DNA of 64,000 nucleotides from Pleurocapsa sp. FMAR1 (GTDB lineage: Bacteria; Cyanobacteriota; Cyanobacteriia; Cyanobacteriales; Xenococcaceae), in assembly GCF_963665995.1 (NCBI RefSeq), contig NZ_OY762512.1, positions 1,550,001-1,614,000 of the forward strand, read 5' to 3'. The position numbers and the translations under genes were made by a program. This document shows, piece by piece, positions 1 through 64,000 of this stretch (positions within the stretch are counted from its first letter, which is position 1; each line of letters begins with the position of its first letter). The notes beneath the pieces are model-generated. The model searched no databases, was not told the origin of the DNA, and saw only the letters and a program-made list of their open reading frames with translations.

Positions 1-1
1 T

Positions 2-514
2 TTTAGAGCGAATAGTTCTTTAGTTAGCGTCAGAGGAGAAAATTCAGTTGTTCGAGATTTTTTTAATTCTATAGTGGAAAATGCCAATCAGCAATTATCT
101 TCAATAAGATCACTTTTTATTGGTGACGAACAAGGAAAAAGCTATAGACCTATAGTAAAACCAAGAGTGTTCATTAAAATTGAGAATTTGAAACAATCTT
201 TTAATGGTACATATCTTGATATTGATGCCCCAGTTACAGGAGATCAAGCTACGAGAATAAAAATATCTCTAAAAGGAATGCAAAATGTTGCAGAAGAGAC
301 TCACCCCATACTAGCCGCCGCTGTAGCGGAAGTTTGGAGAGAACAAGAAAAAAGCCGTATCGCTTTCTTGTATAATAACAATACTTATTCTTTCACTGTG
401 ACCAACAATGGAGGATTGTACTTTAAACAGTATGCTCCTGAAGAAGTAGTAACTTATGTTCTATTAAAAATTCTTCTTCTGCAAAATTGCGATAATGGAT
501 ACTCAAGCAATTAA
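2..514 (+). CDS. Hypothetical protein, 5' end cut by the window edge
   Basis: The frame is open from the first bases of the window to the TAA at 512-514, so the true start probably lies upstream. A GTG at 74 is only an internal candidate. The visible 171 residues carry no motif I can name. They look like a soluble mixed alpha/beta domain, with a segment 'ILAAAVAEVWREQEKSR' near the middle and a hydrophobic end 'VVTYVLLKILLL'. The last 20 bases overlap the next gene, which implies translational coupling with the two genes that follow. I do not recognise the family. By context it is a likely partner in a three-gene module whose last member looks like a nuclease. Confidence 0.6.
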   Translation, partial: FRANSSLVSVRGENSVVRDFFNSIVENANQQLSSIRSLFIGDEQGKSYRPIVKPRVFIKIENLKQSFNGTYLDIDAPVTGDQATRIKISLKGMQNVAEETHPILAAAVAEVWREQEKSRIAFLYNNNTYSFTVTNNGGLYFKQYAPEEVVTYVLLKILLLQNCDNGYSSN

Positions 515-797
515 ATGTATAAGAAAATACATTGAAGATAAATATATTGGAGGCGGTGTCGTTAAAGTCTCTGATGTATCAGCTTACTGCGGGTGTTCAG
601 ATGGAATTATTCTTAAAGGATTAGTACGGCTTGAGGAATTAGGTGAAGTAAAAATTGAAAAAAGATATTCTTGTCCTGATTTTCACTACATAAGAGAGAA
701 TGAATTTCCTTTTTGTTCTGAATGCGATCAAAAATATCCTGAAGAGCTAATCAATGTCTACTTTTACTTTAAGCCTCTAGCCACAGTCAGAATGTGA
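495..797 (+). CDS. Small protein with winged-helix-like N-terminus and cysteine pairs
   Basis: 100 residues, ATG start inside the end of the upstream gene (20-bp overlap). The N-terminal two thirds (residues 1-60) have the helix-helix-strand pattern of a winged helix: 'VSDVSAYCGCSDGIILKGLVRLEELGEVKIEKRY'-like spacing ending in a basic wing. The rest carries Cys residues ('SCPDF', 'FCSECDQ') that could form a small zinc site. The stop overlaps the next start in a GTGA arrangement at 794-797. A DNA-binding or adaptor role in the same module is inference. I do not recognise a named family. Confidence 0.6.
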   Translation: MDTQAIKCIRKYIEDKYIGGGVVKVSDVSAYCGCSDGIILKGLVRLEELGEVKIEKRYSCPDFHYIRENEFPFCSECDQKYPEELINVYFYFKPLATVRM

Positions 798-1501
798 GTA
801 AGAAGAAACGCGAGGCTATTGATCCTATATACAAAGAAAAGTTCATTGAAGATTTAAATAGGTTCATCAGCAAAGTTCAGTCAGCAGAAATTAATAATCC
901 TACTACTTGTGCAACTATATTTAGTAACTCTGACCAGTATGCAGATGAAAAAGCATATCTTGAAGAGTTAGCAACAGAAAATTTTTCAACTGCAAAAGAT
1001 AGAGGTGATGCTCTAGAGAAGTTGATTATAAAAATATTCAACAGAATAGATTTATTAGATGGTATTTCTATAACTCGAAAGGAAACTGTCTTAGGTCAAC
1101 TCGATTTGCAACTCGTTACTGTTAGAGATTTTATATATGACGTATGGGGCATGACTAGAGATAAGCCAACTGTTGAATATATGATTGGTGAGTGTAAAAA
1201 TTATACTAATCCTGTTGGAAGACCAGAAATTGAACGTATATGCTGGCGTGCAACCAAAGGAGCTTGTTTGGCTTTTTTCATAGCAACTGAATATACTAAA
1301 GATGCACTAGATGAAATAGCATATTTCAATCAAAACAAACAAAATCTTCTGCTCAATTCCAATGGAGTTTATGTTATTCCTATTTCAATTTCAATGATAG
1401 AAGCTATTGTTAATAATAATATAAACTTTTGTTATTTCATTAAGTGGGCAATAAAAAACTCTAAAATAATGAGTATAGTCAATTACTTAAAACTTACTTA
1501 A
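794..1501 (+). CDS. Restriction-endonuclease-like (PD-(D/E)XK fold) protein
   Basis: 235 residues, GTG start overlapping the upstream stop by four bases. The core has the order seen in Mrr/RecB-type nucleases: 'RGDALEKLI' (helix with the accessory Glu), 'GQLDLQL' (catalytic Asp), then 'IGECKNY' (the E-x-K strand), followed by a helix 'RPEIERICWRA' and a strand 'ACLAFFIAT'. This fits a Mg-dependent nuclease acting on DNA, or less often RNA. The tight coupling with two small genes suggests a multi-subunit complex. A role in phage or plasmid defence is inference. The nuclease fold itself is supported by the ordered E, D and ECK residues. Confidence 0.65.
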   Translation: MSKKKREAIDPIYKEKFIEDLNRFISKVQSAEINNPTTCATIFSNSDQYADEKAYLEELATENFSTAKDRGDALEKLIIKIFNRIDLLDGISITRKETVLGQLDLQLVTVRDFIYDVWGMTRDKPTVEYMIGECKNYTNPVGRPEIERICWRATKGACLAFFIATEYTKDALDEIAYFNQNKQNLLLNSNGVYVIPISISMIEAIVNNNINFCYFIKWAIKNSKIMSIVNYLKLT

Positions 1502-1682
1502 ATAGTTGAAATAAATGCTAACTTCTATTTTTTGAACACTTTTCAAGGTATTAAGGCGATCGCTTTATTCTGTTTTGCTACTTTTTGGTTTATTTTACTA
1601 ATGCGATCGATGATGAGTATGGCAATGAAGAAGAAAATGTATCGCCTGGCGCAAAAGTAAATCATTGAGCATTTAACATCTA

Positions 1683-2870
1683 ATGATGACATATCATGAA
1701 AACCAGGAAAGAGAAGCCTTTGAACCTCTTCGCCTTAAGGCTGAACAATTACTATCGGCAGCACTAGACAACAAAATTCACATTAATAAGGTTGAATGCC
1801 TAACCGAGAAGGGAAGACGGAATTTGCTGCTGCGATGCTTTATTAATCCAGTTGGCGATTTACCCTCAAGCTTCATTATTTAAAAGGTGGAAACAGAAAA
1901 CTATAACCCTGATGATGCTGACTCTAAAGATACAAGGCGTTTATTCAATGATTGGACGGGTTCTCAATTTTTAAACACCATACCCAGCAAGTTTAAACAT
2001 AGTCCTGAATTTTATGGAGGCGATCGCCATTTAGGTATGATTGTTTTGGAAGATGTGCAGCATCTTCACAGTTTAGTTGAACCATTGCTAGGAAGCGATC
2101 GCTCTCATGCGGAATGGGCATTACTTCAATATGCAACTTGTTTGAGTCAACTAAATACGGATACCCTTGGTAAAGAAGCACAATTCCAGGAACTATACAA
2201 GACTCTCTCAACCGATATGAAATTTACCAGAACAGGTGTGAATATTCCCCAGCATCAGTCTCGGTTAGAGAACCTAAAGATTTATCCTGAAAGCGTTTGG
2301 TTACGTGACTTAGAAGCTATTAATAAAACAGTGACTCATCCTGGTAAATTTCTAGCATATATTCATACCGATGCTTGTCCAGATAACGTTTTGGATACAG
2401 GTAAAGAGTTACGATTAATAGACTTTGAAACGGGTTCTTTTGGTCATGCCTTTATTGATGCTGCTTGTGGCAGAATGATGTTTCCTAGCTGTTGGTGTTC
2501 TAAACGCTTACCTCCGACTATGGTTCAGCAAATGGAGGATACTTATCGGTCAATACTTATTCAATATTGTCCAATTGCAGAAGATGATGAGATCTTTGAG
2601 ACAGCTTTGGTCAATAGTTGTGGCTTTTGGCTTTTGTACACATTATCGCGACATTTTGAAGCTGCTTTAGTTAAAGATTTAGATTTTGGAATTTCTACCA
2701 TTCGTCAGCGCATCATAGCTCGGCTGGAGGCTTTTATTGCCATATCGCAAGAATTTAATCAGCTTCGGGGTTTGCGAGATACTTCTAGTCGGCTTTTAGA
2801 TTTGTTGCGCCAGCGTTGGTCAGATGCCCCTGAACTGCCACTTTACCCAGCATTTAACATTTATTATTAA
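1683..2870 (+). pseudogene. APH/choline-kinase-fold phosphotransferase gene broken by an in-frame TAA
   Basis: One reading frame runs from ATG 1683 to TAA 2870, broken only by TAA at 1881-1883. Upstream (66 codons) is the kinase N-lobe, ending 'LPSSFII'. Downstream it continues at once with 'KVETENYNPDDADS'. The C-lobe has the APH signatures: catalytic loop 'HTDACPDN' and metal-binding 'LIDFETG'. The stop falls where the beta-3 strand lysine region of such kinases is expected. A single substitution (for example AAA to TAA) would restore one protein of about 395 residues. A GTG at 1887 could start a truncated product lacking the nucleotide-binding N-lobe, probably inactive. The intact family would phosphorylate a small molecule, here unknown. 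A sequencing error is the alternative. Confidence 0.75.
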
Positions 2871-2892
2871 TCATTGGGATTACTAATCTGAC

Positions 2893-3189
2893 TTATTTTT
2901 CAGACTTAAAATAATCTGGAAGACTGATTATACTTGCTTTTTGTCCTTCAAAAATGACTATAGGGATTACTTTATTCAGTACAGCGTTAGTAATACCATC
3001 TCGCATTTGTTTAAAGAATTTGTTGTCAGGTAATTTATCGGTAAATTCCTCAACCGTACTTACTTTATGAACGTAGTCTCCGCTATTGTCTTTGACGGTA
3101 ATAATCGCGTTTGAGCCACTACCCGCAATAGTTTTACACTGTTCTGTAATTGATTCCTGGTTGAGACTTAAATATTCTTCAGCTTTCAT
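2893..3189 (-). CDS. Hypothetical protein
   Basis: 98 residues, ATG start, convergent with the broken kinase gene. Charged, soluble, no signal peptide or membrane segment. The sequence alternates short strands and helices ('NAIITVKDNSGDYVHKV', 'VEEFTDKLPDNKFFKQM', 'KVIPIVIFEGQKASIISL'). I do not recognise the family. Codon use and AT content match the neighbours, so it is probably a real gene, but the function is unknown. Confidence 0.5.
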   Translation of the reverse strand: MKAEEYLSLNQESITEQCKTIAGSGSNAIITVKDNSGDYVHKVSTVEEFTDKLPDNKFFKQMRDGITNAVLNKVIPIVIFEGQKASIISLPDYFKSEK

Positions 3190-3439
3190 TTTATGACGAG
3201 AAGTTTTCCTTCTAATTGTACGGTAAGCTAATTTAGCTTACAATTGCGATCGCTATTAATAAAATACATTGGTTGCTAATAAATAGGGAAGTTACTGAGA
3301 AATTGTATAAAATGGCGCATAAATAGCTATGTACTTAGCACTTTTGCTTAAGAAAAATAGGAAAAAATCCAAAACGTTGTATAAAGCAAAGATGCTTCCA
3401 TTAAACTTACAGGTAGAATTCGCGCTGAGGTAAAAACTT

Positions 3440-5032
3440 ATGGACAAACTTGCACTTTGGCAACGCTATCAAGACTGGCTTTATTACAACGAAGATTTAG
3501 AATTGTATTTAGATATTAGTCGTATTACCTTTGATGATGCCCTAATCAAAGAACTAGAACCCAAATTTGCTAAAGCATTTAAAGACATTGAAGCTTTAGA
3601 AGGTGGCGCGATCGCCAATCCTGATGAAAACCGCATGGTTGGTCATTATTGGCTCAGAGATCCCGATCTTGCTCCTACTGATGAATTAAGACAGGATATC
3701 ATCGACACCAATAACAGAATACTTGACTTTCAAAAGAAAGTTCACAGCGGTGAGATTCATCCTCCCCAAGGTGGCAAATTTACCGATATTCTCTCTATTG
3801 GTATAGGTGGTTCGGCTTTAGGCCCGCAATTTGTAGCTCAGGCTTTAGCACCTGCTGATGCACCTTTAGATATTCACTTCATTGATAATACCGATCCTGC
3901 GGGTATTGATAAAGTCCTAGCAAGTATTGGCAATCGCTTAGAAACTACCTTAGTTTCGGTTATCTCCAAGTCTGGGGGGACTCCTGAGACTCGTAACGGC
4001 ATGATTGAGGTGAAAAAATTCTATCAAGATTGTAATCTCGATTTTGCTGCTCACGCCTTTGCCATTACAGGCAAAAGCAGTAAACTAGAGGCGATCGCCG
4101 AACGGGAAGGCTGGTTAGCTATCTTCCCGATGCGTGATTGGGTTGGCGGACGTACTTCAGAATTATCTCCCGTGGGTTTAGTCGCTGCTGCTCTCCAGGG
4201 AATCGACATCAAAGCTATGCTAGAAGGGGCAAAAACTATGGATGCCCTAACTCGCAAACCTAATCTCAAGGAAAATCCCGCAGCATTATTAGCAATGGGC
4301 TGGTATTGTGCTGGTCATGGTAGAGGCGAAAAAGATATGGTAATTCTCCCTTACAAAGATAGTCTCTTGCTTTTTAGTCGCTATCTTCAACAGCTAATCA
4401 TGGAATCTTTAGGTAAAGAAAAAGATTTAGATGGCAAAGTAGTCAACCAGGGTATTGCAGTTTATGGCAACAAAGGGTCAACTGACCAACACGCCTATGT
4501 TCAACAGCTACGGGAAGGGGTAAATAACTTTTTTCTTACCTTTATTGAAGTCCTAGAGGATAGAACCAGAGATTTTGTCGAAATTGAACCAGGTATTACT
4601 TCTGGTGATTATCTCAAAGGATTTTTGCTAGGAACTCGTACAGCTTTAAACGATAAGCAAAGAGATTCGATTACTATCACTATCCCTAAAGTAAATGAGC
4701 GTCTTGTTGGTGCTTTGATTGCCCTTTACGAACGGGGAGTTAGTATTTATGCGTCTTTAGTTAATATCAATGCTTATCATCAGCCTGGTGTGGAAGCAGG
4801 TAAAAAAGCTGCTGCATCAGTTTTAGATCTGCAAAAAAAGGTAGTAGAAGCTTTGAAACAAAGTTCATCTCCTTTATCTCTGGCAGAATTAGCAGATCAA
4901 GCTCATGTAAGTGACGAGATTGAAACCGTTTACCAAATTCTGCGTCATTTAAATGCTAATAAGCGGGGTGTTGTGATAGTTGAAGGCAATATTGGTCAAC
5001 CAGACACCATTAAAGTTGCTTTGCAGGCTTAA
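3440..5032 (+). CDS. pgi: Glucose-6-phosphate isomerase
   Basis: 530 residues, the usual length for the cyanobacterial form. Interconverts glucose 6-phosphate and fructose 6-phosphate in the cytosol, serving glycolysis, the oxidative pentose phosphate pathway and glycogen metabolism. Two SIS sugar-phosphate domains are visible: '[10 protein letters not shown]' at residues 121-130 and the phosphate-binding 'SKSGGTPET' at 176-184. The catalytic region '[16 protein letters not shown]' follows later. ATG start preceded by GAGGT. It stands alone, with a 250-bp upstream region and a good terminator downstream at 5069-5105. Confidence 0.97.
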
Positions 5033-5068
5033 GCTTATAAAAGTTAAGTACTGAGTCATGTTAACAAG

Positions 5069-5105
5069 AAGCGTTATTTGTTTTAACAACAGGTAACGCT
5101 TTTTG
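5069..5105 (+). terminator. Rho-independent terminator of pgi
   Basis: An 8-bp stem, AAGCGTTA at 5069-5076 pairing with TAACGCTT at 5094-5101, is followed by a run of T. It lies 37 bp after the pgi stop. Confidence 0.75.
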
Positions 5106-5413
5106 TGTACGTAAGCATAAAATGAATTCGAGTTGGTGTTTGTATGTTGCTTTGACTCTCTATCAGCATCGAACTGTTTCGGGTGTAAATCTTGATCGCT
5201 ATACTAAACTCATCATTGAACAGTATGTCAGGCAACTAATACAGTTAGTGATTACTAATCTACTATTCAAAATATGGCTACTTTCCACACTAGGTTGGCA
5301 GCCATTTGCTAACTATTGAAGAAAGTTTCCTTCAATAGTTAGCGATTTGTTTTCCTGCAAATTTAGATTGAGCTTGATTACCTGAGATAGCTTTATTCAT
5401 GAGATGCTGGAAG
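5106..5413. other. Intergenic region without a convincing gene
   Basis: The only open frame on the plus strand (from 5122) has no recognisable product, no ribosome-binding site and poor composition, so I do not call it. The region contains a perfect inverted repeat at 5308-5343, listed separately. Confidence 0.5.
5308..5343. repeat. Perfect 13-bp inverted repeat (hairpin)
   Basis: GCTAACTATTGAA at 5308-5320 is exactly complementary to TTCAATAGTTAGC at 5331-5343, with a 10-nt loop. It lies between two convergent genes and may be a bidirectional terminator for the minus-strand VOC-like gene, or a dispersed repeat. There is no strong T-run on the plus side. Confidence 0.6.
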
Positions 5414-5893
5414 TTATGGGTCTAATTCGGATGTTTTACCAGCAAAATACTCGACTAACTTCTCTGGTGCTAAAGCAGTGGTGTATTGTTGTGTTAATTC
5501 TGGAGTTGCTAGTTCGAGTAATACGGCATTTTCCACCCAAAACTCAATCACATCGAAGTAACCGCGACTACAGCGTAAACACCGCCAGTTTTCACGCTTA
5601 GCAATAGAATCGATTTGCGACTGCTCAAGCATTATAGAAATGGCAGCGTGAGTAGCAATAAAATGGTTTTCAGTATTTGGGTTTTGGTACTGTATCGGTT
5701 TATCGTCCTCTCCTGGAATCATTTCAGTGCCAAGAGGATAAACTTCAATTAGAGTCCCGTATTTATCGGCGGCAAATGCTACATAGCTGCCTGGATGGGA
5801 TGGAAAAGGAGCAGAATAGCCATTGAATAGTTCAGCTAAAACCTCAGCAACGTGAAGTGGATTTTTAGCAGGGATGGAAATGTGATGAATCAT
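5414..5893 (-). CDS. VOC (glyoxalase/bleomycin-resistance superfamily)-like protein
   Basis: 159 residues from the ATG at 5893, which has an AGGAG about 12 nt upstream. An upstream GTG at 5932 has no such site and gives 172 residues. It begins 'MIHHISIPAKNPLHVAEVLAELF', the typical first beta-strand and helix of a vicinal-oxygen-chelate domain (His in the first strand), followed by 'GTLIEVYPLG'. The C-terminal half does not show a clean second VOC repeat. Substrate unknown; such proteins include dioxygenases, glyoxalases and binding proteins. The fold assignment is moderately sure, the activity unassigned. Confidence 0.6.
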   Translation of the reverse strand: MIHHISIPAKNPLHVAEVLAELFNGYSAPFPSHPGSYVAFAADKYGTLIEVYPLGTEMIPGEDDKPIQYQNPNTENHFIATHAAISIMLEQSQIDSIAKRENWRCLRCSRGYFDVIEFWVENAVLLELATPELTQQYTTALAPEKLVEYFAGKTSELDP

Positions 5894-6150
5894 TAGTTCT
5901 TTGACTCCTATGACTTTAGGTAATTCCACCAATAGTCGGCAGGTTATTGTTTATCTTATCAAGATGGGAAACCATTAAAGGGAAGTAAAGCAGGAATCTG
6001 GCTAATCTGGGTTGATGATTATCGAATCCTTTGCCATATTAAAAATTAAACTTGCATTATACTGGTTCTTGCTGTTGGACATCGAAAAGACATCTACTCA
6101 TAGAAAAGGTTATTCCATTTATTTTGCGTAGACGCACAGTAAAATTTAAG

Positions 6151-7161
6151 TTAGTTCATTATTAATAACTCTTCAGCATCTAAAATAGACCAGACTTCTT
6201 GCATCAAAGTATCTAATCCTGAACGTGTTACTGCCGAGACATGGAAAATTGGCACAGAAGTAAGTTCTTGTAGTTCAGTGGTAAGAAGCTCCAAAGTTTT
6301 GGGATCTAGCGCATCTATTTTATTAAAAGCAATAATTTGGGGGCGTTCAGGTAGTCCATGTCCATAGGCTTCTAGTTCTTGTTGAATTGTTTGATAATCA
6401 GCTATAGGATCTTCGGTGGTGGCATCAATTAGATGTAGCAGAACACGGGTTCGTTCGATGTGGCGCAAAAACTCATGACCTAAACCTATACCTTCTGAAG
6501 CACCAGAGATTAATCCAGGAATATCGGCAAATACTGTCCCGTCTCCTGTCGGCTTGCGCACCACTCCTAGATTGGGTACAAGGGTTGTAAAAGGATAGTC
6601 TGCTACCTTGGGTTTAGCTGAGGACAAAGAAGAAATTAAGGTAGATTTTCCAGCATTGGGTAAGCCGATAATGCCTACTTCAGCGATCAGCTTTAATTCT
6701 AAGCGTAAGTTTTTTACTTCTCCTTCTAATCCTGGTAATGCGTGTTCTGGAGCGCGATTACGATTGCTCAAGAAATGTTTATTACCTAGACCTCCTTTCC
6801 CGCCTTGAGCAACGCAAATAGTTTCGCCGTTGGTGGTCAAGTCGCCAACAACTTCTCCCGTCTCAACATCGGTAATCAAAGTACCACAGGGAACTTCAAT
6901 CAGGCGATCGCTTCCTTTAGCTCCAGTACAGTTATTGGGTCCTCCTTTTTTCCCGTCTTCAGCTTTGAATATTCTGGCATAACGAAAATCCAAGAGGGTT
7001 TGCAGGCGATCTGAGGCAACAAAAATTACTGAACCACCCCAGCCACCGTTTCCTCCAGCAGGGCCCCCCGCAGGGACATATTTCTCGCGCCTGAATGCCA
7101 CCATGCCATCGCCACCGTTGCCCGCTACTACTTCTATTTCTGCTAAATCGATAAATTGCAT
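6151..7161 (-). CDS. obgE: GTPase Obg/CgtA, ribosome-associated
   Basis: 336 residues. The N-terminal Obg fold (residues 1-158) has the glycine-rich loops 'GGPAGGNGGWGG' and 'GGKGGLGN'. The G domain has P-loop 'GLPNAGKS' at 166-173, switch I 'YPFTTL' at 189-194, 'DIPG' at 213-216 and 'NKID' at 280-283. There is no C-terminal OCT domain, as usual in cyanobacteria. It is a large-subunit ribosome assembly and stress GTPase. Same strand as the Mo-nitro_C family gene 20 bp upstream, so the two may be co-transcribed. Confidence 0.96.
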   Translation of the reverse strand: MQFIDLAEIEVVAGNGGDGMVAFRREKYVPAGGPAGGNGGWGGSVIFVASDRLQTLLDFRYARIFKAEDGKKGGPNNCTGAKGSDRLIEVPCGTLITDVETGEVVGDLTTNGETICVAQGGKGGLGNKHFLSNRNRAPEHALPGLEGEVKNLRLELKLIAEVGIIGLPNAGKSTLISSLSSAKPKVADYPFTTLVPNLGVVRKPTGDGTVFADIPGLISGASEGIGLGHEFLRHIERTRVLLHLIDATTEDPIADYQTIQQELEAYGHGLPERPQIIAFNKIDALDPKTLELLTTELQELTSVPIFHVSAVTRSGLDTLMQEVWSILDAEELLIMN

Positions 7162-7181
7162 CTGGCAAATGTTGAGTTTGA

Positions 7182-7877
7182 TTATTTAATATACTTTGTC
7201 ACATCTTCGCCACAGTCATCAGCTAAATAAGACAGGGAACGAAAACGCAACATGGTGAACTGCTCGTATAAAGGATTTAGCTTGCAAAGAGGGGGAATGT
7301 GAGCTACTTTGCGTCCAAATAAATTGATATCCCGTTCAAAAGGACACTGGGGTGGAATCACTTTACAGACAAATTTAGCCAAACGATGATCTTTGACCTC
7401 CATGCCTTCTAGCCAATCTTTAACGGGATGCAGTACGTCTACACCAGATTTAGATTTTTTAGGCGGTGTCAGGGTTGAAGCAGCACCTGCGTTAGTTTCT
7501 TGTGGCTCTGGTTTATATAGAGTATGCTCTAAAGATTTGAGAGCTTCTACTTCAATTTCTAAAGTATTACTAAACTGCTGCATTAGATCGTATTCAGGCT
7601 GAGAACAGACTCCATCGGCTACAGCTACTAATACGCAAGTACGCAAGAAGTTTTCGGCTGTTTCGGGGTCTTTGCCTAAACTAGCAGCCAGTTCTTCAGG
7701 AGTAATAGTTTCTAAACTTTTAACATCATCAAAATCAGCCAAATCATTGGTAAGTTGGCTAATAAGTTCCTGTTCTTCGGGGTCATAGTGTCCGTCTGCC
7801 AAAGCAACAGTGTATAAGCCTCTGAACCAAGCCACGATTTGGCGATCGCTATAGGCGGATTTAGTAATACTAGTCAT
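7182..7877 (-). CDS. Mo-dependent nitrogenase C-terminal domain family protein with TerB-like N-terminus
   Basis: 231 residues. The N-terminal part (about 1-110) is a helical TerB-like domain: 'YTVALADGHYDPEEQELI' and 'CVLVAVADGVCSQPEYDLM', two acidic repeats. The C-terminal 85 residues, 'HPVKDWLEGMEVKDHRLA' to 'RSLSYLADDCGEDV', match the cyanobacterial domain called Mo-nitro_C (PF06967). Despite the name, the domain occurs in cyanobacteria that do not fix nitrogen, and no nif gene is seen here. Role unknown. A linker rich in Ala, Thr and Pro joins the two parts. It lies directly upstream of obgE. Confidence 0.85.
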   Translation of the reverse strand: MTSITKSAYSDRQIVAWFRGLYTVALADGHYDPEEQELISQLTNDLADFDDVKSLETITPEELAASLGKDPETAENFLRTCVLVAVADGVCSQPEYDLMQQFSNTLEIEVEALKSLEHTLYKPEPQETNAGAASTLTPPKKSKSGVDVLHPVKDWLEGMEVKDHRLAKFVCKVIPPQCPFERDINLFGRKVAHIPPLCKLNPLYEQFTMLRFRSLSYLADDCGEDVTKYIK

Positions 7878-8041
7878 CAGGAGTTATGCTTAAAATACGC
7901 TACTAAGAAGCTATTTGCAATCTTCAATATACGAGGCAAGAAGATAGATAAAGGTTAGAATCTCATGCCATCTAAATGATAGCGAAAACTAGTGCCAAAA
8001 CTATTTAAAATTAAAGAGCGTAGTCTTAATCAAACAATAAT

Positions 8042-8971
8042 ATTATTCAAGAATTTACACTACAGGTAACGCAAGCAGGATCTCGCTTGGATCGCTGGCT
8101 ATCAAAGAATTTAACTGATATTTCTCGTTCTCGCATTCAAAAGTTAATTGAAGATGGCAATGTTCAGCTAAATAGCCAAATTTGCACTAGCAAAAAAGTT
8201 AAAGTTGCTCCTGGTGATTTTCTTTATGTGGTTATTCCTGAACCTGAAAAACTAAATTTGACCCCAGAAAATATTCCCCTAAATATTCTTTATGAAGACG
8301 AACATCTAATTATTGTGAATAAACCCGCGGGGATGGTGGTTCATCCTGCACCAGGACATTATACTGGCACACTAGTTCATGCTTTGCTTTATCATTGTGA
8401 TACTTTAGCGGGGATTGGCGGTGTAGAACGTCCAGGCATTGTTCACCGTCTTGATAAAGATACTACGGGAGCTATTGTGGTCGCCAAAAGCGATCGCGCT
8501 CATCAAGACTTGCAGGCACAAATTAAAGCCAAAACTGCCAGAAGAGAATATTGGGGAGTGATCTATGGTTCTTTTGCCACAGAATCTGGAAGAGTTGATT
8601 TACCTATTGGTCGTCATAAGGGCGATCGCCAAAAAATGGCAGTTATTCCTGTAGACCGAGGCGGAAGAGAGGCCGTTACCCATTGGAAAACCCTGGAACG
8701 AATTGGCAACTATAGCTTGATGCAGTTTCTCTTGGAAACAGGACGTACTCACCAAATTAGGGTTCATTGCGCTCACCAGGGACATCCCTTGCTGGGAGAT
8801 TCTACTTACGGCTCAAATCGCTCACTCAAGGTCAATTTATCTGGTCAGGCTCTTCATGCACGGCAACTGTCTTTATTACATCCTATTTCAGGAGAATTGA
8901 TTAAGGCGATCGCGCCTTTACCCGCAGAATTTACTAAACTTTTACAGGTCTTACGGAATCGAATTAATTAG
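8042..8971 (+). CDS. RluD-type 23S rRNA pseudouridine synthase
   Basis: An N-terminal S4 RNA-binding domain ('SRLDRWLSKNLTDISRSRI') is followed by the RluA/RluD catalytic domain with 'HRLDKDTTG'; its Asp is the catalytic residue. 'GRTHQIRVH' follows near the C-terminus. The product converts uridines of 23S rRNA helix 69 or a similar target. Start problem: the frame opens after TAA at 8027-8029 and encodes 'IIQEFTLQVTQAGSRLDRW', normal family N-terminal sequence, yet it has no ATG, GTG or TTG until TTG at 8087, which would cut into the S4 domain. I place the start at ATT 8042 (ATT 8045 is as likely), a rare start codon, and flag it. Confidence 0.88.
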   Translation: MIQEFTLQVTQAGSRLDRWLSKNLTDISRSRIQKLIEDGNVQLNSQICTSKKVKVAPGDFLYVVIPEPEKLNLTPENIPLNILYEDEHLIIVNKPAGMVVHPAPGHYTGTLVHALLYHCDTLAGIGGVERPGIVHRLDKDTTGAIVVAKSDRAHQDLQAQIKAKTARREYWGVIYGSFATESGRVDLPIGRHKGDRQKMAVIPVDRGGREAVTHWKTLERIGNYSLMQFLLETGRTHQIRVHCAHQGHPLLGDSTYGSNRSLKVNLSGQALHARQLSLLHPISGELIKAIAPLPAEFTKLLQVLRNRIN

Positions 8972-8975
8972 GCAA

Positions 8976-8995
8976 GGGCGAACGACCGTTCGCCC
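8976..8995. repeat. Palindromic GGGCGAACG...CGTTCGCCC repeat
   Basis: A 9-bp perfect stem with a 2-nt centre, right after the pseudouridine synthase gene. This GC-rich palindrome resembles dispersed intergenic repeats seen in many cyanobacteria. It may also serve as a transcription stop. Confidence 0.6.
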
Positions 8996-9127
8996 CTACT
9001 GCAAAAAGAGGGAGATCATCAATTAACAACATAATTTCTCTCGAAACTATTCCGCTAATTAACAATTCCCTCTTTAGGTGTCCTATTTCAAATCTTGAAA
9101 ACCAAACTTAAATTAGATTTCTCTAGA

Positions 9128-9886
9128 TTAATTGGTTTTGCGATAAGGAACTTTAGACATATAGTTGATATTTGACACAGACGTAGAACTTGGAGTATTT
9201 GCTCTGCTAGGTAAGCTGCGAGCCATATCCATATACAAAGCTGGACTACCTGCTTGAGCTTTTTGCTCTTGAGGACGATAGGAACGAACTTCGGTTTGCC
9301 AAATAATTTGGGGGAATCCCAAAATAGCACGATAGTATTCGTCGTAACGAGGAGAGGTAATGTTAAAAGGACGTTCTCCTTGTTCACGACCAGCAAGTAC
9401 CCGACGACGACGGTAAGGTACAACATCGTAACCAAAGTTTTCCATGTATTCGTCAGTGTCTAGCAGTTCGTCAATGAATCCCGCTAAACCTTTGGTGGCT
9501 ATTTTAATCGACCACGCAATTTTCTCTCTTTCGTTATAGACATCACGCCCTAAAACTCGTTGAATACACTGCTCAACAAAGCGATAGTTGCTGTTTTTCT
9601 CATAGAAACTATTGTAAAAAGTTTCAGAAAGCAAAAGTCCACGAATGAAGTCTCTGACTGTAATCTGACGATTACGCAATTGCGATTCTAGGAATATTTC
9701 GCGATCAGAGCGAAAAGCATGGAAAAATATCTGGCGATATGCTGCTTGGATCAGGTTATTCATCTCAGACAAAGAAAATGTATTCTCTGCTGAGAAAATT
9801 TTGGGTTGGTCATCACCCCCAATATCGTATCCATCGACACGGGCATTTTGGGAGCTAGGCTTATAGCCTAATAAGGGAATAGACAA
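9128..9886 (-). CDS. cpcG: Phycobilisome rod-core linker polypeptide CpcG
   Basis: 252 residues. The PBS linker domain occupies residues about 10-190, with '[21 protein letters not shown]', '[19 protein letters not shown]', '[18 protein letters not shown]' and 'YDVVPYRRR', all hallmarks of CpcG rod-core linkers. A short basic tail '[11 protein letters not shown]' ends the protein; there is no hydrophobic C-terminal segment as in CpcL. It attaches phycocyanin rods to the allophycocyanin core on the cytoplasmic face of thylakoids. Start 'MSIPLLGY' is typical. The same antenna theme continues in the next two genes, cpcS and nblA. Confidence 0.95.
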
Positions 9887-10101
9887 GTCAAAACCTCCGT
9901 CTATTGTTTTGTATATTAAAATTTCTTAGTCCCAATCATACGGTAGTTAGGGGGTCGAAATAAATAACAGTAACAAAATATTACAGAGTATCAAGCATTA
10001 AACATTCAACATCGTAGGCTGGGCAATACAAGCTTATAAGTATGTGAATTACAAAACTATTTTTTGCCCACCAAATAGAAATAGTCCTAATTAGTAATCT
10101 G

Positions 10102-10698
10102 TTACCAGCCTGAAATAGCGAAAGCTTTAGTATCAACATTTTCTGTAGTTTTTGCTGGTTTGTCTTCTACTACCCTAGACTCAGCACAGAAGGTAGCAGT
10201 ATTAAATCCACCAAATCTTTTTACCGTACTGCTTCGCAAGCGCAAATCAGGGTTAACAAACCAAAAACGTTCGATGATGCTCATGGTTTCGTATTCGGTG
10301 ATTAAAACTAATCCATCTTCTGTGTCCATTTCGTATTCTCCAGCTACAGGAACAATTTCTGCATAGCCTCTTTCTCTGAGTAGCTTGCCTTTTCTAGGGT
10401 TTTCTAGGTCGGGAATTAAGGCGAACACGGTTGTACCCTTATGGTCTTCGTTCTCTTTATCCCACGCCATTGAACCATCCCAGCTAACAAAAGCACCGCC
10501 AATTGAGCTTTGCGGATCTACGTCGTGCATTTGACAGATGGCAGCTATTTTTTCATCACCAGCGTCGAGAAACTCCACATTAATGTCGGAATTTCCGCTT
10601 TCTGCTCTTCTAAATGGTAGGTGGTGAGTAGTGCGTTGCGATCGCCATTTTCCTGAACTCTGTTGAAAAAACTCTTTGGCATCTTTTATAGAATTCAT
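10102..10698 (-). CDS. cpcS: Phycobiliprotein lyase of the CpcS/CpeS family
   Basis: 198 residues, a single lipocalin-like domain. Family landmarks are 'FFQQSSGKWRSQRTTHHL' near the N-terminus and 'ERFWFVNPDLRLRSSTV' plus 'GGFNTATFCAESR' near the C-terminus. It attaches phycocyanobilin to Cys-84 of phycocyanin beta and allophycocyanin subunits by thioether bond. The sequence looks like the CpcS rather than the CpcU or CpcT group, but this needs a tree. It is divergent from nblA. Confidence 0.9.
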   Translation of the reverse strand: MNSIKDAKEFFQQSSGKWRSQRTTHHLPFRRAESGNSDINVEFLDAGDEKIAAICQMHDVDPQSSIGGAFVSWDGSMAWDKENEDHKGTTVFALIPDLENPRKGKLLRERGYAEIVPVAGEYEMDTEDGLVLITEYETMSIIERFWFVNPDLRLRSSTVKRFGGFNTATFCAESRVVEDKPAKTTENVDTKAFAISGW

Positions 10699-10992
10699 GT
10701 CTATAATTATTATTTTTTATTTTTTATATTTTCACTATATCTAGAATTGGTCAATCTCGGCACGAGCAAAATTGTTCATGGCAAGCTTTTAGGTTTTTTT
10801 TGCATCGAAATACACCAAAAAGCTGCTTCTTTGATAAGTATTTTATAACTTTTTGTTGCTTTTATTAATTAATACTTGACATCGTAGACATCTTATAGAG
10901 GGAGTGTTAGATTTATTAAAAATTCAGCCATAGTTAGGTAGAAAGATATTGTTCTACTAGCTAAATATTTTTAGATGTAAGGAGTAAAGCTG

Positions 10993-11160
10993 ATGGATTT
11001 ATCTGGACAGTTAAGCCTAGAGCAAAAGTTCAAGTTAAAGGTTCTCCAAGAACAGGTGCAAAATCTTAGTAAAGAGGAGGCACAAGAATACTTGTTAGAA
11101 ATGTTCCGTCAGACGATGGTAAAAGATAATCTGGTTAAAAATCTACTCAAAAACGCTTAG
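10993..11160 (+). CDS. nblA: Phycobilisome degradation protein NblA
   Basis: A small gene of 55 codons. ATG is preceded by TAAGGAG at good spacing. 'LSLEQKFKLKVLQEQVQNLS', 'EEAQEYLLEMFRQTMVKDN' and the C-terminal 'VKNLLKNA' match the helical NblA/Ycf18 family (Pfam NblA). NblA dimers bind phycobiliproteins and act as adaptors to Clp protease during nitrogen or sulfur starvation. It lies in divergent orientation 294 bp from cpcS and near cpcG, so genes for building and dismantling the antenna adjoin. ClpP, ClpX and ClpS genes occur elsewhere in the window. The long AT-rich leader probably carries starvation control, but I could not identify a clear NtcA box. Confidence 0.93.
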   Translation: MDLSGQLSLEQKFKLKVLQEQVQNLSKEEAQEYLLEMFRQTMVKDNLVKNLLKNA

Positions 11161-11677
11161 TATTTATTTTTGCTCAAGCTAGTAGATTAGTTTATATACT
11201 CTAACAATGGAATGTAGGGTGAAGTGTGCTATTTATATCTTGAGAGATTTAGGAGTAAAACGATCTTTTTAGGTTATGAAGTATTTACGACTCTTAGATA
11301 AGGGAATGATCCTTATAGAATTTGTTATGTAATGACTTTAAGGTCAAACGCTTGGCACCTACAAAAAAGCAATAGATATTTACTAGTTCAGTAGCTCAAA
11401 CTATTATTTAAACTAGATACTTGTTACGAAAATATTGGCAATAATAGCAATTAATTAAGCAAAGAATTAAGAAAAGCAAAAGACGTAAAAATTGATACTG
11501 AGGTCAATACCGACCTTTATAGATGATCTGTCTTTAATCTAAACCTATACCTAGCAATAGTTTACAGTTTTATAAAATTGTAAACTATTAATTCAAATAT
11601 TAGTTTGTAGGCAATTAGCTAGAAACATTACCTTATAAGATAGATAAAGTAATAAGTAAATATACTAGGTAATACCA
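11161..11677. other. Intergenic region, no gene seen, contains a 34-bp palindrome
   Basis: About 515 bp without a plausible coding frame between nblA and the LuxR-type regulator. It is very AT-rich. A near-perfect palindrome lies at 11556-11589. A shorter GGTC...GACC inverted repeat lies just before it near 11495-11515. Confidence 0.5.
11556..11589. promoter_or_regulatory. 34-bp near-perfect palindrome upstream of a LuxR-type regulator
   Basis: AATAGTTTACAGTTTTA (11556-11572) is followed immediately by TAAAATTGTAAACTATT (11573-11589); the halves are complementary except at one pair. It lies about 90 bp before the regulator start. It could be an autoregulatory operator for a dimeric LuxR-type protein or the terminator of nblA. 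There is no T-run beyond the stem, which favours the operator reading. Confidence 0.45.
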
Positions 11678-11968
11678 ATGGAAGCTGAAAAGCTTAGTCA
11701 CGAAGCATTATTGTCGACGCGAGAATTAGAGATTGTGGAGCTAGTGGTGACTGGTTTGAGTAACCACAAGATTGCTCAACAATTGGATATCAGTAAAAGA
11801 ACAGTTGATAACCACATCAGCAATATTCTCAAAAAAACTGGTGCTATCAACCGTGTTGAACTAGTACGTTGGTCTTTGCAGTGGGGAAAAGTATGTCTTG
11901 ATAACGTCAACTGCTGTTCGTTACCTGAAGTCAGCCAAACTATTGACTGTAATGAAATGGTTTCTTAA
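11678..11968 (+). CDS. Small LuxR-type DNA-binding regulator, PedR-like
   Basis: 96 residues, almost all an HTH_LuxR domain: 'LSTRELEIVELVVTGLSNHK' followed by 'ISKRTVDNHISNILKKTGAINRVEL'. There is no receiver domain. The C-terminal 'GKVCLDNVNCCSLPE' with three Cys resembles the small cyanobacterial regulator PedR (Ssl0564 of Synechocystis), which responds to photosynthetic electron transport through redox state. The PedR identity is from memory of that family and is only moderately sure. Its end overlaps the following lipoprotein gene by 17 bp. Confidence 0.75.
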   Translation: MEAEKLSHEALLSTRELEIVELVVTGLSNHKIAQQLDISKRTVDNHISNILKKTGAINRVELVRWSLQWGKVCLDNVNCCSLPEVSQTIDCNEMVS

Positions 11969-12512
11969 ACTGCTTCTAGTTAAATTAGCTATAACGTTAA
12001 TGTTGGTATTGAGTGGCTGTAGAGATTCAGGGTATATCACTCCTCCCACTCAAACCTTTAACGCTACGCTAAACTCTACTTCAGCAGAAGGAGATGCTAA
12101 TTTTTCCCACGATGGTCGTTATCTAATTTTTACTAGCGATCGCGCTAACAAACGCAGTATATTTTTATTTGATATGCAGCGTCGTCGTTCAATAGCTTTG
12201 CCTGGATTAAATCAGCTAGGTAGTATGCAGTATGAAGGAGATATCAGTGCTGATGGACGCTATCTTGTTTATGTATCCGAACAGTTAGGTAAAACTGATA
12301 TCTTTTTTTATGATCGTCAAACAAACAAGAGCCAAAATCTAACTAAAAATTTTTTAGGGGAGGTTCGTCAACCTAGTATTAGCGGTAATGGACGTTTTAT
12401 TGCTTTTGAGGGTAATCGCTCTGGTCAATGGGATATTGAGATTTACGATCGGGGATTTGGAGCAGATCTTTCCTTACCTAGCAACCTTCGGGTTACCCCC
12501 AATGCTGAATAA
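11952..12512 (+). CDS. TolB-like beta-propeller lipoprotein
   Basis: 186 residues from ATG 11952; an earlier TTG frame start at 11898 would precede the lipoprotein signal and is less likely. Signal peptide 'MKWFLKLLLVKLAITLMLVL' runs into lipobox 'LSGC' (Cys about residue 23). The mature part has three PD40/WD40-like repeats: 'FSHDGRYLIFTSDRA', 'ISADGRYLVYVSEQ' and 'ISGNGRFIAFEGNRSG'. It is probably a periplasmic or outer-membrane-facing lipoprotein of TolB/PD40 type; a partner is unknown. The overlap with the regulator gene suggests co-transcription. Confidence 0.75.
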   Translation: MKWFLKLLLVKLAITLMLVLSGCRDSGYITPPTQTFNATLNSTSAEGDANFSHDGRYLIFTSDRANKRSIFLFDMQRRRSIALPGLNQLGSMQYEGDISADGRYLVYVSEQLGKTDIFFYDRQTNKSQNLTKNFLGEVRQPSISGNGRFIAFEGNRSGQWDIEIYDRGFGADLSLPSNLRVTPNAE

Positions 12513-12531
12513 AGTTGGCAAACGATAGTTT

Positions 12532-12654
12532 TTATTGTCGATTAACAATTGCTAATTGACCTTTAGGTGAAAGAGCAAAACCCAAAAATGTTTCCACTTC
12601 GGTATTAGCTGGTTGACGATAAATATAGTAATAAGAAAATAAAAGTTTATACAT
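12532..12654 (-). pseudogene. C-terminal remnant of a phosphate-type substrate-binding protein
   Basis: A 40-codon frame ends in 'YYIYRQPANTEVETFLGFAL' followed by 'SPKGQLAIVNRQ'. This resembles the C-terminal segment of PstS-like periplasmic binding proteins, where a Tyr-rich strand leads into a helix ending 'ALSPEGQ'. No upstream part of such a gene is present; the preceding bases on this strand are the start of an unrelated AT-rich gap. I read it as a fossil. The match is short, so this is tentative. Confidence 0.35.
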
Positions 12655-12668
12655 AATTGAGTGTACAG

Positions 12669-13307
12669 TTACACTAATAAGTATGATTTAATTTCCATTT
12701 TTATATTAGCTCTAGCTCGTTCTTCTAACTTGTGATGAAAATAATCGGTATAGTAAATTCTATTTCTGGATAAAAAGTTTTTTAAAACCTTAGCTCTACC
12801 CTGACAATAATCGCGATCGCCTAAGTGTTTGTATTCTCGACGAATATCAAAAGCGTACTGCCAGTATTTTTCAGTTGACGCGCCTAGAATAGATAAATCA
12901 GCATCAATAAAAGTCATACAGTCCCAGTCATCAATAAGTAGTTGATGTTGTTGAGTACTAAGAATAAACTTTTCTACTAACCCAATAAGGTTTTCAGCAA
13001 TATTTAACTGCCCTAAAAATTTAACTGCATACCGCGCGCTTTCGATCTCATTATCTTTAAATTGAGGATCATAAACATAATCATGAAACCAGACTGCTAA
13101 TAAAATCGCTGTATAATTATTAGTATTTTGTTTCACTTCTTCTACTGTTTTTAGAAGCTGTTGAACATGAGCTAAATTATGATAATGTCGCTCAAAACTA
13201 CTATATTCTAGAATCAACTTTTCAAAAAACTGTCTATTGTCATCTGTTTGAGAATCTAATTGCCACAATAAACTTTGCCAATTTTCTCTGAGGAAATCAA
13301 CTTCCAT
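12669..13307 (-). CDS. HD-domain metal-dependent phosphohydrolase-like protein
   Basis: 212 residues. The HD signature is spread as 'RHYHNLAHVQQLL' (first His), 'AVWFHDYVYDP' (HD pair) and 'FIDADLSILG' (last Asp), followed by 'NEIESAR'. This arrangement matches the COG4339 group of predicted HD hydrolases. No other domain is seen. Substrate unknown, possibly a nucleotide. It stands alone, convergent with the lipoprotein gene. Confidence 0.8.
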   Translation of the reverse strand: MEVDFLRENWQSLLWQLDSQTDDNRQFFEKLILEYSSFERHYHNLAHVQQLLKTVEEVKQNTNNYTAILLAVWFHDYVYDPQFKDNEIESARYAVKFLGQLNIAENLIGLVEKFILSTQQHQLLIDDWDCMTFIDADLSILGASTEKYWQYAFDIRREYKHLGDRDYCQGRAKVLKNFLSRNRIYYTDYFHHKLEERARANIKMEIKSYLLV

Positions 13308-13737
13308 AAAATATACAAATTCTAAAATTTCCTAAATCTAAATATATAATTTCCTAAAACTGCTTTTCATGGTGTAATTAATGATCGAGAATATGGCAAA
13401 ATTTAATAGATAGCAATCAAAAACTATTATTTATTAATTGGCAAAAGCTACTAAATTTGTACTTTAACTTTACATAAAGAAAGCCAGAGATTGCTCGACT
13501 TTAAAATGTGATGCAGTAAAACTTCTAATAGGATTTTGTGCTTTGCTCGATAGCTACTGGTATTAAGAGATCGATTAATAGAGCAAATTAAATGTCAACG
13601 CTTCCCCAAAAAATGTACATGGCGTAATTGTAGTGTTGTAAACTAGGCTGGCGACACAAATTTTATAATTTGCTCTGTTTGAGTCGTCGAGCAAGCATCC
13701 ACCCTGTATGTTTAGTAAATCTAGGTAAAGTAAAGTA
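13308..13737. other. Divergent intergenic region upstream of pyk
   Basis: About 430 bp, AT-rich, no coding frame I would accept on either strand. It should hold the promoters of pyk (plus) and of the HD-domain gene (minus). Confidence 0.45.
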
Positions 13738-15507
13738 ATGCCATTGCCAAACAACCCACGTCGGACGAAAATTGTCGCCACGGTAGGTCCCGCAACGCTA
13801 CAACCTGATGTTCTTCGCCAGCTAATCAAAGCAGGAGCAACAACTCTAAGAATTAATTTTTCCCATGGTACGCAACAAGACCATCAAAAGGCAATACGTT
13901 TAATTCGACAAACAGCTTTTGAATTAGATCAGCCAGTCGGCATTTTGCAAGATTTACAGGGACCAAAAATTCGTTTAGGTAAGTTTGCTAGTGGCAAGAT
14001 TAACCTTAAAAATGGTGATCCCTATATTTTGACTAGTCGCCAAGTCGAATGTAACCAAGCAATAGGCTACATCAGCTATGACAAGTTAGCTCAAGAAGTT
14101 CCTGAAAATGCCACAATCTTGCTGGACGATGGCAAGGTAGAAATGAAGGTAGAAAAAATTGATGTAGCTAATCAAGATTTACACTGTCGAGTGATTGTCG
14201 GGGGAGATCTTTCTAGTAATAAAGGAGTAAACTTTCCCAATGTATTTCTTTCAGTTAAAGCCTTAACTCAAAAAGATCGTGAAGACTTAATGTTTGGCTT
14301 AGATCAAGGAGTTGACTGGATTGCTCTAAGTTTTGTGCGTAATCCTCAAGATATTTTAGAAATCAAGGATTTAATATCTAGTTCAGGTAAGTCTATTCCT
14401 GTGATTGCCAAAATTGAAAAACACGAAGCGATCGAGCAAATGGATGCTATTCTTTCTCTTTGTGATGGTGTAATGGTAGCAAGAGGAGATTTGGGTGTAG
14501 AACTACCCGCAGAAGATGTGCCAATCCTGCAAAAACGCTTAATTATTACAGCCAATAGATTAGGTATACCAATTATTACTGCTACCCAAATGCTCGACAG
14601 TATGGTCAATAGTCCGCGACCAACTCGTGCCGAAGTATCTGATGTGGCTAACGCTATCTTAGACGGCACGGATGCAGTAATGCTATCAAATGAAACGGCA
14701 GTTGGTAACTATCCAGTCCAGGCTGTAGAGACAATGGCAACTATTGCCTGTCGTATTGAGCAAGAACAGCCAACAAATAATCTCAAACTGAAACGAACTA
14801 GACGTTCAATTACCCATGCTATATCCGCTGCGGTAGGTCAAATTTCGTCTCAACTAGATGCAGCAGCAATTATGACCTTAACAAAAACAGGTGCAACTGC
14901 TCGCAATGTCTCTAAATTTAGACCAAAAACGCCTATCTTAGCGATAACTCCTCATGTTTATGTTGCCCGTAGGTTGCAGTTAGTTTGGGGAGTAAAGCCT
15001 TTGTTGGTTTTAGATTTGGCTTCGGCGACGCAAACTTTTGAAGCAGCAATTAATGTGGCTCAAGAAAAAAGCTGGCTATTTGCTGGAGATTTAGTAGTGA
15101 TGACGGCGGGGACTCTCCAGGGTGTAGCTGGTTCAACGGATTTGATTAAAGTAGAGCTAGTTAAAGCTATTTTGGGGAAAGGTTCAGGCATTGGACAGGG
15201 AGCTATTAGCGGTAGAGCTAGAGTAGCTCATAGTGCCAGAGATATTCATGATTTTAATCCTGGGGAGATTTTGGTTGCGCCTGCAACTAACGCTCAATTT
15301 GTTGATATTATTCGTCAAGCATCAGGGATTATCACAGAAGAGGATGACTTAACTAGTCATGCTGCTGTAATTGGCTTGCGTTTGGGTATACCCGTAATTG
15401 TTGGTTTTAAAAATGCCACGGAAGTTATCCGCGAAGGGGCAATTTTAACAGTTGATGCTAAACGGGGCATAGTCTATTCAGGTACATTGACCTCCTCCCC
15501 AACTTGA
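13738..15507 (+). CDS. pyk: Pyruvate kinase with C-terminal PEP-utiliser domain
   Basis: 589 residues, the long form. The barrel starts 'RRTKIVATVGPA', has 'RINFSHG', substrate-binding 'IAKIEKHEAIEQMD', Mg-binding 'VMVARGDLGVELP' and 'ITATQMLDSM'. An alpha/beta allosteric domain follows. The last 100 residues are a PEP-utilising mobile domain, 'GEILVAPATNAQFVDIIRQA' and 'EEDDLTSHAAVIG', carrying the Ser-His of phosphohistidine domains. It converts PEP and ADP to pyruvate and ATP, ending glycolysis. ATG start at 13738. Confidence 0.97.
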   Translation: MPLPNNPRRTKIVATVGPATLQPDVLRQLIKAGATTLRINFSHGTQQDHQKAIRLIRQTAFELDQPVGILQDLQGPKIRLGKFASGKINLKNGDPYILTSRQVECNQAIGYISYDKLAQEVPENATILLDDGKVEMKVEKIDVANQDLHCRVIVGGDLSSNKGVNFPNVFLSVKALTQKDREDLMFGLDQGVDWIALSFVRNPQDILEIKDLISSSGKSIPVIAKIEKHEAIEQMDAILSLCDGVMVARGDLGVELPAEDVPILQKRLIITANRLGIPIITATQMLDSMVNSPRPTRAEVSDVANAILDGTDAVMLSNETAVGNYPVQAVETMATIACRIEQEQPTNNLKLKRTRRSITHAISAAVGQISSQLDAAAIMTLTKTGATARNVSKFRPKTPILAITPHVYVARRLQLVWGVKPLLVLDLASATQTFEAAINVAQEKSWLFAGDLVVMTAGTLQGVAGSTDLIKVELVKAILGKGSGIGQGAISGRARVAHSARDIHDFNPGEILVAPATNAQFVDIIRQASGIITEEDDLTSHAAVIGLRLGIPVIVGFKNATEVIREGAILTVDAKRGIVYSGTLTSSPT

Positions 15508-15570
15508 CACGAGAAAAGCCTCCTAAAATAATAAATTCATTTTGATCCAGCTAATTTAAAAGCGTACAGG

Positions 15571-16252
15571 TTACTGAACCAAGCTGTATTTTAAAGCCAG
15601 TCTAATCAATTCAATACGGTTACTCGTATCTGATTTACGTAGTAAGCTACTGACGTATTTTTCAATCGTGCGGTGGGACAAATGAAGTTTTAAACCAATG
15701 TCAATATTTGAATAGCCATCTAGCGGAAATTTAAGAACTTCTTCTTCTCTAGGGGTTAGCTCTAGCTGTTTCTGTAGTTTCTGCTGATTTAATTGAGTTT
15801 CTTGAGCGTTGCTGGGCAAATTTTGTGATGATTCGAGGGTTTTGCCACCTTGAGAAAATCTTAGCTCAGAATGAACAATTTGCGATCGCTCTAATAAATT
15901 ACGAATTATTGCCCTCAATTCTTCCATTTCAAACGGCTTAGGTAGGTACATATCGCATCCTACTTGATACCCATGAATCCGCTCGCTTGTCTCTATTACA
16001 TTCGGTCAGTAATATCACTGGTAAAAGACGATATTGAGGCAATTGACGGATATTTTTGACTAATTCATAGCCGTCTTTTTCGGGCATTTTAATATCAGAA
16101 ATTAGCAGGTGAGGATGATACTTATTTAACTTAGATAGTGCCTCTTCACCATTTTCTGCTGTGATAACTGAATATCCCCATAGCTCTAAATAATCGCTTA
16201 CAGATAAGCGTATTCCTGGGTCATCTTCGGCGATTAAGATTAATAATGGCAT
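15571..16252 (-). pseudogene. Receiver-LuxR response regulator gene split by a single-base frameshift
   Basis: The first part (start at 16252) is a receiver domain: 'LILIAEDDPGIRLS', phospho-Asp in 'LLISDIKMPEKDG' and 'PVILLTECNR'. It then runs out of frame. Removing one base near 15991 joins it to 'TSERIHGYQVGCDMYLPKPF', the normal end of such receivers, followed by a linker and a LuxR helix-turn-helix ('LTPREEEVLKFPLDGYSNID', 'LSHRTIEKYVSSLLRK'). The repaired protein would be about 226 residues, a NarL-type regulator common in cyanobacteria. As given, only a truncated receiver and an HTH fragment can be made. It is either a true pseudogene or a base-call error. Confidence 0.85.
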
Positions 16253-16376
16253 TAATTCTAGCGTGATTTATTAAGCTCATTCACTGTTTTTATATTATAT
16301 ATAAATCTCTTCTTTCTATGTCCTTTTACGTACACAACGTTTCCTGACATTGGCTTTTAATAGTCCTTAGACTGAA

Positions 16377-16424
16377 TATCCCGCCTTCATGATGCAGAAC
16401 TAGCATACTTATAAAGGCGGGATA
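16377..16424. terminator. Hairpin downstream of rnj
   Basis: An 11-bp perfect stem, TATCCCGCCTT (16377-16387) with AAGGCGGGATA (16414-16424), loop 26 nt. It lies 47 bp beyond the rnj stop on the same strand as the following response-regulator gene. There is no clear T-run, so it could be a terminator or a processing hairpin. Confidence 0.5.
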
Positions 16425-16471
16425 AATTATTTATTAAAAGCTAACTTCAAGATGTATATCTCAAATGCAGT

Positions 16472-18259
16472 TTAAGAACGACGAGCGATAACAGGGGCTG
16501 GGGTAGCTGTAGAGCTTGAACGTTTTCTTGTTCTTGTGGTTTTTACAGGCTGGTGTTCGGGAGTCTGTAATAGGAAGACTACTGAAGGACGACTACGTAA
16601 TTCTCGCTTAATTAAACGCTGCAAGCCACCTTCTATTTCTAAGCGTACTTCTGTCCAGTCAACTTGCGTTTCGCCATTTTCTGTGTAGCTAAAGTCACTC
16701 CAGCGATCGCTTACAATCCTTTCTATGGTTCTGGCTACTAGCTGCTGTAGTAAAGATTGTTCTACTGATGTTACCACACCTCGCAGATGTAAAGCGGGAG
16801 ATGCCACCAATTTACCAGATAGATCGATTGCCGTAGCGACAGTAATTACTCCATCTTCAGCTAGCTGTTGTCTTTCCTTCATAACATCGTCTTGAACAAT
16901 TCCAGCGCGGTCTACTAGCTCAATACCAGAGGGAACTTCACCATTCATACAAATGCTATTTTCGGTAAGCTCAATGATATTACCGTTTTTGATAATTACG
17001 ATATTTTCTTCGGGAATACCCATTGCTTTTGCCATGCCAGCGTGTTCAACCAGCATTCTATGCTCACCGTGAACAGGCACAAAGAATTTGGGTCTGGTTA
17101 AATTAAGCATAAACTTATGGTCTTCTCTAGCACCATGACCTGAAACGTGAACTCCTTGAGCGCGACCATAAATTACATTTGCCCCCTGCATCATCAGGCG
17201 GTCAATGGTATTAACTACGCCAATCGTATTTCCAGGAATAGGATTAGCCGAAAAGATGATTGTATCTCCTTGTCTAACTCTAACTTGCCGATGTTCGCCT
17301 TTAGAGATGCGGGTCATGGCTGCTAAAGTTTCTCCCTGAGAACCAGTACAAAGAACCAAGACCTTGTTGTCTGGTAAACGATTGACTGTGCGAATCTGCT
17401 CAAAAATATCGTCGCGACACTGGATATATCCTAGCTTGCGTGCATGGGCGATAACGTTGAGCATGGAACGACCAACTACTGCAACTTTGCGACCATGTTT
17501 TTGCGCCAAATCGAGAATCATATTTACCCGATGCACCGAAGAGGAAAAGGTTGTGACCATTAAGCGTCCTTCAGCTTGTCCAAAGATACGATCTAGATTG
17601 GGGTATACAGAACGTTCTGAGGGGGTATGCCCTGGTACTTCGGCATTAGTAGAATCACTCAGCAAGCACAATACGCCTTTTTCACCGTGTTCGGCTAATT
17701 TTTGCAGGTCAAAATGTTCTCCATCTACAGGCGTATGGTCAAATTTGAAGTCTCCTGAATGAATAATTACGCCAATAGGAGTATGAATTGCAACGGTAAA
17801 GCTATCGGCGATCGAATGAGTATTGCGAATATATTCAGCCCGAAAATGCTTGCCGATTTGCACAATTTCTCTGGGGACAACGCTTTTAAGAGTAGTGCGA
17901 TCGCTGACTCCAGCCTCTTCAAGTTTATCACTTAACAAAGACATTGCTAGTCTAGGACCATAAATCACGGGAATGTCAAATTGCTTTAGGTGATAAGCAA
18001 TTCCACCTATATGATCTTCATGACCGTGGGTCACAATCATGCCTTTGATTCGCTGAGAATTCTCTCTGAGGTACGTCATATCGGGCAAAACGATATTAAC
18101 GCCGTGCATCTGGTCTGAAGGAAAACCTAATCCTGCATCCAGCAGAATAATCTCGTCTTCATATTCAAAAACACAGGTATTTTTGCCAATCTCATGTAAC
18201 CCTCCCAGAGGAATAATTTTCACGGTTGGCTTGTTTGCTTTTTTAATTACTTTGGTCAT
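16472..18259 (-). CDS. rnj: Ribonuclease J
   Basis: 595 residues. The metallo-beta-lactamase core has 'HGHEDH' at residues 78-83, plus 'IHSGDFKFDH' and the beta-CASP 'CTGSQGE' and 'PVHGEHR' motifs; a C-terminal dimerisation domain and a basic Ser/Thr-rich tail follow. It combines 5'-3' exonuclease and endonuclease activity in RNA maturation and decay. It is the third gene of an asd-dapA-rnj series on the minus strand, an order also known from other cyanobacteria, though 330 bp separate it from dapA. Confidence 0.96.
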   Translation of the reverse strand: MTKVIKKANKPTVKIIPLGGLHEIGKNTCVFEYEDEIILLDAGLGFPSDQMHGVNIVLPDMTYLRENSQRIKGMIVTHGHEDHIGGIAYHLKQFDIPVIYGPRLAMSLLSDKLEEAGVSDRTTLKSVVPREIVQIGKHFRAEYIRNTHSIADSFTVAIHTPIGVIIHSGDFKFDHTPVDGEHFDLQKLAEHGEKGVLCLLSDSTNAEVPGHTPSERSVYPNLDRIFGQAEGRLMVTTFSSSVHRVNMILDLAQKHGRKVAVVGRSMLNVIAHARKLGYIQCRDDIFEQIRTVNRLPDNKVLVLCTGSQGETLAAMTRISKGEHRQVRVRQGDTIIFSANPIPGNTIGVVNTIDRLMMQGANVIYGRAQGVHVSGHGAREDHKFMLNLTRPKFFVPVHGEHRMLVEHAGMAKAMGIPEENIVIIKNGNIIELTENSICMNGEVPSGIELVDRAGIVQDDVMKERQQLAEDGVITVATAIDLSGKLVASPALHLRGVVTSVEQSLLQQLVARTIERIVSDRWSDFSYTENGETQVDWTEVRLEIEGGLQRLIKRELRSRPSVVFLLQTPEHQPVKTTRTRKRSSSTATPAPVIARRS

Positions 18260-18590
18260 TGATGTTTCTAGTTTATGTTAGTTATTTGGACTTTTTTATT
18301 TAATCAATAAAAACTGCAAAAATACCTTAGAAGCTGTCGTTTGAAGCGTTTTCTAAGCGTTTTAAAAAACTGTTTGTCACAGTAATTTTCCTAAAATTAC
18401 TATTAATAATTGCTGGAATTGCTTGCTTTAGCGATTATTCATATTGATGATGGCATCGAATAAATCGAAATGGTAGTTTAACCTTATTTTTGTTAATAGT
18501 GGTTTATTTTTATTAATGTTGAAGAATCTAAAGTAGCTTGTTTACTTATATGCAGGTCTGATTTTAACAGTAGCTTAGGCAATAATAAAA
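18260..18590. other. Intergenic leader of rnj
   Basis: 330 bp of AT-rich sequence between dapA and rnj, no gene seen. The length suggests that rnj has its own promoter or a long 5' leader. RNase genes are often autoregulated through such leaders, but nothing here shows it directly. Confidence 0.45.
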
Positions 18591-19481
18591 TTAAACTAAA
18601 TTTAATTCTTTTAAAACTATTTTTAAACTTTCTAATAAATCTAATTGTAGCTCACATAAAGGTGTACGCAAATTACCCACCTTCCAACCCTGCAAATTTA
18701 AAGCTGCCTTAACAGGAATTGGGCTAGTAGTCATAAATAAAGCCTGAAATAGAGGAAAAAGCTCCATCTGGATTTTAGTAGCTTGCTGATTATTTCCTTG
18801 ATTAAATGCCTGAATCATTGACTGCATTTGCTTGCCTACTAAATGAGAGGCGACGCTGACTACGCCGACACTCCCTACCGTCATCATCGGCAAAGCCAAA
18901 GCGTCTTCTCCTGAATAAATAGCAAAATTAGCAGGAGTCAAACATTTAATTTTACAAGCCTGTTCTAAATTGCCACTAGCTTCTTTAATTGCTACTATAT
19001 TAGCAATTTGTGCCAGATTTGCCACTGTTTCTGGCTCTAGATTGCTGCTAGTTCTTCCTGGTACATTATACAACATCATCGGCAGATCGGGGCAGGCTTG
19101 GGCGATCGCTTTAAAATGCTGATATTGCCCCGCTTGGGGCGGCTTATTGTAATACGGCACTACCTGTAATGAACCATCTAAATCTAGTTTAGCTGCTTTT
19201 TGCGTAGCTGCGATCGCTTCGGAGGTAGAATTAGAACCTGTCCCCGCAATTATTTTAGCTTTAGTTCCAACAGCTTGCTTTACTACTTTAAATAGCTCGT
19301 ATTCTTCTGACCAGCTTAAGGTGGGGGATTCTCCTGTTGTACCACAGATTACTAAGCCATCACTACCATTTTCTACCAAATGGTTTGCCAGCTTTTCGGC
19401 TACTCTATAGTCAACGCTACCATCCTCGGCAAACGGCGTTACCATTGCCGTAATTACCCTACCAAAGTATTCTCCACTCAT
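18591..19481 (-). CDS. dapA: 4-hydroxy-tetrahydrodipicolinate synthase
   Basis: 296 residues from ATG 19481; the frame also opens at TTG 19496, but '[17 protein letters not shown]' is the usual N-terminus. Class I aldolase barrel with '[18 protein letters not shown]', the catalytic Tyr in 'MLYNVPGRT' and the Schiff-base Lys in '[10 protein letters not shown]'. It condenses pyruvate with aspartate semialdehyde, the first step specific to lysine and diaminopimelate. Directly downstream of asd (44-bp gap to this start), which supplies its substrate. Confidence 0.96.
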
Positions 19482-19525
19482 TAAACCTAGACCCAAATAA
19501 TTAATTTATCGATCAAGAAAAGCGA

Positions 19526-20569
19526 CTAGACGCTCACTGCTGAATCAGATGTTGTTAACAGATTTTTGGCTAAGAGTAACTCTGCTATTTGAATGGCATT
19601 AAGAGCAGCACCCTTGCGAATTTGATCTCCACACAGCCATAGTTCCAAACCGCAATCTTGAGAGATATCTTGGCGAATTCTGCCTACCAATACAGGATCT
19701 TGTCCCGTTGCATCGATGGGCATGGGAAAATAATTACTCTGCCAGTCTTCAACTACTTTAACTCCTGGTGCAGCAGCAATTAGTTCTTTTGCCTTGGCTA
19801 CCTCAAAAGGTTGAGCAAACTCTAGATTAATAGCCTCAGAATGAGCGCGTAAAATAGGCACTCGAACACAGGTAGCAGTAATCTTTAATTCAGGAGCGTC
19901 AAAAATTTTCCGTGTCTCGTTAACCATTTTCATCTCCTCTTCGCAGTATCCCTGCTCGTTTAAAGGAGAATTGTGAGGAAATAAATTAAAGGCAATAGGA
20001 TAAGGCAATATTTCCGCCTGGGGCTGTTTGCCATCTAAAATATCTCTAGCTTGGCTCTTAGCTTCTTCCATTGCTCTTGCACCAGCACCAGAAGCAGACT
20101 GATAGGTAGATACGACTATTCGCTTGATTGGCTGCACCTGATGTAGGGGATAAATAGCCACTCCCATTAAGATAGTTGTGCAGTTGGGGTTGGCAATGAT
20201 TCCCTGATGTTTGGCTGCTGCTTCGGGATTAATTTCAGGAACTACTAGAGGCACATCATCATCCATCCGAAAAGCACTGGAGTTATCAATAACTACCGCT
20301 CCAGCCTCTACAGCCCTTTTAGCCCAAGCTTTGGAAGTAGAGCCACCAGCAGAAGCTAGAACAATATCCACCCCTTCAAAAGACTTTTCGTTAACTGCTT
20401 CTACAGTTATTTCTTGACCATTAAATACAATCTTGCTACCAGCAGAACGAGGTGAGGCTAATAACTTTAATTCCTTGAGCGGAAACTTACGCTCTGCCAA
20501 TAATTCTAATAGTTCTTGACCAACTGCTCCAGTCGCTCCCAAAATAGCTACACTTAAATCTTTAGACAA
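19526..20569 (-). CDS. asd: Aspartate-semialdehyde dehydrogenase
   Basis: 347 residues. NADP-binding 'GATGAVG' at residues 11-17 and the catalytic Cys130 in 'IANPNCTT'. 'VSTYQSASGAGARAMEE' follows, and the C-terminal domain has 'RVPILRAHSEAINLEF'. It reduces aspartyl phosphate to aspartate semialdehyde for lysine, threonine and methionine. First gene of the asd-dapA pair, divergent from tig. Confidence 0.97.
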   Translation of the reverse strand: MSKDLSVAILGATGAVGQELLELLAERKFPLKELKLLASPRSAGSKIVFNGQEITVEAVNEKSFEGVDIVLASAGGSTSKAWAKRAVEAGAVVIDNSSAFRMDDDVPLVVPEINPEAAAKHQGIIANPNCTTILMGVAIYPLHQVQPIKRIVVSTYQSASGAGARAMEEAKSQARDILDGKQPQAEILPYPIAFNLFPHNSPLNEQGYCEEEMKMVNETRKIFDAPELKITATCVRVPILRAHSEAINLEFAQPFEVAKAKELIAAAPGVKVVEDWQSNYFPMPIDATGQDPVLVGRIRQDISQDCGLELWLCGDQIRKGAALNAIQIAELLLAKNLLTTSDSAVSV

Positions 20570-21267
20570 TGAAACTGACCTCCATAAATTGTTTTAACGT
20601 AACTTAAATTAAACTGACAGACTTAAAATTCTTCTTCTGTATGTATCGCTTGTTTTTGATAACTAGTACTAATTAGCTGCAATTAATAATTAATATTGAT
20701 CTTATTAAAGTTTTGTTTATGCAGGATGAGTAACCTAAGTACCGAATAATCCTATCATAATGTTTCAATCATGATGAGCTAAGGTTTACAGTCTGCAATA
20801 AGTATTTGTCTAAAGCTTCTTAAAATAGAAAGCTAAAGAAGAAAAAATGTAGCTCTGGCGATAGATATACTATTATGACTATTGACTGATAGGGAAAAGC
20901 TGTTAAAAATCATTCTAATGAGCAACAATACAGTACAAAAAAACTAATTTTGTTCTCAAACATCAATTAAGTATTGCATTTTTTAACCGCTAAAGGCGGT
21001 CAACGGCAAGCGCTGCATCGGAGCGCGTTCCCTTGCTAGGTGAGCATTCCCTTGCGTCTTACGCCGACGCGGGGTCTCACCTCTGTCGGCGACGCGGTGA
21101 AGCAGTGCGGTCTTGGGGGTTTCCCTCAATGAGCAACTGCTGAACCCTTTAGGGGGTCGCTCCTCCTTTGCAAGGCGGTGTAACGCTGACTTTACTTTAA
21201 GCTAGTCCCTATAAAGATCCACAATAGAATCAATATCAATTAAATAGTTTTGGGATAGAAGCAGGAA
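20570..21267. other. Divergent intergenic region between asd and tig with a composite repeat
   Basis: About 700 bp. The asd side (20570-20985) is AT-rich with no gene seen. The tig side holds a GC-rich composite repeat (20986-21180). The last 85 bp should contain the tig promoter and ribosome-binding site. The repeat stands out by base composition from everything around it. Confidence 0.6.
20986..21180. repeat. Composite intergenic repeat, copy D (reverse orientation)
   Basis: GC-rich block. Its reverse complement shares a framework with the copy at 50588-50829: GAGCGACCCCCTAAAGGG, then CACCGCGTCGCCGACAGAGG, then CAAGGGAATGCT and CCTAGCAA-GGGAACGCGC. Between the first two framework pieces it carries its own hairpin with ends AGCAGT and ACTGCT. 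Where the 50.8-kb copy has a 45-nt hairpin, this copy reads straight through, so it looks like an empty site. Confidence 0.75.
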
Positions 21268-22674
21268 ATGAAAGTAACCCAGGAAAGACTTCCTGAAAGT
21301 CAATTAGGTTTAAATATAGAAATCGCACCTGAAGCATCTCGCAGTGCCTATGAGAAAACGGTGCAAAACCTTTCCCGTTCCAGCAATATTCCTGGGTTTC
21401 GGAAAGGGAAAGTCCCCCGTCAGGTTTTGTTACAGAGAATTGGCAATGAGCGGATCAAAGCTGCTGCTTTAGAAGAATTAATTCAAAAGTCTTTACAGGA
21501 TGCTATTGAACAAGAGTCTATAGAAGCTCTTGGTCAACCAAATTTACGTTCTAATTTTGAAGAACTACTAGGGCAGTATAATCCTGGAGATACATTTACT
21601 TTTTCTATAGCGGTAGATGTGCCACCATCTGTAGAACTTGCTGATTACAGCAGTTTAAATGTCAAGGCTGAGGAAATAGTTTATCAGCCAGAGAAAGTAG
21701 ATGAGTTTATAGAACAACGCCGTGAGCAAAAAGCTGACTTAGTTCCCGTAGAAGATCGTACAGCAGTTATGGGAGATGTTGCTTTTGTCGATTTTAAAGG
21801 CACGCTAACTGCCGAGGGAGAAGAAGGTCAAGAAATTGAAGGTGGTAGTGCTACCAACTTCGAGGTAGAACTAGTAGAAGGAAAATTAATTCCTGGCATG
21901 ATTGAAGGAATTGTGGGCATGAAGCCTGAAGAAACCAAAGAGGTGGCGGTAACTTTTCCTGAAGATTATCCCCAGGAGGATTTGGCGGGTAAACCAGCAG
22001 TCTTTAGTATTACTTTGAATGAATTGAAAACTAAAGAATTGCCTGAGTTAGATGATGACTTTGCTCAGGAGGTAAGCGACGAAGAGTTTGAAACCATGAC
22101 TGCCTATAAAGAATCTTTAGAGAAACGGTTCAAAGAGCAGGCAGCCGACCAAACCAATAATAAGATAAATGATGCGATCGCGGCTGTTTTATTAGAACAG
22201 AATACTATAGACTTACCAGAATCTTTGGTTCAAGAAGAAGTAACTAATGTTCTTACGAAAACTCTAATGCAGATGCAGCAGATGGGATTAGACGTAAGAC
22301 AGCTATTCAATTCTGACAATGTTCCCATGTTACGGGACAATGCTCGCCCAGAAGCTTTAACTAATCTCAAAAAGTCTTTAATAATTAAGGAAATAGCAAA
22401 AAAAGAAGGATTAGAACCCGAGCAAGCAGCAATTGAAGCCAAAATAGCGGAAATTAGACCACAATTGACTGGGCAAGAAGTTGATGAAGACCGTTTAAAC
22501 GAAATGGTTACTCAAGACTTGTTGAGCGAAAACACCTTTAAGTGGTTACGGGATAAAGCTCAAGTAGAGCTTGTCCCCGAAGGTTCTTTATCTGAAGAAG
22601 CTGATACTGAAGAAGCGGATGCTGATGAGGAGGTAGAAACGGCTGAAGTGGAAGTAGTAGAAGATTCTGAATAA
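21268..22674 (+). CDS. tig: Trigger factor
   Basis: 468 residues. The ribosome-binding domain carries 'GFRKGKVPR' (the signature loop, about residues 44-52). It is followed by an FKBP-type peptidyl-prolyl isomerase domain ('VMGDVAFVDFKGTL', 'GKLIPGMIEGIVGM') and the helical chaperone arms. The tail is strongly acidic (many Glu, Asp, Ala). It is a nascent-chain chaperone at the ribosome exit tunnel. First gene of a tig-clpP-clpX row; a 218-bp gap before clpP leaves room for a separate promoter. Confidence 0.97.
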   Translation: MKVTQERLPESQLGLNIEIAPEASRSAYEKTVQNLSRSSNIPGFRKGKVPRQVLLQRIGNERIKAAALEELIQKSLQDAIEQESIEALGQPNLRSNFEELLGQYNPGDTFTFSIAVDVPPSVELADYSSLNVKAEEIVYQPEKVDEFIEQRREQKADLVPVEDRTAVMGDVAFVDFKGTLTAEGEEGQEIEGGSATNFEVELVEGKLIPGMIEGIVGMKPEETKEVAVTFPEDYPQEDLAGKPAVFSITLNELKTKELPELDDDFAQEVSDEEFETMTAYKESLEKRFKEQAADQTNNKINDAIAAVLLEQNTIDLPESLVQEEVTNVLTKTLMQMQQMGLDVRQLFNSDNVPMLRDNARPEALTNLKKSLIIKEIAKKEGLEPEQAAIEAKIAEIRPQLTGQEVDEDRLNEMVTQDLLSENTFKWLRDKAQVELVPEGSLSEEADTEEADADEEVETAEVEVVEDSE

Positions 22675-22708
22675 GCCATAAATAAGGAAAATAAGTTTTA
22701 AGTAACAA

Positions 22709-22774
22709 TTACCTGGGAAAAACAGAAATGCTGATGATTATTCTCTTTCTTTGGCTTTGATCTTACCCAGGTAA
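22709..22774 (+). terminator. Possible long-loop hairpin after tig
   Basis: TTACCTGGG (22709-22717) pairs with CCCAGGTAA (22766-22774) across a 48-nt loop. Weak as a classical terminator because of the loop size and lack of T-run. Confidence 0.3.
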
Positions 22775-22892
22775 CCTCACCTTAATTCGGCAACTGATCG
22801 TAATTTAGTTAAGGCATAATAAATAAAAGAGTTAAATACATCTTTTAGCTGAGCATAGTTGTGCAAGCTTAATTTAAGAACATATTTCATTA

Positions 22893-23594
22893 GTGAAAAA
22901 TTTTTGGCAAAAACCTATGCTGGACTCGTTTTCAAATTACGGCTTTCAAGTTAATAATAATATTCCTGAGATTCAGTCTTCTCAACCCACTGGTAACGTA
23001 GTGCCAATGGTTGTAGAGCAGTCTGGAATTGGCGAACGTGCCTTTGATATCTATTCTCGTCTTTTGCGAGAACGCATTATCTTCTTGGGTACAGCTATCG
23101 ATGATAAGGTAGCCGATTCGGTTGTAGCTCAGTTATTGTATTTAGAAGCTGAAGATCCTGAAAAGGATATTCAAATTTATATCAATTCCCCTGGTGGTTC
23201 GGTCTATTCAGGATTGGCAATATACGATACTATGCAGCAAATTCAGCCAGATGTTGTAACAATTTGTTATGGAATTGCTGCCAGTATGGGTGCTTTTTTA
23301 CTATCTGGTGGTACAAAAGGAAAGCGCATGGCGTTGCCTAGTTCGCGAATTATGATTCACCAACCTTTAGGAGGCGCTCAAGGACAGGCATCAGATATCG
23401 AAATCCAGGCAAAAGAAATTCTTTATATCAAACAAAGACTTAATGAACTGATTGCAGGACATACTGATCAACCTTTCGATAAGATAGCCGCCGATACAGA
23501 AAGAGATTTCTATATGTCTTCAGAGGATGCTGTGGAATATGGCTTAATTGATAAAGTCATTATCAAGCCAGAAGCGTTAAGCTCACCTACCTAA
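22893..23594 (+). CDS. clpP: ATP-dependent Clp protease proteolytic subunit
   Basis: 233 residues from GTG 22893; ATG 22917 would shorten the non-conserved N-terminus by 8. Catalytic Ser131 lies in '[12 protein letters not shown]' and His156 in 'MIHQPLGG'; the third residue is the Asp in 'DTERDFYMS'. Serine protease tetradecamer that works with ClpX downstream. It is 28 bp from clpX, clearly one operon. The second clpP at 41134 encodes a distinct paralogue, as cyanobacteria usually have three ClpP and one ClpR. Confidence 0.96.
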
Positions 23595-23621
23595 AATTGC
23601 TCTATATAGTACGAGGTACAT

Positions 23622-24965
23622 ATGTCTAAATACGACTCCCATCTAAAATGTTCATTTTGCGGAAAATCACAAGAACAAGTCAGAAAATTAATTGCAGGAC
23701 CTGGGGTTTATATTTGTGATGAATGTGTTGAACTGTGTAACGAAATTTTAGATGAGGAGTTGATTGAAGAAGGGGCTGTCGTATCTTCGGCTGCCGTATC
23801 TGGAAATCCTGAAACTAAACCAGCCAAAAGGAAAAAGTCAAAATCGGGTGGCATTTCTTTTGGAGACATTCCTAAGCCAATTGATATCAAAAGCTGTTTA
23901 GACGAACACGTAATTGGTCAAGAAGAAGCAAAAAAAGTTCTTTCTGTTGGGGTATATAATCATTATAAACGTCTCAGCTTGGCTAATAAGGCAAAGGATG
24001 CTGATGACCCCGTAGAGCTACAAAAGTCTAATGTCCTCTTAATTGGTCCTACAGGCTGTGGCAAAACCCTTTTGGCTCAAACTCTAGCTAAAGTTTTACA
24101 AGTACCTTTTGCTGTTGCCGATGCCACTACCCTTACAGAGGCGGGATATGTGGGCGAAGATGTGGAAAATATTCTACTCCGTTTGTTACAGGTAGCTGAC
24201 TTAGATGTAGAAGAGGCACAGCGAGGTATTATTTATATTGACGAAATTGATAAAATAGCTCGTAAAAGCGAAAATGCTTCGATTACCCGCGATGTTTCAG
24301 GTGAAGGGGTACAGCAAGCATTACTTAAAATGTTAGAAGGGACAGTAGCTAATGTACCGCCTCAAGGTGGTCGTAAGCATCCATATCAAGACTGTATTCA
24401 AATTGATACTAAGAATATTTTATTTATTTGCGGTGGTGCATTTGTTGGCTTAGATAAAGTAGTAGAACGTCGTCTGGGTAAAAAGTCAATGGGCTTTATC
24501 CAGAAGGGAGAAAATCCTCCTTCCAAGGAAAAACGTAGCGCCGACGTATTACAGAAGTTGGAGTTAGACGACCTAGTTAAGTTCGGCATGATTCCTGAGT
24601 TTGTGGGTAGAATTCCCGTTACCGCAGCGTTAGAACCTTTAGACGAAGCTACGTTAGTCCAGATATTGACTAAGCCGAAAAACGCTATTGTCAAACAGTA
24701 TAAAAAGCTATTGGGAATGGATAATATTGAGCTTGAGTTTACCGAAGGTGCAATCAAAGCCTTAGCTAAAGAAGCTTATCGTCGTAAAACTGGTGCGAGA
24801 GCTTTACGAGGTATCGTCGAAGAATTGATGCTAGATATGATGTACGAAATTCCCTCTCGTGAAGATTTGGGTAAATGCGTTATTACCGAAGAAATGGTAG
24901 AAAAACGCTCTACTGCTGAATTGATTATCCATCCAACTTCTTATCGCAAGCCTGAATCGGCATAA
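23622..24965 (+). CDS. clpX: Clp protease ATP-binding unfoldase ClpX
   Basis: 447 residues. The N-terminal zinc-binding domain has Cys10, Cys13, Cys32 and Cys35. The AAA+ domain has Walker A 'GPTGCGKT' at 142-149 and Walker B '[10 protein letters not shown]', then the pore loop 'GYVGED' and 'EFVGRIP' sensor region. It unfolds tagged substrates for ClpP. ATG start, tight behind clpP. A HIP1-based hairpin terminator follows at 25010. Confidence 0.98.
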
Positions 24966-25009
24966 CTTGAGCAAATAAAGTCAAAATAAATACTTTAAAA
25001 AATTTAAAA

Positions 25010-25045
25010 GCGATCGCCACTAAAATAATTTTAGCAGGCGATCGC
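25010..25045. terminator. Bidirectional hairpin between clpX and the cysteine desulfurase gene
   Basis: GCGATCGCC (25010-25018) pairs with GGCGATCGC (25037-25045), and the inner CTAAAAT/ATTTTAG also pairs, giving a long stem. It lies between two convergent genes. The outer arms contain HIP1 octamers. Confidence 0.7.
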
Positions 25046-25127
25046 ACTTTGCATCATAGTAAATTGAGTAGTCAAGACTTTTACTAATCTATTCAATTAA
25101 AACTTTTTCCATGGTTACCCATGATTT

Positions 25128-26300
25128 TTATTGAGGTTGAAGTTGGTTAGCCTGACGCAGAGATTTAATTGTAGCGATCGCAACTTCTCCAGCGGTCTTA
25201 ATTTCCTCGGTCGTATTAAACCTACCAATACCAAAGCGCAAGGAGGCATGGGCAAGTTTTTCGTCCCGTCCCAAAGCAGTTAAAACATGGGAAGGGGCAG
25301 TAGAAGTAGAAGAACAGGCTGAACCAGAGGATACAGCGATCGCTGATTGTATTGCCAATAATAAAGCTGAACCATCGACTCCCTCAATACTCAAATTAAG
25401 ATTACCAGTCAAACTATCGGTAAAGCTGCCATTAAGATGAATACCCTCCAGGGTTTCAAACATTGACCATAGTTGCTTTTTTAACTGTAGTAAACGATCA
25501 GACTCCAATTCCCTAGACGCCATGGCAATTTCTAAGGCTTGAGCAAAGCCAACTATCTGCGGTGTATACAGCGTGCCTGAACGCCGACCTCTTTCTTGTC
25601 CTCCGCCTTGGATTTGGGAGGCAAGCTTGACTCTGGGGTCACGGCGACGCACATACAAAGCTCCAATTCCTTTTGGTCCATATACTTTGTGAGCAGTCAA
25701 AGACATCAAATCAATGTTCATTGCTGCCACATCTAGAGGTATTTTGGCGATCGCTTGTGCCGCATCAGTATGAAATAACACCCCGTGACTATGACATATC
25801 TCGCCGATTTTGGTTAATGGTTGCAATACACCAATTTCGTTATTGGCTGCCATCACCGATACCAAAATAGTATCCTCGCGAATTGCTGCTTTTAGCTGTT
25901 CTATATCTAGCAAACCATCAGGCTGCACAGGGAGGTACGTAACTTCAAAGCCCAAAGTTTCTAGATAAGCACAGGGATCTAATACGGCGCGGTGTTCTGT
26001 CGCTACGGTAATAATATGCTTACCCTGATTGAAATAGGCTTCGGCGACCCCTTTGATTGCCAGGTTATTGGCTTCGGTTGCGCCACTGGTAAAGACGATT
26101 TCTTCGGGGGTAGCGTTGATTATAGCAGCGATCGCTTCTCTAGCACTTTTTACTGCTGCGCTAGCCTCCCAACCATAAACGTGAGTGTTCGTCGAAGGGT
26201 TGCCAAAATGCTCGGTAAAGTAGGGCAACATCGCTGCTAACACTCTTTCATCCATGGGTGTAGTTGCATGAGCATCAAGATATATGGGTCGTTGAGACAT
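25128..26300 (-). CDS. Cysteine desulfurase, IscS/NifS family
   Basis: 390 residues, fold-type I aminotransferase. PLP-binding Lys205 lies in 'SLTAHKVYGPKG', 'TSGATEANN' and 'TEHRAVLDPC' are present, and the catalytic Cys (about 329) lies in 'SSGSACSSTSTAPSHVL'. The mobile-loop sequence with SGSACSS points to the IscS/NifS class I group rather than SufS. It delivers sulfur for Fe-S clusters, thiamine or tRNA thiolation. ATG start; stands alone. Confidence 0.93.
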   Translation of the reverse strand: MSQRPIYLDAHATTPMDERVLAAMLPYFTEHFGNPSTNTHVYGWEASAAVKSAREAIAAIINATPEEIVFTSGATEANNLAIKGVAEAYFNQGKHIITVATEHRAVLDPCAYLETLGFEVTYLPVQPDGLLDIEQLKAAIREDTILVSVMAANNEIGVLQPLTKIGEICHSHGVLFHTDAAQAIAKIPLDVAAMNIDLMSLTAHKVYGPKGIGALYVRRRDPRVKLASQIQGGGQERGRRSGTLYTPQIVGFAQALEIAMASRELESDRLLQLKKQLWSMFETLEGIHLNGSFTDSLTGNLNLSIEGVDGSALLLAIQSAIAVSSGSACSSTSTAPSHVLTALGRDEKLAHASLRFGIGRFNTTEEIKTAGEVAIATIKSLRQANQLQPQ

Positions 26301-26523
26301 GGGAACAAAACCTATCCGAACTTTACAACTAGGGTGAACAGCGTCAGCCCTTTTTCTGAGATCAGTCTAGCAATTAAACGGTTTTTGAGGCATTGATTTG
26401 AGTAATGAGGTGACGTACAAAATACTTTTGTTTATAGCTATAGCTCTCTCAGTTTACCGAGTTTATCCACCTTCTGCCTTAAAACGATTTACCTTGTACC
26501 TGACTAGTTTGAAAAGGGCTATA

Positions 26524-26889
26524 TCATCTCCAGGTTACTAAAATTACGCCAAAAATAATAAATCCTAAGCCTAAACCTCTACTTATGGGAATAGTTTCTT
26601 TAAACAAAAAGTAACCTAATAAAACCGAAAACACATACACCAAAGAAACCGCAGGTGCAGCCATACTCAAGTCTACTTTAGTTAATAGTAAAATATAGGC
26701 GATCGCGCCTAACCCATAGCAACCTAAACCGATAATAAGTTCTGGAGTTAAGAATATTTCTATGATCCTACCAATAATACTTGAAGCGGATATTTTGGCT
26801 AATTTAATTGCACCCAATTTTAAGAATATTTGTCCAGCAACGCTAAATAAAATCGATAAAAAAAGATAGCCAAATTCTCTTAAACCCAT
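26524..26889 (-). CDS. Small EamA/SMR-like membrane transporter
   Basis: 121 residues from the ATG at 26889 ('MGLREFGYLFLSILFSVAGQ'); an upstream start at 26940 adds 17 poor residues. Four hydrophobic helices are visible, and 'APAVSLVYVFSVLLGYFLFKE' is characteristic of the drug/metabolite transporter superfamily half-size proteins (SMR or ArnE/ArnF-like). Probably a dimeric inner-membrane exporter of unknown substrate. Confidence 0.75.
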   Translation of the reverse strand: MGLREFGYLFLSILFSVAGQIFLKLGAIKLAKISASSIIGRIIEIFLTPELIIGLGCYGLGAIAYILLLTKVDLSMAAPAVSLVYVFSVLLGYFLFKETIPISRGLGLGFIIFGVILVTWR

Positions 26890-27106
26890 ACTATGTAAAA
26901 TATTATATAAAATTATTGATGATGAACATAAGCTCAACAAGCTGCCAAGTTATAATAGCGTGAATTCGTATTAAAGCTACAATCCTTACTATAAGCTAAT
27001 CATACAAATGTCTTTTATCTTCTTCCGCGACCAAGTTGCTTCAGTCAACCTGACTTATTACCTATTACCTGCCTAAACCATTTTCTAATTAATTTTACCC
27101 ACCTAC

Positions 27107-28498
27107 TTAAATAAGCTCTACTGGGACGGCTGGCATTAATATTTTAAAGGTTGTGCCTTTGCCAACTTTGCTGATGACAGAAATAGAACCTCCGCAGCGT
27201 TGAATTAGCTGTTGCACCAAAGTTAAGCCCAAACCTGCACCCGTAACCTTTTGATTGGTAATTGGTTTAGTACGATAAAAACCATCAAAAATTTTACTAA
27301 TTTCTTGGGTGGCAATACCTACTCCTGTATCAGTAACTAAAATTTCTATATCTTCATCGTCGTTTTTTAGAGATGCCTGGACAAACACCCTCCCTTGAGG
27401 AGGAGTAAATTGCAGACTGTTATTGAGTAAATTAATAATAATCTGTCTAAACCAGGCACTAGGACAAGAAATAGGCGGAAGATCGGCAGGAATAGTATAT
27501 CCCAGCAATATCTCCTTTTCTTCGGCTAAAGGCTGATAGGTGCTAACGATTCCTGGGACGATATCATCTAAGCATAGGTATTCGGCTTCGGCAGGAGTAT
27601 CGAGCTGTAATAATTCCAGTAAGCCACCTACCAAAGAATTTTGGCGATCGCATTCGTCACTGACTACCTTTAAATAACGTTGACGCTGTTCTCCCTTTAT
27701 TTGTTTTGATTCTAACAAACTGAGAGCAGTTTTCATGTGGGTAATAGGCGATCGCAATTCTTGAACTAAATTATTGAGAAAATCTTCTTGTAATCCCAGT
27801 ACAGTTGAGCTTTTTTCGGGAATATGACTGATTTTAGCTAAAGAATCTAGCTTGTTTTGAATAGATTCACTATAGCTAATCTGTTTGAGCATAAGATTGT
27901 TTAATAACTCATGGTGAGGATTTGAATTAAACTCAACTTTAAAATCTTCTTCTGTTAAGAAACTATCTTCTGAAGCTATATTTTGTCTAATACCTGTCAA
28001 TATAAAAGCAATTGTTTGAGGATCGAAACTGGAAACCATCTCTAGATATGGTTGCTGTAATCTTTTTCCTGAAGACTCAATTTTGATTTGACTTTTCTGC
28101 CACTGAGCTAATACCAAACTACAAAAATCAGCCGATATAATAATTAGAAAAGATTCTTTTTGTAGAATAGGGTTTTTATTTAGATTAACGGGGATAACTG
28201 GAGTTAACTCCGAATTTTGTTCTAATAAAGTTAGAGCAGGATTGTTTTGTTTACTACTGCATAAATAAATTCGCTTAACATTCCCCTCTTTCTGTAATTT
28301 TTGCACTTGCTTGAGCCAGCTTTTGGTCTGGGGTAGTTTTACCCAAACTGTTGCTGAAAGTTGCTTTTCAATTACTAGATCGATAATAGAGCTAACATAG
28401 GATTTGAGGGTTTCTGCACCAGTAGAAATGTTAATCAGAGGCTCACCTAGGTTCTGAGTCAACTGATACAAAGATGATCCCGAAGTAGCAATATTCAT
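27107..28498 (-). CDS. DICT-domain sensor histidine kinase with Gln at the phospho-acceptor position
   Basis: 463 residues. The N-terminal region (about 15-170) looks like the DICT sensory domain found with cyanobacterial and actinobacterial signalling proteins. The dimerisation helix reads 'FLNNLVQELRSPITHMKTAL', so the expected H of the H-E-L-R motif is Gln246. The ATPase domain is complete: N box 'IINLLNNSLQFTP', G1 'DTGVGIA', G2 'GAGLGLTLVQQL'. It may be a kinase that cannot autophosphorylate at the usual site. Stands alone; no adjacent response regulator. Confidence 0.85.
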   Translation of the reverse strand: MNIATSGSSLYQLTQNLGEPLINISTGAETLKSYVSSIIDLVIEKQLSATVWVKLPQTKSWLKQVQKLQKEGNVKRIYLCSSKQNNPALTLLEQNSELTPVIPVNLNKNPILQKESFLIIISADFCSLVLAQWQKSQIKIESSGKRLQQPYLEMVSSFDPQTIAFILTGIRQNIASEDSFLTEEDFKVEFNSNPHHELLNNLMLKQISYSESIQNKLDSLAKISHIPEKSSTVLGLQEDFLNNLVQELRSPITHMKTALSLLESKQIKGEQRQRYLKVVSDECDRQNSLVGGLLELLQLDTPAEAEYLCLDDIVPGIVSTYQPLAEEKEILLGYTIPADLPPISCPSAWFRQIIINLLNNSLQFTPPQGRVFVQASLKNDDEDIEILVTDTGVGIATQEISKIFDGFYRTKPITNQKVTGAGLGLTLVQQLIQRCGGSISVISKVGKGTTFKILMPAVPVELI

Positions 28499-28617
28499 AT
28501 TTATAATAGTCGCGATATTGTATCTAGTAATGATACGGATTAAGAAGACGATATAGATTTACGTTTCTAAATAAGAAATATTTTTCAGTAAGAATAACGA
28601 GAAATAATTAACAACTA

Positions 28618-29535
28618 TTACAGACAACTACTTAAAGTGGCAACTACAGATTTAGCTAAAGCATCTAAATGATAACCTCCTTCTAAACCAAATAGAGGGG
28701 TTTTTGTAATTTTTAAAACATATTTGGTTAACAAATTGTAATCAGCAGGTTCTAAAGAAATTCCTGCTAAGGGATCTAGATGATTGGCATCATAGCCAGC
28801 ACTAACTATTAAAATATCGGGCTGCCAGTTTTGCCAAAAAGGAACTATTTTGGTTTCAAAAGCTAGTTGATAATCCGTAATTTTGCTGCCCGCCATCATG
28901 GGCAAATTGAGAATATTTTGATGTTGACCGCGATCGCTTTGATTGCTGCCTGTACCTGGATAACAAGGGTGCTGATGAAGAGAACAGTATGCCAGATGAG
29001 GATTATCGCGGACGATCGCCTCTGTGCCGTTACCATGATGTACATCCCAGTCGAGAATGCCTACACGTTCGACTCCTGGTTTAGTCAAAGCATATTCAGC
29101 GGCGATCGCTGCATTAGAAAACAGACAAAACCCCATTGCCCTATCCCTGGTGGCATGATGTCCTGGGGGACGAGATAAAACAAAAGTAGTTTGTTGATGA
29201 TCTAACACCCGATCTACCCCATCTAGCCAAGCACTAACCGCCAGCAAGGCAACATCATAGCTACGGGCAGAAATGGGTGTATCTCCATCCAAATATCCTC
29301 CTGCTGCTGCTGCTGCCGTCTGAATACGATTGATATGTTCTGGGGTATGAACTTTTTGAATGTATGACAGTACCTGTTTTTGTTCTGGAGGAGTAGGTAA
29401 CTGCCAGTCTATTTGTTCGTGCCAAGCAACTTTTTGTAAAGCTTGGGCGATCGCTGTCAGCCGTTTAGCTTTTTCAGGATGTCCGTAGCCCGTATCGTGT
29501 TCTAAAAATTCTGGGGAATAAATAACCGAAATCAT
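28618..29535 (-). CDS. Histone-deacetylase-family hydrolase
   Basis: 305 residues, one arginase/deacetylase domain. 'SRPPGHHA' has the two active-site His (126, 127), 'DWDVHHGNGT' holds zinc ligands Asp164 and His166, and 'SAGYDAN' provides the third. Class II-type bacterial deacetylase. Substrates in cyanobacteria may be acetylpolyamines or acetylated proteins; this is family knowledge, not shown here. Confidence 0.9.
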   Translation of the reverse strand: MISVIYSPEFLEHDTGYGHPEKAKRLTAIAQALQKVAWHEQIDWQLPTPPEQKQVLSYIQKVHTPEHINRIQTAAAAAGGYLDGDTPISARSYDVALLAVSAWLDGVDRVLDHQQTTFVLSRPPGHHATRDRAMGFCLFSNAAIAAEYALTKPGVERVGILDWDVHHGNGTEAIVRDNPHLAYCSLHQHPCYPGTGSNQSDRGQHQNILNLPMMAGSKITDYQLAFETKIVPFWQNWQPDILIVSAGYDANHLDPLAGISLEPADYNLLTKYVLKITKTPLFGLEGGYHLDALAKSVVATLSSCL

Positions 29536-29629
29536 TGTTTACAATAAAGCTATTAATCTAACGGATGTTGCTGAATTGTAATGCTATATAAGTTTTTTGT
29601 TTACTTATTCGCAACTTAAATAATACTCA

Positions 29630-29705
29630 AAAGCTTAGAGCGCAGCGCATACGCGCAGTTCGTCCGCCAAGGGCGAACTTCACAGCTTTGCTGTGTGCAG
29701 CTTAA
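29630..29705. repeat. GC-rich multi-hairpin repeat between ndhM and the deacetylase
   Basis: AAAAGCTT and AAGCTTTT bracket a block that contains three small hairpins: GCGCATACGCGC, GTTCGTCCGCCAAGGGCGAAC and CACAGCTTTGCTGTG. The composition contrasts with its AT-rich surroundings. It looks like a second dispersed repeat type; only this copy was noticed in the window. Confidence 0.55.
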
Positions 29706-29720
29706 AGCTTTTAAATTAAT

Positions 29721-30077
29721 CTAACGATATTTTTCGACCGTATCAGGACTATCCATACGGGGTAAGCCCATACTATAGTTGCGTACTCTCGCACCCAAGT
29801 TATAGTTAATTTCTCCCGTCTGTAGCAAAGAACGAATAAAGTGTTCTAGATCTGAACCAATACGACGGAGATTGTATTCACTCAAATCTTCGCCATTACT
29901 CTGTTCTACCAAGTCATCAAATTGACGATAAACTTTTTGCAGAGTATCTTCGCTCCAGTTAAACTCATTATCGGGATCGATATCCAAAGTGAGAACATTA
30001 TCACTAGGAATTAGTTCATTATTTTGGACTTCTGCACTGTAAATGCGAACGTGGCGGGTAGTTGATTTGACAAGCAT
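29721..30077 (-). CDS. ndhM: NAD(P)H-quinone oxidoreductase subunit M
   Basis: 118 residues, the normal length. 'MLVKSTTRHVRIYSAEVQNN' and 'LTLDIDPDNEFNWSED' with the C-terminal 'GLPRMDSPDTVEKYR' match NdhM, an oxygenic-phototroph-specific subunit of the thylakoid NDH-1 complex hydrophilic arm. It acts in cyclic electron flow and respiration. Same strand as ppa upstream (84 bp). Confidence 0.95.
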   Translation of the reverse strand: MLVKSTTRHVRIYSAEVQNNELIPSDNVLTLDIDPDNEFNWSEDTLQKVYRQFDDLVEQSNGEDLSEYNLRRIGSDLEHFIRSLLQTGEINYNLGARVRNYSMGLPRMDSPDTVEKYR

Positions 30078-30161
30078 ATTAATACTTTTTTAGAGATTAT
30101 TCGAGCGGGATTTTTGGTAGGCAAGCAAAATGTCATAACCTACCAAATATAACTATGCTAA

Positions 30162-30671
30162 TTACTTATAAGCTTTAATGCACTCTTCTACTAAAGGTTT
30201 AACTGCATCTACATCTTTCCAGCCCTGAATTTCAGTAACTTTTTTTTCTAGATTTTTGTAAGTTCTAAAAAACTCGGCAATTTCTTCTAAACGGTGAGGA
30301 GCAATATCTTTAAGAGACTTGACCTCTTTGTAACGAGGATCTTCGACTGGTACACAGAGAATTTTTTCATCGCGATCGCCACCATCAATCATTTCTAGCA
30401 TACCAATGGGTCGAGCAGCAATTACACAGCCAGGAAAAGTAGGCTCATCCATAATTACCATTCCATCTAGAGGATCGCCATCATCAGCTAGGGTATTAGG
30501 CACAAAACCATAGTCATAAGGATATTTTACTGAAGCGAAAAGGACGCGATCCAAGGCAAAAGCGTTCATGTCTTTATCAAATTCGTATTTGTTTTTGCTA
30601 CCGCCAGCAATTTCGATTAAAACGTTAATTACGCCAGGTTCAGGCTGGGCTGGGATAAGAGATAAGTCCAT
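30162..30671 (-). CDS. ppa: Inorganic pyrophosphatase
   Basis: 169 residues, family I. 'NKYEFDKDM', '[11 protein letters not shown]' and the metal-binding '[10 protein letters not shown]' are visible, then 'EDPRYKEV' and '[11 protein letters not shown]'. It hydrolyses pyrophosphate in the cytosol, drawing biosynthetic reactions forward. ATG start with a GGAG upstream. Confidence 0.97.
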
Positions 30672-31110
30672 GAAATCCTCCGAATGTTATTAATTAGCTT
30701 AAAACAATGATTTATACCCAGAAGAATGCTACTTCTAAGGCTAGTGATTAATTGAGTCCATACAAGACTTAATACAACCGCCATGAAGCATTTTACCTGA
30801 TCGTTGAACGTTGAACATCAAGCATTAAACAGCTAATCTAAAAATTTATATGTTTTTTGTGTTTAAAATCCTTGAAGTAGTGCGATCGCCCAAATTAAAT
30901 AAGCAACGATTAAAACACCAGACTGAGCTACTTGTGTTTAAGTAATACCTTTTATTCCTCACAATATGGCAAAAAATGCACGATCTCCATGCCGATAATT
31001 ACCCCGTACCGAAATGGAAGAAATTTCAGAGCGATCTCTCTGAAATTAGAGTTCTATCAATTCTGAACGCTCTTGGCAATTTGTGGGTTTATTTATGCCC
31101 AACTCTACCA
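30672..31110. other. Intergenic region between ppa and a TPR gene
   Basis: About 440 bp without a supported gene. It holds a hairpin at 31022-31047. The minus strand near 30870-30930 has a short frame encoding a hydrophobic segment 'GVLIVAYLIWAIALLQGF' with no start codon; it could be a fossil of a small membrane protein, but this is too little to call. Confidence 0.4.
31022..31047 (-). terminator. Hairpin downstream of the TPR gene
   Basis: AATTTCAGAG (31022-31031) is perfectly complementary to CTCTGAAATT (31038-31047), loop 6 nt, about 65 bp beyond the TPR gene stop. Likely terminator. Confidence 0.55.
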
Positions 31111-31929
31111 CTAACTAAGATTTAAAAATCTCTCTAACGCTTGAACCATTGTTGGAGGCCAACGACGAATGTTTTTAATCCATTCAAGATCTTGATAGCG
31201 GTTATCCAGACCCACTGCTGCAACCCAATTACTTTCGGCTTCTCCTTGTTGCCCTTCTACCCACAAAGCAGCAGCCAAAGCTGCACGCATATCTGAATAC
31301 ATCGGATACTTGCGAACCAAGTTACGCATATTGCGAATAGCTTCAGGGCGATCGCCTATTTGATACATAACAAGAGAAGCATTACCCCGCGCCATAGGAA
31401 AAGTGGGCGCAAGATCGGCAGCTTCTTGATAATCTTCTAAGGCATTTTCCCACTTTTGTTGACCAGCTTCGGCATTCCCCCTATTATTTAACGCCACTGG
31501 ATCTTGAGGACTAATTTTTAGGACATGATTGTAGTCAGCGATCGCTTTTTCCCAGAGTCTTTTTCCTTCGTAGGCAATACCCCGATTGAGATAAGCATCA
31601 GGATATTCAGGGGCAATTTTAATTGAACGATCAAAGTCGGCGATCGCTTCAGTAAGTTTGTACTGACCGATGCGGACATTACCCCGATTACTCCAGACCG
31701 CAGGATTGTCAGGAAATTGGTTAATTAACTCTGTCCAGTAAATTTCTGATAGAGAAAAATCCCCTTTCTCAGCAGCACGAACGGCTTTCTTGGCAATTTT
31801 TTCTCCCTGATTGATTTGTTGAGCAGTAAAATTAGCAGTCTGATTGCCTACAGCGATCGCAACCTCAGTAAAACCACTGCCTATCCAAAAAGAAAATATT
31901 AAAAATAAACTTATTAACCAAAGGCTCAT
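31111..31929 (-). CDS. Secreted or lumenal TPR-repeat protein
   Basis: 272 residues from ATG 31929 (a GTG nine bases upstream is also possible). The signal peptide is 'MSLWLISLFLIFSFWIGSGF'. At least three TPR units follow: 'PAVWSNRGNVRIGQYKLTEA', 'PDAYLNRGIAYEGKRLWEKA' and 'PVALNNRGNAEAGQQKWENA'. The mature protein is probably in the periplasm or thylakoid lumen as a scaffold. Partner unknown. Confidence 0.82.
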   Translation of the reverse strand: MSLWLISLFLIFSFWIGSGFTEVAIAVGNQTANFTAQQINQGEKIAKKAVRAAEKGDFSLSEIYWTELINQFPDNPAVWSNRGNVRIGQYKLTEAIADFDRSIKIAPEYPDAYLNRGIAYEGKRLWEKAIADYNHVLKISPQDPVALNNRGNAEAGQQKWENALEDYQEAADLAPTFPMARGNASLVMYQIGDRPEAIRNMRNLVRKYPMYSDMRAALAAALWVEGQQGEAESNWVAAVGLDNRYQDLEWIKNIRRWPPTMVQALERFLNLS

Positions 31930-32032
31930 TATGACCACACTGTTTTAAGACTTTATACCTAAAGATAATAATACTGGGATCGCTAGTCAAAAAGTAGCCA
32001 AAATAATACCCAATTCATATAGAAAATATATT

Positions 32033-32869
32033 TTAGAAACTAGAATTACATAATCCAAGAATAGTATTAATCCAATACAAATCGGTTTTTCGATCTCTTT
32101 GTAAAGAAAATTGGTCATGAAGTTGAATGATCTGAGATTGATAAGCTTTTAATAATTGCTCTAAAGACCGAAGTATCGATTGTTGCTCTAGTGAAGTATA
32201 TGAAAACCGCATAATCTCAATCAAAGCTTTACTACCTCTTTCTTCAAAATGAGATGGTGAACCAAAACCTGATGATGGGAGACTGTGGTGAAGATAATCA
32301 TCAAATTGGATCAAAACACATCGAAAACTATCTAGTTGAGATTGAGCATAAAAAAGCTCACCGCGCATAACCCTACGATATATCTCTTCAGCATAAGCTA
32401 AACCTTTACTTATCAGCCTATCTAAATCTTCAATATTTAATAATGTAAACTCTAATGCTTGAGAAGCTTGAATAACTTGCTGTATTAAATTTTGGGGATC
32501 GTAAATCACTTTAGTTGGTAGCGTAAACCAAGGTGATGGTTTAAGTTCTGTCGGTTTAAAATAAAGTACATCAACCTTATTGAAGGGTTTGAAGTGAGAG
32601 ACACATACCCAGGAGCTTCCTGCCCATTCGTTGTAAAGCCATTCTCCCCACTTTTTGGGAGCGTCAAAACGCTCGGAGATGAACTGTTGGTAGACATTTG
32701 GCTTAACTAAAACCCGAAAATCAATATCGGAAAATTCATCTGTCGAACCTTCTGCAATTGAACCCTGAATATATAGAGCTTCAACTCCTTTGTGATCGAG
32801 AAAATACTCAACAACCTTGTTTTGTATATGTTGACGGGCTGCGTTTAGCTCCTCTGAACTAAATTTCAT
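32033..32869 (-). CDS. Nucleotidyltransferase-fold protein
   Basis: 278 residues from ATG 32869. The Pol-beta-like nucleotidyltransferase motif is 'GSIAEGSTDEFSDIDFRV' (GS with the D-x-D pair), and a third carboxylate may be in 'KVDVLYF'. The C-terminal half is helical. The layout resembles aminoglycoside adenylyltransferases and lincosamide nucleotidyltransferases, but the substrate cannot be inferred. No resistance or toxin-antitoxin partner lies next to it. Confidence 0.75.
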   Translation of the reverse strand: MKFSSEELNAARQHIQNKVVEYFLDHKGVEALYIQGSIAEGSTDEFSDIDFRVLVKPNVYQQFISERFDAPKKWGEWLYNEWAGSSWVCVSHFKPFNKVDVLYFKPTELKPSPWFTLPTKVIYDPQNLIQQVIQASQALEFTLLNIEDLDRLISKGLAYAEEIYRRVMRGELFYAQSQLDSFRCVLIQFDDYLHHSLPSSGFGSPSHFEERGSKALIEIMRFSYTSLEQQSILRSLEQLLKAYQSQIIQLHDQFSLQRDRKTDLYWINTILGLCNSSF

Positions 32870-33018
32870 GGTTAGCAATAATTTTAAATTCTTACTTTAT
32901 TCATAGCTTAATACCACAAAAATTTTTGGTTAACAAAGTCAAAATTTTCTGAGATACATAAGATTTGTCTACAATTAATATGTTTGCCAATTTTAATTTT
33001 TAGCAACTTATTATTTAA

Positions 33019-34020
33019 ATGACTTTGATTCGTATTCCTGAATCGTGGGAAATATCAGAAAACCAAATTACGTCTCCCAAACTTTATTACAATCGGCGTA
33101 GCTTTATTAAAACTCTTATTGGTGCAGGTATTGGTGCTAGCCTTTTACCTCTAACAGGATGCCAATCTGGCTTAAATTTAGGCAAGTCTGCATCTGAAGC
33201 TGCCCTTGAAAAAAGTCTCAATCAACCAGAAATAGAATCATTCACTAAGAATCCTAATTTTGCCAAAGTTGATCGACCAATAGCTGACCAAAAAGTCGCG
33301 GGGCAATATAATAATTTCTATGAGTTTGGTGGTACGAAGAAAATTTGGCTAGACGCTCAAAAGCTGCCTACAGAAAACTGGAAAGTTGAGGTTGCAGGAC
33401 TTGTCAAAAATCCCCGTACCTATGACATTGATGAGCTTAAACAAAAGTTTCCCTTAGAAGAGAGGGTATACAGATTTCGCTGTGTAGAGGCTTGGTCTAT
33501 GGTCTTGCCTTGGATAGGATTTCCTATGAAAGCTTTATTGCAAGATGTTGAACCGACTTCTAAGGCAAAGTATGTGCGTTTTACATCTTTTTATGATCCT
33601 GAGATAACTAAAGGACCAGGATTTCATATTGGCTCTTTACCTTGGCCATATACAGAAGGTTTAAAAATCGAAGAAATGGCTAATGACCTTGCTTTTTTCG
33701 CTGTGGGTATTTATGGTCATGATTTGCCCAAGCAGCATGGCGCACCATTACGGATGGTCACTCCTTGGAAATATGGTTTTAAAGGTGCAAAATCGATAGT
33801 CAAAATTGAATTTGTGGAGGATCAGCCAGCTACCTACTGGAATACCCTCGATTCCAATGAGTATAAGTTTGAAGCCAATGTAAATCCTAGCGTGCCTCAC
33901 CCTCGCTGGTCACAGGCAACAGAGAAGTTTATTAGCACTGGTCCTGGTCTATCTTGGGAAATTAAAGAGACTCTTCCCTACAACGGTTACGGAGAATATG
34001 TGGGCAATTTATATGCCTAG
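33019..34020 (+). CDS. msrP: Protein-methionine-sulfoxide reductase catalytic subunit, molybdopterin enzyme
   Basis: 333 residues. Twin-arginine signal 'NRRSFIKTLIGAGIGASLLP' (Arg26-Arg27). The sulfite-oxidase-type fold has the Mo ligand Cys155 in 'YRFRCVEAWS' and 'HGAPLRMVTPWKYGFKGAKS' for cofactor binding. It repairs oxidised methionines in periplasmic proteins. The partner membrane heme protein MsrQ is not next to it. It needs molybdopterin, and moaE lies 3.3 kb away. ATG start. Confidence 0.93.
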   Translation: MTLIRIPESWEISENQITSPKLYYNRRSFIKTLIGAGIGASLLPLTGCQSGLNLGKSASEAALEKSLNQPEIESFTKNPNFAKVDRPIADQKVAGQYNNFYEFGGTKKIWLDAQKLPTENWKVEVAGLVKNPRTYDIDELKQKFPLEERVYRFRCVEAWSMVLPWIGFPMKALLQDVEPTSKAKYVRFTSFYDPEITKGPGFHIGSLPWPYTEGLKIEEMANDLAFFAVGIYGHDLPKQHGAPLRMVTPWKYGFKGAKSIVKIEFVEDQPATYWNTLDSNEYKFEANVNPSVPHPRWSQATEKFISTGPGLSWEIKETLPYNGYGEYVGNLYA

Positions 34021-34114
34021 AGATTTTGTTTAACTGATAATCAAGGAAAATTAATTTCTACTTTAGGTCTAGATAATTATTAGACATTTTAGCGATCGCT
34101 TGTCTAGGCGTAAG

Positions 34115-34140
34115 CCTAAACGCTATTAATAGCGTTTAGG
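34115..34140. terminator. Perfect palindrome between msrP and the Pmp3 gene
   Basis: CCTAAACGCTATT directly followed by AATAGCGTTTAGG: a 26-bp perfect palindrome between convergent genes, most likely a bidirectional terminator. Confidence 0.65.
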
Positions 34141-34144
34141 ATAC

Positions 34145-34303
34145 TTACTTCTTGGCAATAATCCAGACCGCATGAATTATTCCAGGAAAATAACCAAGCA
34201 AAGTTAAAAGAATATTAATCCAAAAGTCTTTACCTAAACCAACCTGTAAGAATACTCCTAGCGGTGGCAAAAGAATAGCGATGACGATGCGAATTAAGTC
34301 CAT
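34145..34303 (-). CDS. Pmp3/YqaE family small membrane protein
   Basis: 52 residues; 'MDLIRIVIAILLPPLGVFLQ' then 'DFWINILLTLLGYFPGIIHA' and the end 'VWIIAKK'. Two membrane helices with the LPPLGV and GYFPGIIHA signatures of the Pmp3/UPF0057 family, linked to membrane potential and salt or cold stress. ATG start with AAGGAAA upstream. Confidence 0.92.
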   Translation of the reverse strand: MDLIRIVIAILLPPLGVFLQVGLGKDFWINILLTLLGYFPGIIHAVWIIAKK

Positions 34304-34700
34304 CTGGGTATTTCCTTGAAATTGATATTTATATCTTAACTATTAATAGTGACCAAGTTAAGTAATTGAAATAAATTATTATACTTAGTTGTTTAATTTA
34401 TTTTGACGGCTAATTAGGTAATCTTTGTCAAATTCTTCTGCTTCTTGAATGTAGCATCCAGAAACTTCGGGGAATTAATATGTTAAATTGTGCCAACTGT
34501 TGAGACACAAAAATTATATTAGGCGATCGCTATAAATTCTATTTGAGTTCAAGCTCTAACAATAAGTGAACTGTTTACTATTTAAGGGGTTGATCAATAA
34601 AATCTGAAGTTTGACAGAGAAATTTTACTGCTTCAACATCTCTACTATCAAGCTAATTTTTGAAGATGGCAAAATCAATAGCTGTATATCAAAAGCAATA
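34304..34700. other. Intergenic leader of mltA
   Basis: About 400 bp, AT-rich with one HIP1 site near 34523. The mltA frame is open back to 34611, but that stretch does not look like coding sequence. No other gene is seen. Confidence 0.4.
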
Positions 34701-35945
34701 ATGAGAAAAACAATTTCTACTTTGTGTTTAGGTTTAGGCTTCGTCTTGGTTACTGCTTGGGGACAAATTGCTAATGCCAATCCCCTGCGACCTGTACCTT
34801 TGGAAAAGCTCAAATTTGTTGGCTTAGATAGTCAATTAAACAATACCGTTGATTCAGGGAAAAAAATTATTCATTGCTGGCAGACCAATTTCAACTGTCT
34901 TACTAAACCTAAAACAGAGAAAAATATTGGTTGGAATCGATCTCAACGCCAGGCTTTAGTACAGGCAGTAGATCACAGTCTTTATTATTTGAGTACTCCT
35001 AAAGCTGCTCAAAGCTATCGCCAGTATGCTAATTCTATATTTAGCTTAGAGCATACAAAGCGATCGCTCTCTCGATTTAAAGAACTTTTATTAACTACTG
35101 AATCTCCCGCAGCTTTAGAAAAGGCAGTCAAGCAGGAATTTACTTTTTATCAATCTGTGGGCAACGATCGCCGTGGTAAGGTTGACTTTACAGGCTACTT
35201 TGAACCTACCTATACTGCAAGCCGAGTTCGTACTGCTGAGTACCGCTATCCTTTATACCGTCAGCCTGCTAGTTTTGGGAGTTGGTCAACCCCTTATCCT
35301 ACCCGCGCCCAGCTAGAGGGAAAAGATGGTTTAGGCAGCAGCAAAAGCATTTTAAAGGGTCAAGAGCTAGTTTGGTTAAGCGATCGCCTAGAAGCCTTTT
35401 TAGTTCAGGTACAGGGATCTGCTAGGCTCAAAATGACCGATGGCACGACTATGAGCGTTGGTTACGACGGCACAACTAATTATCCCTACGTGAGTGTAGG
35501 TGGAGAATTAGTTAAGGATGGAGTGTTTGATAAGGATCAGTTAAGCCTGCCTAAGCTACTAGATTTTTTTGCTGCTAACCCCAACCAGCTAGATGAATAT
35601 CTACCCCGTAACAATCGCTTTGTCTTCTTTAAAGAAACCGATGGCAAACCCCCTACTGGTAGTTTAGGTGTTCCCGTTACAGGCGATCGCTCTATTGCTA
35701 CAGACAAATCGATTATGCCTCCAGGAGCATTGGCTTTGATTGTTGCGCCCATTCCCGATCTAGAATCTACGGGCAAGATTGAGACTAGGGTAGTAAGTCG
35801 CTATGTACTAGATCAAGATACGGGTAGTGCAATTAAAGGCGCAGGCAGAGTAGATATTTTCTTGGGTAGCGGTGAAGTTGCAGGCAAAAGAGCAGGACTG
35901 TTAAACGGAAGCGGTAGTTTGTTTTATTTACTGCTCAAAGAATAG
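34701..35945 (+). CDS. mltA: Membrane-bound lytic murein transglycosylase A family protein
   Basis: 414 residues from ATG 34701; the frame opens at 34611, but the ATG precedes the signal peptide 'MRKTISTLCLGLGFVLVTAW'. The MltA barrel has 'GYFEPTYTASRVRTAEYRYP' and 'VQGSARLKMTDGTTMSVGYD'. The C-terminal 3D domain ends 'GAGRVDIFLGSGEVAGKRAG', including the catalytic Asp. It cleaves peptidoglycan glycan strands with 1,6-anhydro product. No lipobox, so probably periplasmic and soluble. Confidence 0.92.
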   Translation: MRKTISTLCLGLGFVLVTAWGQIANANPLRPVPLEKLKFVGLDSQLNNTVDSGKKIIHCWQTNFNCLTKPKTEKNIGWNRSQRQALVQAVDHSLYYLSTPKAAQSYRQYANSIFSLEHTKRSLSRFKELLLTTESPAALEKAVKQEFTFYQSVGNDRRGKVDFTGYFEPTYTASRVRTAEYRYPLYRQPASFGSWSTPYPTRAQLEGKDGLGSSKSILKGQELVWLSDRLEAFLVQVQGSARLKMTDGTTMSVGYDGTTNYPYVSVGGELVKDGVFDKDQLSLPKLLDFFAANPNQLDEYLPRNNRFVFFKETDGKPPTGSLGVPVTGDRSIATDKSIMPPGALALIVAPIPDLESTGKIETRVVSRYVLDQDTGSAIKGAGRVDIFLGSGEVAGKRAGLLNGSGSLFYLLLKE

Positions 35946-35982
35946 AGATCTAATAATTTTTGCTTAGTAAGGCGATCTCTAC

Positions 35983-36272
35983 GTGTTATGTCGTCTATTT
36001 CGTTGGCGTAAACAGCAGCCCGCATTATTGAATGGCGATTCAACCTTGCTCGATACACCAGAATCATTGCTAGGCTTTAGCCGTAAATGTGACGAACAAC
36101 ACTTAATTTGTTTATTTAATTTAAGCTCCAAGCCCCTACACTATAATCTAATCTGTCAAATTATCCAGAATGTATCGAAGCTGACGAATCTGATTTTATC
36201 AATCGCAGATATGATAATACTGTTGAAATTCCTGCTTATGGAGTGTTTTTTGGTAATTGTTTGGAGGTTTAA
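35983..36272 (+). pseudogene. C-terminal fossil of a GH13 alpha-glucosidase
   Basis: The segment 'CRLFRWRKQQPALLNGDSTL' then 'FSRKCDEQHLICLFNLSSKP' is the typical end of GH13 alpha-glucosidases (last barrel helix and start of the beta-sandwich domain). Near 36150 the reading shifts by one base, and the other frame continues 'RRYDNTVEIPAYGVFFGN' to a TAA at 36270-36272, again the family's usual ending. The catalytic barrel is absent because mltA ends 38 bp upstream. It is a decayed remnant left by deletion or transfer. Confidence 0.65.
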
Positions 36273-36495
36273 CTCTATTTTTAAGATAAATCTAATTTTT
36301 ATCCTTAGTAAACTTTGTTTGTCGTTAGTTATCAAATAAAATCTATTAGTAAAGATAAAAACTTAATTTTGCTCATTCATCAATACTTCTTTAGTTGTAA
36401 GTATCAACATTAAAGTATTATAACCTAAGAATGATGGTTGCTAATTTTTTATTGGCTTTAATGATAATTAAGAAGTTAATTTTTGAGTATTAATT

Positions 36496-36795
36496 ATGGC
36501 TTATCAACAATTAGAAGATTTACCTAGTGAAGTAACAGAAAAGCTGCCTAAACATGGACAGCAACTATTTATGGCTGCTTTTAATGCTGTTTCTGATAAT
36601 GGTATGAATGAAGAAAACGCTACTAAAGTTGCTTGGGACTCAGTTAAAAATAGCTATCAACAAGACAAAGAGGGTAATTGGGTATCAGTAGAAAACTCTA
36701 ATACCGATCGCGGTAATATTATTGGTACAGATAAAGATACTAGCGACCCCATTGGCAACCGCGAAAATAATGCAGGTACTATGCGCGGTGGTTAA
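36496..36795 (+). CDS. chaB: ChaB family protein
   Basis: 99 residues. The N-terminal 60 residues are the ChaB domain: 'YQQLEDLPSEVTEKLPKHGQ' and 'NEENATKVAWDSVKNSYQQ'. The family was named as a regulator of the ChaA cation antiporter, which is not seen here. The tail 'DRGNIIGTDKDTSDPIGN' is polar and likely disordered. ATG start at 36496. Confidence 0.9.
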   Translation: MAYQQLEDLPSEVTEKLPKHGQQLFMAAFNAVSDNGMNEENATKVAWDSVKNSYQQDKEGNWVSVENSNTDRGNIIGTDKDTSDPIGNRENNAGTMRGG

Positions 36796-37279
36796 GTAAG
36801 CTAATTATAAACTGTTAGCCTAAACAATAAAAAAGCCAACTTGCTGATAGTTAATAAGACGAGCTTATCTTCGTGAAGCAATTACGCTTATGTGCTTTAT
36901 AGGAGTATAAAATAAATTATGCTCCTGATTCTTATTGATAATTTTAAACACCAAAATGATTTACTTTTTCAAAATAGTGAAATTAAATTAATTTAGCGAA
37001 CAATACCCTGTTAATTATTGAGTTGTAGAAAATATTAGATACGCAAAAAGAAGTAGACGAAGATTTTGCAGATAGAGTAAATCGGCAAAAGCAATCTGTA
37101 TTGCAAGCTGAAAAGAGTATAAATTTTTGTTAAGTAATAAAAGCGATCGCACGCTCGCTTTTTTGATTTATCCTAATTATTATGCTCAAATGAAAGTTAG
37201 TATTGCCGATAAACAATTACAAATTGTAAAAGCCAATCTGAAAAACGAACACCCAAAACAATGATCTGGCTAACTAATT
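36796..37279. other. Intergenic region between chaB and moaE
   Basis: About 480 bp. Only short frames with no start, for example a charged 34-codon stretch ending near 37131, possibly a gene relic. A terminator-like hairpin lies at 37139-37164. Nothing else is supported. Confidence 0.4.
37139..37164 (+). terminator. Rho-independent terminator-like hairpin
   Basis: AAAAGCGA (37139-37146) pairs with TCGCTTTT (37155-37162), loop 8 nt, followed by T residues. No intact gene ends just before it, which fits a relic gene upstream. Confidence 0.6.
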
Positions 37280-37780
37280 ATGGTTAATTTTAGTTCATCT
37301 ACCGTTTCTGCTGCTGCCCAAGATAGTTTTTCAATTACCATCGCCCCTTTATCTTTAGATGAAACCTACAGCTTGGCGGATGATGCCGCTAATGGTGCAA
37401 TAGTAGTTATGAGTGGCACAGTGCGTAATCAAACCGAAGGTAAGCCTGTAGAATATTTAGAATATCAGGCTTATCAGCCAATGGCGATCGCCGTTTTTAA
37501 CTCTATTGCTACTGAGATACGCCAGAAATGGCAAGATGCTAACCGAATTGTCATCCATCACCGCGTAGGCAAGCTAAAAATAGGCGAAATTAGCGTGATC
37601 GTTGCCGTTGGCTGTCCCCATCGCGCAGAAGCTTTTGATGCTTGTCGTTATGCGATCGATACTTTGAAACATAATGCCCCCATTTGGAAAAAGGAATTTT
37701 TTCAGGAGGCAAACGGAACATCTCACAGTACTTGGGTTTCGATTGGTGCGTGCGAACAGAATGACGAATCTAATTGTTAG
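37280..37780 (+). CDS. moaE: Molybdopterin synthase catalytic subunit
   Basis: 166 residues with a 15-residue N-terminal extension. 'VVMSGTVRNQTEGKPVEYLE' and 'HHRVGKLKIGEISVIVAVGC' lead to 'APIWKKEFF', which holds the active-site Lys pair. MoaE with thiocarboxylated MoaD converts cyclic pyranopterin to molybdopterin. moaD is not adjacent. Its product supports MsrP nearby. ATG start. Confidence 0.94.
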   Translation: MVNFSSSTVSAAAQDSFSITIAPLSLDETYSLADDAANGAIVVMSGTVRNQTEGKPVEYLEYQAYQPMAIAVFNSIATEIRQKWQDANRIVIHHRVGKLKIGEISVIVAVGCPHRAEAFDACRYAIDTLKHNAPIWKKEFFQEANGTSHSTWVSIGACEQNDESNC

Positions 37781-37811
37781 CACTATTAGCACAAAATCAA
37801 AAAACTAACTT

Positions 37812-38603
37812 CTAAGAAGCACCTGGAACTTTTTCTATTTGAGCATATCCGCTAAACAATAACACCTGTCCCTCTGTTTGCAAACGATTTAAGCGCAGCT
37901 TGACACCATCTAGGTTGAATTTGTCTAAATCCACCATTTCATTAAGAATTTCACCTAAAGCAACAGTCAATTCTTGAGAGACATTTTGCAACTCTTGAGG
38001 TATGTCTTCTTGCTCAAACTGAATATCTTCAAATTTAACTCTTCTACGTTTGCTAATTCCCAAAATACAGCTTAGGCTTACAGGCACAACCTTATCTTCC
38101 CAGCTAGCTTGTGCTTCTAGCTTTACCCTGTTGTCTGGCAAGAGTTTGACTGTAACATCATTAAAAGATACAGGTTTACCTTCAGATATAGCAGTTAAGC
38201 CATCGGGGGTTAAATTTTCTAAACGCTTTCTAACCAAATCTGCTTCAAAAGATTTGTTAATATCGGCCTCAGATAATCTTACCTGAGCGATCGCCTGAGT
38301 GGGCTGTTTAAGGGCAATTTTCCCTTGAACTGCCGAACTAAAATCAATCGCCACAGCGTCAGTCTCAAAAGACATTTCTGCCGTCCGAAACTGCTTTTTG
38401 ATCACCAAGCCACAGCCATTCATTTTGAAGCTATCGATTGTACCCTGTAATAGCTTGCTAGAAGGATTGCATTTTACCGCTACTTCTACCGAATCGCTAC
38501 TAGTGAATAAATGACGGATTGTGTTGCTTGCAACAGTATTAATAAGTTTTTCGCCCCAATCTCCGCCTTTATTATTACCAAAACCAACAAATCCACCAAA
38601 CAT
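37812..38603 (-). CDS. DUF2993 / LmeA-like lipid-binding family protein
   Basis: 263 residues from ATG 38603 ('MFGGFVGFG'); the frame extends to TTG 38639. A helical start with 'WGEKLINTVASNTIRHL' leads into repeated beta strands with alternating hydrophobics. This is the pattern of DUF2993 proteins, which are common in cyanobacteria and thought to bind phospholipids (LmeA in actinobacteria). No signal peptide is obvious. Function unproven. Confidence 0.75.
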   Translation of the reverse strand: MFGGFVGFGNNKGGDWGEKLINTVASNTIRHLFTSSDSVEVAVKCNPSSKLLQGTIDSFKMNGCGLVIKKQFRTAEMSFETDAVAIDFSSAVQGKIALKQPTQAIAQVRLSEADINKSFEADLVRKRLENLTPDGLTAISEGKPVSFNDVTVKLLPDNRVKLEAQASWEDKVVPVSLSCILGISKRRRVKFEDIQFEQEDIPQELQNVSQELTVALGEILNEMVDLDKFNLDGVKLRLNRLQTEGQVLLFSGYAQIEKVPGAS

Positions 38604-38664
38604 AGAGTTATAGATTGAGTTACTCTTACCTTGTAACAAATTATTAAGAAGTCAGCAAATACGA

Positions 38665-39564
38665 TTATAGCCGACTAATGGATGAAACCCAGTCTGCTAT
38701 AAGGCTGTTGACTTGTTCGGGAATTTCGTCGTGAGGACAATGACCTGCATCTAAATAATACTCTTTTAATTGAGGATAATACTGGCGAAATTTAATTCCT
38801 TGATTTCTAGCATTGATCCAGGGATCTTTTTCACCCCACAAAATTAGCAAGGGACACTGCATTTGAGCGAGCAGTATATCTACCTTTTCTCCTTGAGGGG
38901 TTTTAAATACAGCATTGAACACTTCGGCTGCGCCAACATCGCACGAAGGACGATAAATGTCTTCTACTAATTGATCGGTAACAGCAGAGGGATCGAAGTA
39001 AACCTTGTTTAAAGTTTGACGAATGACAAAGCGACGGCGCACATATTGAAATAATAAAAAGCTTGCCCACGACTGCAATAAAATTGAACGTATTAGCTTA
39101 CCAGCTAAGTTAGGTTTTGTTGTTTGTTTGTCATCTGTTAAGGTATCGGTGAAAGGACCTGCGCTATTAAGTAAAATTAAACCAGCAATAGATTGAGGAT
39201 AGGCTGCTGCTACACAAAGAGAAGCATAACCTCCAAGAGAATTGCCCGCTAAAACTGTAGGCTGCTTAATTACCTCTTGAATAAAGTCATGTAGCTGTTC
39301 TTGCCAAAGGCTGCCGCCATATTCTTGTTTAGGTTTAGCCGAACGCCCAAAACCAAGTAAATCGATCGCCCAAACCTGAAACTGTTCTTGTAGCTGGGCT
39401 ATATTCTTACGCCAATGATCTGTAGATGCTCCAAAGCCATGTACTAATAGTAAAGCTGGTTTACTAGACTGCTTTTCGCCAGCACAAACATAATAAATTG
39501 AATTTCCACGCCACTGCCAGTATGTACCAGGAAATTGTCCTGTAAGGGGAGAAATTAAAGACAT
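38665..39564 (-). CDS. Alpha/beta-fold hydrolase
   Basis: 299 residues. Oxyanion region 'LLVHGFGASTDHWRKN', nucleophile elbow 'LAGNSLGGYASL' (Ser), 'LILWGEKDPWI' (Asp) and 'DAGHCPHDEIPEQVN' (His). This order is typical of epoxide-hydrolase/haloperoxidase-like enzymes of cyanobacteria and plastids (pheophytinase-like relatives included). Substrate cannot be read from sequence. ATG start; divergent from clpS. Confidence 0.88.
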   Translation of the reverse strand: MSLISPLTGQFPGTYWQWRGNSIYYVCAGEKQSSKPALLLVHGFGASTDHWRKNIAQLQEQFQVWAIDLLGFGRSAKPKQEYGGSLWQEQLHDFIQEVIKQPTVLAGNSLGGYASLCVAAAYPQSIAGLILLNSAGPFTDTLTDDKQTTKPNLAGKLIRSILLQSWASFLLFQYVRRRFVIRQTLNKVYFDPSAVTDQLVEDIYRPSCDVGAAEVFNAVFKTPQGEKVDILLAQMQCPLLILWGEKDPWINARNQGIKFRQYYPQLKEYYLDAGHCPHDEIPEQVNSLIADWVSSISRL

Positions 39565-39860
39565 TTTCAGCTAAAATATTGTATCATTAAGTTATGTTAA
39601 TTATTTTATATTGTACAGTTTTTTTAGAGTCCAAGTTAGTTTTACAGCCATTAATTTAGTTCCCTTTTTTGATGAGCGCAGTAAAATTAATTAGTCAGAT
39701 AAGTAATTTACTTAGATTGTGATTACTTAGTAGTGACATTTTCAACTTAGCGTAGCTTAGATAAAAGCGATCACAGTTCGTTTAGTTCCTAAATAAATCA
39801 GCAAATTTAGGAATATTTAATAATTCATAAAGTAGATTGAGATTTCAAAGGAGAAAAGTT

Positions 39861-40154
39861 GTGTCCCTAGGAACTTCTGTAATTGATAAAAAGTCAACTT
39901 CAACAGTACGTAAACTTGCACCCCGCTATAAAGTTTTACTCCACAATGACGATTTCAACTCAATGGAGTTTGTAGTTGAGGTGTTGATGCAGACTATTGC
40001 GGGAATGACTCAGCCTCAAGCAGTAAACATTATGATGGAAACTCATAATAGCGGTGTTGGTTTAGTTATTACCTGTGCTTTAGAACACGCAGAGTTTTAT
40101 TGCGAAACTCTTTGTAATCATGGTTTGACCTGCACTATTGAGCCTGATGAATAA
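39861..40154 (+). CDS. clpS: Clp protease adaptor protein ClpS
   Basis: 97 residues from GTG 39861, which has AAAGGAG seven bases upstream; the frame also opens at TTG 39837, which lacks a site. 'PRYKVLLHNDDFNSMEFVVE' then 'MMETHNSGVGLVITCALEHA' match ClpS; the N-D-D and H residues form the N-degron pocket. It delivers N-end rule substrates to ClpC or ClpA. Sixty bases before a CPBP protease gene, perhaps one transcript. Confidence 0.94.
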   Translation: MSLGTSVIDKKSTSTVRKLAPRYKVLLHNDDFNSMEFVVEVLMQTIAGMTQPQAVNIMMETHNSGVGLVITCALEHAEFYCETLCNHGLTCTIEPDE

Positions 40155-40213
40155 TTAACAAACTGGGATAATGTTATGGTGATGCTTGTTGATTGTTAAT
40201 GGTTGAGCGTTAA

Positions 40214-41050
40214 TTGTCCACTGTCATTAATTTACGAAAAATAGCAAAATTCAAAGCACCAATGAGATTGTTGTTTTTCATTGGTGTTTTGTCTATTTTA
40301 TGGTTACCAATAGCAATCCCTATATATCTATTACTTAAGCACGATCGCAATTTAGCCAGCATCTTGAACTATGTTCTGTTGTTTATAAATTTATTGTTTC
40401 TATGGCGATTGTGGGGCAAACTAGTCCATCAAGAAACAAATATTTTTAACCGCTATGGTTTGGTAAAAAGCAAAAAAAATGGTAAAGAATTATTTCAAGG
40501 TTTAGCTATAGGCTTTTGGTTTTGCCTAAGCTTATTTATCACCGAAGCACTACTAGGCTGGATTGATATTATTCCTCCTCCACCTAGCCTGATAAAAATT
40601 GTCGTTGAAGGTTTGCTTAGTGCTACTGGGATTGCATTAGTAGAAGAGTTACTATTCCGTGGTTGGTTACTGGATGAGTTACAGCGAGACTATAGTCAAA
40701 AAATTTCTCTATGGATTGGTGCTACAGTATTTGCCTTGGCTCACTTTATTAAGCCTATTGAGGAAATAATTAGGACTGCGGTAACTTTTCCTGCACTGAT
40801 ATTACTAGGAATGATTTTGATCTTAGCTAAATATCGCCAGGGCGATCGCCTGGGAATCTGTATCGGGATTCATGCAGGTTTGGTCTGGGGTTACTATATC
40901 GTTAATGTAGGAGAATTAATCAGCTATACAAACCAAGTTCCCCCTTGGGTTACAGGTATCGATGGCAACCCCCTGGCAGGACTTATGGGATTAATCTTTT
41001 TAACTGCTTTGTTGTGGCTTGAACAATTATCAGTGAACTATTATCAGTGA
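40214..41050 (+). CDS. CPBP family intramembrane glutamic protease
   Basis: 278 residues from TTG 40214; ATG 40262 would delete the polar N-terminus seen in relatives. About eight hydrophobic segments. The CAAX/CPBP signatures are 'EELLFRGWLLDELQRDY' (the EE and R of motif 1) and 'VFALAHF' (His of motif 2), with 'GIHAGLVWGYY' for the third. Integral membrane protease or related enzyme; substrate unknown. It follows clpS closely. Confidence 0.88.
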   Translation: MSTVINLRKIAKFKAPMRLLFFIGVLSILWLPIAIPIYLLLKHDRNLASILNYVLLFINLLFLWRLWGKLVHQETNIFNRYGLVKSKKNGKELFQGLAIGFWFCLSLFITEALLGWIDIIPPPPSLIKIVVEGLLSATGIALVEELLFRGWLLDELQRDYSQKISLWIGATVFALAHFIKPIEEIIRTAVTFPALILLGMILILAKYRQGDRLGICIGIHAGLVWGYYIVNVGELISYTNQVPPWVTGIDGNPLAGLMGLIFLTALLWLEQLSVNYYQ

Positions 41051-41063
41051 ACCAGTTTGACTA

Positions 41064-41097
41064 TTCATGACGTTTCATGGGGATGAAACATCATGAA
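41064..41097. terminator. Bidirectional hairpin between the CPBP gene and clpP
   Basis: TTCATGACGTTTCAT pairs with ATGAAACATCATGAA around GGGG, with one mismatch. The genes on both sides point toward it. Confidence 0.6.
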
Positions 41098-41133
41098 CCT
41101 ACTACTTTCTATCTAAAATTGAAGAACTTAAAT

Positions 41134-41766
41134 TTAGAGATTAGCAACAGCCTCAGGAGGATTGCTAGCAGAAGGACGACGAGCAATTACCTGATCGATT
41201 AGACCATACTCTTTGCATTCTTCGGCAGACATAAAAAAGTCTCTTTCAGTGTCCTCTTCAATTTTAGATAATGGCTGTCCTGTATGATCTGCTAAGTGTC
41301 CATTAAGTTTCTGCTTAAGATACAAAATTTCTCTAGCCTGAATTTCAATATCTGTTGCCTGTCCTTGCGCGCCACCCAAAGGTTGATGAATCATAATCCG
41401 AGAATTAGGCAGACTCATGCGTTTACCTTTCTGCCCTGCACTAAGCAAGAAAGCACCCATACTGGCAGCTAGACCAATACAGATGGTGCAGACATCAGGG
41501 CGAATTTGATTCATGGTGTCAAACATACCCATCCCAGCCGATACAGAGCCACCAGGAGAGTTGATATAAAGGTAAATATCTTTTTCTGGATCTTCGGCTT
41601 CTAAAAATAAGAGTTGAGCAACGACTAAGTTGGCTATTTCATCTGTAACTTGCTGTCCCAAAAAAACGATTCTTTCTCTAAGTAAGCGAGAATAAATGTC
41701 AAAGGCGCGATCGCCACGACCTGAACTTTCAATAACGGTAGGAATCATGAAGCTATGCCTTATCAA
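41134..41766 (-). CDS. clpP: ATP-dependent Clp protease proteolytic subunit, second paralogue
   Basis: 210 residues. Catalytic Ser102 lies in '[11 protein letters not shown]' and His127 in '[12 protein letters not shown]'; '[18 protein letters not shown]' gives the Asp. It differs from the clpP in the clpX operon, especially at the termini. In cyanobacteria paralogues partner either ClpX or ClpC; a solitary clpP like this could belong to either class. ATG start (an inner ATG at residue 7 also fits). Confidence 0.95.
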
Positions 41767-42016
41767 TATTTTGTTCTAATTGTAGCTATTTTAAAGGATG
41801 AAGAGTAGGTGGAAAACCTAACCCGATTAATTCTGCAAGGTGGGCAAGTTTTGTCTTTTATGCTACATAAATTTTACTTTTGTATATAAAGCGATCGCTC
41901 TGATGGAATAGCAGCAATAATGGCATCAATCACTTTAGAGATAGGAATAATTTCTAAACCCAGATCGTCAGGAAGACTTTGACCCCTGGCTGCCTGACAC
42001 ATTTATTTGAGGACAG

Positions 42017-43239
42017 TTAAACTCTTAAGCACTTTAATTCCGAAATTTTGATAAACGAAATGGCATCATAGTATTTTCTTCTAGCCTTTGAAGATGCAAA
42101 ACAGGGCAAAGTATTTTGAGAAAATAAAGGTGTAGGGTCAAACAAACTACGACCTTTATGTAAAACTCCTTTGAGCCATCTGATCCCAATTTTGAGATAA
42201 CTTAAACCTCTCTCCCAATGCCGATCTACTTGACTTCTAAGTCCCTTCAATTGAACTGTCATGCCATGAGTAGTCGCAAATAAAAGTGCTAAGGCTACCA
42301 CCAAATATAAACGTTCCAATGCCTTGCGATCGCGACCTCGACAGTCCCTTCAACGCGGGAAACCCGCGCAACGGGCTGTCTGGCAATTTTAGATTCTTCC
42401 AATTGAAAAGCTCCAGATTTAGAATCTAAAAATAATTCTTCAATACGAAATCTTAGAGCCTACTGCCATAAAGCTTGTAGAGTCGGGTCTTCATCAGTAA
42501 TAACAGCCCAAGGTTCTTTTGTCCCCTTGACATTGGCTAAGACAAAGTTGCTTCGGCATTCTCCATCGAGCCATAGTCCAACATTGTGATACAAAATCGC
42601 CTCTGACTTTGGCGGATAAAGATATTTCAGTTCAATAGGATGTCTCCTTGCCCCCTGAATAGTTACGTCACAGGGTAAGCGTAGACAATAGTGCCATTGA
42701 CTAGTGGTGAGCCAATTCATCAACTGATGGTTGGCAAAACCTCGGTCAGCTAGAAGCATCTCATCAGGATACTTGCGGAGTAATCTACGTGAAAATTTCA
42801 GCATGGTTTTGTATTCTTTGAATGCTACTGTTGAACTTTTATGTTCCATTACTTTCCATAAGAAAGGAATTGCCCTACCACCACAAATCACAGAAAGATG
42901 AATCATGCAGTATCGATTCCATAAAACTGTTGTATCCAGTGCCAGATAGAGGCGTTGTCCACTCCAGTTACTAATTGCCGCCATTACTAGAGGTACATAC
43001 AGAGATTTGACTTTAATTCGACTGTTATGAACGAATCTTTGCCATCTTCGCTCAATACTCTGTGCTTGGTTCGCCCTACTTATCACGTAAGATTCCCACT
43101 CACTAAGGTTAATTTTGCTGCTACATATCAGCGCGTTGATCATCCAAGCTAACGCTTTGATCTGCCTGAAATCTCTGTATGTGGAATCTTGACTCAGTAG
43201 ACTCAGCAGTTGATGATAAAGAGGGGTAGATCTTGACAT
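42017..43239 (-). pseudogene. Degraded IS4-family (DDE) transposase
   Basis: From 43239 the frame encodes a transposase N-terminus with catalytic-region 'LALDTTVLWNR' and 'MLLADRGFANHQ', ending 'LWQ' at TAG near 42459. The same frame then continues 'ALRFRIEELFLDSKSGAFQL', the family's conserved Glu region. A 41-bp palindrome interrupts it at 42340-42380, and the rest, 'ALERLYLVVALALLFATTHG', goes on in another frame to 42017. Two lesions, so no active product. Confidence 0.88.
42340..42380. repeat. 41-bp mobile-type palindrome inside the transposase gene
   Basis: Arms GACAGTCCCTTCAACGCGGG and CCCGCGCAACGGGCTGTC are near-complementary. The arms match those of hairpins at 50609-50697, 50768-50808 and about 63879-63964. 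The unit lies in the middle of otherwise continuous transposase coding sequence, so it is a later insertion. Confidence 0.78.
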
Positions 43240-43419
43240 GGAATATAAGGCTAAAACTATTCATTTTCAGCTTCCCATAATTGCTCTACCTTTTCTTTTT
43301 TCTGACCGCATTTCGACTCTTTTAGCTACTTGTGTCAGGCAGCCAGGGGTTTCCCTTGGGAACGATCGCTTTTTTAAATCTCAGCTTGGCAGCTTCCTTT
43401 AGACGCAATTCCATAATAA

Positions 43420-44865
43420 TTATTTTGTCGCTAAAATGATTTGAACGTCTGAATGTTGTCCCAGCACTTCTATTCGAGAGAACTGTTTAGTTTTTGCTAA
43501 AGAATCTAATAGAGATTCATGAAAATTAATCATATAGTTATTATCATGATGAGTCTCTTTAACCACATATCCAGAAACAACTAATCTATTAATTGTTTTT
43601 TGGGCTAGAAAATTAATTACTTTTTGGTAGTCTGGCAAATTTTGCTGATGAATTAAAACTTCTAGACAGATTACTAGGTCGGCTTTGGATATATGATTGT
43701 TATTGCTATAATCGAGCAAAATAAAATCTAAATCTGGTCTTTTTTGTTTAGCTATGTTAACTGCTTCAGAGGAAATATCAACACCAATGTAATTAGGTAA
43801 ATTGAAGTTTTTAATTACTTCTAAATCACCACAGCCAACATCTAAGATACTTTGACTAGTTTCAATTCCTAATGTTTTTAAAAGCTTCCGCTTATACAAT
43901 AAATTTTCTCCTCGACTACCTATTCCAGAGCCTAATTGAGGAAATTCGTGATATCTAAAAGACCAAAAAATCTGATTATTAAAGCTCTTACCTAATACAT
44001 GATTAGCATTTTGAACTGCACGTTTAAATTCTACATCTTGCTCTCCACCAACTACCAACATTCCAGTTGGGGAAATATTACGATGGTAATGCAATACTTT
44101 AGGGTTACCTGTTTTATAATTGGATAAATGAATAGGATAGTTATATTGCCGATCGATATTTTGAGTTACCAGGGACAATTCATGGGTAGCTAAAGCAAAA
44201 GATATCTGGTCTACATGATTTTGTTTATTGACTTTTTCTAATATTTCTAGATTAGCCAACAACCACAAAGCCCAATGCTGCCATCGTTTACCCAGGGATG
44301 GAATCAATACCCCAGGAACAACATATAGCCCGCCATTAAAATTATTCTCAAAAGTAGAGTTTTTTTCACAATCTGCGTTGCAAATAGAGGGAGTGTCACT
44401 AAATCCAGCCCGCTTAAATATGGCTTGTAAAACTGATAACTCAGGATTTGCCAAATCTACTACTTTACCTCGTATAACTTTGGGAATGTAAAGTTCTTCA
44501 AGTTCATCCAAGACAACCATATCAGTATCGAGAAAAAAGACGCATTTTGCCTTAGCAAATTCACGGGTGTCTAATTGAACAATTTTGTTGCAATATTTGC
44601 CGTCTCCAAAACGAGAAATTGACTTGAGGTTAACACCCAAAATATTTAACTGTTGTAGAAAAGTCTGGTCTACTTCTAATGTATAGTGAACAAATATTTG
44701 AGTAGGTGAAACTTTAGCTATTTGGATTAAAGAATTTACTAGTCCCCAAGTTTGCCAATAAAATAAGGAAGAAGCATCGACAACGCAGGAGTAGTAAATT
44801 TTATGGCGCTTAAGATGATTGTCTGACAAAGAGTGGGATATTTTGCTGATTATTTTTTGCCACAT
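43420..44865 (-). CDS. Fusion of a glycosyltransferase and a SAM-dependent methyltransferase
   Basis: 481 residues. Residues about 20-290 form a GT-A-like domain with D-x-D at 113-115 ('FFLDTDMVVLDEL') and acceptor-side motif 'NNFNGGLYVVPGVL'. After a linker, a class I methyltransferase begins with 'ILDVGCGDLEV' (glycine loop 341-346) and 'YIGVDIS', then 'KADLVICLEVLIHQQ'. A single polypeptide could glycosylate and methylate a surface glycan or small molecule. It lies between radA and a partial copy of the radA 3' end, with a slightly more AT-rich look, so recent acquisition is likely. Confidence 0.82.
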   Translation of the reverse strand: MWQKIISKISHSLSDNHLKRHKIYYSCVVDASSLFYWQTWGLVNSLIQIAKVSPTQIFVHYTLEVDQTFLQQLNILGVNLKSISRFGDGKYCNKIVQLDTREFAKAKCVFFLDTDMVVLDELEELYIPKVIRGKVVDLANPELSVLQAIFKRAGFSDTPSICNADCEKNSTFENNFNGGLYVVPGVLIPSLGKRWQHWALWLLANLEILEKVNKQNHVDQISFALATHELSLVTQNIDRQYNYPIHLSNYKTGNPKVLHYHRNISPTGMLVVGGEQDVEFKRAVQNANHVLGKSFNNQIFWSFRYHEFPQLGSGIGSRGENLLYKRKLLKTLGIETSQSILDVGCGDLEVIKNFNLPNYIGVDISSEAVNIAKQKRPDLDFILLDYSNNNHISKADLVICLEVLIHQQNLPDYQKVINFLAQKTINRLVVSGYVVKETHHDNNYMINFHESLLDSLAKTKQFSRIEVLGQHSDVQIILATK

Positions 44866-44890
44866 ATTTTAATAAATCTCAATCTTTAAT

Positions 44891-46408
44891 TTAATTTTCT
44901 TCAGCTACTACTACGGGAAAATCAGTTGAACGTTCAGAAGGAATAGCAGCAATAATGGCATCAATCACTTTAGAGATGGGAATAATTTCTAAACCCAGAT
45001 CGTCAGGAAGACTTTGACCCTTGGGAACGATCGCTTTTTTAAATCCTAGTTTGGCAGCCTCTTTTAGACGCAATTCCATCTGGGAAACCAAACGCACCTG
45101 TCCACCTAAACCTACTTCCCCAATTAATACAGTACGAGAATCGACGATACGATCGCGAAAACTAGCCACAATAGCGATCGCTACACCTAAATCCGCAGCA
45201 GGTTCGCCTACACCCAAACCACCTACCGAGGCGACATAAGCATCAAGTTTAGATAAGGGGACACCAACTCGCTTTTCTAACACTGCCAATATTTGCTGAA
45301 GACGATTGTAATCAATGCCTGTAGTCGAGCGACGGGGAGATGTATAGCTAGTGGGACTAACCAACGCCTGAATTTCGACTACCAGAGGACGAGTTCCTTC
45401 ACAGGCGACGACAATTGATGTTCCTGGAGAAGCTTCGTCTCGATTGCCGAGAAACAGCTTAGAAGGGTTATCTACCTCGACCAAACCATGCTCTGCCATT
45501 TCAAAGATACCGATTTCGTGGGTAGCACCAAAACGATTTTTAACCGAACGTAATAAACGATGGGAAGCATAGCGATCTCCTTCAAAATAGAGTACTGTAT
45601 CTACGAGGTGTTCTAATACCCTTGGTCCAGCGATCGCCCCTTCTTTGGTAACATGACCTACAATCAGCAGGCTAATATTCTCTCTTTTAGCTACCTGCAT
45701 CAAAGCCGAAGTACATTCCCGTACTTGTGCTACCGAACCAGGAGAAGAATTTAAAGCTGCAAAGTGCAGGGTTTGAATACTATCGATAACGGCTACTTGA
45801 GGCTTTAAGGACTCTAATTCTCGCAAAATCTCTTCTAAATCTGTCTCAGGCATCACGTAGAGATTATTCTCTTTTTTAGGAGCAGATTTGCCGTTTTTAC
45901 CGTTACCGTTGCTAGTTTCTTCAGCTTCAGGCTCATTTTCTCCCACATCCAAACGAGATGCGCGTAACTTTACCTGTTGTCCCGATTCTTCTGCCGATAC
46001 ATAGAGAATACGAGGCAGGTTATAAGAAAGCTTATTTGCCACCTGCAATAATAAAGTTGATTTCCCAATACCAGGATCTCCCCCGATCAACACCAAAGAT
46101 CCAGGCACAATTCCCCCGCCTAAAACGCGATCGAGTTCTCCGTAACCAGAAGGAAATCTTTGCTGTGCGTCGTTATTAATCTCGGAGAACTTACGAGAAA
46201 CTCTAGGCTGTGCTGTGCTGGGTATTTTGTTACCAGAATGAGTATTAGATTGCCATCCTCCTCGATTATATCCAGCACTCCCAGAAGAGACTTCTACTGG
46301 TTCTTCTGAAATAGTGCCAAACTCATTGCATTCTTTACATAGCCCAAACCACTGACTGTATTCGGCAGCGCATTCGTTGCAGATATATATTTGTTTAGAT
46401 TTAGCCAT
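44891..46408 (-). CDS. radA: DNA repair protein RadA/Sms
   Basis: 505 residues. Zinc finger Cys10, Cys13, Cys24, Cys27; Walker A 'GGDPGIGKST' at 109-118; the RadA-specific 'SVKNRFGATHEIGIFEM'; a C-terminal Lon-like domain ('YVASVGGLGVGEPAADL'). A branch-migration helicase in recombination. A 30-residue insert 'EAEETSNGNGKNGKSAPKKE' lies after the first ATPase strands. The last 50 codons are the source of the duplicated segment near 42-43.4 kb. Divergent from rpaB. Confidence 0.97.
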   Translation of the reverse strand: MAKSKQIYICNECAAEYSQWFGLCKECNEFGTISEEPVEVSSGSAGYNRGGWQSNTHSGNKIPSTAQPRVSRKFSEINNDAQQRFPSGYGELDRVLGGGIVPGSLVLIGGDPGIGKSTLLLQVANKLSYNLPRILYVSAEESGQQVKLRASRLDVGENEPEAEETSNGNGKNGKSAPKKENNLYVMPETDLEEILRELESLKPQVAVIDSIQTLHFAALNSSPGSVAQVRECTSALMQVAKRENISLLIVGHVTKEGAIAGPRVLEHLVDTVLYFEGDRYASHRLLRSVKNRFGATHEIGIFEMAEHGLVEVDNPSKLFLGNRDEASPGTSIVVACEGTRPLVVEIQALVSPTSYTSPRRSTTGIDYNRLQQILAVLEKRVGVPLSKLDAYVASVGGLGVGEPAADLGVAIAIVASFRDRIVDSRTVLIGEVGLGGQVRLVSQMELRLKEAAKLGFKKAIVPKGQSLPDDLGLEIIPISKVIDAIIAAIPSERSTDFPVVVAEEN

Positions 46409-46681
46409 TTTCTTAAGAAAAATTAGAGATTTGAAGAAATGAAAAGATAAATTTAGTAAGCTTAATAAATGATGCAGCCTTAATCCTAAGAAATATTAAA
46501 AACCGCAAAGATAAATTAAATCGGAAAAAAATACGGAAATTATCCAAATTGTCACATAAATTCTCTTAAAATAGACAGTTGGCTAAACTAAATCAACGTC
46601 AAGAAGATAATCTAGATCTAAAGATAAAGAAATTTAACTTAAATATCGGTAATTTAACTTAAACAAGGAGTGTATAGTAGC

Positions 46682-47410
46682 TTGGAAACTAATAAAGAGA
46701 AAATTTTAGTAGTAGATGATGAAGCCAGCATTCGTCGTATTTTAGAAACTCGTCTATCCATGATCGGTTATGACGTAGTGACTGCTGCCGATGGCGAAGA
46801 AGCGTTAGAGACTTTTCGCCTTACCGAACCTAGCCTTGTAGTTCTAGACGTAATGATGCCTAAGCTTGACGGTTATGGCGTTTGCCAAGAATTACGCAAA
46901 GAATCAGACATTCCTATTATTATGTTAACGGCTTTGGGAGATGTTGCCGATCGCATCACGGGTTTAGAATTAGGTGCAGACGATTACGTGGTTAAACCTT
47001 TTTCCCCTAAAGAATTAGAGGCGAGAATCCGTTCTGTACTGCGTAGGGTTGATAAAAACGGCGCGCCTGGAATTCCTAGTTCAGGGGTAATTCACGTTGG
47101 CTCAATTAAAATTGATACCAATAAACGTCAAGTTTATAAAGGTGATGAACGTATTCGCCTTACAGGCATGGAATTTAGCTTATTAGAGTTACTGGTTAGT
47201 CGTTCTGGTGAACCTTTTTCCCGTTCAGAAATTTTACAAGAAGTTTGGGGTTATACTCCCGAACGTCATGTAGATACCCGCGTAGTAGATGTACATATTT
47301 CTCGTTTACGTGCCAAGTTAGAAGACGATCCTAGCAATCCTGAATTAATCTTGACTGCAAGAGGTACTGGCTATTTGTTTCAGCGTATTTTAGAAGCGGG
47401 AGAAGAGTAG
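46682..47410 (+). CDS. rpaB: Response regulator RpaB (Ycf27 family, OmpR type)
   Basis: 242 residues from TTG 46682, which has AAGGAG 11 nt upstream; the GTG at 46670 overlaps that ribosome-binding site and is unlikely. Receiver: 'KILVVDDEASIRRILETRLS' and phospho-Asp in 'VVLDVMMPKLDGYG'. OmpR winged helix: 'LLELLVSRSGEPFSRSEILQ' and 'VDVHISRLRAKLEDDPSNPE'. RpaB binds HLR1 sites in light-regulated photosystem genes and is regulated by Hik33/NblS. psaM in this window is a possible target. Confidence 0.96.
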   Translation: METNKEKILVVDDEASIRRILETRLSMIGYDVVTAADGEEALETFRLTEPSLVVLDVMMPKLDGYGVCQELRKESDIPIIMLTALGDVADRITGLELGADDYVVKPFSPKELEARIRSVLRRVDKNGAPGIPSSGVIHVGSIKIDTNKRQVYKGDERIRLTGMEFSLLELLVSRSGEPFSRSEILQEVWGYTPERHVDTRVVDVHISRLRAKLEDDPSNPELILTARGTGYLFQRILEAGEE

Positions 47411-47477
47411 TTAAAAGTCAAAAGTGATTTCAACTGAGATTATTAGACTTTATACAGTTTGGCTAAGAGCTTTGAAA

Positions 47478-48119
47478 ATGAATAAATATGATGCCAATCG
47501 TATATTAAGACTGCTACCTTTTTTTGCAGGAGGATTAGGTGGCTTTCTACTCTTGGTCAATCGTTTATTAACAGCACAAATAACCGATTCTCAAGCACGT
47601 TCGGATGCTTTAGGGGTGATCGAGGCAGCAGTTTTAATTTTAGTCGGTTTACTGTGGCAGCAAATTCAAGCAAGAACTCCTGACACCGTGGATTTAGTTG
47701 GCGAAACAGGTTTAGAATTTGCTCCAGAATTATCAGATGCAGCTAAAACCGAATTGGCTTGGGCTTCTCACCTATTATTAACTAATACGGTAACGCGATC
47801 GCTTGTTGTCTATTATGACCAGAAAACTTTGCTTAGACGCGGTGTTTTAGGAGCAAAACCAGAGGTAACCCCAGGCGCGATTCTAGAGCGGGTATTGGCT
47901 AAAGAAAAGCCCGTATATCTGGTAAATCTCAGTTTGTATCCAGGTAAAGTAGAGTTTGATTATTTGCCAGCCAATACCCAAGGAGTAATCTGTCAGCCTA
48001 TTGGCAACAAGGGAGTTCTGATTTTGGGTGCAAACGCACCCCGTAGCTACACAAAAAAGGACGAGCAGTGGATCGAAGGCATTGCTGATAAATTAGCGGT
48101 TACTTTGGAATCCATCTAG
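47478..48119 (+). CDS. CCB-type cofactor assembly protein of cytochrome b6f (complex C) subunit B family
   Basis: 213 residues from ATG 47478; the frame opens at 47424, but that stretch is poor. Two N-terminal membrane helices ('ILRLLPFFAGGLGGFLLLVN' and 'AVLILVGLLWQQI') are followed by a GAF-like soluble domain. This is the layout of the CCB2/CCB4 (DUF2930) family, which helps bind heme ci to cytochrome b6. Directly behind rpaB, an order I also associate with other cyanobacteria. Confidence 0.8.
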   Translation: MNKYDANRILRLLPFFAGGLGGFLLLVNRLLTAQITDSQARSDALGVIEAAVLILVGLLWQQIQARTPDTVDLVGETGLEFAPELSDAAKTELAWASHLLLTNTVTRSLVVYYDQKTLLRRGVLGAKPEVTPGAILERVLAKEKPVYLVNLSLYPGKVEFDYLPANTQGVICQPIGNKGVLILGANAPRSYTKKDEQWIEGIADKLAVTLESI

Positions 48120-48147
48120 AATTTTTGCCAACCAACGCCCATGACGA

Positions 48148-48180
48148 AGCGACTTTTTTGAGATGCCAAGTCGCTGTTTT
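48148..48180 (+). terminator. Terminator of the rpaB-CCB transcript
   Basis: AGCGACTT (48148-48155) pairs with AAGTCGCT (48168-48175), loop 12 nt, followed by GTTTT, 29 bp past the stop. Confidence 0.65.
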
Positions 48181-48202
48181 CCCCAAGTTAAGCCTAATAG
48201 CC

Positions 48203-48673
48203 TTATAAAACTTTGTGAGTATGAGAATGTTGTTTGACATTATCTTCAGTACTTACCACATTAGAATTATTCAAGACTCTTTTTCTTTCTAAAGAATAAT
48301 TGAAATCCTGTTTTATTGTTCCTAAAGCGATATGCTTTTTGGCTTCGGGACGACTTTTGTAGGTACGGGTTGCTGCTGCAACTCTTTCAGCAAAGCGATC
48401 GCATAAATTTATTTTTGCCTCAGTCTGTAGCTCTTGAGGTATTTGCACCGTATCTTCTTGAAAAATCTCCCCCAGAGTTTTGGCACAGGCTAACTGATAA
48501 GAAGTAGGAATACCTTTAATCAGTGCTTCTAAAGCAGCCGAGGGAATAGGTTCTAAAACCGTAAGCTGTTCTATTTCACCCTCTTCTCGTACAAAACAGG
48601 TTGCTAAACCCAAAACACAATAGTCTTCAGGAGATAAATCAGATGCCTGAGCAAATAAAGTAGTAGTTGTCAT
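48203..48673 (-). CDS. Conserved-looking hypothetical protein
   Basis: 156 residues from ATG 48673 ('MTTTTLFAQASDLSPEDYCV'); the TTG at 48688 is less likely. 'YCVLGLATCFVREEGEIEQL' and 'LEPIPSAALEALIKGIPTSY' suggest a compact alpha/beta domain with two Cys. The tail is polar with His-x-His-x-His ('HSHTHKVL') that could bind metal. I do not recognise the family. Confidence 0.6.
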   Translation of the reverse strand: MTTTTLFAQASDLSPEDYCVLGLATCFVREEGEIEQLTVLEPIPSAALEALIKGIPTSYQLACAKTLGEIFQEDTVQIPQELQTEAKINLCDRFAERVAAATRTYKSRPEAKKHIALGTIKQDFNYSLERKRVLNNSNVVSTEDNVKQHSHTHKVL

Positions 48674-49058
48674 ATTATTAAATGTCAATTATAAAAGTAC
48701 TCAATAGCAATTCTAAACTAGTAGACCTGGGCTTAAGTAAACAAATTATTTAAATAGCCTCAAAGCCTTAAAACTTTTGACTAAGCCACAGCGTTACTAA
48801 AGTTGGTAGTCGATATTTAGAGAATGTAATCTAAAATGGGAATATTTCCGCAAGTACAACCGCAAATTGTCACGAAAACACATACTTTGTTGTCAAATTG
48901 ATATTAATCTCAACATTTATCTAAGTAAATTTTGGGAGGACATTTGGATGTTTTTTGGTCATCATTAGCTGAGTATAAAGAATTTAGAATTTTAATCTTA
49001 CCAATTTACGGTTTGCATGAGACAGTTCGATTGGTGACACATTGAACTGATATTAGTC
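48674..49058. other. Divergent intergenic region
   Basis: About 385 bp, AT-rich, no gene seen. It separates two divergent genes and should contain both promoters. Confidence 0.4.
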
Positions 49059-49847
49059 ATGAAACGGGATAGTAAAGTGGCATACAAGCAAGGTTTAATT
49101 GATGCTATGAAAACCGATTTCGATCAGTACAATTTATTTCAATCATCCAAACGAGAATTATCTGACTCTTTTGAGATAGAATCGGCATTAATCTTATCTT
49201 CTGCTTCATCAATATTAAAAGACTCGAATATCGAAGAACAGTTAAGAATTAGCGTCAAAGAAAAAGCATTTCAAGGAGACTATACAGCAGCGATTACCCT
49301 TTTGGATCGATTAATTGCTTTGTGTCCCGATAATGCCACAGATTATAATAATCGTGGTTTAATGCACTTTCGTAACAATCAGATTATTGAGGCTCTTTGT
49401 GATTTATCCCAAGCATTAGAAATTAATCCTTATCTTGACAGTGCTTATAATAATAGGGCAAACTGCTATGCTGCTCAAGGGGCATTAACAGAAGCGATCG
49501 CTGACTATGATATTGCTTTAGATCTAAACCCTGGTAATTTTCGCGCTTGGATTAATCAAGGCATTGCTTTTAGAGAATTAGAAATGTATGATTTGGCGAT
49601 CGAGAATTTTGGTATTGCTCAGATTATTGGCGACACTTTGCAAGAGAGAATTTATCTCGAACGAGGTAGAACTTATCATCTGCGAGGAGACTGGAATTGT
49701 GCTGTTGGTGACTATCAGAATGCCTTGAGAGTTTTAGAGCAGAAACCAGAACTAGCTAGACACAGAAGAAAAGTATTAGGTTGGCTAGATGAACTGCTGT
49801 CGCCTTTATTTATTAATTACCGATCTCGATCTTTTTTTAACCAATAG
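49059..49847 (+). CDS. TPR-repeat protein
   Basis: 262 residues. The first 70 residues are polar. At least four TPR units follow: 'ATDYNNRGLMHFRNNQIIEA', 'DSAYNNRANCYAAQGALTEA', 'FRAWINQGIAFRELEMYDLA' and 'ERIYLERGRTYHLRGDWNCA'. No signal peptide, so a cytoplasmic scaffold. The 3' end overlaps the converging gene by 31 bp. Confidence 0.85.
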   Translation: MKRDSKVAYKQGLIDAMKTDFDQYNLFQSSKRELSDSFEIESALILSSASSILKDSNIEEQLRISVKEKAFQGDYTAAITLLDRLIALCPDNATDYNNRGLMHFRNNQIIEALCDLSQALEINPYLDSAYNNRANCYAAQGALTEAIADYDIALDLNPGNFRAWINQGIAFRELEMYDLAIENFGIAQIIGDTLQERIYLERGRTYHLRGDWNCAVGDYQNALRVLEQKPELARHRRKVLGWLDELLSPLFINYRSRSFFNQ

Positions 49848-50170
49848 ATACGGCTTTGATGGGGAGAAGTCAACGAGCTATACTGTTCCATCAAGCTTTG
49901 GGTTCTTTGAGGATCGAAGTTGCGGTTTAGTTCCTCTTTTAATTTAGTAACTCTAGCATCTGTTTCTTGCACCTGAATTTTCAACTCTTTAAGCTTTGCC
50001 CTTTGAGAAAGGTGATATGGCAAAAGCTTAAACACAGAAGAGATTGCGCCAAGAGCAATTATCCAGCTTAAAATTAACTTGAGGCTAATTTCCATAGCCA
50101 TTCCTCTGTGAGACTTGGGACGTTTATGAGGATGACGACGGACTTTCTTTGGTAGTCGCTGCTTAGATTT
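49817..50170 (-). CDS. Small membrane protein with coiled coil, FtsB-like layout
   Basis: 117 residues from ATG 50170 ('MKSKQRLPKKVRRHPHKRPK'). A strongly basic cytoplasmic tail, one membrane helix ('LILSWIIALGAISSVFKLLP') and then a coiled coil ('AKLKELKIQVQETDARVTKL'). The layout resembles FtsB/DivIC-like septum proteins, but relatives I recall in cyanobacteria are annotated only as hypothetical. Function not assigned. The terminus overlaps the converging TPR gene. Confidence 0.7.
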   Translation of the reverse strand, partial: KSKQRLPKKVRRHPHKRPKSHRGMAMEISLKLILSWIIALGAISSVFKLLPYHLSQRAKLKELKIQVQETDARVTKLKEELNRNFDPQRTQSLMEQYSSLTSPHQSRIYWLKKDRDR

Positions 50171-50285
50171 CATATTTAATCGTAGCCAAGAATTAGGACT
50201 CCAGATTAACAATATTAAGTCATTATTGCCAATCTGAAATTCCTAATTTATGTCATTAAACTAAGAATAGTTTTGTAAGACAAAC

Positions 50286-50381
50286 TTATTTATATAGCTC
50301 TAGAGATAAGCGTACTGCCATCACTCCAGGAATCAAAGCCACAAGCAAAGCTATAAAAATTTGGGTATCTGAAAGAGACAT
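50286..50381 (-). CDS. psaM: Photosystem I reaction center subunit XII
   Basis: 31 residues: 'MSLSDTQIFIALLVALIPGV' then 'MAVRLSLELYK'. A single membrane helix, the usual length and ends of PsaM. It stabilises the PSI trimer and monomer interface next to PsaB and PsaI. ATG with TAAGGAG about nine bases upstream. It stands alone. Confidence 0.94.
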   Translation of the reverse strand: MSLSDTQIFIALLVALIPGVMAVRLSLELYK

Positions 50382-50608
50382 GGTATTCTAACTCCTTACT
50401 AATTCGATCAAAAGATATTCCATCCTTAATTTGCGTCATAATTGACCCCAAGAGAAACATCTTGTAACAAGATGCAACATAATTAAGAAGGAAACTTAAG
50501 AAAAAACTGGATGAAACTAGGAGAAAATTACACAATTGACAGATTCTTAAATCGACGATTGATAATTTAACCTAAATAAATATAGACGAGCGACCCCCTA
50601 AAGGGTTC

Positions 50609-50697
50609 GACAGTTCCTTCAACAGCGCGATTATTCAAGCGGAACTAAATTCCGCGAATCTCGCGCTCAAGTCGGTAAAACCGCCCAACGGACTGTC
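50609..50697. repeat. Hairpin unit B1 (89 nt)
   Basis: Ends GACAGTTCCTTCAAC and AACGGACTGTC are the conserved arms. The interior holds further palindromes (GCGCGA/TCGCGC, GCGGAA/TTCCGC). It occupies slot 1 of the framework, where copy D has a different hairpin. Confidence 0.75.
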
Positions 50698-50767
50698 TCA
50701 CCGCGTCGCCGACAGAGGTCAGACCCCGCGCCGACGCAAGGCGCAAGGGAATGCTGACCTAGCAAAC

Positions 50768-50808
50768 GCCAGTTCCTTCAACGGGTTACAGACCCGCAAC
50801 GGACTGGC
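50768..50808. repeat. Hairpin unit B2 (41 nt), filled site
   Basis: Arms GCCAGTTCCTTCAACGGG and CCCGCAACGGACTGGC. Copy D of the framework reads CCTAGCAAGGGAACGCGC without this unit, so D is its empty site. Confidence 0.78.
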
Positions 50809-50871
50809 TTGGGAACGCGCGAGGAATGTGCTAAGACTTTCATCCTTGTTTAATTCAAAAATATATAGTAA

Positions 50872-51570
50872 ATGTTGTCAAACATAGTTAACTACTTTAC
50901 CAATGCTGGGGCTGAAACCTATCTAATACTGCTGGTTTTGATTTTGTTAGAGGCTGTTTTGTCTGCTGATAATGCGATCGCCCTAGCTGCGATCGCCAAA
51001 AGCATCAAAGATCCTCAAAGACAGCGTCAGGCTCTCGATATTGGGTTAATCGGCGCATATATACTGAGAATTGCCCTGATTTTGGCTGCTACTTGGGTAA
51101 TTAAATACTGGCAGTTTGAGCTATTAGGGGCGATGTATCTCCTGTGGCTAGTTATTAATTACTTTTTCTTTAGTGATGAAGATAATGCGGACGAAAATCG
51201 CAGCTTAAGTTTGAAATCTCTTTGGCAAGTAATTCCGACTATTGCCATTACTGATCTGGCTTTCTCTCTAGATAGCGTCACTTCGGCGATCGCCATCACC
51301 GAAGATACTTGGCTGATTATTGCTGGTGGAACGATCGGCATCATTGTTTTACGCTTCTTGACAAGTTTGTTTATCAAATGGCTACAGGAATATACTTACT
51401 TAGAAGACGCAGGATTTATTACAGTTGGCTTTGTTGGCTTGCGTCTGCTCTTAAAAGTTTGGCTACCAGATTACTTCATTCCAGAATGGTTAACTGTAGC
51501 AGTAGTAGCTATATTCTTTACCTGGGGTTTCTCTAAGCGAGAAGCAGTGGAATCTGAGAGCCAAGAGTAA
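50872..51570 (+). CDS. TerC family integral membrane protein
   Basis: 232 residues, seven hydrophobic segments. 'ILLEAVLSADNAIALAAIAK' and 'IAITDLAFSLDSVTSAIAIT' carry the paired Asp motifs of TerC/YkoY/YjbE proteins, which export Mn2+ in other bacteria and help metalation of exported proteins. The thylakoid relative in plants assists photosystem assembly. ATG start, 43 bp after a composite repeat block. Confidence 0.9.
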   Translation: MLSNIVNYFTNAGAETYLILLVLILLEAVLSADNAIALAAIAKSIKDPQRQRQALDIGLIGAYILRIALILAATWVIKYWQFELLGAMYLLWLVINYFFFSDEDNADENRSLSLKSLWQVIPTIAITDLAFSLDSVTSAIAITEDTWLIIAGGTIGIIVLRFLTSLFIKWLQEYTYLEDAGFITVGFVGLRLLLKVWLPDYFIPEWLTVAVVAIFFTWGFSKREAVESESQE

Positions 51571-51689
51571 TAAAGCTTATAGCCCTATCTTTTGGCAATA
51601 AAAGGTAGGTAAGGGTGCAAATACACTAGATTTTTAGGACGTTGGATATAATGGGTAGCTGAGGGTTGATTACTCGCCCTTAACTTACT

Positions 51690-51697
51690 ATTTAAGG
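51690..51697. repeat. 8-bp target-site duplication, left
   Basis: ATTTAAGG adjoins the left inverted repeat of the IS and recurs exactly at 53193-53200. Confidence 0.85.
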
Positions 51698-53192
51698 CAT
51701 TGGTAACAAGTTAAGGAAATCAGAAAAAAGTCAAGTAAAAAACCAAATCGTGTCAAACTCATAGAGAATAAGCAATTGAACGATTTTATTTCTCTATGGG
51801 TAAGAGTAAAAGACTGAATCGAGATCACGCCAAAAAAACGCAACGACCAATGGTAGAAGATCGAGTCATTGCTGAACACTTAACCGCTTTATTAACTCCA
51901 ATCATTACATCTCAGTCGCGGTTTTTTCGAGAATTGGGACTTAGAGATAGGATTTTGACACTGCCTTTAATGGTAGCTGCGGTGTTAACTTTGTTGTGGA
52001 GAGACGTTCCATCCGTTACTGAATTAGCGCGGTTACTCGAAACGTGAGATGATTTTTATGGTGCGGGAAAACAAAGGTTAGTCAACAAGCCTTATCTCAA
52101 AGATTTTTAACCTTTCCTGCTATTTTATTGGAGAGCATTTTCACCGAACTTTTGCCCAGCCTGAAAGCCAGATGGTCGGGTCGTCACAATCGACCATTAC
52201 CCGAAAGTGTTCAATTTACCTTGTCTAAATTTGACAAGATTTGGATAGCTGACGGTTCAACTAAGAAGGCATTATTTCGCAAGCTCAAGAGTTTGTCAGA
52301 GGTAAAGTCGGGAAAATTAGCTGGAAAGATGGGTGTGGTCATTGATTTGGTCACACGATTGCCCGTAGAAATCTGGTTTCAGGAAAATCCCAGTGCTTCC
52401 GATACTCGTTTTGAAGATAATTTATTAGAGTTAGTTTCAGCCAAGACCTTGTTGTTACTAGATCGAGGATTTTATCATTTTCAGTTTTGGCAAAAATTAA
52501 TCGATAAAGGAATTCACTTTATTACCCGCATTAAGATTAATGCTGCCATTGAGTATCAACAAGTTTTTACTGATAGTTATACTTTACGCGATCGCTCTTG
52601 TCAAGATCGGCTCGGGGACAAAAAAGACTCCATTTGTTACCAATGGCGGTTGATTGAAGTCAGAGTCGGTAAAGAAGGCGCGTTCCTATTTAACTTCAGT
52701 GCTTGAGCCAGAAATATTACCTCCCTATGTTGTCATTGATTTATATCAAAAACGCTGGCGGGCGCGAAGATGCTTTTAATACAGTCAAACGACTTTTAGG
52801 ATTAAGTTACCTTTGGACGGGTTCAATTAATGGCATTAAGCTACAGATTTGGGCAACTTGGCTATTTTACGCCGTTTTAGTCGATTTAGGTGATGCTGTG
52901 GCTGATGAAATCGCACTTCCTTTTGACTGCATCTCCTTAGAAATGATTTATCGTGGCCTTTATTATTTTCATGGTGCTTCAAAGCGTGGAGAAGCTCAAG
53001 ATCCAGTTAAGTATTTTTCTAATCCCGATATTCAGAAATGTTTAGGCATTGTGAAAAGACAGCGAAAACCTAAGCAAAAGCTCATCATTGCTCCTTTTCC
53101 AGATAAACAGCGTGGTTCTGACCAGTTTTTCTATCAATTTCCTTCTAAACCTTCTTTGACAGTTAGCTTACAAGCTTAACTTGTGACCAATG
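51698..53192 (+). mobile_element. Degraded IS4-type insertion sequence with 8-bp target duplication
   Basis: 1,495 bp. Terminal inverted repeats CATTGGTAACAAGTTAAG (51698-51715) and CTTAACTTGTGACCAATG (53175-53192) differ at one position. ATTTAAGG lies directly outside both ends. The transposase inside is disrupted. The insertion hit the ribosome-binding region of the small basic gene at 53213, and the duplication restored it. Confidence 0.9.
51796..53179 (+). pseudogene. Frameshifted DDE transposase of the IS4 type
   Basis: Four pieces in shifting frames. 51796-52047 encodes the N-terminus. The frame then moves, and 'WCGKTKVSQQALSQRFLTFP' resumes near 52057 with a TGA just before it. 52128-52690 has catalytic Asp regions 'KIWIADGSTKKAL' and 'TLLLLDRGFYHF'. 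Around 52690 the frame shifts to give 'LTSVLEPEILPPYVVIDLYQ' then 'KRWR', and shifts again to 'EDAFNTVKRLLGLSYLWTGS', where the Glu lies. The complete triad can be read only across at least three shifts, so it is inactive. Confidence 0.9.
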
Positions 53193-53200
53193 ATTTAAGG
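53193..53200. repeat. 8-bp target-site duplication, right
   Basis: ATTTAAGG, identical to the left copy. With the two bases that follow it contains AAGGAG, the ribosome-binding site for the gene at 53213. Confidence 0.85.
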
Positions 53201-53212
53201 AGATTTCCTAAT

Positions 53213-53344
53213 ATGACTAAACAGAAAAAGACTGGAGCAAAAGCTGAACCAACTTCAAAAGCGGCAGGCAGCAAAAACCCCAGTAATGCAGCAAAAACTG
53301 CTGGTTCTACACCATTAAAAACCACCCCTAAGAAGAAAAAGTAA
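53213..53344 (+). CDS. Small lysine/alanine-rich basic protein
   Basis: 43 residues, 'MTKQKKTGAKAEPTSKAAGS' to 'TPLKTTPKKKK'. Low complexity, very basic, no membrane helix, probably disordered and nucleic-acid-binding like a histone H1 tail. ATG is 12 bases from AAGGAG. A terminator follows 31 bp later, which supports a real short transcript. The IS lies immediately upstream and must have separated it from its original promoter. Confidence 0.6.
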   Translation: MTKQKKTGAKAEPTSKAAGSKNPSNAAKTAGSTPLKTTPKKKK

Positions 53345-53374
53345 AACAAACTTAGGTTGGTCTTAATTTTCTTT

Positions 53375-53410
53375 GGCTTGTTAGCGGCAACTAGCAAGCC
53401 ATTCATTTTT
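53375..53410 (+). terminator. Rho-independent terminator
   Basis: GGCTTGTTAG (53375-53384) pairs with CTAGCAAGCC (53391-53400) with one G-T pair, loop 6 nt, followed by ATTCATTTTTG. It ends the small basic gene's transcript. Confidence 0.75.
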
Positions 53411-53669
53411 GTTATTCTACGATAATTTGTTTAAAAAGCAAATTAAGGAGACACAAAAAAGGGTTGCATTAAAAGTAACTACAAATATACTGTTAATTGA
53501 TGACCTAACCCCAAATACTACCAAGAAAAAACCTAATAAGTACGTACGAGTGTAATGAGTACTTATGTTTTTACTATAGTTAATTTTGAGTAAATATTTA
53601 AGCAAGATTGCGATCGCAGCGTTCACAGGCGTTAAGTAAATACCTTAAGTCGTGAACCACTGCGAACAA

Positions 53670-53751
53670 TGCGGATGAAAGGACTTGAACCTTCACGTCC
53701 GAAAACACTAGAACCTAAATCTAGCGCGTCTACCAATTCCGCCACATCCGC
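53670..53751 (-). tRNA. tRNA-Leu, anticodon UAG
   Basis: 82 nt including the discriminator A, no encoded CCA. Acceptor stem GCGGATG pairs with CATCCGC; the D region is GGCGGAATTGGTAGACGC; the anticodon stem is CTAGA/TCTAG with loop TTTAGGT, so the anticodon is TAG, reading CUA and CUG. A long variable arm follows, as in class II tRNAs, and the T arm is GTTCAAGTC. All leucine identity features fit. Confidence 0.95.
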
Positions 53752-53803
53752 TTTTATATGCGACGCTAACTATCATAACAGATGCACAGAATAAATAAAA
53801 CTT

Positions 53804-55384
53804 TTAAAGCAAATTACATGAATTTCGTTGGCGATCTTGACTTGGTTCTTGCCAGGAATAGCCAAAATGACTAATAGAATTAACTTCTGGAGTTGCCTTG
53901 CGTAATGCTTCCATCTGAGCTTCTAAGGGGGGATGGTTGCGATAAACTTTACCCCAAGCACCAGCTAAAGAAGGAACAACTGTTGTTGTCTTGGGGGCTA
54001 TCTTTAAAACACTTTCTACCTGTTTAGCAATACAGTCTGTCTTTTCTTCACATAGAGCGTAAGCCATAGGATGCCACTCTAAGTCTGGAGGAAATTTATC
54101 CCAAGCTTGGAGACGAGAATCAAAGCTATTTTTGCCTATTAAACGATTACCCTCAGGAAAAAAGACTGCTCCTGCGGGAATGCCTCGATCTTGAACAGGT
54201 TTAACAGCAAAAGACAGAAAATCAAGCACACCTTGTGCTGCATGAGCTACAGATAAGAACCAAAGTTGTTGGCTTAGGCTAAGATAGCGTGACTGAAGAG
54301 TTGCTTTAGAGTCAGGCACATTACGACTACCCTGCCAGCTTGGATCTTTTTCTTGGGGGTATTGCTGATCGATATTTTTAAGATCTTGAGCGGTAAAATT
54401 ACCAGTTTCTACATATTTTTTAATTACGGCTAAACCTTTTTTGTTGGTGGCTCTATTGTATAGAGCATTAAGGGAGGATTTACCATAAATCCATAAATCT
54501 CGAACGTTATCAACATAGGCCTGTCCGCCTATACCTTGAGGGTAACGAACGTAATCAAATAAAACACCGTCTGGCTGGCGTTTGAGGACTGCCTGCAACA
54601 AATTATAGTAATCTGCTTGTGCTTGAGGGGAATAAGGATCGACAAATGCCTGAGCGCGATCGTTAACAAAAGTAAGACTATTTGAACCCTGTCCATTGCG
54701 AGCCAATGCTTCCTGGCGATCGCCAAGCTGGGCATAGGTATAGCCATAGTTCATGGTAAATAACCAAGCGTAGACCTTTATACCTCGTTGATGTGCTTTA
54801 TCAATAGTTTGCTTTAGTAAATCAGCATTTTCTGCTCCAGGCGATCGCACTACTGGTATCCAAGGAGTAGGATTATCTCCAGGCGGTAAAAGAACTTGAC
54901 TATCGTAGAAAACTTCTAAATGTATTTTGTTGTAGCCGAGATTGACAATACGGTCTAGTACAGAATCTATTGAACCAGCAGTTACGTCACAGGGATAAAG
55001 ACGCAACCAAATTGCCTGTTCTGCTGGCCAAGTTTGACTACGGCATAGCTGTAGCATTTGAGCGTGCTTTTGCACAATTCCTTGATACTCTTTGATAGCG
55101 GTTGAACTTCCTTCTAAAGAGGCTTTTAGCAGCTTTTCTTTTGCCTCAACTTTGTCGGGGGTAAAATGACAATAAGGGCCAGAAGCAGCTTGAGCAGGTT
55201 TCACGCCTAACGGCTGGAAGCTAGCTAAAATAGTTACAAAGCTAACAATTAAACTTGAAGTGATTTTGGGAATTGTTTTACCTAGAGCAATTGGCTCAAT
55301 AGAGGCAGGCTTATTAATTAATTTCTGATTTAGTGGAGGTTGAAAACTGCTCCACAATCGAAAATGTTTGGTAATTTTACCCAT
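53804..55384 (-). CDS. Secreted glycoside-hydrolase-family-10-like (GHL10) protein
   Basis: 526 residues. A basic N-terminus precedes a hydrophobic signal segment 'ITSSLIVSFVTILASFQPLG' with 'AQAA' cleavage-like sequence. A barrel-type domain follows: 'AIWLRLYPCDVTAGSIDSVL', 'HLEVFYDSQVLLP', 'HQRGIKVYAWLFTMNYGY' and 'PDGVLFDYVRYPQG'. This matches the GHL10/DUF187 family, probably active on exported polysaccharide or peptidoglycan. The acidic candidates lie in the VFYD and LFDYVRYP segments. Activity not proved in cyanobacteria. Confidence 0.85.
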   Translation of the reverse strand: MGKITKHFRLWSSFQPPLNQKLINKPASIEPIALGKTIPKITSSLIVSFVTILASFQPLGVKPAQAASGPYCHFTPDKVEAKEKLLKASLEGSSTAIKEYQGIVQKHAQMLQLCRSQTWPAEQAIWLRLYPCDVTAGSIDSVLDRIVNLGYNKIHLEVFYDSQVLLPPGDNPTPWIPVVRSPGAENADLLKQTIDKAHQRGIKVYAWLFTMNYGYTYAQLGDRQEALARNGQGSNSLTFVNDRAQAFVDPYSPQAQADYYNLLQAVLKRQPDGVLFDYVRYPQGIGGQAYVDNVRDLWIYGKSSLNALYNRATNKKGLAVIKKYVETGNFTAQDLKNIDQQYPQEKDPSWQGSRNVPDSKATLQSRYLSLSQQLWFLSVAHAAQGVLDFLSFAVKPVQDRGIPAGAVFFPEGNRLIGKNSFDSRLQAWDKFPPDLEWHPMAYALCEEKTDCIAKQVESVLKIAPKTTTVVPSLAGAWGKVYRNHPPLEAQMEALRKATPEVNSISHFGYSWQEPSQDRQRNSCNLL

Positions 55385-55536
55385 ATTTGATAATACTCCG
55401 TATTTCTACGACAGAATTAAATAAAAAGCTGAATAATAGAGCCTTTTCTGGCTTCAGCTTGGTTTTTATTTCAATTTTCTGCCTTTATTTAATAAATATA
55501 TATATGACCCAATATTTTAACAGGATTGTTTAAAAG

Positions 55537-56577
55537 ATGAATTTTTTTGTCCCTGGTCGTCTTTGTCTATTTGGTGAACATAGTGATTGGGCAGCAGAAT
55601 ATCGCCAGATCAATCCTAATATTGAACCAGGCTACGCGATCGTGGTTGGCACCAATCAAGGCATTTATGCTCAGGTCAAAACCCATAGTGATTTAGTTTT
55701 TAAAACGGCAAATCAGCCTCAGATATTAAAGCTAGCTATGGATAAGAATTTGTTGTTAGAAATGGCTCAAACAGAAAATTTCTATAGTTACATAGCGGGT
55801 GTCGCCTATCAAGCTTTGACTCGTTATGGAGTGGGTGGTTTAGAAATTGATAATTATTTAACGAATTTACCTATGAAAAAAGGTTTATCTTCTAGTGCAG
55901 CAATTTGTGTGTTGGTTGCCAGAGCATTTAATTATTTTTATCAGCTAAATTTGACTATTGAAGAAGAGATGAATCTAGCTTATTGGGGAGAAAAAACAAC
56001 CCCTAGCCAGTGTGGCAGACTAGATCAAGCCTGTGCTTTTGGTAACCAGCCAATTTTAATGATTTTTGATGGCGATCGCCATCAGCTAAAACCTTTGACT
56101 ATAGGTCAAGACCTGTATTTTATTGTGGTTGACTTAGCTGGTTCAAAAAATACTCAAGAAATACTGACTCAGCTTAATCAATGCTATCCTGTCGCTAAAA
56201 ATGCTCTAGAAGCTCAGGTGCAAGACTATTTGGGCAGAATTAATGCTCAGATAGTTCAAGAAGCTATTTTGGCTTTAGAGCGAGGAGATGCAGCTATACT
56301 TGGTAGTTTAATGTCACAGGCGCAAACTGAATTTGACCGCAATCTGATTCCTGCTTGTCCTCAACAACTAAACGCACCTATATTACATCAGCTACTTAAG
56401 CACAAACCTTTGCAAGCTTATGTTTATGGTGGAAAGGGAGTAGGATCCCAAGGAGACGGTACAGCACAGTTTATTGCTGACGATCGCCATAGCCAACAAA
56501 AAGCGATCGCCATAATTCAGCAAGATTTTCCGCAGATGCAGTGCTACGAGTTAAATATTCCTCAGTCAAATTTATAA
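55537..56577 (+). CDS. GHMP-family sugar kinase
   Basis: 346 residues. 'PGRLCLFGEHSDW' at 6-18 resembles the galactokinase/arabinokinase N-terminal signature, the ATP loop is 'KGLSSSAAI' at 115-123, and the C-terminal 'VYGGKGVGSQGDGTAQF' is the third GHMP motif. 'EKTTPSQCGRLDQACAFG' lies between. It probably phosphorylates a sugar at C1 (galactose, arabinose or glucuronate type), giving a sugar 1-phosphate; the exact sugar cannot be told. ATG start. A HIP1-based terminator follows at 56581. Confidence 0.85.
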   Translation: MNFFVPGRLCLFGEHSDWAAEYRQINPNIEPGYAIVVGTNQGIYAQVKTHSDLVFKTANQPQILKLAMDKNLLLEMAQTENFYSYIAGVAYQALTRYGVGGLEIDNYLTNLPMKKGLSSSAAICVLVARAFNYFYQLNLTIEEEMNLAYWGEKTTPSQCGRLDQACAFGNQPILMIFDGDRHQLKPLTIGQDLYFIVVDLAGSKNTQEILTQLNQCYPVAKNALEAQVQDYLGRINAQIVQEAILALERGDAAILGSLMSQAQTEFDRNLIPACPQQLNAPILHQLLKHKPLQAYVYGGKGVGSQGDGTAQFIADDRHSQQKAIAIIQQDFPQMQCYELNIPQSNL

Positions 56578-56580
56578 AGA

Positions 56581-56616
56581 TCAAAGGGCGATCGCTTTAT
56601 GGCGATCGCCCTTTGA
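56581..56616. terminator. Bidirectional HIP1-containing hairpin
   Basis: TCAAAGGGCGATCGC (56581-56595) pairs with GCGATCGCCCTTTGA (56602-56616), loop 6 nt: a 15-bp perfect stem between convergent genes, made around two HIP1 octamers. Confidence 0.75.
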
Positions 56617-56676
56617 ATATTCAGTCTAAATAACTGAGGTTAAAAGTATACTTAAAACTTAAAGTGATGTATTAAT

Positions 56677-56988
56677 TTATTGATTTGTAGCTATTGTTTC
56701 GGCATCAACATCAACAACATTAGTCTCGCTACCTATATCTTCGGTTGTTACATTGTTCTTTTCTTGGCGACTTTGCAATTTAGCAAAAGCCATTTGCGAT
56801 AATTCTGTAAATAATAAACCAGCTAAAACCACATCATCAATTTGCCCGACAATTGGAAAGATATCGGGTATGACATCGATAGGACTAACAAGATAGATTG
56901 CTGTCCCAAGCATTACCCACCAGCGATACTTTGGATGACGAATTGCGCTGCGATACCATTCATATAGGGAAGAGAGGGAAAAATTCAT
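56677..56988 (-). CDS. YkvA/DUF1232 family small membrane protein
   Basis: 103 residues. 'RHPKYRWWVMLGTAIYLVSP' and 'IDVIPDIFPIVGQIDDVVLA' form the DUF1232 signature (P-I-D-x-I-P-D). One or two membrane helices; the C-terminal tail is polar. Function unknown across bacteria. Confidence 0.9.
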   Translation of the reverse strand: MNFSLSSLYEWYRSAIRHPKYRWWVMLGTAIYLVSPIDVIPDIFPIVGQIDDVVLAGLLFTELSQMAFAKLQSRQEKNNVTTEDIGSETNVVDVDAETIATNQ

Positions 56989-57102
56989 CTTTGTTTTCGT
57001 GTCCTCGATTAAGTTATTTTTATTATGACACTTCCTAGTTGCTAGCTTAGTGTGGATAACCTCATTCAGATAATTCGGTAAGTACTATGATCTAGTGATT
57101 AA

Positions 57103-57855
57103 TTATGACAAAGCACTTATAGTATTCCAGGCAATTTGATGATTTTTAGTGCCATTTGACCAAAAACCATTAATTAAACTATGCAAAATCAAGATTTTAA
57201 ACTTGTTTTTGATTGTTTTTTTGAAGCATTTTGTAAATAAATAAACAGAAAAACTAATTATTAATATTTTAAATAAAATGTATATTGGTAAATAAATCCA
57301 TAGACAGATGCTAAACATAATTAAAGTAGTAAACCATAAAACTTTAAATAGCCTTGTAAGGGAATTATTAACTTTTAAAGGTAGTTGAGCTAGTATTTGC
57401 AGAATCAACCAGTGATGAGCCTTAATAACTTTTGCTAATAATTGAGGATTTTGACACAAATCTTGCTGAACTTGTTGGAATATTTGTCCTTCTGAATTAA
57501 TAATGCTCCGAACTACTTTTTTTGACTGGCTATGAGAGAATAAATAATTACTGGTAAAGATTAGTGGCGATCGCTCGATAGACATCAAATTTGCTCGATG
57601 TAGCCACTCGTTAAAATTTAATTGTTCTGCTGAAAAATAATTTAGTAGAGCATAATAGCGTAAATCAGCAAGATTATCAGGAGAAAGAGTAAACCTATAG
57701 TTATTTTCTTTTGCTTGTTCTATTTGGCTTAAAATCTCTGGATCAAAACGAAAAACAATTTGATACGGAATAGATAATTTATGGCTAATTCTAGCTCGAT
57801 CTATTTGAATACAAGAATTAAAAATATTGGTGGCTATTGGCTGTTGACTTTTCAC
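57103..57855 (-). CDS. Hypothetical protein with a C-terminal membrane hairpin
   Basis: 250 residues. The first 150 residues are soluble and helical with 'RISHKLSIPYQIVFRFDPEI' and 'NFNEWLHRANLMSIERSPLI'. Residues about 170-210 give two hydrophobic helices ('VLWFTTLIMFSICLWIYLPI'). A basic tail follows. I do not recognise the family. It lies 24 bp behind another unknown gene, probably one operon. Confidence 0.55.
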   Translation of the reverse strand: MKSQQPIATNIFNSCIQIDRARISHKLSIPYQIVFRFDPEILSQIEQAKENNYRFTLSPDNLADLRYYALLNYFSAEQLNFNEWLHRANLMSIERSPLIFTSNYLFSHSQSKKVVRSIINSEGQIFQQVQQDLCQNPQLLAKVIKAHHWLILQILAQLPLKVNNSLTRLFKVLWFTTLIMFSICLWIYLPIYILFKILIISFSVYLFTKCFKKTIKNKFKILILHSLINGFWSNGTKNHQIAWNTISALS

Positions 57856-57879
57856 TAAGTTGCGGATACTAGATTTAAA

Positions 57880-58548
57880 TTAAAACAAAGAGAGCATAAA
57901 TTTAAGCAAACCTCGCCATTGTTGTTCTCCTGCGGTGATAGATTGTTCGTGCAGTTGTAACAATAAATCGCGATCGCTTCGTTCTAAAATAGACTGAGCA
58001 TAGCGGTTCACAATTTTGCCATCCAATTGCAAAGATGTCTGAGCATAGGTAGTATCAGAGATGTTGTCATAACCCGATGAACTACGTAAAATGCGATCGC
58101 GACGATCTAAAGCAGCTTTTCTTTTGCTTAACTGCTGTAGGATATTAATAAAAGTGCGATCGCGCAACAGCTTATTGACCTCAGACATACTTTGCTGACC
58201 ACTATGGGGAATAGCTTCGGGTAACCTAGTCGGGATGGTTTCCCACTCGGAGTTATTCTGACTGAGAATTGGCAAATCTCGTTTAATTTCAGATACTAGG
58301 GTGCGATTGTATAAGGTCGATTTAGGATCGATTACTTGTAAACAATATGCTAGTTCCAACTGACGACGTAATTGCAAATAACGATCGTCTAAAGATGAGT
58401 CAATTGTCGAGCGTTCCAAATAAGAACGAGAAAGATAATATATGCCTTGATAAACTTCCCAAGGAATAAACATCTCGTCCACAATCTCCTCGACTATAAC
58501 GGTGCTAATTTCTACGGCAGTAATACTATCGAGCAAATTATGATTCAT
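57880..58548 (-). CDS. Hypothetical protein, helical
   Basis: 222 residues, charged and helical, no signal peptide. Many Arg/Asp/Glu pairs: 'LDDRYLQLRRQLELAYCLQV', 'ALDRRDRILRSSSGYDNISD', 'ERSDRDLLLQLHEQSITAGE'. No known motif seen. It is upstream of, and tightly linked to, the membrane-hairpin gene at 57103-57855, and downstream of the acidic paralogue pair. Confidence 0.55.
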   Translation of the reverse strand: MNHNLLDSITAVEISTVIVEEIVDEMFIPWEVYQGIYYLSRSYLERSTIDSSLDDRYLQLRRQLELAYCLQVIDPKSTLYNRTLVSEIKRDLPILSQNNSEWETIPTRLPEAIPHSGQQSMSEVNKLLRDRTFINILQQLSKRKAALDRRDRILRSSSGYDNISDTTYAQTSLQLDGKIVNRYAQSILERSDRDLLLQLHEQSITAGEQQWRGLLKFMLSLF

Positions 58549-58781
58549 TAATTGCGTATTGTATGGACTTTCTTTGTTTTGATTTATAGGTTTTTAGCTC
58601 TTAGCTTCTACGAAACAGGGATGATTTTGGATAATCAGCTACGTAAACTGCAATTCATACTTGGAAAATAAATTTTTTTACATCTAGATTAAGCAATTAA
58701 GCATGAGTTGCGTTAAAAGCGATTCTTAATTTATCTCTTACTCCCTGCGGGGAGTATACCCCTTGGCTACTCATTACTTCT

Positions 58782-59576
58782 TTAATGTTGCTCCTCTGGA
58801 GATTCCGAAGAATTCCCCTCTCCTTCCCAATTTTGCCAATTTTGAGCAGCCTCTCGGATATTGAGAGACTTAAGATCGAATACCTCGCACTTTACTTTCT
58901 CATCGTCGGCATCTTCTTTTAGCCAATCACCCCAATCACCTTGTCCTGGCTGAGGATTTTCTTCTGAGCGATCGCTATCATGATCATCATCAAGATCGGC
59001 TAAAGACATTAAATCGTCTACCACGTCATCTTCTTCTGAAACAAAAGAAAGCAGGTTCGGCTCTGGGTTATTAGTTTTTATCCTTGAATTAAAGTCTGAT
59101 GAAACCGCCTTGGTCATGTTGGCAGATAGTTGATTTGTCTCACGCTTTGGGGGTAGAGGCTCTCTAGTTACATCGGCAGCAATATCAACCCAGTTAGAAT
59201 CTTCAGAAGTCTGTTGTTGAAAAGCGGACATTAACTGGAACATCTTTTGGAGACTAATTAGATTATGTTGAATGGTTTGATGTCCTTGAGTTACTTGCTC
59301 AATATGGAACTGTTTAATCTCCGAATAGCGATCGCCAGTTAGCTTTTCGCCAATTTCATTCTCGACTTTGCCTTCAATTAGACTGATGTGGGTGCGTAAA
59401 CTACTATCTCCCTGAGACTGATTAGTATCTGCCTGATGCTGATTGCCTTCGGAGGTAATAATCTTAGTAGTAATATTTAGTTCAGGTGCATTACTCATGG
59501 CAACTAGGAAAGCTTCCTGGATATTGCCTGCTCGGATTGCCTGTTTAAAATCTTCGCTGGATGTCATCTGTTTCAA
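58782..59576 (-). CDS. Hypothetical acidic protein, paralogue of the next upstream gene
   Basis: 264 residues in two parts. Residues about 8-110 ('IQEAFLVAMSNAPELNITTK', 'LRTHISLIEGKVENEIGEKL', 'YSEIKQFHIEQVTQGHQTIQ') align by eye with most of the 110-residue neighbour at 59625-59957. The rest is a low-complexity acidic tail with Asp/Glu runs and Trp repeats ('GDWGDWLKEDADDEKV'). Cytoplasmic, function unknown. The pair arose by tandem duplication with gain of the tail in this copy. Confidence 0.65.
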   Translation of the reverse strand: MKQMTSSEDFKQAIRAGNIQEAFLVAMSNAPELNITTKIITSEGNQHQADTNQSQGDSSLRTHISLIEGKVENEIGEKLTGDRYSEIKQFHIEQVTQGHQTIQHNLISLQKMFQLMSAFQQQTSEDSNWVDIAADVTREPLPPKRETNQLSANMTKAVSSDFNSRIKTNNPEPNLLSFVSEEDDVVDDLMSLADLDDDHDSDRSEENPQPGQGDWGDWLKEDADDEKVKCEVFDLKSLNIREAAQNWQNWEGEGNSSESPEEQH

Positions 59577-59624
59577 GCTTAAATAAAGAACAACTGTTTA
59601 ATTGAGTGAGCAGTATAGACTTGA

Positions 59625-59957
59625 TTATTTATTCAAACGACTTGGACTTAAAAGACGACGCATTTCTTCTAAGCTAGCCAGGTTTTTGATTAAGAAGCCT
59701 TGTTTTTGTTTTACTTGCTCAATATGCCATTGTTGTAATTCCCCATAGGCAGGATTGTCAATCAATTCAAGATCGACTTCATGTTCTACCGTGCCGTTTA
59801 ACAAATTGATTCGTGTCGCAAATCTCTCTGTTGATGGGGATTGAGTAGCTCTATCTAGATCATTTTCAATGCAGGTAGTAACGTTTATTTCTACCGTCTT
59901 ACTCATCGCTATAGTCAAAGCTGCAAAAATTTCTTGAGCCTGAATTTTGCCTTGCAT
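59625..59957 (-). CDS. Hypothetical protein, short paralogue
   Basis: 110 residues consisting only of the module shared with the gene at 58782-59576: 'EIFAALTIAMSKTVEINVTT', 'RINLLNGTVEHEVDLELI', 'YGELQQWHIEQVKQKQGFLI'. It lies 37 bp after the maf gene and 48 bp before its paralogue, so the three are probably co-transcribed. Function unknown. Confidence 0.65.
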   Translation of the reverse strand: MQGKIQAQEIFAALTIAMSKTVEINVTTCIENDLDRATQSPSTERFATRINLLNGTVEHEVDLELIDNPAYGELQQWHIEQVKQKQGFLIKNLASLEEMRRLLSPSRLNK

Positions 59958-59994
59958 TTTTTAAGTTCTAGAGTTTACCAACAGTAGCAGTTCA

Positions 59995-60600
59995 TCACTG
60001 CCAAAAGTTGGTGATATTGTAGCCCAAGTTTTCTAACATTTGATGTAATAGAGGAAGGCTTAAGCCGATGACGTTGCTATGGCAGCCTTCAATTTTCTCC
60101 ACAAACATACCTCCTTTTCCTTCTAAGGCAAAGCTACCAGCACATTTGAGAGGTTCACCCGTGGCAACATAAGCCTCGATAGTGCGATCGCTGATATTAG
60201 CAAAATAAACCTGAGTAATACCGCAGCGAATTATTTTTCTTTGTTGCTCCAGGTCTAGCAAGGCATGACCTGTATAGATCTTGCCCATTTTACCGCGCAT
60301 TTCTTGCCAGCGAGCGATCGCCTGTTGAGATGAGTCTGGTTTACCATAGATGCGATTATTAATTGTCAATATTGAATCACATCCCAAAACTAAAGCATCA
60401 CTAAATTGAGGTGCGACGGTTTCCGCTTTACATCTAGCCAAGGTTGTGACCAATTCAGCAGGATCTTCTATTTGCACCCGATCTTCATCAAAATCGCTTT
60501 TACATACCAAAGGTGCTATTCCTACCATCCGCAGCAACTTCAAACGCGCCGTAGAAGCAGAAGCCAAAACAAAACGAGGAGATGATTTATTTGCATTCAT
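59995..60600 (-). CDS. maf: Maf family nucleoside triphosphate pyrophosphatase
   Basis: 201 residues from ATG 60600 (a GTG two codons upstream is also possible). '[15 protein letters not shown]' at the N-terminus, '[20 protein letters not shown]' with the catalytic Asp, and '[20 protein letters not shown]' near the end. It removes modified or surplus NTPs (dTTP, UTP or m5-type); the subgroup was not resolved. First gene of a probable operon with four unknown genes. Confidence 0.92.
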
Positions 60601-60734
60601 AAGCACCTATATATTTAAACTGCATATTGTACGCTCTGGTATCAGATTAAAATCGGGCAGATTGTAACTGTTTATGCGGATGATGAGACTCTAGTTAATT
60701 AGGCAAAAAATTAAGGTTAATGTTTACGGAAGGG

Positions 60735-60795
60735 GCGTGGGGAGGGACGTAACGTCCCCACCAGGACGGCGCTTATAAAGGGGGAACTTTCCCCC
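60735..60795. repeat. GC-rich palindromic repeat block
   Basis: Contains GGGACGTAACGTCCC and GGGGGAACTTTCCCCC, joined by GGCGCTTATAAAGGG. The last piece resembles CTTATAAAGGG inside the hairpin at about 63902-63913, so it may share a core with the composite repeat. Confidence 0.5.
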
Positions 60796-60824
60796 AGGAA
60801 TAAACTTTGATTCTTACAGATAAG

Positions 60825-60855
60825 CTACTACCTACTACCTACTACCCACTACCCA
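60825..60855. repeat. Short tandem heptamer repeat at the mgdA stop codon
   Basis: CTACTAC is repeated three times from 60825, then CCACTAC and a partial copy. The mgdA stop codon (TAG on the minus strand) lies within the fourth unit. Such heptanucleotide arrays are known as STRRs in filamentous and other cyanobacteria. Confidence 0.65.
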
Positions 60856-62282
60856 TTATTAAGACTGGTTGCTCCTTCATGAACTGTTTTCACCCACTTT
60901 AATCTTTTGGGGCGAATAGACATTCTGGCAGTAATACTTAGCATCACAACTTGCCAGTGAGCCATATAGATTAATCCTCTGATAGACTGTCCAACAATAT
61001 CTAATAGTACGGGCAAAGTTAGAGCTTTGTTTTCGGCGACATGAATACGCACTAAGCCTTTAAATATACCGATAAAACCCCAAACGAATAACAGAATAGT
61101 TATCGGACTAAGAATAGGCAAACGGTGACGAGCGATCGCCAGAATACCATCAGGTACATTGGCAGCGGGAAGAATGTATTGCAACAGCATCCAGCACAGT
61201 AGATCGATTCTTTTGCCAAAGCCCATGGGCTTACTAAAGATATAACGCCAATAATCGAGATAGCGTTGATAACCCCCTTCCGCCCAACGGTTGCGCTGAT
61301 GCCAAAGTGAGCTGGCTTTGGTTACTCCTTCTTCTAACACTCCAGGAGTCAACAAAAAGTCGATGCGCCAATTATCTAGATGCAGACGAATAGTTAGATC
61401 GAGATCGTCGGTAATGGTTTCCTCATTCCAGCCACCACAGCTATTTAAGGCAACACGACTAACAAACTGACCATTGCCCCGTAACTCGCCGATACCATCG
61501 ACAGCAATACGCTGTTGTTGGACATAGCTATCCAATGCCATCTCTGCTGCTTGTCCCTTTGTCCAAAAGTTTTCTGACCTATTGGCGATCGCTTTTCGCA
61601 CCTGTACTGCCCCTGTGTCTTGACTGTCAAATAAAGGCACAACTCTTTTTAGTAAATCTGGACTTACCTTGGCATCAGCATCAAAAACGCCAATAATATC
61701 ACCAAAGGTTTTTGGTAATACCTGATTTAATGCCCCAGATTTTCCGCCACCTGCATTGGCTGCACGATGAACTACTCTTAATTGGGAATATTCCTTGGCT
61801 AATTTATCTAAAATAATTGGCGTATTGTCGGTACTGCGATCGTCTATTGCCCAAACTTCGTATTTATCAGTAGGGTAATCGAGACTACAGAGCATAGCTA
61901 CCAAATTACTAATTACCGTCTCTTCGTTTTTGGCTGCTACTAAAAGAGAAACTTTGGGGACAGATTCTGACTCATCTATAGTCAAGGGCGGAGGCGTATT
62001 TTCAGGTCGAGTAAATAAATAGCGCAGTATTTGCATTCCTACCAAAACAACTATAGCCAAAACGACCCATTTTCCCCAACTTACAAAATGCAGAGAAATA
62101 GTAACTATCCAAATTACCATCAACAAAAAAGCGGCTTTTTGCCTGCGTCCCGCTAGACCTTGAAAGAAATCTTCTCGAAATTCTGCTTCGGCTGCTTCTG
62201 GGTCGGCTAATTCGCTTAGGAGAGAGTTAATGGGGTCGGATTCTAGATCTGATTCCTTTTTGCGCCAATAATTCTCTGCCAT
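60849..62282 (-). CDS. mgdA: Beta-monoglucosyldiacylglycerol synthase
   Basis: 477 residues, GT2 family. Membrane helices at about 48-90 and in the last third. The catalytic parts are 'VSLLVAAKNEETVISNLVAM', 'GVFDADAKVSPDLLKR', 'NEETITDDLDLTIRLH' and 'HQRNRWAEGGYQRYLDYW' (Q-x-x-R-W). The end 'ARMSIRPKRLKWVKTVHEGA' matches the cyanobacterial MGlcDG synthase (Sll1377-type). It transfers glucose from UDP-glucose to diacylglycerol, the first step to galactolipids of the thylakoid membrane. Confidence 0.88.
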   Translation of the reverse strand: MAENYWRKKESDLESDPINSLLSELADPEAAEAEFREDFFQGLAGRRQKAAFLLMVIWIVTISLHFVSWGKWVVLAIVVLVGMQILRYLFTRPENTPPPLTIDESESVPKVSLLVAAKNEETVISNLVAMLCSLDYPTDKYEVWAIDDRSTDNTPIILDKLAKEYSQLRVVHRAANAGGGKSGALNQVLPKTFGDIIGVFDADAKVSPDLLKRVVPLFDSQDTGAVQVRKAIANRSENFWTKGQAAEMALDSYVQQQRIAVDGIGELRGNGQFVSRVALNSCGGWNEETITDDLDLTIRLHLDNWRIDFLLTPGVLEEGVTKASSLWHQRNRWAEGGYQRYLDYWRYIFSKPMGFGKRIDLLCWMLLQYILPAANVPDGILAIARHRLPILSPITILLFVWGFIGIFKGLVRIHVAENKALTLPVLLDIVGQSIRGLIYMAHWQVVMLSITARMSIRPKRLKWVKTVHEGATSLNNG

Positions 62283-62619
62283 AGTTGTTACATTTGCTCG
62301 CTGCTTGTATTTAAAGCGATTATGGCTGTTGTAATATCAGCTTAAAATAATCGCACTGGCTCAATTGTAACCAAAAATGTAAACTTTCTTAGCTAAAATT
62401 TAATAAATGCCTAATGTAGATTAACGACCTTCAGAATTATTGGTTTTCAGCTATCAGCTATCAGCTTTTAGCTCTAAGCTACTACGTATAGAGCTAAATC
62501 AAGTTATTTAGCTACTAAGAAGTTTAATCACGACGAGATAAAGATTAGCTTGTCTATAATCTCAAGCTAGTTTGAAAGCAATTTTTAATTCACACTAAAC
62601 ATTAATAATATTTTTTTCG
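62283..62619. other. Divergent intergenic region
   Basis: About 335 bp with no gene. Contains direct repeats of CAGCTAT/CAGCTTTTAGCT near 62450-62490. It should hold promoters for mgdA and the divergent fusion gene. Confidence 0.4.
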
Positions 62620-63909
62620 ATGATGAACAGTTTGGCTACAGGGTTAGCGATCGCTTTATGCTCGGTACTATGGGTAGAGTTTGTCAGAGATTTTTATCAT
62701 GTTTTGTCCCATCTCTGGCAGCCTTTATATCGTCTTCACATATGGCATCATAAGGTTTTTCGCCGCGACCTCTCCGTTGTTAGCGACACCATTTATCGTC
62801 AGGCGCATTGGTACAATGATGTGCCTGAATCTTTAGTGATGCTGCTGTTGAGTATTTTGCCTTGGAGTCTGGTTTCTGCTTGGGATCTTGCTCCTCAATG
62901 GGCAGCTTGGGCTGGATCTTTCTATACTCTGAGCTTTTTAATAGGCGCGATCGCTCGTGGTTTAGGTATTCCCTTTGTTGACGAGCTTACGGACATTACC
63001 CATCGTCCAGGAGAATTTACTACTCTGCCTTCTCGCTGGCTGGTAAATCGTCCTTACCATTGGCGACATCATTTTGATAACCAGAATGCCTATTTTTCTG
63101 GCACGTTAACGCTTGTAGATAAACTGTTAGGGACAGCACTGTCCTTGAAAAATAAGCGGATAGCGGTTACTGGTGCATCGGGTACTTTAGGCAAGGCTCT
63201 ATTAACCCAGCTACATTTAGCAGGGGCAAAAGTTACCGCTTTTACTTCATCTAATACTGACATTACCTTAAATGTTTCAGGGGAAGATCTGGCTATCAAA
63301 ACCGTAGCTTGGCAAATTGGCAAAGAAGCAGAATTACTAACCTTCTTAGAGCAAATCGATATTTTAATTATTAATCATGGGGTGAATGTTCACGCTCAAA
63401 GAGACGAAGCTGCGATCGCTAAATCCTATGAAGTTAACACTTTCTCGACTCTACGGCTGATGGAGCTATTTTTTCAAACCGTTAAAAGCGATCGCGACAT
63501 GATCACAAAAGAAGTGTGGGTAAACTCCTCAGAAGCAGAAGTAAACCCAGCCTTTAGTCCCTTATATGAGCTAAGTAAAAGAGCGACAGGAGATCTTGTA
63601 ACCATGCGTCGCTTAGATGCTCCCTGTGTCGTGCGTAAGCTCATTTTAGGGCCGTTTAAAAGTCAGCTAAACCCTGTAGGTATCATGTCTGCTAATTGGG
63701 TAGCCAAACAAATTGTTAATTTGGCACGCAGAGATTTCCGTAATATAATCGTGACCATTAATCCTCTTACTTTTATCCTTTTTCCCATCAAAGAACTTTG
63801 GGTTGCTAATTACTTTCGATTCTTTACAGCCACCACAACCAAAGTTGCTCAAAAGCGGTCAGACCCCCTAAAGGGTTCAACAGTTCCTTCAACGGGACGA
63901 GGCTTATAA
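62620..63909 (+). CDS. Fatty-acid-hydroxylase-like and short-chain dehydrogenase fusion
   Basis: 429 residues. Residues 1-170 are a sterol desaturase/fatty acid hydroxylase-like membrane domain with His clusters 'HIWHHKVFRR' (40-49) and 'YHWRHHFDNQ' (147-156). Residues about 178-400 are an SDR domain with 'VTGASGTLGKAL', 'ILIINHGVNVHA' and the 'SPLYELSKRATGDL' Tyr-x-x-x-Lys site. This fused layout is annotated in cyanobacteria as bifunctional sterol desaturase/SDR. The last 18 or so residues ('KRSDPLKGSTVPSTGRGL') are encoded by the repeat starting near 63860, so the native C-terminus has probably been replaced. Confidence 0.85.
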   Translation: MMNSLATGLAIALCSVLWVEFVRDFYHVLSHLWQPLYRLHIWHHKVFRRDLSVVSDTIYRQAHWYNDVPESLVMLLLSILPWSLVSAWDLAPQWAAWAGSFYTLSFLIGAIARGLGIPFVDELTDITHRPGEFTTLPSRWLVNRPYHWRHHFDNQNAYFSGTLTLVDKLLGTALSLKNKRIAVTGASGTLGKALLTQLHLAGAKVTAFTSSNTDITLNVSGEDLAIKTVAWQIGKEAELLTFLEQIDILIINHGVNVHAQRDEAAIAKSYEVNTFSTLRLMELFFQTVKSDRDMITKEVWVNSSEAEVNPAFSPLYELSKRATGDLVTMRRLDAPCVVRKLILGPFKSQLNPVGIMSANWVAKQIVNLARRDFRNIIVTINPLTFILFPIKELWVANYFRFFTATTTKVAQKRSDPLKGSTVPSTGRGL

Positions 63910-64000
63910 AGGGCGGACGCAGGTTCCGCCCACAGCCCCTTAGAAACCTCCGCAACGGACTGTCTCACCGCGTCGCCGTTAGAGGGCAGACCCCCTAAAG
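63860..64000. repeat. Composite intergenic repeat, copy C, running off the window
   Basis: Framework pieces CAGACCCCCTAAAGGGTTC and CACCGCGTCGCC surround a hairpin at about 63879-63964. A second ACCCCCTAAAG begins at the very end, suggesting a tandem copy beyond the window. Its first part overlaps the 3' end of the fusion gene. Confidence 0.78.
63879..63964. repeat. Hairpin unit C1
   Basis: Ends AACAGTTCCTTCAACGGG and CGCAACGGACTGTC are the family arms; the interior (GGGCGGA...TCCGCCC palindrome) differs from B1, which fills the same slot in copy B. Confidence 0.72.

Follow-up and report, generated by a model that had tools for sequence, protein, structure and literature searches.

The genomes of Nostoc punctiforme and its relatives reportedly carry dispersed, apparently mobile repeats of 21-27 nt, the SDRs. 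These repeats are said to lie inside tandem heptamer repeats, with some of them nested in their own copies, and to show compensatory changes in their hairpin; movement through an RNA intermediate has reportedly been suggested for them. In the papers through which we cite the original work (Elhai et al. 2008, as cited in PMC3116915 and PMC2884548), SDRs appear as very small, heptamer-associated mobile repeats of cyanobacteria. The REP/REPIN elements with their RAYT transposases are likewise short imperfect hairpins in many copies, for which mobility as single-stranded DNA has been proposed (PMC3116915, PMC3733652). Volvox organelle DNA contains short palindromic repeats, including palindromes within palindromes (PMC2670323), and the Rickettsia palindromic elements are palindromic repeats that lie in frame inside protein genes (reviewed in PMC10969869).

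Here we describe two families of small hairpins, F1 and F3, found through three composite repeats in a 64,000-nt stretch (the window, positions 1550001-1614000) of the closed 5.43 Mb chromosome of Pleurocapsa sp. FMAR1. We are confident that they are nested mobile hairpin elements, and we favour the reading that they are DNA hairpins of very small size, mobile but not autonomous, which insert into each other and are moved in trans as folded single-stranded DNA. The SDRs are the nearest known kind: like them, F1 is very small, dispersed and apparently mobile; when looked for, units within tandem heptamer repeats and units nested in their own kind were both found, as were compensatory changes backing the hairpins of both families. 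F1 differs from the SDRs in its length (40-42 nt, or 51-57 nt with flanks, against 21-27 nt), its invariant unpaired T, its use of a second covarying family, F3, as an insertion site, its in-frame gene insertions, and its Pleurocapsales-type host family. We do not assign F1 to any named SDR family; the present work adds the two-family architecture, the invariant unpaired T, a set of insertion rules, genuine empty sites, insertions in frame within genes, and the host range in this family. F1 resembles REP/REPIN elements as a short imperfect hairpin in many copies, but lacks the GTAG or CGTC tag and the inverted-pair (REPIN) unit; in F1/F3 nesting is the rule and the number of units is unrelated to the number of Y1 genes. 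Between the Volvox ptDNA motif TCCCCTTTAGGGA, with its TTTA/TAAA loops, and the CCCTTTAGGG flank of one class of F1 unit (alpha, below) there is a likeness that is probably coincidence, and the organelle stem-loops have no described unpaired T or covarying two-part stems. F1 shares palindromic repeats and in-frame gene insertions with the Rickettsia elements, which differ in being single elements of about 150 bp with a conserved peptide, and for which nesting is not reported in PMC10969869.

A preliminary description of the window had proposed that its three composite repeats share two framework blocks with a different hairpin between them in each copy. All three repeats were found at the positions it gave, each with both block A (GACCCCCTAAAGGGTTC) and block B (CACCGCGTCGCC): on the forward strand at 50592-50608 and 50699-50710 in copy 1, on the reverse strand at 21142-21158 and 21088-21099 in copy 2, and on the forward strand at 63862-63878 and 63966-63977 in copy 3, where a further block A starting at 63989 indicates that the composite continues beyond the end of the window. 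Chromosome-wide there are 36 exact copies of block A and 49 of block B, and none of either reversed control pattern. A slot was defined as an A site (up to 2 mismatches, n=55) with a B block no more than 330 nt downstream. By this definition 44 of the 55 A sites open a slot, and the 44 slots hold 42 different contents of 42-307 nt; short slots of equal length have a mean identity of 70% and a minimum of 40%. The unlike hairpins seen in the window are therefore found genome-wide, as opposed to one slot sequence everywhere or a framework present nowhere else. The end pairs given for the three hairpins were correct in substance, except that the third slot starts with AACAGT and not GACAGT, and these slot-end palindromes are the insert's own stem.

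The framework itself consists of the two halves of a dispersed element, F3, joined to the fixed flanks of an inserted unit, so that two hairpin elements meet within each block. An empty F3 site in the genome reads AGGTCAGACCCCGCGTCG..., and a filled one reads AGGTCAGACC-CC-( CTAAAGGGTTC-hairpin-TCTCA )-CC-GCGTCG; the sequence AGGTCAGACC^CC^GCGTCG exists in the genome both with and without a 58-nt insert. Comparison of filled and empty sites thus shows how each block is made up: in block A the left half-site GACCC is followed by the insert's head, and in block B the insert's tail is followed by the right half-site CCGCGTCGCC. GACCC and CCGCGTCG are parts of the F3 host hairpin, and CCTAAAGGGTTC and TCA are the flanks of the inserted F1 hairpin. 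F3 is about 45 nt long; its outer stem varies, while the GACCCC / AAGGGAAYGC interior that it encloses is conserved. Uninterrupted F3 is represented by 28 distinct sequences among stretches of the host genome and 41 overall, and its outer stem changes freely yet stays paired (GGTCA/TGACC, GGTGC/GCACC, GGTGA/TCACC, GGAAA/TTTCC, GGGCA/TGCCC, GCAGC/GCTGC), with 172 of 195 arm positions paired, whereas 2000 shuffles of the arms never gave more than 136. The suggestion of a platform for palindromes accordingly holds insofar as small palindromes do enter a fixed place which different ones occupy, but the framework is not a dedicated platform; as for exchange within the slot, the larger contents are mostly nested insertions into the insert, whereas mixed arms (AACAG/CTGTC) suggest that some exchange takes place.

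All simple slots are filled by variants of the F1 hairpin, a unit of 40-42 nt in which a 5-bp stem, an unpaired T in the 5′ arm and a second stem of 3-4 bp carry a GC-rich core hairpin (inner core about 23 nt). Three flank types can be told apart: alpha (CCC-loop-GGG-TTC ... TCA, about 57 nt), beta (CAxCCTC ... TCG, 51-52 nt, sited before CAA) and gamma (AC ... TT/TC). In an alignment of 19 hand-picked units, 10 of the 11 pairs show two-sided changes and a one-sided change was seen once. An F1 covariance model has 131 matches in the genome (E up to 0.01). Among 77 distinct units from the host genome and from relatives in five genus-level groups, the T at 5′-arm position 6 is present in 76, a count partly conditioned by the model having been built on T-containing units, with scores of 28-62 bits leaving room for units that lack it. 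The stems of these units hold Watson-Crick pairs in 595 of 616 cells, together with 5 G-T and 6 A-C cells; the lower stem is paired at 304 of 315 positions and the upper at 181 of 189, against shuffled-arm maxima of 241 and 109. A blind scan of 311 kb for bulged hairpins found 199 with a 5′ bulged T against 118 in shuffled sequence, but G was enriched too and the signal is too diluted.

These stems bear on an RNA route that we consider unlikely, in which a reverse transcriptase acting in trans would return transcribed hairpins to DNA by reverse transcription or reverse splicing. The units are compact and strongly folded, reverse transcriptases occur in 27 of 27 genomes of the family, and unit number is weakly correlated with reverse transcriptase number (Spearman 0.41, p 0.036), though the correlation with genome size is just as strong (0.45). 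However, the stems of F1 exchange one Watson-Crick pair for another, hardly ever show G-U, and have no excess of G-U over A-C on one strand, which sets them apart from stems selected as RNA; because G-T and A-C are equally rare, there is no sign that either strand is selected as RNA, and the scarcity of wobble intermediates argues against such selection. Nor was a poly(A) or 5′ truncation signature seen.

In the window, the two families are assembled into each other at several levels. The host F3 of copy 1 (50587..50824, forward strand) reads CGAGC-GACCCC...GGGAACGC-GCGAGG and carries three inserts; its outer arms, unlike those of most other F3 copies, do not base-pair, and an uninterrupted F3 with the same arms exists elsewhere (AAAACGAGCGACCCCGCGTCGCCGTAAGGCGCAAGGGAACGCGCGAGG). 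Its GACCC^CCGCG site is occupied by an alpha F1 (50597..50700, forward strand) with head CCTAAAGGGTTC, hairpin GACAG-T-TCC...GGA-CTGTC and tail TCA, an assignment that rests on empty and filled pairs, the slot table and covariation. The loop of this alpha unit in turn holds a 48-nt hairpin of the AGCGCGATT...AATCTCGCGCT family (50619..50666, forward strand), which recurs against the empty site GACAGTTCCT^tcaa^GTCGGGG, and a similar nested insert is found at 5020700. A second, complete and covarying F3 (AGGTCA...TGACCT; 50716..50760, forward strand) sits in the loop of the first, and a gamma F1 (AC-GCCAG-T-TCC...GGACTGGC-TT; 50766..50810, forward strand) enters the host F3 at AGCAA^GGGAACGC, where the covariance model matches at 50768-50808 with 50 bits; gamma-class insertions of this kind also occur in relatives (loci L217 and L248-L250). 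Several further unrelated hairpin families, each adding exactly 48 nt net, are inserted at other loci of the host genome; two examples, TTGAGGCGAGGAAACGCCCCCGTTTAGGGGGCTTGTTCCACTCGCCTG and TTGCGGGAGGAAATGCTCCCGTGTAGGGAGCATATTCCACTCCCGCGG, appear to be related to each other, with covarying stems and a fixed GGAAA...TTCCA interior.

Copy 2 lies on the reverse strand (21020..21163), and the outer arms of its host F3, GGAGC/GCTCC, pair perfectly across the inserts. These are an alpha F1 (21098..21153; model match 21101-21141) with head CCTAAAGGGTTC, hairpin AGCAG-T-TGC...GCACTGCT and tail TCA, and a nested second F3 (AGGTGA...TCACCT, inner stem GCGTC/GACGC; 21038..21082), both on the reverse strand. 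Copy 3 occupies 63857..64000 on the forward strand and continues for about 85 bases past the end of the window, where its host F3 (GGTCA...TGACC) is completed. Its alpha F1 holds a nested hairpin (ACGAGGCTTATAAAGG...AGCCCCTTAG), and an incomplete F3 follows that carries another alpha F1. Copies 1 and 2 are intergenic. An open reading frame at 62620-63909, resembling a fused fatty-acid hydroxylase and short-chain dehydrogenase, terminates within copy 3, so its last residues (SDPLKGSTVPSTGRGL) are supplied by the element. Elsewhere in the genome, beta units (51-52 nt) lie in the loops of alpha units, and alpha units (56-57 nt) lie in the cores of other units.

Outside F3 and other F1 units, F1 is found between heptamer repeats, at palindrome centres and in protein genes, with alpha units in unique or simple DNA located in heptamer repeats and at exact palindrome centres. 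One palindrome form, GTAGGGGCGNNNCG/CGNNNCGCCCCTAC, has been entered by alpha units precisely at its centre, at four loci or more (L286, L302, L309, L310). Beta junctions have CAA in 29 of 29 cases (TTG on the other strand), as the class filter itself required, and alpha junctions show only a weak G/C preference. At the junctions examined, no target-site duplication was evident and none of fixed length was present, with the caveat that beta insertions before CAA could conceal a degenerate 3-nt duplication. When alpha units are removed from heptamer repeats, periodicity across the junction is kept at 126 of 203 positions with nothing dropped, against 29-59 for shifts of 1-4 nt; the register is therefore continuous, and no stretch of 1-4 nt is duplicated. 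A 7-nt duplication would be invisible within heptamers, but is excluded by the palindrome centres and by a phage prohead protease-capsid gene, in which a 57-nt alpha unit is inserted in frame with the reading frame left open, and where removal of the unit restores the host GCGCGA^TAAG with at most one ambiguous duplicated base. We also considered a MITE of a DDE transposase and rejected it because the junctions lack a fixed-length target-site duplication, the capsid gene allowing 1 nt at most.

Besides the capsid gene, whose empty site is likewise known from relatives, two further cases can be read against empty sites in relatives. Copy 2, which lies in the spacer of asd and tig, is an insertion specific to its lineage: the element is absent from the 11 relatives in which this spacer could be delimited. 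The gene of an AddA-like UvrD/PDDEXK repair helicase (L161 102-2900, reverse strand, chromosome about 710167) contains a beta-in-beta insertion of 102 nt (34 codons), which is in frame, keeps the reading frame open, is missing from 10 of 10 aligned relatives, and has a junction that can also be read as a 3-nt duplication (AAG). Within the window, a beta F1 (42340..42380, forward strand) lies inside a transposase gene (42017-43239, reverse strand) that resembles cyanobacterial transposases from plasmid records and has a stop upstream in this copy. This unit (chromosome 1592340) recurs with equal score and identical flanks at 92410, 1739286, 1862085, 2567848, 3826981 and 3895414. The unchanged flanks at six other chromosomal places indicate that the unit travels with the transposon, and, given the stop in the window copy, that spread took place in trans after the insertion. 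Several relatives carry identical units at sites unrelated to each other, which points to recent movement. F1 and F3 are mobile in the evolutionary sense, insert cleanly, nest, and bear a structure-first signature.

The same observations weigh on the proposal that dedicated mobility is absent, and that homologous recombination, gene conversion or hairpin template switching spreads the copies and swaps their interiors. Chimeric arms do occur (AACAG/CTGTC in 15 slots, and GTGCC/CTGCT), arms and cores are mixed as modules, copy 3 shows a local duplication in the form of an 82-nt repeat, and the flank blocks are long enough for short-homology exchange. However, the clean insertions in unique gene and spacer sequence have no homology to the element, and simple template-switch repair of quasi-palindromes would erase the unpaired T, so its preservation in nearly every unit argues against this route; as a full account, we regard recombination as improbable.

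Mobilisation at the level of DNA by something that recognises structure seems to us plausible, at slightly less than an even chance, and its most likely form is the in-trans mobilisation of folded single-stranded DNA by a putative bulge-reading enzyme. In this scheme the substrate would be a folded single DNA strand, and the putative enzyme, supplied in trans, would recognise the hairpin through its unpaired T. The folded unit would then be joined into single-stranded or hairpin-forming DNA, for which lagging-strand gaps, the loops of earlier copies, palindrome centres and short tandem repeats are the candidate targets. If this is right, such joining explains both the Russian-doll structure and the missing duplication. 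The units show no replichore strand bias (permutation p 0.80), and a strictly lagging-strand mechanism might show one. Integron attC sites are likewise folded single-stranded DNA with extrahelical bases. We also considered an autonomous element, but in one relative (G006), where an inverted pair of identical units is separated by 2.3 kb, the interval holds ordinary genes only and no transposase.

Y1 (HUH) transposases read extrahelical bases and make no duplication, which makes them the obvious candidate for the enzyme, and F1 and F3 could then be REP/IS200-IS605-type elements moved by a Y1 transposase such as RAYT. The hairpin with its extrahelical base, the lack of a clear duplication and the fixed short sequence adjoining beta insertions (on the other strand, 3′ of a TTG that the class filter had itself demanded) would agree with this, and two of the 7 Y1 genes in the genome (928596 and 3230362; L142 and L140) lie about 1.5 kb or less from element clusters. 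Against this, the hairpin foot lacks the GTAG/CGTC tag and is flanked by TTC/TCA, CTC/TCG or AC/TT, the alpha junction preference is weak, no paired units were seen in the immediate flanks (250 nt) of the seven Y1 genes, and the gene at 928596, which has an element cluster downstream, has a decayed N-terminus. Unit number does not track Y1 number across 27 genomes (Spearman 0.22, p 0.27), and one genome (G011) has 14 units with one marginal Y1 match. We therefore doubt that a Y1 system of this type moves the hairpins. Returning to the bulge-reading enzyme, we tentatively suggest a distinct transposition system, used by both F3 and F1, which would move DNA hairpins of about 50 nt by way of one extrahelical T in a Watson-Crick-covarying stem and insert them without duplication, preferring the loops of earlier copies and so building hierarchical hairpin trees. 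It is highly improbable that these are conserved functional RNA elements such as terminators or riboregulators kept by selection at each locus, since, for all the strong folding (as DNA, z = -3.9 for copy 1 and -2.4 for copy 2) and the intergenic position of the first two window copies, an Rfam covariance search of the window matched, above the gathering score, a tRNA alone and no family at the element, relatives lack the element in the same spacer, units lie within protein genes and a transposon, and nesting destroys any fixed RNA architecture.

These elements bear on how sequences far too small for coding spread in bacterial genomes. The genus offers many clean insertions, with sites left empty in as many as 11 sister species and identical copies at unrelated sites, and these events, together with the structural signature of an invariant unpaired T in freely covarying stems, put direct tests of the enzyme and of the substrate strand within reach. 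In-frame insertion combined with hitch-hiking on transposons also shows how proteins can acquire short additional peptides. The F1 model matches 25 of 27 genomes of the host's family (0-113 units each, E up to 0.001), and the host's genus-level group includes Waterburya agarophytonicola KI4 and Pleurocapsales LEGE 10410. Across the phylum, 22 of 244 sampled genomes match (E up to 1e-5), nearly all of them from one further family with genomes of 5-8 Mb, probably the Nostocaceae, whose units likewise have the unpaired T and in several cases lie between heptamers such as CTCTGCG. A search of plasmids for near copies returned one Stanieria plasmid, with a 59-base core that overlaps a transposase annotation.
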